Assembly (NCBI GenBank): GCA_944388605.1
Contig: CALXJJ010000013.1
Location: 1-40,179 of the forward strand
Direction: 5' to 3'
DNA: 40,179 nucleotides
Origin: an uncultured Clostridia bacterium
GTDB lineage: Bacteria; Bacillota; Clostridia; TANB77; CAG-508
The notes below the pieces were generated by a model that searched no databases, was not told the DNA's origin, and was given only the letters and a program-made list of their open reading frames with translations. The number at the start of each line of letters is the position of its first letter. Position 1 is the first letter of the stretch. Shown in pieces: positions 1 through 40,179 of the stretch. The translations under genes were made by a program, and so were the position numbers.

Positions 1-338
1 AAGCCTTGCAAAAAAATCTTTTAAGACTCCTTTGCAAGACTTGGATATATCTTACTTTATAAGTGTAGGTAGTTAATGTATTTTATACTACCCTTTACAG
101 CTCAAGCTATATTGCTCTATGTAAACTCTTAAATATGTTTCTTATTTTAGCATATTTAGTGATTTTTGTCAAATTTAATAAAATACGAAATCATAAGAAG
201 GTGCACTAAAATAGAAACTCAAAACTGGCAACCAATTATTTCCAATTAGTTGCCTTTCAAACAATTTAACTGGAACTTTCGTTCCTTTCATAGCAATATT
301 TATTATTACTCTCTATTTTTTTATATAAATAAAATTAA
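1..338. other. Intergenic stretch, no gene seen
   Basis: No convincing ORF. It holds an 8-bp inverted repeat (CTTGCAAA at 5-12 with TTTGCAAG at 31-38), a terminator-like hairpin at 227-254 and a small GGAAC/GTTCC hairpin at 272-285. It probably contains the 3-prime end of the minus-strand toxin/partner operon and then non-coding sequence to the window edge. Confidence 0.5.
227..254 (-). terminator. Possible terminator of the PIN/partner operon
   Basis: Arms GGCAAC-AATT and AATT-GTTGCC pair over 11 positions with one mismatch that becomes a G-U wobble on the minus strand. This favours a minus-strand RNA hairpin. The following minus-strand sequence is only moderately U-rich, so termination efficiency is uncertain. 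It lies about 85 bases after the stop of the 67-residue gene. Confidence 0.4.
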
Positions 339-542
339 TTAATTTAATTCTTCCATTAAATATTTTTGTAAATCTTCTTCTTTTAAACTGGCTAATTTTT
401 CTTTTCTTTCTTCTGTATAATCTCCTTCTCCATCGCTATACATTTGTATAAATTTTATCATACCTACAGGTCCTAATTTTTCTTTTAATGCTTTAAGTCC
501 TTCTTGTCTGATTTTTTCTAAGTCTTTAACTGTTACTGCCAT
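339..542 (-). CDS. Small putative antitoxin partner of the PIN gene (67 aa)
   Basis: A 67-residue soluble, charged, mostly helical protein with the stretch EGLKALKEKLGPVGMIKF and a GDYTEER segment. From memory these resemble small partner proteins encoded beside VapC-like PIN genes of the YLDNCCYNRPFDD type; I infer an antitoxin or accessory role. The ATG directly follows the TAA of the upstream PIN gene, and its ribosome binding site (GGAGGTGAT) lies inside the last PIN codons, so the two are translationally coupled. This gene is intact although the PIN gene is frameshifted. The function is not proven by any catalytic motif. Confidence 0.6.
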   Translation of the reverse strand: MAVTVKDLEKIRQEGLKALKEKLGPVGMIKFIQMYSDGEGDYTEERKEKLASLKEEDLQKYLMEELN

Positions 543-984
543 TTATATCACCTCCATTATAAATTCTACAGGATTTACAACTTTTAAATCTAATTTTGCT
601 CTTTTAGAAGCATTTATCAATTGCTTATCTACTGTTATAAAATAATCTAATTTCTTACTTTCTGCATACGCTATATGATAAGCATCCATAAAATGAATAT
701 TAAAATTTTTTAATCTCTGTTCTTCTTTTGCTATTGCATTTGAATATGGTATTTTTTCCAATTCTAAAGCATCATATAAATCTTCAACTTGTCTTTTTTT
801 ATTACCATCAGAAATATTATCTATCTCATAATTGATAGCTCTACTTGAATATATTTTTATTTGCTTATTTAAATACATTTCTATGATTGACTCTATTGCA
901 CCGTGCTTCCAGTTTAATTTTTTCTTGTCTTAAATCATCGAATGGTCTATTATAACAGCAATTATCTAAGTATACATTTATCAT
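543..984 (-). pseudogene. VapC-like PIN-domain toxin, frameshifted
   Basis: PIN-domain ribonuclease of a type II toxin-antitoxin pair. The start at 984 has a strong SD (GGAGGT at 991-996, reverse strand) and gives MINVYLDNCCYNRPFDD, the typical PIN N-terminus with its first acidic residue. After LEA the frame is lost at 900-903, where four bases (CGGT on minus) stand in place of one codon. Removing one G restores LEARAIESIIEMYL and joins the 111-codon distal ORF, which carries the C-terminal PIN core (FMDAYHIAYAESKKLDYFITVDK). The restored length would be 146 aa, normal for the family. As sequenced it yields only a truncated peptide. Either a real inactivating mutation or a one-base sequence error. 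Confidence 0.75.
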
Positions 985-1099
985 ATTTCAACCTCCATTT
1001 TTATTATACAACATTTTACCAAATTTATCCATATTTCTGAATAATTTTTTTCATTTTAGATAACCCAAAATTTATAAACCATTTATTTTCAAAAGGCAG

Positions 1100-1215
1100 G
1101 AAAGAGATACAGAATGTATCTCACAAGCACTTAGAAAGTCAAGCTTTCTAGTTCTCTGCTTTCAGCAAAAAAATACAGAGAAAGTACAGATATATCCTAA
1201 CGTTAGGATGTTATA
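1100..1215. other. Cluster of four consecutive inverted repeats, possible structured RNA or IS end
   Basis: Between the PIN gene and the yabG relic lie four back-to-back hairpins: GAGATAC/GTATCTC (1104-1122), TAGAAAG/CTTTCTA (1132-1150), TTCTCTG/CAGAGAA (1152-1182, with a nested GCT/AGC) and the perfect 16-base palindrome ATCCTAACGTTAGGAT (1194-1209). There is no ORF. The density of perfect pairing is not expected from AT-rich drift. It may be a structured RNA, or a remnant of a transposon end (IS200/IS605-type ends carry hairpins). I recognise no Rfam family. Confidence 0.35.
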
Positions 1216-1275
1216 TTATTTTGATTTTTTATTCTTTTCTAACCTCATTTATGATACTTTTATAATAAAAACAAT

Positions 1276-1672
1276 TTAATTTGTAGTTAGGTATTTTTTC
1301 TTTAAGTTAAATGCTTTAATTAAGTAGAGAGTTTTGTTGTCTAAACAACTATCTCCATCTAAGTGGAGTATTTTACCTATCTTTATAATTTCCTTACTTC
1401 TACTCCCGAAATAGATTTTTTTTTGTATACTTTATGCAATTATTTACTCTTTTTGCTAATCTTTTTTCTATATTCTCATTCTTTTGTTCTATCATTTTTT
1501 TATCTACTAATTCTAAATCTTCTATCGGAGCATCTGCTTCGATTCTTTCTACAACACCTTTTAAAATTGCAAATTGAGATCTATCTGCATAAATTATTTT
1601 ATCTACATAAAAAATTATATCTTTTCCATGAGATATCCTCGCAACAATATCTCCTTTTTTTATTCTAGCCAT
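1276..1672 (-). pseudogene. Relic of the spore-coat protease gene yabG
   Basis: YabG is a sporulation cysteine protease that processes coat proteins; the intact protein is about 290 aa. The start at 1672 follows GAGGTGG and gives MARIKKGDIVARISHGKDI, then AILKGV and ADAPIEDLELVD, which match the YabG N-terminus as I know it. The frame ends at 1400 beside an A9 run (1416-1424). Removing one A continues as IYFGSRSKEIIKIGKILHLDGD, containing the YabG-type HLDGD segment, and then stops at 1276 after about 130 codons. The gene is therefore frameshifted and also lacks its C-terminal half, which makes this decay rather than a simple sequence error. Confidence 0.7.
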
Positions 1673-1769
1673 CTTCACCACCTCAAAAATCATCTCATCT
1701 TTTATCATGTTAATAACAAAGCTTCATCTTTCCAATTTTTATCAAAGTTATTAGATTAGCTTCTTATTA

Positions 1770-1797
1770 TATTTTATGTCGAATAATGTATTTTGTT
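1770..1797 (-). promoter_or_regulatory. Sigma-K-like promoter of the yabG relic
   Basis: On the minus strand an AAC (plus 1795-1797) is followed after 16 bases by CATAAAATA, fitting the sigma-K pattern AC-N16-CATANNNTA. In Bacillus yabG is a sigma-K gene. The match is short and the region is AT-rich, so this is suggestive only. Confidence 0.3.
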
Positions 1798-1826
1798 CTT
1801 GTTTTTTAGCTATATGAATATATAGC

Positions 1827-1852
1827 TTTACGAAGTCAAAATTGTGTGCAAT
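1827..1852 (+). repeat. Fragment of the 110-bp intergenic repeat
   Basis: Carries only the core TTTACGAAGTCAAAATTG plus TGTGCAAT, identical to the 3-prime module of the full copies at 11.6 and 38.6 kb. It is preceded by a hairpin TAGCTATAT/ATATAGCT (1807-1826) unlike the other copies. It lies between the yabG relic and the aspS promoter. Confidence 0.6.
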
Positions 1853-1905
1853 AAATTTTATATAACTCGTGGTTATTAATTTACCTATCAAATTTCGTAT
1901 AAGTA

Positions 1906-1934
1906 TTGACATATTGGTATATAATAAGTATAAT
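1906..1934 (+). promoter_or_regulatory. Consensus promoter of aspS
   Basis: TTGACA (1906-1911), a 17-base spacer and TATAAT (1929-1934) form a perfect vegetative promoter. The transcript would start near 1941, just before the T-box stem I. Confidence 0.85.
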
Positions 1935-1954
1935 ATATATTATGTATATTATAT

Positions 1955-2150
1955 TTGCGTTGATAGTGACGTAATATTCAATCTTTTCTACAAGAGATTA
2001 AAGGTCTTGGCTGAAAACCTTTATTAGTAAAAGGAATATTTACTAACACACTAGAGCAGTTTTTATAAAGTGGAAAAACTTAAAGTTTTTCAAGCTGGGT
2101 GGCACCGCGAAGATTTTTCGTCCCTGCATTTGCATGGGACTTTTCTTGTT
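1955..2150 (+). promoter_or_regulatory. T-box riboswitch controlling aspS
   Basis: Stem I begins at GCGTTGATAGTGACG, with the apical-loop motif GGTCTTGGCTGAAAACC (2003-2019). The invariant T-box bulge appears as GCTGGGTGGCACCGCG (2094-2109), and an intrinsic terminator follows: GTCCC-TGCA-tt-TGCA-t-GGGAC (2120-2140), then TTTTCTTGTT. Uncharged tRNA would favour the antiterminator and allow aspS expression. On the 3-prime side of the specifier region (about 2041-2055) I see AAC followed by A but no GAC, so the cognate tRNA may be tRNA-Asn rather than tRNA-Asp. My stem I fold is by eye. Confidence 0.9.
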
Positions 2151-2181
2151 GAATAGGAAAAATCGAATTTTTCCTATTCAA
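2149..2181. repeat. 15-bp perfect hairpin of the GAATAGG family
   Basis: TTGAATAGGAAAAAT (2149-2163) pairs perfectly with ATTTTTCCTATTCAA (2167-2181) over a CGA loop, directly after the T-box terminator. The following AAAACAACATTGCACAGAA and AATTGCATAGCAATTTT are also found, inverted, near 33.0 kb, so this is a dispersed element and not part of the T-box consensus. It separates the riboswitch from the aspS RBS. Confidence 0.65.
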
Positions 2182-2267
2182 TAATAAAACAACATTGCAC
2201 AGAAAAATTGCATAGCAATTTTGATTGCTACAATAATCACTTATTATTTTTAGGAGGTAGTGTAAAA

Positions 2268-4022
2268 ATGAAAAATGAGTACAGAACTCATAATTGTAAT
2301 GAAATTAATTTATCTGATGTTGGAAAAGAAGTTAGAATATCTGGATTTGTTGATACTATTAGAGATTTAGGTGGTCTTGTTTTTTTAGATATTAGAGATA
2401 TGTATGGTAAAACTCAAGTTGTTACATCTGGAAAAGAAGATGTTGTTGATTTTGCTTCAAGAATTCCAATTGAGTCTAGTGTTTGTGTTGAAGGAACTGT
2501 TAGAAAAAGAGATCCTGAAACATATAATCCTAATATTACAACAGGTGAGGTAGAAATTGTTATTAAAAATATACAAGTTTTAGGAAAGAGAACTAAAATG
2601 TTACCTTTTGAGATAAACAGTAACCAAGATGTAAGAGAAGATTTAAGACTTGAATATCGATTTTTGGATTTAAGAGGTGACAAGCTAAAAAACAACTTAA
2701 TTTTAAGAGCAAATGTTATACAGTTCTTGAGAAATCAAATGATAGAACAAGGTTTTTTGGAAATTCAGACACCTATCCTTACAAGTTCTTCTCCTGAAGG
2801 GGCAAGAGATTATTTGGTTCCTAGTAGACTTCATGCTGGAAAATTTTATGCATTACCACAAGCTCCTCAACAATTTAAACAATTATTAATGGTTGCAGGT
2901 ATAGATAAATATTTTCAAATTGCACCTTGTTTTAGAGATGAAGATTCTAGAGCAGATAGAGCTCCAGGTGAATTCTATCAACTAGACATGGAAATGTCAT
3001 ATGCTACACAAGAAGATGTTTTTTCTGTTATAGAACCTGTAATCTATAATACTTTTAAAAAGTTTTCTAATAAAAAAATATGTGAATATCCTTTTCCACG
3101 TATTTCTTATAAAGAAGCTATGTTAAAATATGGTACTGATAAACCAGATTTAAGAAATCCTTTATATATAATAGATCTATCTGAATTTTTTAATAAATGC
3201 ACATTTAAGCCATTTATAGATAGAACTGTTAGAGCAATAAAAGTAAATAAACACTTATCTAAAGGCTTTCATGAAAAAATGCTACAGTTTGCTACTTCTA
3301 TTGGTATGGGAGGATTAGGATACTTAGAAGTTCAAAATGATTTAAGTTATAAAGGACCAATTGATAAATTTATTCCTACAGAATTAAAAGGTGAACTTTT
3401 AAATTTAGCCAGCTTAGAAAAAGGTGACACTATATTTTTTATAGCTGATGATGAAAAAAGAGCAACAGATCTTGCAGGACAAATACGTACAGAACTAGGT
3501 AATAGACTTAATTTAATTGATGAAAATATTTATTCATTCTGTTGGATAGTTGATTTTCCTATGTTCGAATTAGATGAGCATAATAAGATAGCATTTAATC
3601 ATAATCCTTTTTCTATGCCTCAAGGAGGATTAAAAGCTTTAAATTCTCAAAATCCACTTGATATTCTTGCATATCAATATGATATAGTTTGTAATGGAAT
3701 TGAACTTTCATCTGGAGCAGTTAGAAATCATGATCCAGAAATTATGATAAAAGCTTTTGAATTAGCTGGTTATTCAAAAGAGCATATTGAAGAAAAATTT
3801 TCTGCATTATTTAATGCATTTCAATATGGTGCTCCACCACATGCTGGCATAGCTCCTGGTATTGATAGAATGCTTATGCTTCTTACAAATAGTGAAACAA
3901 TTCGTGAAGTTATTGCATTCCCTCTAAATAGTAAAGCACAAGATTTAATGATGGGAGCTCCAGGAAATGTTACAAGAGAACAATTACATGATGTTCATAT
4001 TAAACTAGATTTAAAACAGTAA
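2268..4022 (+). CDS. aspS: Aspartate--tRNA ligase
   Basis: Class II aspartyl-tRNA synthetase, 584 aa, the usual bacterial length. The start at 2268 follows TAGGAGGTAGTGTAAAA; the longer frame back to 2208 lies in the leader and is rejected. Seen in order: the OB-fold anticodon domain (residues 1-105, GFVDTIRDLGGLVFLDIRD), motif 1 region (FLEIQTPILTSSSPEGARDY), motif 2 (CFRDEDSRADRAPGEFYQLD), the GAD-type insertion, and motif 3 (APPHAGIAPGIDRMLML). Leu34 in RDLGG sits where discriminating enzymes carry Leu, which would argue for Asp-only charging; the T-box specifier argues the other way. It is monocistronic, controlled by the T-box upstream. Confidence 0.97.
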   Translation: MKNEYRTHNCNEINLSDVGKEVRISGFVDTIRDLGGLVFLDIRDMYGKTQVVTSGKEDVVDFASRIPIESSVCVEGTVRKRDPETYNPNITTGEVEIVIKNIQVLGKRTKMLPFEINSNQDVREDLRLEYRFLDLRGDKLKNNLILRANVIQFLRNQMIEQGFLEIQTPILTSSSPEGARDYLVPSRLHAGKFYALPQAPQQFKQLLMVAGIDKYFQIAPCFRDEDSRADRAPGEFYQLDMEMSYATQEDVFSVIEPVIYNTFKKFSNKKICEYPFPRISYKEAMLKYGTDKPDLRNPLYIIDLSEFFNKCTFKPFIDRTVRAIKVNKHLSKGFHEKMLQFATSIGMGGLGYLEVQNDLSYKGPIDKFIPTELKGELLNLASLEKGDTIFFIADDEKRATDLAGQIRTELGNRLNLIDENIYSFCWIVDFPMFELDEHNKIAFNHNPFSMPQGGLKALNSQNPLDILAYQYDIVCNGIELSSGAVRNHDPEIMIKAFELAGYSKEHIEEKFSALFNAFQYGAPPHAGIAPGIDRMLMLLTNSETIREVIAFPLNSKAQDLMMGAPGNVTREQLHDVHIKLDLKQ

Positions 4023-4050
4023 TTAGAGAAAACTTATGTTAAGAAAAAAA

Positions 4051-4108
4051 GCGACATGATTTAGATATTTAAACATTTTAGATTATTTACACATGTCGCG
4101 TATTTATT
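4051..4108 (+). terminator. Probable aspS terminator
   Basis: GCGACATG (4051-4058) pairs with CATGTCGC (4092-4099) around a long AT-rich loop, followed by TATTTATTTG. The loop is unusually large (33 bases) and the U-run interrupted, so it is a fair rather than strong terminator. It starts 29 bases after the aspS stop. Confidence 0.5.
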
Positions 4109-4114
4109 TGTGTA

Positions 4115-4144
4115 CCAATTTTGCCAAGTCAAAATTGTGTGCAA
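4115..4144 (+). repeat. Fragment of the 110-bp intergenic repeat
   Basis: Carries CCAATTTTGCCAAGTCAAAA then TTGTGTGCAA, the hairpin module of the repeat (CAATTTT with AAAATTG). The 5-prime two thirds seen at 11.6, 32.7 and 38.6 kb are absent. A GAATAGG-family hairpin follows 24 bases later. Confidence 0.55.
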
Positions 4145-4167
4145 CCGTTAGTGCGTAGCGACTTTTA

Positions 4168-4198
4168 TACAATAGGAAAGGATAACTTTCCTATTGTA
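4168..4198. repeat. 13-bp perfect hairpin of the GAATAGG family
   Basis: TACAATAGGAAAG pairs with CTTTCCTATTGTA around a GATAA loop. It is similar in arm sequence to the hairpins at 2149 and 33042. It has no U-tract on either strand, so it is not a plain terminator. Confidence 0.55.
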
Positions 4199-4208
4199 GT
4201 ATCCAAAA

Positions 4209-4240
4209 GAAGATGCTGGACAATGTCCAGCATCTTCTTT
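4209..4240 (-). terminator. Terminator of the 84-residue gene
   Basis: A perfect 13-bp stem, GAAGATGCTGGAC with GTCCAGCATCTTC, and a 3-base loop, lying 15 bases past the minus-strand stop at 4253. The minus-strand tail is only TTTT; the plus-strand tail is TTTGCATTTG, so it may act in both directions. Confidence 0.65.
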
Positions 4241-4252
4241 GCATTTGTATAC

Positions 4253-4507
4253 TTATTCAAGTTTTATCATGTCAGCCAAGTAGGCAAGCTTATCTCTAGG
4301 ATTTCCTCCCATCATGGGCTTTATTGCGGAATAAATCCGCCCATAGGATTTTGTGCCTATTTGTGAGCATATTATTGTCATATTTCCCCACTCTACTGGG
4401 TTATAAATACTTGCCCACTCAATTGCATCAATAAGTGCTCTTCCACACTTTCCGCTTACCTTACAACCGTACTCCTGTGCTAATGCCCGAATTTCAATTC
4501 TTGTCAT
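4253..4507 (-). CDS. Small protein, weakly Spo0A C-terminal-like (84 aa)
   Basis: I do not recognise this with certainty. The 84-residue product has an N-terminal helix (IEIRALAQEYGC), then GRALIDAIEWA and a second helical stretch ending GRIYSAIKPMM. The order resembles the Spo0A effector domain (YLRDAI ... SRVERAIRHAI), so a DNA-binding role is possible but not established. There are four cysteines without a clear metal pattern. The ATG at 4507 has AAGGAGG about ten bases upstream. It has its own perfect promoter abutting the adhE stop and a strong terminator, so it is likely a real, well-expressed gene. Read-through from adhE is also possible because no terminator separates them. Confidence 0.55.
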   Translation of the reverse strand: MTRIEIRALAQEYGCKVSGKCGRALIDAIEWASIYNPVEWGNMTIICSQIGTKSYGRIYSAIKPMMGGNPRDKLAYLADMIKLE

Positions 4508-4560
4508 AATACAAATGCCTCCTTATCTAATTAATCATACTAATCATATGACCTATTTAT

Positions 4561-4589
4561 ATTATAAGTCTTTTTACTATTTATGTCAA
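4561..4589 (-). promoter_or_regulatory. Consensus promoter of the 84-residue gene
   Basis: On the minus strand TTGACA (plus 4584-4589), 17 bases, TATAAT (plus 4561-4566). Both hexamers are perfect and the -35 begins two bases after the adhE stop codon. Confidence 0.8.
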
Positions 4590-4590
4590 A

Positions 4591-7194
4591 TCATTTTCCA
4601 TAATAACTATTTATTAGCATATCTTTTATTTCCTCAACCAATGGTAATCTTGGATTTGCTGTTGTACATTGATCTTCAAATGCTCTATCTGCTAAAATAT
4701 CTACTTTTGCTAAAAATTCTTGTTCATCTATTCCTGCATCTTTAAAAGATTTTTGAATTCCTACACTTTCATTTAAATCTTTTACAGCTTGTATTAACGA
4801 ATTTACCCCTTCTTCATCACTACTTGCTTTTAAATTTAATCTTCTTGCAATATTTGCATATTTCTTGTCTGCTATATAATACTCATATTTAGGGAATGAT
4901 ACAAATTTACTTGGTTCTCTTACTCCATTATATTTTATAACATATGGTAATAAAATTGCGTTTATTCTTCCATGAGGCAAATGAAATTCAGCACCTATTT
5001 TATGTGCCATTGAATGGCATACTCCTAAAAATGCATTTGTAAATGCCATACCTGCTATACAACTAGCATTATGCATTTTTTCTCTTGAATACCTGTCATT
5101 TCCATTATCATATGCATTCTTTAAATTATTAAATACTAATTCTACAGCTTTTTCTGCCAATCCATCTGTATAGTCTGATGCCATATTTGAAACATATGCT
5201 TCCAAAGCATGTGTTAATACATCCATTCCTGTATCTGCTGTAATTGATTTTGGTAATGTCATTACTAAATCTGTATCTACAATTGCCACATCTGGCGTTA
5301 ATTCATAATCTGCCAGTGGATATTTTTTATTAAGTTTCTTATCTGTTATTACAGCAAATGATGTAACTTCTGAACCTGTACCTGATGTTGTAGGAATTGC
5401 TACCATTTTTGCTTTTGTTCCTAACTTTGGAAATTTATATGTACGTTTTCTAATATCCATAAATTTTAACTTTAAACCTTCTGGATCTGCTTCTGGGTGT
5501 TCATAAAATAACCACATACCTTTTGCAGCATCAATAGGACTTCCTCCACCTATTGCAATTATTACATCTGGCTTAAATTCATTCATCATTGCTACACCCT
5601 TATTTATTGTATCAAATGATGGGTCTGGTTCAACATCTGAAAATATTTCTGAATGAACATATTGTTTCCTATTTCTTAAATGATATAATATTTTATCTAC
5701 ATAACCTAATTTTACCATAGACTGATCTGTAACTATAAATGCTCTGGATATATCTGGCATTTTTTCTAAATATCCTATTGAACCCGCTTCAAAGTATATT
5801 TTTTCTGGTACTTTAAACCACTGCATATTAACTCTCCTTTTTGCTACTCTTTTTATATTTATTAAATTTACACTAGAAACATTTGCTGTTGTAGAATTTC
5901 CTCCAAAGGTACCACACCCCAAAGTTAATGATGGCATATTTGTATTATATATGTCTCCTATAGCACCATGTGTTGATGGTGAATTAACAATTAATCTTCC
6001 TGCTTTCATTCTTTCGGAAAACTTTAGAATTACATTCTCATCCTCTGAATGTATAACTGCTGAATGTCCCATTCCTCCAAATTCTAGTAATTTTTCTGCT
6101 AATTCTATTCCTTCATCTGAATTATTCACTATATAATATGCTAAAACAGGACTTAACTTTTCTTTAGAAAATGGAAATTCTATTCCTACTCCATTTTCAT
6201 GTAATACTAATACTTTTGTATCTTTTGGTATTTCTATTTCTGCTTCTTTTGCTATATCATATGGGCTTTTCCCTACTATTTTTGAGTTAAGAGCTCCATT
6301 TTTCTCTGCTATAAACATTACATCTCTTAATTTATTTGTTTCACTCTCATTTAAGAAATAGCACCCTGCTTCTTTCATAAGTTTCTCAAATTCTTCATGA
6401 ATTTCTTTATCCACAATAACTGATTGCTCTGAAGCACATATCATTCCATTATCAAATGATTTTGATAATACTAAATCATTTACTGATGTTTTTAATTTAG
6501 CAGTTTTTTCTATATAACATGGTACGTTTCCAGGTCCTACACCTAATGCAGGTTTTCCACAAGAATATGCTGCACGTACCATTCCTGTTCCTCCAGTTGC
6601 TAATATTAAATTTACACCTGGATGATGCATTAACAAATTGGTTGCTGTTACAGAAGGTTCTTCTATCCACAAAATACAATTTTCAGGTGCTCCTGCTTTT
6701 ATTGCTGCATCTCTTAAATATGTTGCTGCTGCGACACTACATTTTTGAGCAGATGGATGGAATCCAAATATTATTACATTTCTTGTTTTAGCAGATATAA
6801 TTGATTTAAACATTGTTGTAGAAGTAGGATTTGTAACTGGTGTTACTCCTGCAATTACTCCTACTGGTTCTGCAATTTCCATATACCCTTCTTCACTATT
6901 TCTTGATATTACTCCTACTGTTTTATCATATTTAATGCTATGATATATATATTCTGTAGCAAACATGTTTTTTGTAATTTTATCTTCATATATACCTCTT
7001 TTTGTTTCTTCTACAGCCATTTTTGCAAGCTCCATATGATGTTCAAGACCTGCCATAGACATAGCCTTTACTATTTTATCTATCTGTTCTTGGTTTAGCT
7101 TCATATATTCTTTTGAAGCTTCTTTTGCTTTTACTACTAGTTCATCAATCTTAGCTTTTATCTTATTTTCTTCTTCCACACTTATTTCTGCCAT
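4591..7194 (-). CDS. adhE: Bifunctional aldehyde-alcohol dehydrogenase
   Basis: Converts acetyl-CoA to acetaldehyde and then ethanol, oxidising two NADH; cytosolic and typically assembled into spirosome filaments. Length 867 aa is standard. Residues 1-440 are the CoA-acylating aldehyde dehydrogenase, with [28 protein letters not shown] and the catalytic Cys253 in [11 protein letters not shown]. Residues 450-867 are the iron-dependent alcohol dehydrogenase, with [27 protein letters not shown] and metal-binding [19 protein letters not shown]. With the hydrogenase operon downstream in the window it forms the fermentative electron outlet. The promoter carries a long palindrome, so regulated expression is likely. 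Confidence 0.97.
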
Positions 7195-7240
7195 AAATTT
7201 TCATCATTCCTTTCATTGTAGATAAATACTTAAAGATAGT

Positions 7241-7287
7241 CTCCTTAGTATTTTATTCTATTATATACTAAGGAGGCAAAATGTCAA
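7241..7287 (-). promoter_or_regulatory. adhE promoter with 35-bp operator palindrome
   Basis: Minus strand: TTGACA (plus 7282-7287), 16-base spacer, TATAAT (plus 7260-7265). Perfect 11-base arms CTCCTTAGTAT (plus 7265-7275 read on minus) and ATACTAAGGAG (plus 7241-7251) flank the -10, with 13 bases between them. Because one arm lies upstream of the start site (about 7253), the repeat cannot fold in the transcript; it is best read as a DNA operator. It does not match the Rex consensus (TTGTTAA-N4-TTAACAA). Confidence 0.7.
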
Positions 7288-7334
7288 GAATTTTCCTTCG
7301 ACTATATTTTTATTTTCTTCCGAATATATCTCTT

Positions 7335-8954
7335 TTAATTAGGAATATAATAATACAAAGAACCATAATCATATTTTTTTCCATCTTCATCTATAAAAAC
7401 TGTTGTTGTATAATTTGTTGACATATCAACTATTTTCTTGTCATTAATATCTGTATTTGAATATCCATATATTTTTCCATTATCATCTAATATAAGACCA
7501 TCTTTTATTTTTACTATCTTTTTACCTGATAAATTTAGCTCAGTGTCGGAATAATTACTTAAACTATATTCTTTTGTATTATAATCATAATCAATATTAT
7601 ATAATATTCCACTATTATCTAGTAATAATCCTGATTCGATTTGATTTATCTCCACATCTTTAAGTACATTTTCTAAATTCATACTTTCATCATCTTGTAT
7701 CCAATCACTATTATAACAATGTGCTTTTCCTTCATTATCTATTATTATATAATTTCCTCTTTCTACAAATACTTTTATTGCTTTTTCCCCATTTAAAGTA
7801 TTTTCTGGTAATTTATTTATTTCTTTATCATAGTCATCTATAGTATAAATATTTCCATTTTCTGATATGCATATAAAGTCACTATTTATATAATTTATAT
7901 CAATTATTTTTTCTTCTATATCCATGTATTCTATATTATTGAAATCTTCAGTAATAAAAAATACTTTTCCATCTTCATCTAACCCCAATATATTTTCATA
8001 ATATCCACCTATTATATTAGAAACTTTCCTATTTAATGGTATTTTTGACATATATGTATTTGTTATAATTTGTTTTAATCCATATTCTGAATAATAATAT
8101 ATTGAATTTTCTGTTTTAATATACCTATAATTAATATCTTTTAAATTTGGTATTTCTTGTAGCTCCCCACTATCATTAATAGTATAAAACTTTCCATCTT
8201 CTATTTTAAAAATAAAAGTTGAATTTAAAAATTCAATTTTTTCTATTTTTTTGCCTTTAAGCATAGGATCTTCATTAGCACATATTAATTGTCCTTCATG
8301 TTCAGTATATGTATTTCCATCTTCTGTATTTATGTAAATTGCCCAATATGTACCAAAAACCTTATCTACTTTTCCATCAATTTTATTTACAAAAGACTCT
8401 TCTTCTATCTTCCCTAGTTCTATATCTAAATAAAATACCTTTTGTGTATCTGTTAATATTAGCATTTCTCCAGATTGGTTTAATATTTGTATATCAATTA
8501 TTTTTTCTCCTGTTAATTCAGTATATTCTTCTTTCATATTTGTTAATATATTCTCTTCAGTAGTTTCTTGTATCTGGTAATTATATAATTCTCCATTTTT
8601 AGTTCTTATTATAATTTCTTCTTCATAATCTATCATTACTGGACATATATCAATAATTTCATCATTATTAATACCTATATCTAATAATTCTACTTTTTGG
8701 TCTAATTTAGTCATTTTATAAACATTTCCTTCTTTTGTAAATATTATATATTCATTATGATAAGAATCTGGTTGTTCTGTTATATATATAATATTTTCGT
8801 TTTCTAATCCAATTTTTTCTTGCTCTAGTGTTTCGTACTCATAACTATCCCAATTATATATATATATATCATCTCCTTTTTTTATTGACACTTTACTTAA
8901 ATCTCTATTTACAGAAAATAACTCTATATCATCCAAATTATTCCATTGTGGCAT
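7335..8954 (-). CDS. Beta-propeller-like repeat protein, distal part of a frameshifted pseudopilin fusion
   Basis: 539 residues made almost wholly of about eleven degenerate repeats of 40-50 aa, each with a strand-turn-strand core such as IIIRTKNGELYNY, ENILGLDEDGKVFFI, DFICISENGNIYTI and DGLILDDNGKIYGY. This suits an RCC1-like or similar propeller. It is rich in Asp, Glu, Asn, Ile and Tyr, with no catalytic motif. Its ATG at 8954 has no SD. The frame runs upstream without stop to an (AT)7 tract (8970-8983), and deletion of one AT fuses it to the pseudopilin N-terminus (KIYIYDSNAYMPQW), giving about 647 aa. I infer a surface-exposed or pilus-associated protein. Confidence 0.65.
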   Translation of the reverse strand: MPQWNNLDDIELFSVNRDLSKVSIKKGDDIYIYNWDSYEYETLEQEKIGLENENIIYITEQPDSYHNEYIIFTKEGNVYKMTKLDQKVELLDIGINNDEIIDICPVMIDYEEEIIIRTKNGELYNYQIQETTEENILTNMKEEYTELTGEKIIDIQILNQSGEMLILTDTQKVFYLDIELGKIEEESFVNKIDGKVDKVFGTYWAIYINTEDGNTYTEHEGQLICANEDPMLKGKKIEKIEFLNSTFIFKIEDGKFYTINDSGELQEIPNLKDINYRYIKTENSIYYYSEYGLKQIITNTYMSKIPLNRKVSNIIGGYYENILGLDEDGKVFFITEDFNNIEYMDIEEKIIDINYINSDFICISENGNIYTIDDYDKEINKLPENTLNGEKAIKVFVERGNYIIIDNEGKAHCYNSDWIQDDESMNLENVLKDVEINQIESGLLLDNSGILYNIDYDYNTKEYSLSNYSDTELNLSGKKIVKIKDGLILDDNGKIYGYSNTDINDKKIVDMSTNYTTTVFIDEDGKKYDYGSLYYYIPN

Positions 8955-9280
8955 ATATGCATTTGAATCATATATATATATATTTTTCCATCTTCATTTG
9001 TATTAATTATATAACCTGGTCTAATTTTATTACTATATACTGAAAATGTATTAATCCATTTTGTTGCTGTTGCTGATTCTATTTGATTTAATACATCATC
9101 TAACATCTGTTCATCTGATGCCACTCCATTTTTCATGTAATCTCTTGCTTGTTCTGCTTTTTTAAATAATCCATTTTCTCCTATTGTTGCATCTATTGTT
9201 ATTAGTGCCAATATTATTAATACTATTATTGTTATTGCTAATGCTATTAATGTTATTCCTTTCTGATTTTTTAATTTCAT
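8924..9280 (-). CDS. Type IV pseudopilin N-terminus, proximal part of frameshifted fusion
   Basis: Begins MKLKNQKGITLIALAITIIV: a short basic leader, a prepilin-peptidase type G/I site, and one 20-residue hydrophobic helix, followed by DATIGENGLFKKAEQARDYM as in many clostridial pilin-like proteins. Glu5 of true pilins is absent. The start at 9280 is preferred over 9289 because AGAGAGG lies 9 bases upstream of it and abuts the earlier ATG. The last 18 codons after the (AT)7 tract look out of frame. The full product would be anchored or polymerised by this helix and present the propeller outside the cell. Confidence 0.65.
   Translation of the reverse strand: MKLKNQKGITLIALAITIIVLIILALITIDATIGENGLFKKAEQARDYMKNGVASDEQMLDDVLNQIESATATKWINTFSVYSNKIRPGYIINTNEDGKIYIYMIQMHICHNGIIWMI
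8970..8983. repeat. (AT)7 microsatellite inside the pseudopilin-propeller gene
   Basis: Seven AT units follow AAAA on the minus strand. With six units the pilin and propeller frames are fused; with seven the product stops at about 118 aa. Slippage here would switch the long form on and off, but a length error in sequencing would look the same. Confidence 0.7.
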
Positions 9281-9775
9281 TTGTTTCATCCTCTCTTTAT
9301 TATACTTATTGCATTTGTTTTATTTTTTACAAAATTATATTTTTTCTCCCTATTGTTTATTTTTTCTAAATTTAATTTTTTCCTTTATAACAAGTTTTTC
9401 TAATCTTTTGTTGTGTTTTAATTTCTTCAAAATGCAATTTTTTCTTCTAATTTCTAATACATTATACACTTACTTATGTTCATTTTGCAATACATTTTTA
9501 GTTTTTTAATATAATTTTTTTATTTTTTCTTCTTTTTATATTGACTATCTAATTTTTGTGTGTTATAGTATTATTAGTTCCGCTTTTATTGTTTTAGCAC
9601 ATTCTCTATTCGCTAAAGCAATTATTATAATATAAGTTGCATTTATTAAATCATTGCAAAAGTTTTTATACTGTTCTCCGGTTTTTTTCTTTTGCAACAT
9701 GTTAATAATGTTATACCTCGTTTTATCTTCTTATATTATAGTTTTGTTAATATTTTTTCATTTATTCATAGAAAA
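9281..9775. other. Long AT-rich gap before the pseudopilin gene
   Basis: No firm gene. A 45-codon minus-strand ORF (9563-9700, beginning MLQKKKTGEQYKNFCNDL) has less skewed composition than its surroundings but only a distant SD (GAGGT, about 15 bases), so it is doubtful. On plus a TTGACT-N17-TATAGT promoter-like pair lies at 9541-9569, and a 9-bp inverted repeat TTGCAAAAG/CTTTTGCAA closes a loop near 9655-9696. Together these could be a small RNA locus. Confidence 0.25.
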
Positions 9776-9799
9776 AGACATAGAATTTATTCTATGTCT
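9776..9799 (-). terminator. Terminator of the hyd operon
   Basis: An 11-bp stem, AGACATAGAAT with ATTCTATGTCT, four bases past the hydA stop, then TTTTCTATG on minus. The outer CATAGA/TCTATG bases extend the pairing. Confidence 0.75.
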
Positions 9800-9803
9800 T
9801 CTT

Positions 9804-11549
9804 CTATGAATCTAATATATACTTATCTTTTTTAGTATAGTGTGTATGTAAATAATGATGTGCTTTTTCTCCTCCTGGTTTACCCAAAAATTCTTTATAT
9901 ATTGTCTTTAATGTTGGATTTTCGTGTGACTTTCTTATTACACTTTTTTCATCTATATCATATAAACTATCTGCTCTTAATTTTCTTACATCCACTGTAG
10001 AACGTATTTTTGAGTTCTTTATTGGTTGACCTCCTCCCATTACACATCCTCCAGGGCAACTCATCACTTCTATAAAATGATATGGTGATTCACCTTTTCT
10101 TACTTGTTCCATCATTTTTCTTGCATTATTTAACCCACTTACAACTGCTATTTTTATATCTTTACCAGCAATATTTAACTTTGCTTCTTTTATACCTTTT
10201 TCTCCTCTTACCATTTTATATTCTATATTTTCTATACTTTTCCCTTCTAATAAATCTGCTGATGTTCTTAATGCTGCTTCCATAACACCTCCTGTAGTTC
10301 CAAAAATAGCACCTGCACCTGATGCTTCTCCCATTGGATCATCAAAAACACTATCTTCTAATTTTTCAAATTCTATATTAGCCTGTTTTATCATTCTCGA
10401 TAGTTCACGAGTTGTTATAACATAATCTACATCTCTTATTCCATCCACTTCCATTTCTTCTCTTGAGCATTCATATTTTTTTGCAATACATGGCATTACA
10501 GATACCATACATAATTTATTTACATCAATATTATATTTTTTTGCATAATATGACTTTATGATTGCTCCAAACATTTGGTGTGGTGACTTACAACTAGATA
10601 AATGTTCCAATTGTTCAGGGAAATTTTTTTCTGCAAATCTTATCCATGCTGGACTACAAGAAGTAAACATTGGTAATACCCCATTGTTTTTTACTCTCTC
10701 TACAAACTCTGTAGCTTCTTCCATTATTGTAAAATCTGCTCCTGTATTTGTATCAAATACTTTATCAAATCCCAATCTTTTTAATGCAGTTATCATTTTC
10801 CCTTTTACATTTGTTCCTATTGGCATATTAAATTCCTCTCCTAATGCCACTCTAACTGCTGGAGCAGTTTGTACTACAACAAACATATCCGGATCTTTAA
10901 GTTTTGCCCAAACATCATCTATATTTTCTTTCTCTTTAAGTGCTCCTGTTGGACATGCTTGTATACATTGTCCGCAAAAGGTGCAATCCACATCATTTAA
11001 ACTATGGTCATATGTAGTAGAAATACAAGATTCAAATCCTCTTCCAATACAATCAATAGCTCCTATATTCTGTATATTATTACATGCTGCAACACATCTT
11101 CTACATAAAATACATTTGTTAAAATCCCTTACTATTGCAGGTGATTTATCATCTATTTTGTGATTTGTTCTTTCTCCTTCAAATTCCACATTTAATACAT
11201 TAAACTTTGTTGCTAAAATTTGCAATTCACAATTTCCAGAGCGTGTACAAGTTAAACAATCTTTACTATGATTAGATATAATTAAATCTAGTATTACATG
11301 TCTTGCTTCTAATACATTCGGAGTATGAGTATGAACAATCATACCTTCTTCTACTTTTTGTATACATGATGTTGCAAACCCCTTTCTTCCTTCTACTTCT
11401 ACTATGCACATCCTGCAATCTCCCATCTCATTTATTCCTTTTAGGAAGCATAGAGTTGGTATATCTATTCCCGCTTGTTTTGCTGCTTCTAATATAGTAG
11501 TGTTTTCTGGTACTGTAACATTTACATCATCTATTTTTAAATTAATCAT
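9804..11549 (-). CDS. hydA: [FeFe]-hydrogenase catalytic subunit HydA (trimeric, bifurcating type)
   Basis: Makes or oxidises H2; with HydB and HydC it is expected to couple NADH and reduced ferredoxin. 581 aa. Seen in order: [2Fe-2S] domain Cys34/45/48/62; His94-Cys98-Cys101-Cys107 cluster; two [4Fe-4S] motifs, CILCRRCVAAC and CTFCGQCIQACP (146-199); H-cluster signatures TSCSPAW (296-302), MPCIAKKYE (352-360) and CPGGCVMGGGQP (498-509); a small-subunit-like tail. Signature 1 has Ser299 where the textbook motif reads TSCCPxW. RBS is AAGGAGAT. It is the third gene of hydC-hydB-hydA, with a repeat element in the 161-bp gap before it. Confidence 0.95.
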   Translation of the reverse strand: MINLKIDDVNVTVPENTTILEAAKQAGIDIPTLCFLKGINEMGDCRMCIVEVEGRKGFATSCIQKVEEGMIVHTHTPNVLEARHVILDLIISNHSKDCLTCTRSGNCELQILATKFNVLNVEFEGERTNHKIDDKSPAIVRDFNKCILCRRCVAACNNIQNIGAIDCIGRGFESCISTTYDHSLNDVDCTFCGQCIQACPTGALKEKENIDDVWAKLKDPDMFVVVQTAPAVRVALGEEFNMPIGTNVKGKMITALKRLGFDKVFDTNTGADFTIMEEATEFVERVKNNGVLPMFTSCSPAWIRFAEKNFPEQLEHLSSCKSPHQMFGAIIKSYYAKKYNIDVNKLCMVSVMPCIAKKYECSREEMEVDGIRDVDYVITTRELSRMIKQANIEFEKLEDSVFDDPMGEASGAGAIFGTTGGVMEAALRTSADLLEGKSIENIEYKMVRGEKGIKEAKLNIAGKDIKIAVVSGLNNARKMMEQVRKGESPYHFIEVMSCPGGCVMGGGQPIKNSKIRSTVDVRKLRADSLYDIDEKSVIRKSHENPTLKTIYKEFLGKPGGEKAHHYLHTHYTKKDKYILDS

Positions 11550-11571
11550 TTTAAATCTCCTTTCTCAAAAT

Positions 11572-11681
11572 AGAACAAATCGGAAAGCCTTAAAATTTAT
11601 ATTAATTTTATCTTTCCTCGTTAGCTTTTTAGTAAATTTGTTCCTAAGCCAATTTTACGAAGTCAAAATTGTGTGCAATGG
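11572..11681 (+). repeat. 110-bp structured intergenic repeat, copy A (inside the hyd operon)
   Basis: Outer arms GAACAAAT (11573-11580) and ATTTGTTC (11636-11643), inner AAAGCC opposite AGCTTTT, a central hairpin TAAAATT/AATTTTA, then a second hairpin CAATTTT (11650-11656) / AAAATTG (11665-11671), ending GTGTGCAATGG. It sits between hydB and hydA and would be part of their mRNA in reverse-complement orientation. It may act as a processing or stability element, or be a MITE-like insertion. Confidence 0.7.
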
Positions 11682-11710
11682 ATTCTCTATTTTTTTACTA
11701 TTAATATTAT

Positions 11711-13585
11711 TTATCCATTTCCTATTGCTTTAAAAGGGCAATGAGTTAAACATGTTCCACATTTTATACATTTATCTTGGTTTATTGTTCTTATTTCTCT
11801 TCCGCTTCCTTCAATTGCATTTACAGGGCATCCTTTTTGGCATAGTCCACAACCTTTACATTTCTCTGGATCTATAGTAATTTTAGATAATGCTTTACAT
11901 TCTAAAGCTTTACATTCCTTTTCCATCGCATGTTCTCTAAATTCTTCTCTAAAATATTTAAGAGTACTTAAAACTGGATTAGGCGCACTTTGACCAAGTC
12001 CACATATACTTGCTTTTTGTATATTTACAGCCAATTTTTCCAATTTATATATATCTATCATATCTCCTTCACCAGAACAAAGCCTTTCTAATATTTCTAA
12101 CATTCTCTTTGTTCCAATTCTACATGGTGTACATTTTCCGCAACTTTCACTTACAGTAAATTGTAGGTAAAACTTAGCTAAACATACCATACATTTTGTA
12201 TCATCCATTACAATAAGTCCACCTGACCCCATCATAGAGCCAATTTGTTTTAAAGATTCATAATCAATCGGTGTATCCAAATGTTCTTTTGGTATACATC
12301 CTCCTGATGGACCACCAGTTTGTGCTGCTTTAAATTTTCTACCATTAGGTATACCACCACCTATATCAAATACTATTTCTCTTAAAGTAGTTCCCATTGG
12401 TACTTCTACTAATCCTACATTATTTACATTTCCTCCTAAAGCAAACACTTTTGTTCCTTTTGAATTTTTTGTTCCTATTTGTGAAAACCATTCTGAACCA
12501 TTAAGTAATATTCTTGTTACATTTGCCAATGTTTCTACATTATTAATTACTGTTGGTTTGCCCCATAATCCACTTACAGCTGGATATGGAGGTTTTACTC
12601 TAGGTTGACCTCTTTTTCCTTCTATTGATTCTAATAGTGCTGTTTCTTCCCCACATACAAAAGCTCCTGCACCTAAGCGAATATCTATATCAAAATTAAA
12701 TCCTGTATTAAATATATTTTTTCCTAGCAATCCGTATCTTCTAGCTTGATCAATTGCAATTTTTAATCTTTTTACCGCTATAGGATATTCCGCTCTTACA
12801 TATACATATCCTTGATTTGCTCCAATTGCATATCCTGCTATTTCCATTGCTTCCAATACGCTATGTGGATCACCCTCTAATATACTTCTATCCATAAAAG
12901 CTCCTGGATCACCTTCATCTGCATTACAAATTATATATTTTTGTTCATTTTCCTGTTCTTTAGCAGTCATCCATTTTCTTCCTGTAGGGAATCCTGCTCC
13001 TCCACGTCCTCTTAATCCAGATTTTGTAATTTCACCTATTACTTCATATGGAGTCATTTTTAATAATACTTTTTCTAGTGCTTTATATCCATCAAAAGCT
13101 ATATATTCATCTATGTCTTCTGGATTTATAATTCCACAATTCTTTAAAGCAATTCTCTTTTGCTTTTTATAAAAATTCAGTTCATCTAATTTTTTTACAA
13201 TACTTCCGTCTATATCCTTACATAATAATCTATTTACTTCTTTTCCTTCTATAATATGTGAATTTATTATTTCTTCGCAGTCTTCCACTTTTACATGTGC
13301 ATAAAAAGTGTCTTCTGGTCTTATTATAACAATTGGTCCTTTTGCACATAAACCAAAACAACCTGTTTTAATTACTCTTACATTTTCTAATTTTTTTTGT
13401 TTTACTAATTCTTTAAATTTTTCTAATATTAATACAGATTTAGATGAAGTACATCCTGTTCCATTACATACTAATATGTGTTTTTCTCTCGTGTTAGCAT
13501 TAGAATTCACTCTTAAATCTAACTGTATTCTTTTTTCTTTTCTTATTTTTTCTAATTCATCAAAATTTTTCATTTTTAATCTCAT
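11711..13585 (-). CDS. hydB: Bifurcating hydrogenase NADH/FMN subunit HydB (NuoF-like)
   Basis: Carries the flavin where NADH electrons are split or merged. 624 aa. An N-terminal thioredoxin-like [2Fe-2S] domain (Cys40, Cys45 in VCNGTGCTS, then TGCFGLCAKG) is followed by the NuoF core: GRGGAGFPTGRKW (NADH/FMN), CGEETALLESIEGKRGQPR, and the [4Fe-4S] motif ESCGKCTPCRIG. The C-terminal 2[4Fe-4S] ferredoxin domain has CKGCGLCQKGCP and CIKCGTCLTHCP. This domain set is the HydB type rather than respiratory NuoF. The start is ambiguous: AGGAGG lies two bases before the ATG at 13585 and 14 before the ATG at 13573. Confidence 0.94.
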   Translation of the reverse strand: MRLKMKNFDELEKIRKEKRIQLDLRVNSNANTREKHILVCNGTGCTSSKSVLILEKFKELVKQKKLENVRVIKTGCFGLCAKGPIVIIRPEDTFYAHVKVEDCEEIINSHIIEGKEVNRLLCKDIDGSIVKKLDELNFYKKQKRIALKNCGIINPEDIDEYIAFDGYKALEKVLLKMTPYEVIGEITKSGLRGRGGAGFPTGRKWMTAKEQENEQKYIICNADEGDPGAFMDRSILEGDPHSVLEAMEIAGYAIGANQGYVYVRAEYPIAVKRLKIAIDQARRYGLLGKNIFNTGFNFDIDIRLGAGAFVCGEETALLESIEGKRGQPRVKPPYPAVSGLWGKPTVINNVETLANVTRILLNGSEWFSQIGTKNSKGTKVFALGGNVNNVGLVEVPMGTTLREIVFDIGGGIPNGRKFKAAQTGGPSGGCIPKEHLDTPIDYESLKQIGSMMGSGGLIVMDDTKCMVCLAKFYLQFTVSESCGKCTPCRIGTKRMLEILERLCSGEGDMIDIYKLEKLAVNIQKASICGLGQSAPNPVLSTLKYFREEFREHAMEKECKALECKALSKITIDPEKCKGCGLCQKGCPVNAIEGSGREIRTINQDKCIKCGTCLTHCPFKAIGNG

Positions 13586-13699
13586 TCCCTCCTAAGGTAC
13601 AAATCTGGTTTAGAAAGAATTAAATTTTAAGCGATGTTTAACAACGTCAAAATTATAATTACTTTTCAACCTTACAATCCTATCTAATTATTGTGAATT

Positions 13700-14200
13700 T
13701 TATATATTATCTTTATCTATACTATCTAATTCATCTAATACCTCATCTAATTTTTTTACAGTTGCATTTCCATAAACTTCATCATTTACCATAAATACAG
13801 GCGCTAATCCACATGCTCCAACACATCTAACTTCATCTATAGAAAATCTTCCATCTTCTGTTACTTGACCTGATTTTATTTTTAATCTTTCTTCTGCTCT
13901 TTCTAATATACTCTGTGAACCTTTTACGAAACAAGCTGTTCCTAGACATACTGAAATATTATATTTACCTTTTGGCTCTAAAGTAAATCTTGAATAAAAT
14001 GTTATAACTCCATATATTTTAGCCATTGGAATATTTAAGTATTTTGAAATTTCTAATTGACATTGTTTTGGAATATATCCATATTTTTCTTGAATATCAT
14101 TTAATATTGGAATTAATTTATCCTCTTTTTTATCATATTTTTCCAATATTGCTACTGTTTCTCTTGCAAGTTTTTCTTTAACACATTTTTTTTGTTCCAT
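13700..14200 (-). CDS. hydC: Bifurcating hydrogenase [2Fe-2S] subunit HydC (NuoE-like)
   Basis: 166-aa thioredoxin-fold electron-transfer subunit. The four cluster cysteines are in CLGTAC and VRCVGACG, the standard NuoE spacing. The N-terminal half has NDIQEKYGYIPKQCQLEI and KIYGVITFYSRF, typical of the family. It is the first gene of hydC-hydB-hydA; the gap to hydB is 114 bases and holds a possible degraded piece of the intergenic repeat (ACGTCAAAATT near 13645). A TTGCAA/TATAAT promoter lies upstream. Confidence 0.94.
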   Translation of the reverse strand: MEQKKCVKEKLARETVAILEKYDKKEDKLIPILNDIQEKYGYIPKQCQLEISKYLNIPMAKIYGVITFYSRFTLEPKGKYNISVCLGTACFVKGSQSILERAEERLKIKSGQVTEDGRFSIDEVRCVGACGLAPVFMVNDEVYGNATVKKLDEVLDELDSIDKDNI

Positions 14201-14304
14201 ACTACCTCCATTCGAGCTAATTGCTCTGACAATAATTTATTAAATAATCTATTAATTAGTACAATAATATTATTATAATTATCCAAGCTTTTAACTTATA
14301 GTAC

Positions 14305-14334
14305 ATTATACACTAATTTTCTTTTTTTTTGCAA
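14305..14334 (-). promoter_or_regulatory. Promoter of hydCBA
   Basis: Minus strand TTGCAA (plus 14329-14334), 18-base spacer, TATAAT (plus 14305-14310), leaving a leader of about 100 bases. No clear Rex-type operator is seen. Confidence 0.6.
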
Positions 14335-14427
14335 CACTTTTACATACATTTACAATTATTCATTTTTTATGGAATAACTTGGAATGTCTTAATATTTATA
14401 CTATTTTATCTTTTCTATTGCAAAGGA

Positions 14428-14456
14428 AAGGCATAGTTAATAAACTATGCCTTTTT
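14428..14456 (-). terminator. Strong hairpin, terminator of the 14.5-kb gene (bidirectional)
   Basis: GGCATAGTT/AACTATGCC with an AATA loop (14430-14451). The plus side is followed by TTTTTT, the minus side by TTCCTTT after AA/TT extension. The only gene reading into it is the minus-strand gene ending at 14535. Confidence 0.7.
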
Positions 14457-14534
14457 TCTAAAAGTTTTTTTACTATATATTTGGAATTATTTCCTTATAC
14501 ATAATTCATTATTATCTTTTAGAGTTACACGTAT

Positions 14535-15254
14535 TTAGTTTTTTTCTTTTACAATGATATAGAAATATTCTTGTGAATACCCCTTTTCATTAACTGCATC
14601 TAAACGACCTGTATAGAACACATGTGGTACTTTTTTTCCAGAAACAAGAATCATACTCGCTCTGAAACATTCTAAACTACCATCATAATTCTCTGCTTTA
14701 TCACAGAGTATTTTTGTGTGTAAAATATTTTTTCCTTTTGCACACCTTGCTAATGTTATTTTTAAACCATATATGTCTCCATTATCAACATTGATAATTT
14801 CAAGACCTTTTTTCTCAAATACTGAGAAATATTTCATGAGTGTATCACTAACTTTAGCAATAGAAGATTTTGCTGGTAAAGAAATATAATCTTCAAATTG
14901 ATCTAACTCACCTATCCAAACATAAATAACTTTGTCTGCATCTTTCATCTTATGCAAAGAAATTGTTTGGAGTTCGTGCCCTAATTCTTTATGCAGTGTA
15001 TATTTCACTGCTCTTTCAAAATCTCTTAAGGTTTCGTACCTTTCATTTGTATCTGTTCTTACCAGATACGTTGGCTTTAATGGACATGCATTGTTTGTTT
15101 CCTCTGTTTTTATGAGGAGAACATTTGCTTTCATAAAGTCTACTTTACGAATTTCCTGTCCTTGCAATTTTAACCGGTTGAAAGTTTCCTCCAAAAACTG
15201 CTTAATGTTAACACCTTTAGGGATAACCACTTTACGTCTTACTGTTCTGTACAT
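14535..15254 (-). CDS. Hypothetical protein (239 aa)
   Basis: I do not recognise this protein. It is soluble, with no signal peptide or membrane helix, mixed alpha/beta, and starts MYRTVRRKVVIPKGVNIKQF. A possible nucleic-acid or signalling role cannot be assigned. The start at 15254 has a strong SD (TAGGAGGT). It is monocistronic, with its own terminator. Base composition looks visibly less AT-rich than hydABC or leuS on either side, with codons such as CGA, ACC and GTC, which suggests a transferred gene; the 39-40 kb genes look similar in this respect. Confidence 0.7.
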   Translation of the reverse strand: MYRTVRRKVVIPKGVNIKQFLEETFNRLKLQGQEIRKVDFMKANVLLIKTEETNNACPLKPTYLVRTDTNERYETLRDFERAVKYTLHKELGHELQTISLHKMKDADKVIYVWIGELDQFEDYISLPAKSSIAKVSDTLMKYFSVFEKKGLEIINVDNGDIYGLKITLARCAKGKNILHTKILCDKAENYDGSLECFRASMILVSGKKVPHVFYTGRLDAVNEKGYSQEYFYIIVKEKN

Positions 15255-15375
15255 TTTTTACCTCCTAAATACGTTTGTATACTTACAAGTACACATAATT
15301 TTACACCTTATATTTAAGGCTAACATATATTATACCATTTTTTGTTAATTTTTTCAATGGATTAAAACACTTTTC

Positions 15376-15404
15376 TTGTATTATTAGAGTTTTTATAGTA
15401 TAAT
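15376..15404 (+). promoter_or_regulatory. Promoter of leuS
   Basis: TTGTAT (15376-15381), 17 bases, TATAAT (15399-15404). The leader is only about 55 bases, too short for a T-box, so unlike aspS this synthetase gene has no visible tRNA-sensing leader. Confidence 0.6.
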
Positions 15405-15468
15405 TATTGTATTATTTTATACTCATAAAATTTAAAAATTATGCCTTTGGAAAGGAATGATATTTATT

Positions 15469-17868
15469 ATGGCATATAACTTTAATGAAATTGAAAAAAA
15501 GTGGCAAAAATATTGGGATGATAACAAAACTTTCTATACAGATGTATGGGATTTTTCTAAGCCTAAATATTATGCTTTAGACATGTTTCCCTATCCTTCT
15601 GGTCAAGGTCTACATGTTGGACATCCCGAAGGATATACAGCAACTGACATTATTTCTAGAATGAAAAGAATGCAAGGCTACAATGTTTTACACCCTATGG
15701 GATTTGATTCTTTTGGACTTCCTGCTGAACAGTACGCAATCAAGACAGGAAATCATCCAGATGGTTTCACCAAAAAGAATATTGAAACATTTACTAAACA
15801 ACTAAAAATGCTTGGCTTTTCTTTTGATTGGGATAAAGAAGTTTCTACTTGTGATCCTTCGTTTTACCATTGGACACAATGGATTTTTATACAATTATTT
15901 AAAGATGGATTAGCTAAACTTGTAGATATGCCTGTAAATTGGTGTGAAGAACTTGGTACTGTTCTTGCAAATGATGAAGTTATTGATGGAAAAAGTGAAA
16001 GAGGAGGATTCCCAGTTGTAAGGAAAAATATGAAGCAATGGGTTCTAGATATTCCTAAATACGCAGAAACACTTTTATCTGGTTTAGATGAAATAGATTG
16101 GCCTGAATCCACAAAAGAAATTCAAAGAAATTGGATTGGGAAATCAGTTGGTGCAGAGGTTACTTTCAAAATTTCGGATAGTGATAAAACATTTACTGTT
16201 TTTACAACAAGACCAGATACTTTATTTGGTGCAACATATTGTGTATTAGCACCTGAACATGAACTAATATCTGAAATTACTACTTCTGACCAAAAAAATG
16301 CTATAAATGAATATATTAAATTATCTGCTTCTAAATCAGATTTAGAAAGAACAGAATTAAATAAAGAAAAAACTGGTGAATTTACTGGAGCATATGCTAT
16401 AAATCCTGTAAATAATAAAAAAATTCCTATTTGGATTTCTGATTATGTGTTATCAACTTATGGAACTGGAGCAATTATGGCTGTGCCAGCACATGACGAA
16501 AGAGATTATGAATTTGCTAAAAAGTTTAATCTTGAAATAATTCCTGTTCTTGAAGGTGGAGATATTTCAAAACAAGCATATATAGAAGATGGAATTCATA
16601 TAAATTCTGAATTTTTAAATGGTCTTAATAAACAAGACGCAATAAATAGAATAATTAATTGGTTAGAGGAAAAACATATTGGTACTAAAAAAATTAATTA
16701 TAAACTTCGTGAATGGATTTTTGCAAGGCAACGTTATTGGGGTGAACCTATTCCTGTTGTTTTTGATGAAGATAATAATATTTATCCATTAGATGATAAT
16801 GATTTACCTCTTGTTCTTCCAGTATTAGAAGATTATAAACCTTCTAAAACAGGAGCTTCTCCTTTGGAGAAAGCAAATAATTGGGTTAATACTACTTATC
16901 ACGGCAAAAAAGTTAAAAGAGAAACTAGCACAATGCCAGGTTCAGCAGGTTCTAGTTGGTATTTTTTAAGATATATTGACCCTAAAAATGAAAGAGAATT
17001 AGCTAATAGTGAATTATTAAAACATTGGCTTCCAGTTGATTTATATGTAGGGGGACCAGAACATGCAGTTGGTCATTTACTTTATTCGAGATTTTGGAAT
17101 AATTATCTTTATAATAAAGGTATTGTCCCTGTTAAAGAACCATTTTATAAACTTCGTCACCAAGGTATGATTTTAGGTAGTAATGGAGAGAAAATGAGTA
17201 AATCAAAAGGAAATGTAATTAATCCAGATGATATGGTTAAAACTTACGGTGCTGATTCATTAAGATTATATGAAATGTTTATGGGACCAATTGATGCAGC
17301 TAAACCTTGGGATCCTAATGGTATTGATGGAGCTAAAAAGTTTTTGGACAGAGTATGGAGGCTTTATTCTGAAACTGACAAAATAAAAAATGTAGAATCG
17401 CAAAATTTAGAAATTTTATATAACTTTACTGTAAAAAAAGTAACAAATGACTATGAAACAATGAATTTTAATACAGCTATTAGTCAAATGATGATTTTTA
17501 TCAATCAAGTATATAAAGAAGAAGTTTTTCCTCTAGAATACGCTGAAGGTTTTATTAAACTACTAAATCCAGTAGCTCCACATATTACGGAAGAAATATG
17601 GTCTACTATATTAAAACATAATAATACAATAGCTTATGAAAAATGGCCTACTTACATAGAAGAAAAAACAATAGAATCAAAAATTAGTATTCCTGTTCAA
17701 ATTAATGGAAAATTAAGATGTAATATTGAAGCAATTAGAAATTCTGATGATGAAACCATAAAACAATTAGTTTATAGAAATCAAACAATTCAAAAATATA
17801 TTGATGGTAAAACAATTGTTAAAGAAATATATGTTAAAAATAAAATATACAATATAGTTTTAAAATAG
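15469..17868 (+). CDS. leuS: Leucine--tRNA ligase
   Basis: Class I synthetase, 799 aa, bacterial type. Begins [19 protein letters not shown]; the ATG at 15469 is chosen because GGAAAGGA directly abuts the ATG at 15457. Seen: the HIGH-type motif [13 protein letters not shown], the CP1 editing domain with [13 protein letters not shown], the Leu-specific region around [17 protein letters not shown] as [13 protein letters not shown], and a C-terminal anticodon/tail domain. It is monocistronic between its promoter and a palindromic terminator that includes the stop codon. Confidence 0.97.
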
Positions 17869-17893
17869 ATAAGTGAATTCACTTATCTATTTT
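17862..17893 (+). terminator. leuS terminator
   Basis: Perfect 16-bp arms AAAATAGATAAGTGAA and TTCACTTATCTATTTT, with the TAG stop inside the 5-prime arm. The tail is short (TTTTG); the symmetry suggests it also works on minus. Confidence 0.65.
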
Positions 17894-17993
17894 GTAATAT
17901 TAATGTAACAAACTTTTAATATTATTGTAATATTTTTTTGTCGCATAGTGTTGTATAATAATATTATGTAATACAAAGGAGAATTATACTTTT

Positions 17994-19076
17994 ATGAACA
18001 TTGAAAAAGAATTAAAAAAAGAAGGAATATCTATTATAGGTGAATTAGATAAATTTAGTGTTGAATCAATAGCAAAATTTGTATCTAAAAAAATATGCGA
18101 GAACTTACCAGATCAACATTTAGATTATAATACATTATATGCACGTATCATCAAATTACCTATGTATATTGCAAGTATGCCAGAAGGTATTTCTGAAGCA
18201 AACTATTTTTATAAAAATAATTCTATATATTTTCGTGATGGTATGGGATTATCTGATTTAGAAAAATTTGCTATACATGAATGCATACATCATTTTCAGG
18301 AAATTAAAGATAAAAACAACAATTTAAAAAGACTTGGTCTTTGTGAATTTTTTGATTTTAAAGTTACAGGAATGGCTTTAAATGAAGGAGCTGTCCAATT
18401 AATTACATCAAAGGCATTACACAATAATATGGATACTGAAAAATATTATGGTATAACATTTCCTACTCTTAGCTCTTCATACTATCCATTACTTTGTAAT
18501 CTAGTTTATCAATTAGCTTATATAACTGGAGAACAAGTATTATTTGATAGTACTCTACATAGTAATGATAATTTTAAAAATAAAATTATTAATGCGTGTG
18601 GTGAAAAATCTTACAATAACATAATAAAAAATCTAGATAAAATATTATATACCGAAGAAAAAATAATCAAATTGACATCTAAACTTCAGTCTCCTAATTG
18701 TTCTGACAAAAAATCTAATAAAATTAGTATATTGATTGATAAATTAAAATCTAATATACATGATACTTTTATAAAAACTCAAAATTTAATAATGACTTCT
18801 TATTTTGATAATTATTACTTTAATTTGTATACTACTGAAGATATAGATGAATTTAGAAATAAATTATATAATTACAAAAATTTAATAGGATTTAACAGTG
18901 GAAATAATTTTTACAATACTTACTATATTAATACTATGTCTAAATTGGATTTAAAATATGAAGAAATTATGAATAATGTTTATTTAATTAATTCTAAAAA
19001 TAATATTATTATTAAATTTTTTAATAAATTAAAACAATTATTATTTAATCCAAATAATGAATATACAAGAAAATGA
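17994..19076 (+). CDS. HExxH zinc-metalloprotease-like protein
   Basis: 360 aa, unrecognised family. It has a gluzincin-like active site: His95-Glu96-x-x-His99 in FAIHECIHHFQE, and a possible third ligand Glu131 in MALNEGAVQLIT, 32 residues downstream. There is no signal peptide or membrane helix, so it should be cytosolic. Residues 190-340 are helical, Asn/Lys/Ile-rich and without motif. RBS is AAAGGAG, followed about 10 bases later by ATG. It stands alone between leuS and a convergent flavoprotein gene. A protease role is inferred from the motif only. Confidence 0.65.
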   Translation: MNIEKELKKEGISIIGELDKFSVESIAKFVSKKICENLPDQHLDYNTLYARIIKLPMYIASMPEGISEANYFYKNNSIYFRDGMGLSDLEKFAIHECIHHFQEIKDKNNNLKRLGLCEFFDFKVTGMALNEGAVQLITSKALHNNMDTEKYYGITFPTLSSSYYPLLCNLVYQLAYITGEQVLFDSTLHSNDNFKNKIINACGEKSYNNIIKNLDKILYTEEKIIKLTSKLQSPNCSDKKSNKISILIDKLKSNIHDTFIKTQNLIMTSYFDNYYFNLYTTEDIDEFRNKLYNYKNLIGFNSGNNFYNTYYINTMSKLDLKYEEIMNNVYLINSKNNIIIKFFNKLKQLLFNPNNEYTRK

Positions 19077-19094
19077 AAATTATCCTTATTATCT

Positions 19095-19131
19095 AAGTGT
19101 ATAGAATATTCTTCTATACACTTAATATTTT
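19095..19131 (+). terminator. Terminator of the 18-kb HExxH gene, shared with the convergent gene
   Basis: A 12-bp perfect stem AAGTGTATAGAA/TTCTATACACTT with loop TATTC, then AATATTTTTTTT. It overlaps the last codons of the minus-strand flavoprotein gene. Confidence 0.75.
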
Positions 19132-20373
19132 TTTTGCTATAGAATTTCCAGCTTCTCTTCCTCCTCTTGCTGCCCAAGCAACTGTTGCTTTTGAGCCTAT
19201 AATATCTCCTCCTGCAAATACATTTTTTATTGTTGTTTCATAATTTTCGTTCACAACAATATATCCCTTACTCGTCAATTGTACTCCTAATTTATTCATT
19301 AATTCTTTATTTGGTCTTGAGCCAATTGCCATTACAACATAATCCATAGGTATTATATAATTACTATCTTTTATATCAATAGGACTTTCTCTTTTTTCCC
19401 CTTCTTTTTTTACTAATTGCGTTTTTATACATTCAATTTTTTCGACTTTTCCATCTGTATTTCCTATTATTTTTACTATATTATTTTGAAATAAAAATTC
19501 TACTCCTTCATTTATTGCATTTTCTATTTCTTTTTCCTCTGCTGGCATTTGTTCTCTTGCTCTCCTATATATTACATATACTTTTTCGGCTCCTAATCTG
19601 TTAATTGTTCTGGCACAATCCATTGCTACATTTCCTCCACCTATAACAGCTATTCTTTTTCCTTTATAATCTGGATGTTTTCCTTTTTCTAAAAGTAAGT
19701 TTCCTCCATATACACCTTCTAATTCTTCACCTTCTATTCCCATATTGCAAGGAACATTTGCACCTATTCCTAAGAAAATAGCATCATACTGTTTTATTAA
19801 TTCTTCTAAAAATATATCTTTTTCTAGCTCTTTTTCTAATCTTACATCTATTCCTAAATCTATTATTTTATTGATGCATTTATTTAATATATTCCTATCT
19901 AATCTAAATTCAGGAATACCATGTATTAATATTCCTCCTAATTCTTTATCCTTTTCAAATATTGTTACTTCAAACCCTTGTCTTGCTAAAAAAGCACTGC
20001 AGGTTAAACTTGCAGGACCAGAGCCTATTACAGCTACTTTTTTTCCTTTACCTATATTTTGTTTTTTACTCATTTGGTAGTTTTCTTTAATAGCTATATC
20101 TCCGATATATGCTTCTAATTCACCTATTGACACAGGTTCAGATTTTATTCCCCTTACACATGCCCCCATACATTGACTCATGTGCGGACAAATTCTCCCA
20201 CATATTGATTCTAACACTGTTGTATTAGATAATATTTCATAAGCTTTTCTATTATTACCTATTTTTATTTGTTCTATAAATGAAGGAATATCATTTCCTA
20301 GCGGACATGCTTTTGAACATGGTTTTATTTTGCAATTTAAACAATAACTTACTTTTTCTTGTATTTTTTCCAC
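19114..20373 (-). CDS. NAD(P)-dependent flavoprotein, GltD/NfnB-like
   Basis: 419 aa, similar to the small subunit of glutamate synthase and to the beta subunit of NfnAB. N-terminal Fe-S domain cysteines: YCLNCKIKPCSKACP and CGRICPHMSQCMGAC. FAD site: GSGPASLTCSAFLARQGFEV. NAD(P) site: GGGNVAMDCARTINRLGAEK, then YRRAREQMPA. C-terminal VFAGGDIIGSKATVAWAARGG. No glutamate synthase large subunit or NfnA partner is in the window, so it is either a stand-alone oxidoreductase or works with a distant partner. GTG start at 20373 with only a weak SD (GGATG). Confidence 0.85.
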   Translation of the reverse strand: MEKIQEKVSYCLNCKIKPCSKACPLGNDIPSFIEQIKIGNNRKAYEILSNTTVLESICGRICPHMSQCMGACVRGIKSEPVSIGELEAYIGDIAIKENYQMSKKQNIGKGKKVAVIGSGPASLTCSAFLARQGFEVTIFEKDKELGGILIHGIPEFRLDRNILNKCINKIIDLGIDVRLEKELEKDIFLEELIKQYDAIFLGIGANVPCNMGIEGEELEGVYGGNLLLEKGKHPDYKGKRIAVIGGGNVAMDCARTINRLGAEKVYVIYRRAREQMPAEEKEIENAINEGVEFLFQNNIVKIIGNTDGKVEKIECIKTQLVKKEGEKRESPIDIKDSNYIIPMDYVVMAIGSRPNKELMNKLGVQLTSKGYIVVNENYETTIKNVFAGGDIIGSKATVAWAARGGREAGNSIAKKILSV

Positions 20374-20474
20374 TTTTTATTACATCCATTCTTTAATAAA
20401 TTTTATTATAGTAATAAGGTTCCACTGTACTTGTTTACATTCTTCTTTCAGTAATCTATCGGATTCTTATATAC

Positions 20475-20647
20475 AAATGTAAAAACTTCTTATTGATTTT
20501 TAGGAGAAAAGAATAAGAACCCGATCAGATTTTTTAGTCAAAACTTAAATCAGTTATTTAAGAGTCTTTATTCTTAATTTATTCTAAGATTGTAACTCTA
20601 AGTATTTCGGAACCTTGTTTGTTCTCTCAATAAGAAGTTTTCTCATC
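20475..20647 (-). ncRNA. Candidate free-standing structured RNA, 6S-like architecture
   Basis: A minus-strand transcript expected from the promoter at 20654-20682 would start beside AAAACTTCTTATTGA (minus; plus 20627-20641), which pairs perfectly over 15 bp with the sequence at plus 20482-20496; TTTTTACATTTG follows. Inside are GAGAA/TTCTC, a partly paired AAG-CCGA/TCGG-CTT region and smaller stems around AAGAATAA/TTATTCTT. One long rod with a loosely paired centre and about 170 bases in length recall 6S RNA, but I cannot match its conserved bases, so the family is unknown. No ORF. Confidence 0.45.
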
Positions 20648-20653
20648 TTTAGT

Positions 20654-20682
20654 ATTTTATATTTATTTTTTTAGAAAGTCAA
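20654..20682 (-). promoter_or_regulatory. Promoter of the 20.5-kb RNA candidate
   Basis: Minus strand TTGACT (plus 20677-20682), exactly 17 bases, TAAAAT (plus 20654-20659). The perfect palindrome TGACTAATTAGTCA (20689-20702) lies just upstream and could bind a regulator. Confidence 0.55.
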
Positions 20683-20724
20683 CATTTATGACTAATTAGT
20701 CAATTTAAAAAAATTTATCAGTTT

Positions 20725-21255
20725 CTAATTTTTAACATAGCAGAAATAGTGAAACAATGCAATTGTACTACTTGCTGTACTTATTTTTCCCTCGTCTAAC
20801 ATTTTTTTTGCAGATTCTAATTTTATTTTTACTACTTCTATATCTTCAGTATCATCTAAATGTCTTTTACCCATTTTTAAATTTGTAGCTAAAAAAATTG
20901 TTATTTTTTCACTCGAATATCCACAGCTAGGATAAAAACTTCTCATAACTTCTATATTTCCTGCTATATAGCCTGTTTCTTCTTGTAATTCTCTTTTTGC
21001 TCCAATTTCTGGTTCTTCATCTTTTTCTAATTGTCCTGCTGGTAATCCAAAAACTATATTATCTATAGCTGTTCTTGGCTCTTTTATCATTATTATATAA
21101 CCATCGTCTGTTATTGGTAAAATTACAACTGAATCTCCTGGAATAACATGCTCTCTATATATTTCCATATTTCCATTTTTGTATCTTACTTCTTCTACTT
21201 TTACTCTCTTACCATTATACACAGTTTTTCTACTTATTTCGTTGTAGTTTATCAA
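20725..21255 (-). CDS. NUDIX hydrolase, ADP-ribose pyrophosphatase-like
   Basis: 176 aa. The NUDIX box is complete at residues 74-96 (GQLEKDEEPEIGAKREL then QEETG), including the catalytic REx2EE. The N-terminal strand pattern and LPAGQLEKDEE fit the ADP-ribose pyrophosphatase (NudF) branch, which cleaves ADP-ribose to AMP and ribose-5-phosphate. The start is TTG at 21255, two bases after the UDG stop, with AAAGGATG as SD inside the end of the UDG gene. It is the last gene of the six-gene repair operon. Confidence 0.85.
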   Translation of the reverse strand: MINYNEISRKTVYNGKRVKVEEVRYKNGNMEIYREHVIPGDSVVILPITDDGYIIMIKEPRTAIDNIVFGLPAGQLEKDEEPEIGAKRELQEETGYIAGNIEVMRSFYPSCGYSSEKITIFLATNLKMGKRHLDDTEDIEVVKIKLESAKKMLDEGKISTASSTIALFHYFCYVKN

Positions 21256-21257
21256 TA

Positions 21258-21836
21258 TTATTCATCCTTTCTTATTTGCAAATTCATTTCATCTGCTTTT
21301 TCTAATACCAATTTTAAGTCTTTCCAAAAATTTATTTTCTTTGTATCATCTCTAAGTAAAGCTGCTGGATGCCATGTAGGAATATATATTATTCCTCTTT
21401 TTTCCGTCCACTTTCCTCTACTTGCTGTAATTCCATACTCGTTTCCCAATATATTTTTTAATGCAGTACTTCCCATTAAAACAATTATTTTTGGCTTTAC
21501 TAATATTACTTGATTTCTAAGGTAATCTAAACAAGCCATAGCTTCATCTTCTTGTGGAACTCTATTCTGTGGAGGTCTACATTTTACAATATTAGCTATA
21601 TATATTTTACTTCTATCTATATCTAATGCTTCAAATGCCATATTCATAAGCTTTCCAGCTTTTCCTACAAATGGTAATCCCTGAATATCTTCATCTGCTC
21701 CTGGTCCTTCTCCTATAAACATTATATCAGCATTTTTATTACCTTCTCCAAAAACAATATTCTTTCTATTCTCACATAGTCTACATTTCTGACAATTTTG
21801 TATTGATTCTTCTAATTCTTCCCATGTTCCATACAT
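21258..21836 (-). CDS. Uracil-DNA glycosylase, family 4
   Basis: Removes uracil from DNA. 192 aa. [4Fe-4S] ligands at Cys15, Cys18, Cys86 and Cys102 have the spacing of family 4 enzymes. Motif A is GEGPGADEDIQGLPFVGKAG, motif B is the TWHPAALL segment near residue 160. It lies between the S66 carboxypeptidase and NUDIX genes and is translationally close to both (30 and 2 bases). Confidence 0.93.
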   Translation of the reverse strand: MYGTWEELEESIQNCQKCRLCENRKNIVFGEGNKNADIMFIGEGPGADEDIQGLPFVGKAGKLMNMAFEALDIDRSKIYIANIVKCRPPQNRVPQEDEAMACLDYLRNQVILVKPKIIVLMGSTALKNILGNEYGITASRGKWTEKRGIIYIPTWHPAALLRDDTKKINFWKDLKLVLEKADEMNLQIRKDE

Positions 21837-21866
21837 ACTATATCATTCCTTCTTACTAAGCTTCTT

Positions 21867-22781
21867 TTATATTACACAATTTTGTAAAAACCTTATCTTA
21901 TCATTAGAATTTGTATTAATCTCTACTTTTATCCCTATTGGTACTGTTATTTTTTTATCTATATGTCCAAAGTGATTTGATTTTATAATAGGAAAATTAT
22001 ACTCATTTCCTATTGTATCTAATAATATTTGCTCTATGGTTATTTTTGATTCATGTTCATAGTTTCCTAACCATATTCCATTAATTTTTTCGAATACTTT
22101 ATTTTGTTTCATCATATAAAAATAATTACTTATAGCTTGCGGAGATGACTGAGCCCCTAAATCCTCTAAAAATAATATTTTATCTTTTACATCAACTTTA
22201 TATTCTCCTGAAATTAGTTCTGAAAATAAATTCAAATTTCCTCCTATTAATATTCCTTGTGAATTTCCACTTACTATTGTTTTTATCTCTTCTTTTTTAT
22301 CTATTTCTAAGTTATTATTCATTAACCTGTTTATCATTTCTTTAAACGCATAATCCGTTTTCCATGATGTAAACGACTTAAATGTTGGACCACTAAAAGT
22401 TATAAGACCTGTTCTACTATAAATAATATTTGTTATACTTGTTGTATCACTAAAACCACATATGATTTTAGGATTATTTTTAATATTATTATAATTAATG
22501 TATTCAAAAATACTATTTGAATTATTTCCACCTTTTACAGCAAAAATAGCTTTTATTTTTGAATCTAAAAACATTTTATTTAAATCCTTAGCTTTATTTT
22601 CTGCTTTTGCACCATATCCTGTTTCATTATCTCTTATATAATCTCCGAATATTACTTTTAGACCATATGATTGCACAAGTTCACATGACTTTAAAATATA
22701 TTCTTCATCTTTTTGTTCTATACTATCAGATGGAGCAATAACACCTATATAATCTCCTTTTTTTAATGCTTCTGGTAACAT
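21867..22781 (-). CDS. Peptidase S66, LD-carboxypeptidase-like
   Basis: 304 aa. It cleaves D-Ala from the tetrapeptide of muropeptides in murein recycling, or acts as a microcin-C-type immunity protein; the sequence does not decide. The nucleophile Ser111 is in the elbow GFSDTTSI, and the candidate His is near the C-terminus in KSNHFGHIDKK. The N-terminus LKKGDYIGVIAPSD is typical. No signal peptide. SD AAGGAGAA. It sits 10 bases after pgeF, another cell-wall editing gene. Confidence 0.88.
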   Translation of the reverse strand: MLPEALKKGDYIGVIAPSDSIEQKDEEYILKSCELVQSYGLKVIFGDYIRDNETGYGAKAENKAKDLNKMFLDSKIKAIFAVKGGNNSNSIFEYINYNNIKNNPKIICGFSDTTSITNIIYSRTGLITFSGPTFKSFTSWKTDYAFKEMINRLMNNNLEIDKKEEIKTIVSGNSQGILIGGNLNLFSELISGEYKVDVKDKILFLEDLGAQSSPQAISNYFYMMKQNKVFEKINGIWLGNYEHESKITIEQILLDTIGNEYNFPIIKSNHFGHIDKKITVPIGIKVEINTNSNDKIRFLQNCVI

Positions 22782-22791
22782 AAATTCTCCT

Positions 22792-23547
22792 TTATTTTAA
22801 ACATATTAATGTACTATTTCTTAAATAATTTTCTTTTTCTACCCTATATGAGTGCATATATTCGCTATTACATACTGTACATAAATTACTTTCTATAATA
22901 TTGTCTGGTTTTACACCTATACTTTCCAACATAATTCTATTAGCCATTATTGTATCTATATTATATTTTTGTTTTCCTTTTATATTATTACCTTTTAATA
23001 TTATTTTATCATTATGCCCAAATACAATTTCAAACTTTTCTTTTACATCTTCATCTACTTCAAAATGGCACTTAAGTATACTTGGTCCAAAACATACTAT
23101 AATATCTCCATATTCACTTCCATATACTTTATTCATCTCTTTTATAGCTTTTAAACTTATTTGTTGTAATGTTCCTCTCCATCCTGAATGAATATTTGCA
23201 ATTATTTTTTTATTTTTATCAAAAATCAAAATTGGTATACAATCTGCTTCAACACTTGATAATACAACATTTTTATTATTAGTAATTACTCCATCTACAT
23301 TTCCAACATTTATTCCAGGAACATTAACTATTTTTATAATATCACTATGTATTTGATGCATACTAACTTTATTTTTTCTATCTAAACCTAATTCCTCATA
23401 TATCATTTTTTCTCGTTCTTTTGATTCCTTTTTTAATGCTATTGCATGTACTAATATATCGCTATATTCCAATAATCTATTAAATTGTATATACTGTAGC
23501 ATGTCCTTCTTTATATACTTAATATTTTGGTTTGTTAATATTTTCAT
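22792..23547 (-). CDS. pgeF: Peptidoglycan editing factor PgeF (YfiH, laccase-domain)
   Basis: 251 aa copper/zinc-type polyphenol-oxidase fold; in E. coli it removes wrongly incorporated L-Ser from UDP-MurNAc-peptides. Metal-site motifs: HQIHSDII, SVEADCIPILIFD, NIHSGWRGTLQQI and FGPSILKCHFEVDEDV. The C-terminus NSEYMHSYRVEK is the usual (F/M)(F/H)SYR ending. Its ATG follows the TGA of addB with no gap, so translation is coupled. It takes the place where addA would usually stand. Confidence 0.92.
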   Translation of the reverse strand: MKILTNQNIKYIKKDMLQYIQFNRLLEYSDILVHAIALKKESKEREKMIYEELGLDRKNKVSMHQIHSDIIKIVNVPGINVGNVDGVITNNKNVVLSSVEADCIPILIFDKNKKIIANIHSGWRGTLQQISLKAIKEMNKVYGSEYGDIIVCFGPSILKCHFEVDEDVKEKFEIVFGHNDKIILKGNNIKGKQKYNIDTIMANRIMLESIGVKPDNIIESNLCTVCNSEYMHSYRVEKENYLRNSTLICLK

Positions 23548-26500
23548 TCAATCACATTCCTTTTTTAAATACTCTAATATCTCATTTTTATCTATATTTT
23601 TAATATATCTATATTCATTTTTACAAAGTTCTGGTGAAAACTGGCATATTGATTTATACTTACAATATGTACAAGAACTCTTTTTACCTTTTGTATTATA
23701 ATATGGCTTTATTTCAATATTACCATTTAATATTTTGTTAGATATTAGTTTTATACATTTATTGGTATACTTTAATAAACTTTGAAATTCTTCTTTACTG
23801 ACTACATTAGATTTTGATTTACTTACATTTCCATCTTTATCTATATATGCAGGTATGTATTTAGATAAACCTTTTTCCAAATTCTTATCATGCATTTTTA
23901 TAACATCTATATCTGCTAAAATATATCCTTGCATTTTAAATTTTTTTCTTATCTCCTCCTCTAATTTTTCATCATTTACATTTCTTGCACATTTTATTAT
24001 AGGATCTATTAAATTAAAATATAGTACTCCGGCAGGCTCAGAATTATCATCATTTTTGCACATTTCATCCATATATGTTAACAATTGTAAATTTAATCCT
24101 GCTACCACTTCATTTAAATCTAAATTTTTAATAGAAGACTTATAATCTATTATTCTTATATATTTTCCTTGAGGTGTTTTAGCTATATCTACTCTATCTA
24201 TTTTTCCTACTAATTCAACTTTCTTTCCATTTTCAATTTCTACCACTATTGGTGGATTTTCGCTTTTATTTCCAAATTCAAGTTCATTAGCAAATATATC
24301 AAATTTACTGTTCTTTAGTGAATCAACAATATATTTTAAAGACTTTTTTATCGCTCTTTTTAATCTTACTGCTGTCAATTTATATTTTTGAGTTGCAATA
24401 AAAATATAATTTTTACTCAAATTCAGTTTTTCTTCTACTATTTTATCTACTTTTTGACTTATTAATTTATTAGTTTCATCTTCATCTAAATCTCTTATAC
24501 TAATGTTTTCTTCATTTATCAATGTAAAGAAATTATCTATTATGTCATGCATAAAAGATCCTGTATCAACCGCTTCTATTTTAAATTTATCATTATCTGA
24601 AAGCTTTAATCCATATTTCAAATAATATGAAAAAGGACATGCACTATACTGTTCTAGTTTTGATACACTTGTTTTAAGATTTTCTCCATATAGTTTTTCT
24701 ATATTTTGCTTTGTTATATTATCAGGATTATTATTATATTCTAATGCTTTTATTGCTTCTTTTAATTTTTTTGACCATTCTATATCTTGTGCATAATATG
24801 CTAAAATTTCAAACCAGATCTCATCTATATTCTCTCCACTATTATATTTTCTTAGGTTTAATAGTAATTGTTCAAATGTTGAATTCTTGTTATATATAAT
24901 TGTATCTTTTTTTATTATATCACTTTTTGTTTTTAACTGTATAAAGATATTTTTTATTTTTGATATCATTACAGATTGTCTTAATGTTTTTCCTTCTACA
25001 TCTGATGAAGCATATGATAAAAACAATTTTTCTTCTGCTGTAGTAAATGCTTTATATATATTAAAATTATCTTCATATATCATTTCAGTTGTACCCTTAG
25101 CAAGTTCTATACCAATAGTTTTTAATTTTTCTCTATCTTTATCACCCAAAAATCCTTCATTTTTATTAATACTTGGAAAAAAGCCATCATTTAAACCAAT
25201 TATAAATATCGCTTTTACTTTGTGACTTCTTGATCTATCAACATCACCAAGTATAACTTGATCTTGTGAACTTGGTATCTTACCTATCTTACTTTTGTTA
25301 AGTCCTATTTTTAATAATTGCATGTATTTATCAAAACTAATTGTTTCATCTCCTAATACTAAAACAATTTCATCTAATACTTGAATCAATACATCCCAAC
25401 TTTTTTTATCTTCTTGAGCAAGTTCTAATTTTCCTTTTTCATAAAACATGTCAATTCTTTGTTGCAATTTTTCATCAATCTTTTGTTCTAATAAAAATTC
25501 ATATATTGATTTTGTTATATTATTTACTTTTTTATTATCTTTTACTTTTAGTTTAAATAAATTTAAAATACCAATTATTCTTTTTCTTGCTTCTTCTATC
25601 TTATCTTTATCATCATTTTCATCATAATGCCAATTATTATCATTCCACCTATTTCCTTTTATTCCCCATCTTGTAACATAATTTTCTAATTCATATATGG
25701 CATCTTCATCTATATCCAATAATCCTGTTTTTGCAAATGACAAAACAGACTCACTAGTCCAGTTTTTCATAAAAACTTCAATTAATGAAGTAACATATTT
25801 AACTAATATATTACTTGTTAAATCATTGTTTTCATCAATAAAAACAGGTATATCATATTGTTCAAAAATTACTTTGCATAAACTTGAATAAACATCTAAG
25901 TTCTTAGTTATTATACCTATATCTCTATATAAATATCCATCTTCTCGTACTAATTTTTGAATTCTATCTGCTACATGTTCTATTTCTGAATATTGATTTT
26001 CTGCTAAAAATAATTCTATATTTTCTATTCTATCTTCATATTTTTTCATATTCGTTGAAAATAAATTATTTTCTATGTGTTGTAATTCTTTATTTTTGAA
26101 TCTATTTTTTTTATTTTCTATTTTTATTGTTTCAATATTCTCTATTCCAATGTTTCTTGCCATATCAATTATAGTTTTTGCGCTTTGTTTATTAGAATAA
26201 AATAAATCTACATCTGGAGTTTTTGTGCTATCAAAATTATCTGTATTTACTGTTACTGTTATTTCTTTTGCTTGTTTTAATAATTCTTTTATTATATTAT
26301 ATTCTTGTTTTGTAAATCCTACAAATTCATCTATGTAAATATATGAACCTTTTATAATGTCTACTTTACTTAAATTTTGAGCAAGTATTGTTAATACATC
26401 ATTTTCATCTATATATTTATCTTTTATATATTCACAATATTTTTCAAATATATATGTAATATCTTTTAATTTTGCTTTTAAGTATTTGTCATCCACATTA

Positions 26501-26922
26501 TCTATTGAAGCTTTTAAATCTTCAATAGATATCCCATGCTTTTTCAATTCTGTAAATTGTGTTTCGATTAAATCTATATTTTCTAAAGATTTACCTATAT
26601 ATTGTAATTTTTTTTGATTTTCTACTAATATGTTATATATTAGCATTGATTTTCCACTTGCTAACAAATTAGTTTTATTTCCATTTCCTATTTCTTGTAT
26701 TACTCTATATGCCATCCTATTAAATGTAATTACTTCTGCATTTATTACAGCATTGTCTTCCAAAGCTTCTAATAACTTCTTCTCTGCAGTAAAAGAAAAC
26801 TGCTCAGGAGTCATAATATATATTTTATCATCTTTACTTTCTTTTATTTTGTTTGCAATTTCTTCAAATATATATGTACTTTTCCCTGCTCCAGACTTAC
26901 CATATATAATTCTTAAGCCCAT
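23548..26922 (-). CDS. addB: Helicase-exonuclease AddAB, subunit AddB
   Basis: 1124 aa. AddB scans for Chi and degrades the 5-prime strand in double-strand break repair. Walker A GKSGAGKST is at residues 8-16; the C-terminal RecB-type nuclease has GKIDRVDIAKTPQG and RIIDYKSS; the Fe-S cluster cysteines are SACPFSYYLK and the CTYCKYKSIC trio at the C-terminus. The ATG at 26922 is chosen because GGAGGGAAAA precedes it; the ATG at 26934 overlaps that SD. The partner addA is not in the window, although the two are usually adjacent. It lies 21 bases after ogg. Confidence 0.93.
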   Translation of the reverse strand: MGLRIIYGKSGAGKSTYIFEEIANKIKESKDDKIYIMTPEQFSFTAEKKLLEALEDNAVINAEVITFNRMAYRVIQEIGNGNKTNLLASGKSMLIYNILVENQKKLQYIGKSLENIDLIETQFTELKKHGISIEDLKASIDNVDDKYLKAKLKDITYIFEKYCEYIKDKYIDENDVLTILAQNLSKVDIIKGSYIYIDEFVGFTKQEYNIIKELLKQAKEITVTVNTDNFDSTKTPDVDLFYSNKQSAKTIIDMARNIGIENIETIKIENKKNRFKNKELQHIENNLFSTNMKKYEDRIENIELFLAENQYSEIEHVADRIQKLVREDGYLYRDIGIITKNLDVYSSLCKVIFEQYDIPVFIDENNDLTSNILVKYVTSLIEVFMKNWTSESVLSFAKTGLLDIDEDAIYELENYVTRWGIKGNRWNDNNWHYDENDDKDKIEEARKRIIGILNLFKLKVKDNKKVNNITKSIYEFLLEQKIDEKLQQRIDMFYEKGKLELAQEDKKSWDVLIQVLDEIVLVLGDETISFDKYMQLLKIGLNKSKIGKIPSSQDQVILGDVDRSRSHKVKAIFIIGLNDGFFPSINKNEGFLGDKDREKLKTIGIELAKGTTEMIYEDNFNIYKAFTTAEEKLFLSYASSDVEGKTLRQSVMISKIKNIFIQLKTKSDIIKKDTIIYNKNSTFEQLLLNLRKYNSGENIDEIWFEILAYYAQDIEWSKKLKEAIKALEYNNNPDNITKQNIEKLYGENLKTSVSKLEQYSACPFSYYLKYGLKLSDNDKFKIEAVDTGSFMHDIIDNFFTLINEENISIRDLDEDETNKLISQKVDKIVEEKLNLSKNYIFIATQKYKLTAVRLKRAIKKSLKYIVDSLKNSKFDIFANELEFGNKSENPPIVVEIENGKKVELVGKIDRVDIAKTPQGKYIRIIDYKSSIKNLDLNEVVAGLNLQLLTYMDEMCKNDDNSEPAGVLYFNLIDPIIKCARNVNDEKLEEEIRKKFKMQGYILADIDVIKMHDKNLEKGLSKYIPAYIDKDGNVSKSKSNVVSKEEFQSLLKYTNKCIKLISNKILNGNIEIKPYYNTKGKKSSCTYCKYKSICQFSPELCKNEYRYIKNIDKNEILEYLKKECD

Positions 26923-26943
26923 TTTTCCCTCCATATTAATTTA

Positions 26944-27810
26944 TTATGCTTCTCTTTTCCAATAAAACAAATATTGTTGTGCTATTCCTGATAAATTACC
27001 ATATTTATCATACGCTATTTTCTCTATTAGTTTTTTACTAACTTTACTCTCGTCCTCTTGTTTTATATATAATTCATTCATTACTCTTCTCACCCATACA
27101 TCTATTGGAAATACATCTAATCTTTTTAAATCAGAAAATAATAATATACAATCTGCTACTTTTGGTCCTACTCCGTCTAATGATAATAATATATCTCTTA
27201 CTTTTTTCGTATCTTTTTCTTTTTTTAATTCATCTAAATTTACTTCCTTTTTCATTATTTTTCTAGTTGTATTATATACTCTAATATCTCTAAATCCTAA
27301 TCCTAACTTTCTTAAATCTTGTACATTTGCCATAGATAATTCTTTTTCATTAGGGAAAGTATAATATTCTTTATTGTGCCATATTATTTTTTTCCCATAT
27401 TTCTTAGATATTCTTTCTATTATACCTTTTATTCTAGGTATATTATTATTAGCTGAAATTATAAAAGAAATTATAGTTTCCCATAAATCTTGATTTAACA
27501 ATCTTATTCCTTTTCCATATTCTATACTTTCTTTTAAATATTCATCTATGCTAGATAATTTTCGTTTTATTTCTTCATAACTTCTATCTAAATCAAAATA
27601 TGAATTACATATTTCTTTTGCATTTCCTTCAAATATACCTTTTATTACTATATCATTATTTATTTTATTTATATTTGCAACATTTTTCCCAAATACTCCA
27701 GTATAACTACCATCTTTTTCTGTATTCCATCTAAAGCATTGACCACATTCAAATATATGTTTTGGCTCAAATGATTTAACATCTTTTAATACAATTTCTT
27801 GTTCTTCCAC
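26944..27810 (-). CDS. ogg: 8-oxoguanine DNA glycosylase, OGG1-like
   Basis: 288 aa HhH-GPD glycosylase/AP lyase removing 8-oxoG. The N-terminal OGG domain has FECGQCFRWN; the helix-hairpin-helix SLDGVGPKVADCILLF holds the catalytic Lys; FPIDVWVRRVM holds the catalytic Asp. I prefer a GTG start at 27810, preceded by GGAGGTTAA, over the ATG at 27822, which lacks an SD and contains it. It is the first gene of the operon ogg-addB-pgeF-S66-UDG-NUDIX. Confidence 0.92.
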   Translation of the reverse strand: MEEQEIVLKDVKSFEPKHIFECGQCFRWNTEKDGSYTGVFGKNVANINKINNDIVIKGIFEGNAKEICNSYFDLDRSYEEIKRKLSSIDEYLKESIEYGKGIRLLNQDLWETIISFIISANNNIPRIKGIIERISKKYGKKIIWHNKEYYTFPNEKELSMANVQDLRKLGLGFRDIRVYNTTRKIMKKEVNLDELKKEKDTKKVRDILLSLDGVGPKVADCILLFSDLKRLDVFPIDVWVRRVMNELYIKQEDESKVSKKLIEKIAYDKYGNLSGIAQQYLFYWKREA

Positions 27811-27850
27811 CTTAACCTCCATTAGATCGAATTTACGTTTTTCTTTTAAT

Positions 27851-27879
27851 ATAATATCAAATTTTTCTATTTTTTACAA
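27851..27879 (-). promoter_or_regulatory. Promoter of the ogg-addB repair operon
   Basis: Minus strand TTGTAA (plus 27874-27879), 17 bases, TATTAT (plus 27851-27856). I see no LexA-type site (GAAC-N4-GTTC) here. Confidence 0.5.
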
Positions 27880-27900
27880 CTATATATCCAAATAATCCCT

Positions 27901-28732
27901 TCATTGTCTAAAACCCTTTCCCCAAGTTTCTCTTGCGTCACTTATTACTATAAAAACTCTTTCGTCTATACCGCATACATATATTTTTTATTTTACCTAT
28001 TTGATTTCTAGACGCTATACATAGTAATATTTTTCTTTCATCCCCTTTAAACATTCCTTTTGCATATATTAATGTGCTACCCCTTGCAACCTGATCTCCA
28101 ATTTTTTTTGCAATACTTTCATATTTATCTGATATAATAAATATTGTCTTTGTAAAATGTATACCTTCAAATACTATATCTATCATTTTACCCATTATAT
28201 AAATTGCTATAGCCGAATATAATCCTATTTCTATATCTCTAAATACTAATACATTTAAAGTTACTATAGCCATATCTATTCCATTTAGCAAACTGCTTAT
28301 TTTAATATTTTCTTTATATGTTTGAAATATATTTGCTAGCATTTCAGTTCCACCAGTTGAAGCATTCCCCTTTAATACTAAAGCTGTTCCTATTCCAATT
28401 ATCACTCCACCATATATACATGCTAAAAGCTTATCATGTGTTAATACCAAATGTGTAGTATCTAACACATCTATAAATATTGATAATAATATTGTTCCTA
28501 CTAGACCTTTTATTACAAAAATATTTCCCATTCTAATTTTTGCAAATATAAATAATGGAATATTCAATATTAGCATTGTAATACCAAGTGGTATATTAAA
28601 TAAATAATATACTACTGTTGATATACCTGCAAATCCACCTGAAGATAATTTGTTAGGAAGTAAAAAATATGAAGTTGCTATAGCAATTAATAAACATCCT
28701 ATAGTTAAATTTATATATTCTTTTAATTTCAA
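27901..28732 (-). pseudogene. YitT-family membrane protein, C-terminal frameshift
   Basis: Multi-helix membrane protein (five to six hydrophobic segments from residue 8 to 175, e.g. GCLLIAIATSYFLL) followed by a cytosolic DUF2179 domain; the transport function is unknown. As sequenced it ends at 27938 after an odd basic tail. One extra base at 27979 (ATATATG) explains this: removing it gives NIVCGIDERVFIVISDARET then WGKGFRQ and a stop at 27901, the normal DUF2179 ending (276 aa). TTG start at 28732 with a weak SD. Only about 15-25 residues are altered, so the membrane part may still be made. Confidence 0.8.
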
Positions 28733-28768
28733 ATATAATCACATACCTTTTTATATTTAAGAAAATAA

Positions 28769-28802
28769 GCTGTATATTAGAATTATCTCCCTAATACACA
28801 GC
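28769..28802 (-). terminator. Terminator after the radical-SAM-like gene
   Basis: GCTGTGTATTAG pairs with CTAATATACAGC (one imperfect pair), then TTATTTTCTT on minus, 9 bases past the stop at 28811. Confidence 0.6.
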
Positions 28803-28810
28803 AATATACA

Positions 28811-29623
28811 TTATTCATCCAAAAAATCTCTATATATTTCATTTATATCTATTTTAAACTTTCCTAATCTAAATTTATTATCTTCTTTTACATTAATTTT
28901 TATTGAATATGTGGATTCTAATTTTTTTATGTTTTCATTATTATATCCTATAATGTTTTTTACATTTCCACTATTGGCTAAAATTGTTATCTCCTTTACT
29001 TTTACATTTATTTTTTTTATTTTTTCGGCTATTGAATCACACCAAATGCTATCTTCTACTAATTGTCTAAACTCAGAATGATATGGTCCTGCTACTACTT
29101 GTTCTTTATACTCATTGTCATCTTTTATATTTCTTTCTACAAACCCAATTCTTACTATTTTTATAATTTTCTTACCAAATATATGTATTATTTCTTTACA
29201 TCTTTCTACTGCTTGTACAATTGTTAATGGCGTATATAATCTATCTAAATATAATTTTTCTAAATCTGTTCCTTTTAATACTAAAATTGGAGAAATTCTA
29301 ATTACTTTAGGTTTATATTTAAGTAATTGTTTTATTGTATTTATTTCATCTTCTTTTTCACTCTCTGGCAATCCTATTTTTATTTGAAATCCTAACTTGA
29401 ATCCATTTCTTTTTATCAATTTTGATGCTTTTTTTATATCTTCATATGTATGCTTTTTTTTGCACATTTTAAGTACATAGTTATTTGTAGATACTATATC
29501 TAACTCAACTATTTTAATATCATTATTCTTCAGTTTCTTTAGAAAATCGCTGTTTATAAGTTCTGGAGTTGTTATAATGCTATTTTCTTTTACCTCTTTA
29601 TTTTGCATACATTCTTTAATCAC
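28811..29623 (-). CDS. N-terminally truncated Elp3-like radical SAM homologue, lacking the CxxxCxxC motif
   Basis: 270 aa. It matches the middle and C-terminal parts of the clostridial Elp3-like radical SAM proteins usually encoded between rnc and smc (KASKLIKRNGFKLGFQIKIG, VLKGTDLEKLY, VVAGPYHSEFRQLVED). Those proteins have about 85 further N-terminal residues with the [4Fe-4S]/SAM motif; here the protein begins MIKECMQNKEVKENSIITTP, and only 22 bases separate it from rnc, leaving no room for that domain. The GTG start has a good SD (GAGGTG, 5-base gap). It is either a degenerate gene or a cluster-less derivative with another role. Confidence 0.75.
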   Translation of the reverse strand: MIKECMQNKEVKENSIITTPELINSDFLKKLKNNDIKIVELDIVSTNNYVLKMCKKKHTYEDIKKASKLIKRNGFKLGFQIKIGLPESEKEDEINTIKQLLKYKPKVIRISPILVLKGTDLEKLYLDRLYTPLTIVQAVERCKEIIHIFGKKIIKIVRIGFVERNIKDDNEYKEQVVAGPYHSEFRQLVEDSIWCDSIAEKIKKINVKVKEITILANSGNVKNIIGYNNENIKKLESTYSIKINVKEDNKFRLGKFKIDINEIYRDFLDE

Positions 29624-29645
29624 TTCTACACCTCACTATTTTTAA

Positions 29646-30347
29646 TTATTTCATCAATGCTTTTTTTGCAGCATCCATTTCAGCAGATTTTTTATTTTTG
29701 CCTTTTCCAGATGCTAATATCTCTCCATTACATTTTACACATGCTGTAAAAGTTTTATCATGATCTGGTCCCTCTTCTTTTGTTATTATATATTCTATAT
29801 TAACACTACCATGTTCCTGTAATTTTTCTTGTAACACTGTTTTATAATCTTTCATTCCTATATTATTACTAGAATACTCTATTGTATCTTTTATATTTGA
29901 TATAATAAATTTTTCTACTTCATCTAATCCAGCATCAAAATATATTGCAGCAATAAGTGCTTCTACACTATCTGCTAAAATTGCTGGTCTTACAGTTTTT
30001 TCTCCTATAATTTCGCTTTTGCCTAATAATAAGAAATCACTAAAATTATGCTTTTGTGCTACTTTGTATAAACTTTTTTCACATACAGCTTCTGCTCTAA
30101 CTTTAGTCATTTCTCCTTCCTTTAAGTTTGGATAATTATTATATATATATTTACTTGAAATATATTCTAAAATACTGTCTCCTAAGAATTCTAATTTTTC
30201 ATTACTTTCTACTCCATTTTCATATGCATAAGAAGTGTGAGTAAAAGCTTTGATTAATAATTTTTGATTTTTAAATTTATATCCTATACTTTCTTCTACT
30301 TTACTTACTGGCACCACTCTATTTTTATTTACATATTTTAAAGGCAT
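29646..30347 (-). CDS. rnc: Ribonuclease III
   Basis: 233 aa. Processes rRNA precursors and double-stranded RNA. Catalytic signature NEKLEFLGDSILEYISSKY; second acidic cluster ADSVEALIAAIYFDAG; C-terminal dsRNA-binding domain with KTVLQEKLQEHG and KGKNKKSAEMDAAKKAL. SD GAGGAAGTG. Downstream of acpP as in most Bacillota, but a strong terminator lies between them. Confidence 0.96.
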   Translation of the reverse strand: MPLKYVNKNRVVPVSKVEESIGYKFKNQKLLIKAFTHTSYAYENGVESNEKLEFLGDSILEYISSKYIYNNYPNLKEGEMTKVRAEAVCEKSLYKVAQKHNFSDFLLLGKSEIIGEKTVRPAILADSVEALIAAIYFDAGLDEVEKFIISNIKDTIEYSSNNIGMKDYKTVLQEKLQEHGSVNIEYIITKEEGPDHDKTFTACVKCNGEILASGKGKNKKSAEMDAAKKALMK

Positions 30348-30385
30348 ATTTTCACTTCCTCACTTTTCTTATTATAACCTATAAA

Positions 30386-30434
30386 TAAAAAAAAAGAAAG
30401 AGTTTTATTTAAGGTTTTTTACCTATACTCTTTC
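30386..30434 (-). terminator. Terminator between acpP and rnc
   Basis: GAAAGAGT pairs with ACTCTTTC and encloses a nested AGGT/ACCT hairpin; on minus it is followed by TTTTTTTTTA. It is one of the best intrinsic terminators in the window and separates two genes usually co-transcribed. Confidence 0.8.
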
Positions 30435-30442
30435 GTTTATAT

Positions 30443-30685
30443 TTATGCTACATGATCCTTTATATATTCTACAACATCACCTACTGTAACTATTTTTTCT
30501 GCATCGCTGTCTGGAATTTCTGTATCAAATTCCTCTTCTAATGCCATAATTAACTCTACTATATCTAAAGAATCTGCACCTAAATCATCTATGAAAGATG
30601 CTTCCATTGTAACATTATTTTCTGCCACACCTAGTTGCTCTACTATTACTCCTTTTACTCTTTCAAAAACCTCTTCTGAACTCAC
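30443..30685 (-). CDS. acpP: Acyl carrier protein
   Basis: 80-aa acidic helical carrier of fatty-acid intermediates. The phosphopantetheine attachment Ser39 is in [23 protein letters not shown] start at 30685 with a strong SD (GGAGGTGA). Follows plsX by 84 bases. Confidence 0.97.
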
Positions 30686-30769
30686 TTATAGTTCACCTCC
30701 TCTCAATTTCCCTTCCTTTTATTATATACACAATAATACATGTTTAACTAATTGTCAATACTTTTTGTA

Positions 30770-31786
30770 TTATTTTTCAAATTCTTCTATCATTTTATCA
30801 ACAGCTTTATTTCTTACAAACATTTCTGCTTGTTTAATAGTAAATTCAAATAACTTTTCATCACTACTTCCATGTGCTTTTATTACAGGTTTTTTTACTC
30901 CTAAGAACAATGCTCCACCATATTCTTTGTAATCCATTGTTTTAGAAAATCTCTTTATTGCTGGCATACATGTGATAGCTCCCAATTTTGATAATAAATT
31001 ATGTGTTAAACTTTCTGTTAATGACCTTTTTACAAATTTTCCAAGTCCTTCTACCGTTTTTAGAAATACATTACCAGTAAATCCATCTGCAACTAGAATA
31101 TCCAACTCTCCAGAAAAAGCATCTCTTCCTTCTACATTTCCTACAAAATTTATATTATACTCTTTTGCTTTTTCTATTAAAAGTTTATAACTTTCTTTTA
31201 TAAGTTCATTTCCCTTTGTCTCTTCTGTTCCTATATTTAATAAACCAACTGTTGGATTTTCTTTTTGAAACGTATTTTTTAAGTATATTGTTCCCATTTG
31301 TGCAAATTGAAATAGATTTATAGGTTTACAATTTGTATTTGAACCACAATCTATAAGTAATAATCTTCCTTTATATGAAGGAAGTATACCTGCTAATGCT
31401 GGTCTATCTATTCCCTTTATTCTACCTACTAATAAAGTTGCTCCTGTTAGTAATGCTCCTGAATTTCCTGCAGATATAAATACATCGCCTTTGCCTTCTT
31501 TTAACATTTTAAATCCTACTACCATAGAAGAATCTTTTTTATGTTTTATTGCTTGAGTTGGAATATCACACATATCAATAATTTCTGTTGCATTATATAT
31601 TTTTAACCTCTCTGATATATCTGAAATATTTTCTTTTCCATATATTTCTTTTACTCTATTTCTTATTATTTCTTCTTTTCCAATTAAAACAACTTCAGAA
31701 TCAATCTGTTCTATTGCTTTAACTGCTCCTTTTATATTTGCATCTGGTGCGTTATCTCCACCCATTGCATCTAACAATATTATCAT
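30770..31786 (-). CDS. plsX: Phosphate acyltransferase PlsX
   Basis: 338 aa. Makes acyl-phosphate from acyl-ACP, the first step of the PlsX/PlsY phospholipid route, peripheral on the inner membrane face. N-terminus MIILLDAMGGDNAPDANIKG; GGEN-type core replaced by SAGNSGALLTGATLLVGRI; LADGFTGNVFLKTVEG. The ATG at 31786 (GGAGG, 6-base gap) is chosen over 31801. The plsX-acpP order supports both calls. Confidence 0.96.
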   Translation of the reverse strand: MIILLDAMGGDNAPDANIKGAVKAIEQIDSEVVLIGKEEIIRNRVKEIYGKENISDISERLKIYNATEIIDMCDIPTQAIKHKKDSSMVVGFKMLKEGKGDVFISAGNSGALLTGATLLVGRIKGIDRPALAGILPSYKGRLLLIDCGSNTNCKPINLFQFAQMGTIYLKNTFQKENPTVGLLNIGTEETKGNELIKESYKLLIEKAKEYNINFVGNVEGRDAFSGELDILVADGFTGNVFLKTVEGLGKFVKRSLTESLTHNLLSKLGAITCMPAIKRFSKTMDYKEYGGALFLGVKKPVIKAHGSSDEKLFEFTIKQAEMFVRNKAVDKMIEEFEK

Positions 31787-31801
31787 GATAATCCTCCACA
31801 T

Positions 31802-32256
31802 AAGTTTTATATAATATATTTCATATTTATTTTTATATTACAAGTTAAAAATAATTCTACAACTTTTTTTTATTAAAGTCAATTCAATATAATATATTTT
31901 ATAATTCTTTCTAAAAAAAATCAATATACTCTGACCACTTAGTATTATTTATCTTAGATTTATAAAATTGTAAACTGTAAAAACATTCTTCGCAAATTTT
32001 AACTTAGAAGCATATTTTATATAATTTTAAAAAAAAATATATATATTATTCAAAATTCTACATATTTCTTGCAAATTTTAATGTATATTAATAATAATAC
32101 ATTTTATATGTTCAATTTTGTTCGCAATTACGAATATTTAGTTCGTTCATATCTTCTTTTATAGTTGTTATAATCATAATATATTTAAGAACTGATATAA
32201 CTAGCCAAAATAATTCTTTTTATAAGTTATAGGACTAGAAACGAATGGAGGTTTTT
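31802..32256. other. Divergent intergenic region between plsX and xre
   Basis: No gene. Extremely AT-rich, with an imperfect direct repeat (CTTCGCAAATTTTAA near 31990, CTTGCAAATTTTAA near 32070) and, closer to xre, TTCG/CGAA elements. It should hold both divergent promoters; I cannot place them with confidence in this composition. Confidence 0.5.
32121..32145. promoter_or_regulatory. Possible Xre operator
   Basis: TTCGCAATTACGAA (32121-32134) is a TTCG/CGAA palindrome, and a further TTCG at 32142-32145 makes a second CGAA-N7-TTCG unit. Such half-sites are typical of Cro/CI-type HTH repressors. Lying about 110 bases before xre and upstream of plsX, it could serve autoregulation. Confidence 0.3.
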
Positions 32257-32667
32257 ATGAAAAGTAATACAGCTAAAAATTTAAAAAACTCTTCACAAAC
32301 TAAAAAAGAAGAGGAAATTCTTATTAGAAAGCAAATAGGACAAAACTTAAAACTAGCTAGATCAAATGTTGATATGACTCAAGAAAAGTTAGCTGAAAAA
32401 ACTGGTCTTTCTGTTAGGTACATAAGTCAATTAGAAAGAGGCTATGCTTTTGGTAGTTCCTCTACTATTGTTTCTTTATGTAATAGTTTAAATATTTCTG
32501 TAGATTTTCTATTTGGAAATTTTATAACAAATAATAAATCGCACACAAGTGAATTTTCTAATGATGATTTTATTAATTATTATTTAAAATTAAACCATTC
32601 TAATAAAAATCTTTTAAAACTTATAGCTAAACAATTAGTAGAATTACAAAAAAAAGATAATGAATAA
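32257..32667 (+). CDS. XRE-family transcriptional regulator
   Basis: 136 aa. The HTH is at residues 25-80 (IGQNLKLARSNVDMTQEKLA, TGLSVRYISQLERG, LCNSLNISVDFLFG). The C-terminal 50 residues are short and helical (NYYLKLNHSNKNLLKLIAKQ), probably a dimer contact. The ATG at 32257 is preferred because GGAGG lies just upstream and within the ORF that begins at 32245. It is the only regulator in the window, isolated among housekeeping genes. Its target is unknown. Confidence 0.85.
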   Translation: MKSNTAKNLKNSSQTKKEEEILIRKQIGQNLKLARSNVDMTQEKLAEKTGLSVRYISQLERGYAFGSSSTIVSLCNSLNISVDFLFGNFITNNKSHTSEFSNDDFINYYLKLNHSNKNLLKLIAKQLVELQKKDNE

Positions 32668-32694
32668 GAGTTTGCTTAAACAGTAGCAAAAAGG

Positions 32695-32802
32695 AGAACA
32701 AATCGGAAAGCCTTAAAATTTATATTAATTTTAAACTTATCTTTGGTTTTTCCGTAAATTTGTTCCTAAGCCAATTTTACGCATGTAGAATTTTGTGCAT
32801 TG
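32695..32802 (+). repeat. 110-bp structured intergenic repeat, copy B
   Basis: Shares GAACAAATCGGAAAGCC and TTCCTAAGCCAATTTTACG with copy A. The inner 3-prime arm reads GGTTTTTCCG here, which pairs with CGGAAAGCC better than in copy A, while the central TTAAAATT/AATTTTAA hairpin is kept. The second hairpin is changed (GCATGTAGAATTTTG). Stem-preserving differences point to selection on structure. Confidence 0.65.
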
Positions 32803-32913
32803 TTTTTTCTATATTACTTTAAAGTCCTAGCAAGAAGCGTATAAGATTTGTTGTAGGAAAAATTGTAAAGCAATTTTCCTGTATAATTTTATTTTTTGCA
32901 TTTCCTATAATGG

Positions 32914-33000
32914 GACAAATCTCTCTTCGCGAGAACTTTTCTCTACTTTTCTAATTTAACTATATATATTTAAGTTCTCGAAGAAGCGTAAAGATTTGTC
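32914..33000. repeat. 87-bp imperfect inverted repeat in the xre/rplL gap
   Basis: GACAAATCT (32914-32922) pairs with AGATTTGTC (32992-33000), then CTTC/GAAG and GAGAACTT (32931-32938) with AAGTTCTC (32972-32979). The ACAAATC/GATTTGT ends resemble the outer arms of the 110-bp family, so it may be a diverged relative. A shorter AGGAAAAATTG/CAATTTTCCT hairpin lies just upstream (about 32846-32873). Confidence 0.5.
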
Positions 33001-33041
33001 GACGCGAAAAATTGCATAGAAATTTTTCTGTGCAATTTTGT

Positions 33042-33088
33042 TTTTTTGTTGAATAGGAAAAATCAAGTTTTTCCTATTCAACAAAAAA
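33042..33088. repeat. 21-bp perfect hairpin of the GAATAGG family
   Basis: TTTTTTGTTGAATAGGAAAA and one more A pair perfectly with the sequence at 33068-33088 around a TCAAG loop. On the reverse strand this block and its neighbour (AAAATTGCACAGAAAAAT near 33020-33040) repeat what follows the aspS T-box at 2149-2220. Confidence 0.6.
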
Positions 33089-33119
33089 GTGGATTAGAAA
33101 AAATACTTTCTAATTCACT
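33083..33119 (-). terminator. Terminator of the rplL operon
   Basis: AGTGAATTAGAAA pairs with TTTCTAATCCACT (one mismatch), followed on minus by TTTTTTG. It lies 28 bases after the rplL stop, so rpoB/rpoC are not co-transcribed with rplL here. Confidence 0.8.
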
Positions 33120-33146
33120 TTTTTGTATTTCTATGAATTTAACTCA

Positions 33147-33512
33147 TTAAGCTAACTCAACTGTAGCTCCTGCTTCTGTAAATTTAGCTTTAAGTTCTTC
33201 AGCTTCTTCTTTCTTTACTCCTTCTTTAACTGTTTTTGGAGCTCCATCAACTAATTCTTTAGCTTCTTTTAATCCTAATCCTGTAGCATCTCTTACAACT
33301 TTTATAACTTGGATTTTATTTGCTCCTGCTTCTTTTAATACAACATCAAAAGATGTTTTTTCTTCAGTAGCACCTGCTGTAGCTCCAGCTACTGGTGCTG
33401 CAGCTGCTACTGCAGATACTCCATATTTTTCTTCTATTCCTTTTACCAATTCAGCTAATTCAGCTACTGTTAGACTATCAATAGTCTCTAATAATTCTTC
33501 TATTTTTGACAT
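33147..33512 (-). CDS. rplL: 50S ribosomal protein L7/L12
   Basis: 121 aa stalk protein recruiting translation GTPases. N-terminal dimer helices, Ala/Gly-rich hinge ([17 protein letters not shown]), and C-terminal domain with [29 protein letters not shown]. Last gene of rpmG-secE-nusG-rplK-rplA-rplJ-rplL, where rpoB would normally follow. Confidence 0.98.
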
Positions 33513-33547
33513 TTAAAATTCCTCCTTATATTATTTTTTGCTTACTA

Positions 33548-34048
33548 TTAAGCATTTTCTTTTTGTTTGCTTACTTCACTAAGCGCAACTGCAAGTTTTG
33601 AAATACTTCCCAATAATCCTCCAGCAAGCATTCCCAATAATTCTTGTCTTGATGGTAATTTTGCAATAGTTATTATTTCCTCTGCAGTCATTACTTTACC
33701 ATCTATAATTCCACCTTTAATTTTATAAAAATCATTTTTCTTAGTAAAATTATATATAACTTTTGCAGGTTCTAAATAATCATCATTACTTATCATTACT
33801 GCAGTTGGTCCTTCTAATAAACTATCCAAACCATTTTCACCATTTAAGTTTAATGCTCTTTTGGTAATATTATTTTTTATTACTCTATATTCAGCATTTA
33901 CATTTCTTAAATCTTTTCTTAATGTTGTAACATCTGTAACATTAATTCCTCTATAGTCTGTTAAAAGTATAACTTTAGCTTCTTTAAATTTTTCTGCTAA
34001 TGCTTTTACTTCTTCTTCCTTTTGTTTTATAATATTTTCACTAGCCAA
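33548..34048 (-). CDS. rplJ: 50S ribosomal protein L10
   Basis: 166 aa stalk base that binds L7/L12 dimers and 23S rRNA. Contains LLTDYRGINVTDVTTLRKDL and EYRVIKNNITKRAL; C-terminal helix for L12 binding. TTG start at 34048 with GGAGGTGA upstream. Preceded by an L10-type leader, so translation is probably autoregulated by the L10-L12 complex. Confidence 0.98.
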   Translation of the reverse strand: MASENIIKQKEEEVKALAEKFKEAKVILLTDYRGINVTDVTTLRKDLRNVNAEYRVIKNNITKRALNLNGENGLDSLLEGPTAVMISNDDYLEPAKVIYNFTKKNDFYKIKGGIIDGKVMTAEEIITIAKLPSRQELLGMLAGGLLGSISKLAVALSEVSKQKENA

Positions 34049-34165
34049 TTTAATTCACCTCCATAATAGTAAAATTCTAAGTATGTTATGCCTTGAGGCA
34101 TAACATGCTTAGAATTTATCCGCACATATGCCTCGGTAGGACTTATAAATGCCTACTTTCTTTGG
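34049..34165 (-). promoter_or_regulatory. L10 leader RNA with attenuator-like hairpin
   Basis: On minus the leader has GTCCTACCGAGGCATATGTG, containing the conserved CCGAGG of L10 leaders (plus 34131-34136). A 21-bp stem with a TTGA/TCAA loop follows at 34072-34117 (inner arms ATGTTATGCC/GGCATAACAT). The RBS of rplJ comes directly after. The known role is feedback by L10(L12)4. Confidence 0.8.
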
Positions 34166-34173
34166 CTATACTT

Positions 34174-34857
34174 CTATTTTTGATCAATATACATACTTGG
34201 TCCCATTGTTGTTGATATTGCTACACTTTTAATGTATTGTCCTTTTGCAGCTGATGGTTTAGCTTTTATAATAGCTCCTATAATTGTATTATAGTTTTCT
34301 AATAATTTATCAGCTCCAAATGAAACTTTCCCAAATCCTAAATGAATAATATTAGTTTTATCTAATCTATATTCTACTTTACCTGATTTTATTTCACTAA
34401 TAGCTTTAGTAACATCCATTGTTACAGTTCCAGATTTAGGGTTTGGCATTAATCCTTTTGGTCCTAATACTTTTCCTAATCTACCAACAACTCCCATCAT
34501 ATCTGGTGTTGCTACAATTACGTCATAATCAAACCAATTTTCTTTTTCTATTTTGGGTATTAATTCTTCTGCTCCAACATAATCTGCTCCAGCCTTTAAA
34601 GCTTCATCAGCTTTTGGTCCTTTTGCAAATACTAATACTTTCAATGTTTTTCCTGTTCCATTTGGAAGTACAGTAGTTCCTCTAACTTGTTGATCTGCAT
34701 GTTTTGAATCAACACCTAATTTAACATGTAATTCTACTGTTTCATCAAATTTAGCTTTTGGCATTTTTTCTATTAATTCTAGTGCCTCTTTTGCATTATA
34801 TAATTTTGATGAATCAATAAGTTTAGCACTATCTTGATATCTTTTTCCTCTTTTCAT
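34174..34857 (-). CDS. rplA: 50S ribosomal protein L1
   Basis: 227 aa, binds 23S rRNA at the E-site stalk. Start at 34857 ([15 protein letters not shown]) after AAAGGAGGT; the ORF extends upstream to 34902 but without an SD. Conserved [20 protein letters not shown] and [20 protein letters not shown]. Sits 52 bases after rplK. Confidence 0.97.
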
Positions 34858-34909
34858 TTTTACCTCCTTTGGTTCTAACGAAACAATATATGCTTCTCCC
34901 AATTAATTT

Positions 34910-35338
34910 TTATTCTGCTACAACAACTCCCATAGAGCGAGCTGTTCCTTTTACCATACTCATAGCTGCTTCTAATGATGCTGCATTTAAGTCTGGCATT
35001 TTTTGTTTTGCAATTTCTTCAACTTGTTCTTTAGTAATTGTAGCAACTTTATCTCTATTTGGCTTTCCTGAGCCTTTTTCTATTTTAGCTACTTTTTTTA
35101 TTAATACAGCCATTGGTGGCTCTTTTGTAATAAATTCAAATGACTTATCTTTATAAACAGTTATTACAACTGGAATTATTAATCCTGTTTGTTTTGCTGT
35201 TCTATCATTGAATTCTTTTACAAATTGCATAATATTAACACCACTTGATCCTAGTGCTGGTCCAACTGGTGGAGCTGGTGTTGCTTTACCTGCTGGAATT
35301 TGTAATTTAATAATATTTCCAATTTCTTTTTCTGCCAT
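34910..35338 (-). CDS. rplK: 50S ribosomal protein L11
   Basis: 142 aa, GTPase-centre protein. Contains [37 protein letters not shown] and the C-terminal EGTARSMG-like [23 protein letters not shown]. First of the rplKAJL set, 66 bases after nusG. Confidence 0.98.
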
Positions 35339-35404
35339 TTATAGCACCTCCTTTAGTTTTGTATGTATATTAAATCAGTGAATTTAATCACTATTTTAAA
35401 CATT

Positions 35405-35941
35405 TTAATTATTTTTTTTCACTTGTGAAAACTCTAACTCTACTGGTGTTTCTCTTCCAAACATAGACACTAATACTTTTATTTTATGTTTTTCTTTATT
35501 AATTTCTGTTACAGTTCCAACAAAATCTTTTAATGCTCCATCTATAATTGTAACAGTATCATTAACATTATAATCTATATTTATTGATTGTAAATCAAAT
35601 CCCATTTTTGCTATTTCTTCTTCAGTTAAAGCAATAGGATCTGTTCCAGAACCAACAAAACCTGTAACACCTCTGGTATTTCTCACAATATACCAAGTTT
35701 CTTCAGTTACAATCATTTTTATTAAAACATATCCTGGAAAAACTTTCTTTAAATTAACCTTTCTTTTTCCATCTTTTATTTCTATTTGCTCTTCTAGTGG
35801 AACAACAATATCGAAGAAATAATTTTGTAAATCTCTATTTTTTACAGTGTTTTCCAAGTCTGTTTTAACTTTGTTCTCGTAACCAGAATATGTATGCACA
35901 ACATACCACTTTGGTTCTAAATCTTGATTTTTTTGAGACAT
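35405..35941 (-). CDS. nusG: Transcription elongation/termination factor NusG
   Basis: 178 aa. NGN domain with KWYVVHTYSGYENKVKTDLE and VFPGYVLIKMIVTEETWYIV, then RNTRGVTGFVGSGTDP; C-terminal KOW domain with VTIIDGALKDFVGTVTEIN. SD AGGAGG. Fourteen bases after secE. Confidence 0.98.
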   Translation of the reverse strand: MSQKNQDLEPKWYVVHTYSGYENKVKTDLENTVKNRDLQNYFFDIVVPLEEQIEIKDGKRKVNLKKVFPGYVLIKMIVTEETWYIVRNTRGVTGFVGSGTDPIALTEEEIAKMGFDLQSINIDYNVNDTVTIIDGALKDFVGTVTEINKEKHKIKVLVSMFGRETPVELEFSQVKKNN

Positions 35942-35955
35942 GATAAAATAGCCTC

Positions 35956-36345
35956 CTATTCTACATTTTCTGTATTTTGCATAGTTTCATTACTAGTTAC
36001 ATTAGCTTCTGCTTCATTTACTATAGTATTTTCTGTTACCTCATTTGTTGTATTTTCTGAACTTTCTTCATTTTCTATAGTTTCATTTGTTGTAACAGTG
36101 TTACTCTCTGTACCTACTAATGCTTTTAGTTTATCTACACCATATGTATTAATTTTTTCAAAAGCTAAATCTAGTACAAATGTTATTATTGCTACTATAA
36201 TAGCTATTGTGATAACAGCTATTGTACTATTAACTAATTGTTTTGGTGTTGGCCATATTACTTTTTTTAGTTCTGCTTTTGAATCCTTAAAGAAATGTTT
36301 TTTTTCTTTCTTTTCTTTATTCTTTTTATTTATGTCCTTAGGCAT
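35956..36345 (-). CDS. secE: Preprotein translocase SecE with long low-complexity C-terminal tail
   Basis: 129 aa, whereas single-helix bacterial SecE is about 60-75 aa. Lys-rich N-terminus (1-20), the conserved amphipathic SKAELKKVIWPTPKQLVNS (22-40), one transmembrane helix (41-60), and then a tail from residue 78 built of Asn/Thr/Glu/Val with repeated NET-I-EN and TNEVTEN units. By SecE topology the tail is outside the membrane. Position between rpmG and nusG confirms the identity. SD TAGGAGG. Confidence 0.95.
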   Translation of the reverse strand: MPKDINKKNKEKKEKKHFFKDSKAELKKVIWPTPKQLVNSTIAVITIAIIVAIITFVLDLAFEKINTYGVDKLKALVGTESNTVTTNETIENEESSENTTNEVTENTIVNEAEANVTSNETMQNTENVE

Positions 36346-36367
36346 TGGTATTTCCTCCTATAAAAGA

Positions 36368-36532
36368 CTATTTTGTTTCTTTATGGTTTGTACGCTTATT
36401 GCAACGTTTACAATATTTCTTTACTTCAAGTCTCTCTGTATTATTTTTCTTATTTTTTTCTGTCATATAATTTCTTTCTTTGCATTCTGTACATTCTAAT
36501 GTAATTGCTTCTCTTGCTCCTTTTCCAGCCAT
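36368..36532 (-). CDS. rpmG: 50S ribosomal protein L33 (zinc-binding type)
   Basis: 54 aa. Start at 36532 ([20 protein letters not shown]) after GGAGGTG. Two CxxC knuckles (CTEC, CKRC) mark the zinc form. First gene of the secE-nusG-rplKAJL transcription unit. Confidence 0.95.
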
Positions 36533-36590
36533 TTCAATACACCTCCACATATTTTATGCTTTTTACACTTTTACTATTTATCTTTTTTAA

Positions 36591-36646
36591 GCGTATGTTC
36601 AATACATACGCCTTTGTATTGTATCATAATTATTCTTGTTTGTCAA
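36591..36646 (-). promoter_or_regulatory. Promoter and leader hairpin of the rpmG-rplL operon
   Basis: Minus strand TTGACA (plus 36641-36646), 17 bases, TACAAT (plus 36618-36623). The transcript starts with a perfect 8-bp hairpin GCGTATGT/ACATACGC (36591-36611) followed by TTAAAAAAG, perhaps a 5-prime stabiliser. Confidence 0.75.
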
Positions 36647-36674
36647 CATATAAAGTTACTTTGTTTACATATAA

Positions 36675-37559
36675 TTATCCCTTTATTTGTTTTGCTACTT
36701 CTTCTGCAAAATTCTCTTCTTTTTTCTCTAATCCTTCACCTTTTTCAAATCTAGCAAATCTTAGTACTTTTGCACCTTTTGAATTTAAAAGTTCTTCTAC
36801 TTTTATATCTGGATCTTTTACAAAATTTTGTTCTAGCAAACAAATTTCTGAGTAGAATTTTCCTATTCTTCCTTGTACCATTTTTTCAGCTATTTGTGCT
36901 GGTTTTCCCTCATTCATAGCTTGTGCTTTTAAAATCTCCATTTCTTTGTCTACTCTTTCAGTTGGCACTGCATCTCTGTTTAAATATTCTGGTCTTGCAG
37001 CTGCAATTTGCATACATATATCTTTTTCTAATTCTTTTTCTGCATTTTCCATTTCTACTAAAACAGCTATTTTTCCTTCACCATGAATATATTTTTCGAT
37101 ACTTCCATTCTTAGATTCAAATCTAGCAAATCTCCTAATAGACATATTTTCTCCAATTGTTGCAATTTTATTTGTTAATACTTCTTGTACAGTTTTGTCT
37201 GTCTCTTCAATTGATTTTTGATTTAAAAGTTCTTCTACATCTTTTGGATTGTTTAAAGCCACTTGTTTTGCTATGTTTGCAACAAAAGTTTTAAATTCTT
37301 CATTTTTTGCAACAAAGTCTGTTTCTGCATTAACTTCAACAACCGCTCCTATTTTAGAGTCTTCTGAAATATAAGCATCTACCAATCCTTCTGCTGCAAT
37401 TCTATCTGATTTTTTTGCAGCCTTTGCAATTCCTCTTTCTCTTAATAATTCAATTGCTTTTTCTTCATCTCCATTTGTTTCTGTAAGAACCTTCTTACAG
37501 TCCATCATTCCTGCACCTGTTCTTTCTCTTAATTCTTTTACTTGACTTGCAGTAATCAT
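36675..37559 (-). CDS. tsf: Elongation factor Ts
   Basis: 294 aa, nucleotide exchange factor for EF-Tu. N-terminal UBA-like ASQVKELRERTGAGMMDCKK; core with NAETDFVAKNEEFKTFV; C-terminal VQGRIGKFYSEICLLEQNFV. Co-transcribed after rpsB. Unusually the next operon is rpmG-secE rather than pyrH-frr. Confidence 0.98.
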   Translation of the reverse strand: MITASQVKELRERTGAGMMDCKKVLTETNGDEEKAIELLRERGIAKAAKKSDRIAAEGLVDAYISEDSKIGAVVEVNAETDFVAKNEEFKTFVANIAKQVALNNPKDVEELLNQKSIEETDKTVQEVLTNKIATIGENMSIRRFARFESKNGSIEKYIHGEGKIAVLVEMENAEKELEKDICMQIAAARPEYLNRDAVPTERVDKEMEILKAQAMNEGKPAQIAEKMVQGRIGKFYSEICLLEQNFVKDPDIKVEELLNSKGAKVLRFARFEKGEGLEKKEENFAEEVAKQIKG

Positions 37560-37622
37560 TTTTACTCCTCCTTAAAATTTTTAAAGAGCAAGAGCAGAGC
37601 TCCTACTCTTATATATAAATTA

Positions 37623-38390
37623 TTATTGTTCTTCTGTAGCTACAACTTCTTCCATGCTCATATCTTCAGATGTCTCATCAACTTGCTCTGTGGTAATATC
37701 CATAGATTCTCCTTGTCTACCTTCTATAACAGCATTTGCCATAACATCTGTTATTAGTTTTACAGCACGAATAGCGTCATCATTTCCTGGAATAGCATAA
37801 TCTACTTCTTCTGGATTACAATTAGTATCAACTAACCCAACTACTGGAATACCTAATTTTTTAGCTTCCAATATAGCTATTCTCTCTTTCTTAGGATCTA
37901 CTATAAATAACATCTGTGGAATCTTATCCATTTCTTTAATTCCTCCAAGATTCTTCTCTAGTTTATCCATTTCTTTCTTTAATATAATAACTTCTTTTTT
38001 TGGTAATACATCAAAAGTTCCATCTTCTTGCATTGTTTCTAATTCTTTAAGTCTTTCAATTCTTTTTCTTATTGTACCAAAATTCGTTAATGTACCACCT
38101 AACCATCTTTGGTTAATATAATACATGCCACATTTTTCAGCAGCTTCTTTCACACATTCTTGTGCTTGTTTTTTTGTTCCTACAAACAAAATTGTTTTTC
38201 CTTCTTCAGCTTGCTCTTTTACAAAAGCATATGCTTCATCAAGCTTTTTAGAAGTTTTTTGCAAATCAATTATATGGATTCCATTTCTAGCTTGAAAAAT
38301 ATATTCTGCCATTTTAGGATCCCATCTTCTTGTTTGATGTCCAAAATGAACACCTGCCTCTAGTAATTGTTTCATTGCAACTACTGCCAT
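37623..38390 (-). CDS. rpsB: 30S ribosomal protein S2
   Basis: 255 aa. Contains [34 protein letters not shown] and [19 protein letters not shown]; coiled-coil insert in the middle; acidic C-terminal tail rich in Glu and Met ([16 protein letters not shown]). SD AAAGGAGG. First gene of rpsB-tsf with its own promoter and leader. Confidence 0.98.
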
Positions 38391-38418
38391 TCTATATTCC
38401 TCCTTTTAGTTTTACCTC

Positions 38419-38485
38419 CACTAAACTTTATATCGCCTGCAACACTTAAGGTTATATTAAGCACTCTTGCTCAGCTCATTTAGTG
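38419..38485 (-). promoter_or_regulatory. Probable autoregulatory leader of rpsB
   Basis: On minus CACTAAA (plus 38479-38485) pairs with TTTAGTG (plus 38419-38425) immediately before the RBS, enclosing GCAA...CTTAA paired with TTAAG...TTGC. A closed two-stem leader of about 67 bases overlapping the SD fits the S2 leader class, in which S2 represses its own mRNA. Confidence 0.5.
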
Positions 38486-38505
38486 TGTGTATTTTAACGT
38501 TATCC

Positions 38506-38534
38506 ATTATATCAAAAAAACATTGTAATTGCAA
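38506..38534 (-). promoter_or_regulatory. Promoter of rpsB-tsf
   Basis: Minus strand TTGCAA (plus 38529-38534), 17 bases, TATAAT (plus 38506-38511). Confidence 0.7.
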
Positions 38535-38601
38535 TACTTTTTTGCATTTTTCTTCTTACAATAATTTATAATTTATATCGGTTACAATCCACAGTTTTAA
38601 A

Positions 38602-38709
38602 AGAACAAATCGGAAAGCTCTAATTTAATTCAAACTTTAACTTTCTCTTTGGCTTTTTAGTAAATTTGTTTCTAAGCCAAATTTACGAAGTCAAAATTGC
38701 GTGCAATGG
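38602..38709 (+). repeat. 110-bp structured intergenic repeat, copy C
   Basis: Shares GAACAAATCGGAAAGC, GGCTTTTTAGTAAATTTGTT and TTTACGAAGTCAAAATTG with copy A. AAAGC and GGCTTT face each other as the inner stem. The central hairpin is changed. It lies upstream of the rpsB promoter, antiparallel to rpsB. Confidence 0.7.
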
Positions 38710-38725
38710 ATTTACCACAAGAGAC

Positions 38726-38869
38726 TTGACAATCTGAATAACTACTGATATTTCTCAAGAGTATGCTTTTTAAAAACAAAATAAATTTCTACTTCATCCT
38801 CACTGCATACCTTTAGCAAATAAAAACCTTGTAAAATATTGATATTTCAATACTTACAAGGCTTTTTTT
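38726..38869 (+). ncRNA. Possible short plus-strand RNA ending in a terminator
   Basis: TTGACA (38726-38731), 17 bases, TATTTC, then about 110 bases without ORF containing GTATGC/GCATAC (38761-38766 with 38805-38810) and a strong intrinsic terminator: CCTTGTAAAATATTG paired with CAATACTTACAAGG (38827-38861), then CTTTTTTT. The -10 is poor. The same hairpin also serves the minus strand (TTTTTATTTG) and may simply be a bidirectional terminator. Confidence 0.3.
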
Positions 38870-39012
38870 GTCTGGTGCCAACGAAGTAGTTATTTACAAC
38901 TTTTTGGCTCTCTTGACGATTGATACAAATATCAATCAATTTATTAGAGTATATCATATTTTTTATAAATTGCAATATCTTACAATGTATTTTTTAATAA
39001 AATTCTCACAAA
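38870..39012. other. Non-coding gap before the Cys-rich gene
   Basis: No gene supported. GATTGATA/TATCAATC (38918-38937) forms a small palindrome beside a TTGACG, perhaps an operator or hairpin. Otherwise AT-rich sequence without signal. Confidence 0.4.
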
Positions 39013-39050
39013 AACAGAATGTATTACATTTTAATATAATACATTCTGTT
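39013..39050 (-). terminator. Terminator of the HD/Cys-rich operon
   Basis: AACAGAATGTATTA pairs perfectly over 14 bp with TAATACATTCTGTT; the minus tail is TTTGTGAG, so with the outer A/T pairs the U-run is TTTTT. Confidence 0.7.
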
Positions 39051-39065
39051 TTGCTGACTTACATA

Positions 39066-39260
39066 TCACGGAAGCCGTCTTTTCAACATAGCATCTTCAC
39101 GTGCCTTCTCATCTTTTTCGCATCTTGTAACATATTGTGAACCATCATAAATCTGAGTTTTTTTCCTCTGGGGCATATACCTTACGGGGCAATTTTCTTT
39201 TTTACAAAAGGCACATTTCAAGTTGCTTTTTAAGACAGAAAAAAATGTAAGCTTTGCCAT
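39066..39260 (-). CDS. Small Cys-rich protein (64 aa), function unknown
   Basis: Basic 64-residue protein with CAFCKKENCPVRYMPQ and a fifth Cys later (YVTRCEKDEK). The Cys-x2-Cys-x4-Cys cluster could bind zinc or iron, but the set is too small to name. SD AAGGAGG. It follows the HD hydrolase gene by 38 bases in the same direction and shares its less AT-rich composition; the two were probably acquired or are expressed together. Confidence 0.65.
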   Translation of the reverse strand: MAKLTFFSVLKSNLKCAFCKKENCPVRYMPQRKKTQIYDGSQYVTRCEKDEKAREDAMLKRRLP

Positions 39261-39298
39261 ATCTTTTTCCTCCTTAACAATTTTGTTTGCGAGTTACA

Positions 39299-39955
39299 TT
39301 AAAAGTCCGTTTGAGTATCAGCCTCCTTAATATAATCAAGAAGTTTTGAAAATCTTTCATCTTCTGCATATAAAGGTCTATCCCATTCATACCAAATGTC
39401 AAATGCCGTTTTTGCACCGTCTTGCACCATTTGTTGAACTTTTTGACTGTTGAAAACAACATTATTTTCCTGCCTATCTAAGGGATTTTGGCACCCCATA
39501 TCCTGATAAACTTTTGCTTGTATGTCGGCATCTAATTTATCACAATGATAAGCAAAAATTGCTTCTTTCGTTTTCCTTTCGTCAAATTCTAACAATAATG
39601 CAAAGTATTCTTTCTTCTTGACTAAGTCGCCTAGAACTTCCTTGATTGCTTCATGTTCTTTTTCCATTTTTTCTTCTAGAGTGACATTGTCAAATGGGGT
39701 AATATCTCCTATGACAACTTCACCTAATTCGTGAAGAACCAGCATTTTTATTACCTTACCGATATCCAAGTGTGTTTCAAATTCAGAATCGATACTTAAT
39801 GCCAGTATGCACGTTCCATAAACATGTTCAGCAATACTTTCAATTCTTTCTTTACTCACATTCCAATGTGTTTCGTCCCAGCCACTCCTAATTTTATATT
39901 TCAGTTGTGTAGCCAAGAGATAAAACCTCATTGTACTTTTAAGTCTTTCTTCCAT
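39299..39955 (-). CDS. HD-domain hydrolase, YfbR/HD_3-like
   Basis: 218 aa. Metal-dependent phosphohydrolase fold: His in ESIAEHVYGT (about 43), HD-type doublet replaced by His-Glu in MLVLHELGEVVIGDITPFD (about 75), and a later Asp in YHCDKLDADIQAKVYQDMG (about 139). Members of this group act on deoxynucleoside monophosphates or similar phosphomonoesters; the substrate here is unknown. SD GAAGGAGG. Composition is clearly less AT-rich than rpsB or addB, suggesting transfer. Confidence 0.8.
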   Translation of the reverse strand: MEERLKSTMRFYLLATQLKYKIRSGWDETHWNVSKERIESIAEHVYGTCILALSIDSEFETHLDIGKVIKMLVLHELGEVVIGDITPFDNVTLEEKMEKEHEAIKEVLGDLVKKKEYFALLLEFDERKTKEAIFAYHCDKLDADIQAKVYQDMGCQNPLDRQENNVVFNSQKVQQMVQDGAKTAFDIWYEWDRPLYAEDERFSKLLDYIKEADTQTDF

Positions 39956-39973
39956 ACCAATTCCTCCTTCAAT

Positions 39974-40057
39974 AATTATTGTGCTGCTAGTGGTTCTTTA
40001 TGTTTAACTCCAAAAGGAGATTATAAAAAATTAATTAGCTTACTTGCTAAATCTTAG
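39974..40057 (+). pseudogene. Possible C-terminal relic of a plus-strand gene
   Basis: The plus frame reads NNYCAASGSLCLTPKGDYKK then LISLLAKS and a stop at 40057. It is not obviously random: Gly, Pro, Cys and a clean helical end. It lies in the leader of the HD gene, has no start or RBS, and vanishes where the HD gene begins, as if a native gene had been cut by the incoming module. I cannot identify the parent family. Confidence 0.25.
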
Positions 40058-40059
40058 TA

Positions 40060-40088
40060 ATTATACCATAAAATCTTACGTTCTTCAA
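40060..40088 (-). promoter_or_regulatory. Promoter of the HD hydrolase gene
   Basis: Minus strand TTGAAG (plus 40083-40088), 17 bases, TATAAT (plus 40060-40065), giving a leader of about 100 bases. The remaining sequence to the window end shows nothing recognisable. Confidence 0.65.
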
Positions 40089-40179
40089 TAGTTCAGCTAC
40101 CTTCCTATAGTAATAATAAATTTTCTAATTAACATTGTTAAACAAATATAAAACAATTTTATTTCTTTCAGTTTGTTTC

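Follow-up and report, generated by a model that had tools for sequence, protein, structure and literature searches.

The repeats dispersed through the window (the whole 40,179-nt stretch analysed here) probably belong to a family of non-autonomous mobile elements, of the BOX/REP kind, that had no name so far, in which two modules, M1 and M2, insert as a unit and a mobiliser provided in trans would act on the folded single strand. This apparently undescribed family combines a covarying fold, apparent recent activity and a measurable placement bias towards hairpins. The sequence-only reading of this DNA had recognised no named family; consistent with that, no Rfam family passed its gathering threshold in the window, and the matches by E-value at 32660–33120 stayed below threshold. 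We found no named family equal to the repeat in Rfam or in the open-access literature; it may have been described elsewhere.

Module M1 is about 100–106 nt long and consists of hairpins H1 and H2; most copies then run into M2, of about 50–60 nt. The order of H1 is GAACAA, a variable inner stem, an AT-rich loop of ~30 nt, the returning inner stem, a bulge of 3–4 nt and TTGTTC. Hairpin H2, GCGC-C-AATTTT...AAAATT-G-T-GTGC, has a bulged T, and the G.T pair next to it hardly ever varies. In M2, a GC-GNA-GC mini-hairpin (H3) is followed by a TAGGAAA...TTTCCTA palindrome (H4). The core of H3 is GC-NNN-GC, with GNA as the loop in 107 of the 124 copies possessing H3; the outer arms of H4 vary between copies but remain palindromic. 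The element is gene-less, with no ORF of its own. The 110-bp unit proposed earlier describes M1 (106 nt at 11572–11677), while most copies in the genome, M1 plus M2, extend over ~165–190 nt.

Two peculiarities of the H4 loop were seen. At four places (L012, L063, L145 and L154/L155) the loop occurs in two orientations, GGATAAC and GTTATCC, which suggests hairpin inversion. At four others (L304, L308, L315 and L364/L376) the loop of the M2 palindrome holds an insert of ~70–110 nt with AAGTTTCATATTG, as if another small element targeted the hairpin. A role of H4 as the element's own terminator was ruled out: the outer arms T...A are paired, H4 lacks a U tract of its own, and a separate hairpin follows it in many loci. 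An attC-like cassette was considered as well, but by eye the boxes do not match.

For a covariance model, R1, we used ten copies taken from three genomes and aligned with MAFFT (alignment A2). All three copies claimed from sequence alone, at 11.6, 32.7 and 38.6 kb, were recovered by R1 with E-values of 5e-16 or better, all on the forward strand and all without recognisable M2. The copy at 11572–11677 (99 bits; H1 at 11573–11643, H2 at about 11648–11676), a member of the ‘CTAAGCC’ subfamily, is placed antisense between a NuoF-like gene and an [FeFe]-hydrogenase gene, whose start codon is 22 nt away. These two genes (9804–13585) belong to what looks like one operon, and the M1 copy separates them just upstream of the hydrogenase start. 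The copy at 32695–32799 (98.7 bits) lies between genes for an HTH regulator and ribosomal protein L7/L12, and that at 38602–38705 (88.7 bits) lies upstream of the ribosomal protein S2 gene and antisense to it.

Two fragments had also been reported, at 1.83 and 4.12 kb. The former is a true fragment, at 1827–1850 on the forward strand (the 3′ end of M1, the H2 tail only); the latter turned out to be a complete older copy of another subfamily, on the forward strand at 4043–4143 (stem AAAGCGACATG...CATGTCGCG; R1 61.9 bits, E 1.6e-10); the gene preceding it codes for a class II tRNA synthetase (D/K/N type). It is followed on the same strand by its M2 at 4144–4200, in which H3 with GTGCGTAGCGAC occupies 4151–4162 and the H4 palindrome core TAGGAAAGGATAACTTTCCTA occupies 4173–4193. 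Upstream of the class II (D/K/N type) tRNA synthetase gene at 2208, at ~1950–2135, there is a T-box-like leader (GGTGGCACCGCGAAG...CGTCCC, by eye) with no Rfam gathering match. The earlier reading had missed a long-stem subtype-B element with its M2, as well as a minus-strand remnant of this subtype. Subtype-B M1 is at 32914–33034 on the forward strand (R1 26.8 bits, E 0.003), with a long H1 (ACAAATCTCTCTTCGCGAGAAC...GTTCTCGAAGAAGCGTAAAGATTTGT) and an H2 that has G-C in place of C-G beside the bulged T; its fold has a z-score of −5.7. An M2-type palindrome, TTGAATAGGAAAAATCAAGTTTTTCCTATTCAA, follows at 33040–33090 (forward strand). The remnant, at ~2142–2222, comprises H2 and the M2 palindrome and is an 85% inverted match to 33008–33088.

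Compared with dinucleotide shuffles, the fold of M1+M2 has a z-score of −6.3; among single shorter sequences, six of seven had z-scores from −2.7 to −5.7, and the remaining one, from G007, showed no excess folding. Pairing had been said to be ‘kept or improved’ where copies differ. We saw this for the 32.7 kb copy and for the wider family; the dominant version in the host genome, AGCTTTTTAG/CTAAGCC, pairs less well, at −18.4 kcal/mol versus −34 to −36 kcal/mol for the canonical GGCTTTCCG/TGCGCC version.

In the host genome (G000, 1.307 Mb), BLAST found 44 matches to a window copy, many of them 95–100% identical over the same span; R1 found 139 copies with the cut-off set at E≤1, of which about 124 remained when E≤0.01 was required. 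The predicted ‘hundreds per genome’ should therefore read about 100–140, though many further copies do exist. All genomes compared were draft metagenome assemblies. Within the host's taxonomic family the distribution was patchy: R1 matches at E≤0.01 occurred in 41 of 145 genomes, in 24 of 39 genera, with 0 to at least 27 copies per genome (1 to at least 27 in carriers, 27 being the number of candidates scored). Order-wide, 47 of 191 genomes matched, and 46 of the 47 came from that same family. An exact pattern scan of a collection of 84 980 species genomes gave 89 stretches; among the matches listed, all were uncultured Clostridia, Clostridium or Eubacteriales MAGs, except for two small contigs labelled Rickettsiales and Bacilli, which are perhaps misbinned. 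These two element-bearing contigs are L216 and L221; the latter is 99.98% identical to L247 over 6.1 kb, so that misbinning or a shared contig is likely. Two diagnostic patterns had no match in viral contigs, nor was the element matched in the phage and plasmid collections; thus, it is not an element of those collections.

Evidence for mobility comes from genome pairs, picked by an all-against-all comparison and by R1 and aligned at element sites. In close pairs, M1+M2 was present in one genome and absent from the other at five sites, and at three more the difference was M1 alone. At L283/L324 the empty site AAAT-AG-GAAAAAGAGTTCTTGACTTAGTCAAGAACTCTTTTTT corresponds to the occupied site AAAT-AG-[AACAATAG...CCTATTCA]-AG-GAAAAAGAGTTC. 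Presence/absence is likewise clean at L285/L325, beside AAAAGGAGGGATTTTCCCTCC, and at L367/L377, GAAG[AACAAATCGG...TTGTAT]AACAACAACG. The pair L286/L323, which is the same site as L196/L232, has extra nucleotides at both ends. At L369/L385 we observed a tandem birth: a copy of another subfamily directly precedes one that stands alone in the relative. Other compared sites were shared between relatives (e.g. L293 and L364), and at L284, L289, L297, L298, L317, L370 and L372 the partner had remnants or different sequence. A stretch of ~1.36 kb in L196 (789–2144), apparently gene-bearing, is missing from its close relative L232. Length differences at L211/L226, L178/L213 and L170/L201 were caused by sequences other than the M1/M2 element.

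Given the extra end nucleotides at L286/L323 and the remnants at several partner sites, some of the differences are deletions. Still, we infer that most cases of presence/absence are due to insertion and not to precise loss, most strongly where the empty site is traceless. As sites differ between genomes that are ~98% identical in the compared loci, the element appears to have been recently active. Target duplication was AG (2 nt) at two sites and AACAA (5 nt) at one, with 1-nt losses elsewhere; at the best sites it was 0–2 nt. Being ambiguous, it does not point cleanly to any single class of enzyme. L283 and L285 suggested a fixed 2-bp core (AG), which was rejected, as L367 (TAT|AACAA) does not fit.

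The sites differing by M1 alone bear on what the mobile unit is. At L301/L326, where the occupied genome holds a tandem pair, and at L308/L405 and L318/L407, the M2 is common to both relatives and the difference is exactly one M1 beside it. One could therefore suppose that M1 alone is mobile and targets hairpins, that M2 is a general hairpin-type repeat, and that M1+M2 arose by M1 landing beside M2; M1 does exist without M2 (the window copy at 11572, L017, L026 and L093), and M2-like hairpins occur in genomes without an M1 match. However, M1 and M2 arrive together, at sites lacking M2, in L283/L324, L285/L325, L367/L377 and L369/L385, and the M1-only changes may be gains or losses. We consider this explanation rather unlikely, even if it is the strongest competitor of insertion of M1+M2 as a unit.

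The two ends of the unit are unalike. The left end, (A)GAACAA, is sharp: G is found at position 0 in 205 of 213 copies and A at −1 in 180 of 213; outside it the sequence is AT-rich with no motif. On the other side, the 60 nt beyond H4 have a median MFE of −11.5 kcal/mol, versus −4.3 kcal/mol for the 60 nt before H1 (128 copies with H4; Wilcoxon p = 6e-13). A hairpin beyond H4 was recognised by a simple rule in 72 copies, in 55 of which it starts within 10 nt of H4. As a T-rich tail was present in only 25 (versus 7 on the left flank and 4.75 in mononucleotide shuffles), the term ‘terminator’ is secure for a subset only. Between codirectional genes the element is antisense in 33 cases and sense in 10, by crude ORF calls. 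The placement beside hairpins may reflect a preference of the mechanism or a filter of selective tolerance.

Ends and placement also bear on another possibility, that of a classical MITE moved by double-stranded cut-and-paste, for which some unseen IS with the same ends would supply a DDE transposase, the fold being a by-product of palindromes and of their correction. The element is indeed short, gene-less and AT-rich, with many copies, patchy occurrence and occupied/empty sites, all of which is MITE-like; the variable yet palindromic H4 arms, with the loop in both orientations, are what correction of DNA palindromes would give, and no strong RNA-strand bias is seen. On the other hand, terminal inverted repeats are absent (the left GAACAA and the right H4 are unrelated), there is no target duplication of fixed length (0–2 nt at the best sites, or ambiguous), and placement is directional. 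A MITE of this type thus seems improbable.

Covariation was counted in alignment A3 (104 copies from the window, the host genome and many relatives), whose copies were fitted to R1, so that the counts lean towards the R1 fold: at least one two-sided compensatory change was found by RNAalifold in 16 of the 22 predicted pairs. The G82-U113 wobble is kept in 101 of the 104 copies; next to the bulged T, 85 copies have a C-G pair and 13 a G-C pair, and for columns 80/115 the pair is G-C in 74 copies but C-G in 13. Pair counts in A2 showed the same tendency against shuffled and slid controls. Selection on a folded form, as suggested from the window alone, is thus supported by the 16 covarying pairs and the A2 controls. 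As a sign of selection on the RNA of one strand, G-U was counted against A-C in the H1 inner stem: clustering at 85%, with 41 representatives, gave 15 G-U versus 9 A-C (p 0.31), and clustering at 90% gave 25 versus 13 (p 0.07).

The initial alternative had been a non-autonomous mobile element or a recurring RNA module. The first is favoured by the occupied/empty sites, the sharp left end and the patchy copy number; the second is not established, since the tilt of G-U over A-C is not significant and the one-strand RNA signature is weak. A functional structured RNA (a small RNA or a 3′-UTR or leader module), kept for use by the host and multiplying by duplication, would account for the covariation, the conserved bulged U and G.U wobble, the weak excess of G-U over A-C and the copies adjoining hairpins. 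It is hard to reconcile with absence from most relatives, site-by-site differences between close relatives, codirectional copies mostly antisense to both neighbours and weakened pairing in the host genome's dominant variant; we regard it as quite improbable. An assembly or binning artefact, conceivable as draft MAGs were used throughout and some contigs end inside the repeat (e.g. L288/L290 against L307), is practically precluded by the same fold in dozens of independently assembled genomes and by most copies lying within contigs with unique flanks.

For a non-autonomous element inserting as M1+M2, we propose the following mechanism. The unit probably inserts as one piece starting at (A)GAACAA, with its H4 end usually placed beside an existing hairpin, either a terminator or another copy; insertion beside another copy leads to tandem arrays. 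M1 is also gained or lost alone, directly 5′ of M2. The mobiliser, presumably acting in trans, may recognise the folded single strand through the bulged T, the conserved G.T pair, the GNA mini-hairpin and the palindrome. Of DNA hairpins, d(GCGAAGC) is an extraordinarily stable one. The bulged T, the conserved wobble, the GNA mini-hairpin and the little or no target duplication were counted towards single-strand recognition. A second dispersed repeat, AGAATTTCTTAAATTAATTTTATGG...CCATAAAATTATTTTAGAAATTCT, was noticed in G166: it is ~200 nt long, with long inverted ends and at least 15 copies (e.g. L334–L347), and sometimes stands beside the M1/M2 element.

The obvious candidates for the mobiliser were examined. 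G000 has no transposase of the Y1_Tnp, Y2_Tnp or DEDD IS110 type, and the occurrence of these three does not follow copy number. Y1_Tnp was absent from both G000 and G025, high-copy genomes that are draft assemblies where a contig may be missing; Y2 was present in 15 of 145 genomes, G000 not among them. In 20 regions around Y1 genes of relatives, no M1 was detected at E≤0.01. Hence, Y1, Y2 and IS110 transposases were rejected as obvious mobilisers. Y1 transposases of ~240–300 aa, a RAYT-like length, occur in many genomes of the host's taxonomic family. No autonomous copy of the element was seen.

Possibly, the elements are mobilised as folded single strands by an enzyme acting in trans. One could speculate further, with considerable doubt, that they form a new class of single-strand-mobilised elements, in which an enzyme belonging to neither the HUH nor the IS110 families known today would recognise the folded M1/M2 DNA, and the element would home to hairpins, both terminators and its own M2 palindromes; if so, modular and tandem assembly of copies would reshape gene 3′ ends across a family of gut Clostridia. 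We claim no benefit of the element to the host. In practical terms, the family matters when genomes of this group of gut bacteria are annotated or assembled and when their transcription units are predicted.

Several known systems invite comparison. In elements of the IS200/IS605 group, the enzyme reads unpaired bases of subterminal hairpins; insertion is strand-directional and duplicates the target little or not at all. The likeness of our element to their ends and non-autonomous derivatives is one of apparent working only (PMC8266576, PMC6006769). It differs in that the host has no matching TnpA and no fixed flanking tetranucleotide was found. Group IIC introns use terminators as insertion targets. 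Insertion at stem-loop DNA targets in a fixed orientation is a point of resemblance (PMC10190682, PMC7923331). The element, however, is far too short and has neither intron RNA domains nor a reverse transcriptase. The SPRITE repeats of Streptococcus pneumoniae are likewise hairpin repeats near gene 3′ ends; SPRITE is itself terminator-like (a duplex plus a U-rich tract; PMC3049150), whereas H4 lacks its own U tract and in many cases lies beside a separate hairpin.

The BOX elements of S. pneumoniae, boxA-boxB-boxC, are thought to be non-autonomous mobile elements and are over-represented between convergent genes (PMC3049150). Like them, our element is small, intergenic, modular (M1 and M2 are separable), highly base-paired, present in many copies, over-represented between convergent genes and presumably mobile; the resemblance is one of kind only. 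Unlike BOX, it has directional placement by hairpins, a covarying bulged-T hairpin and a spread across a family of uncultured Clostridia. With REP/BIME/REPIN sequences (TnpA-REP/RAYT) it shares many extragenic palindromes, bulges, lineage-specific subfamilies and a location mostly downstream of genes (PMC3733652, PMC8266576, PMC3116915). REP/BIME sequences are marked by a palindrome of 20–40 nt with a GTAG or CGTC tag left unpaired at its foot, and CGTC REPs, too, lack a RAYT/Y1 transposase (PMC3733652). In the M1 consensus, no GTAG or CGTC tag was present at the hairpin foot, and nearly all of the 213 copies start with (A)GAACAA; also, the M1/M2 unit is 3–5 times longer, its host has no Y1 transposase, and the Y1 genes of relatives are not flanked by the element. 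As neither the REP tag nor the RAYT association was found, we see here a new family that is of the BOX/REP kind but has distinctive features and is a member of neither group. It makes a tractable system for a long-standing question, the spread of small intergenic repeats that have no known transposase, among them BOX and the CGTC-REPs.
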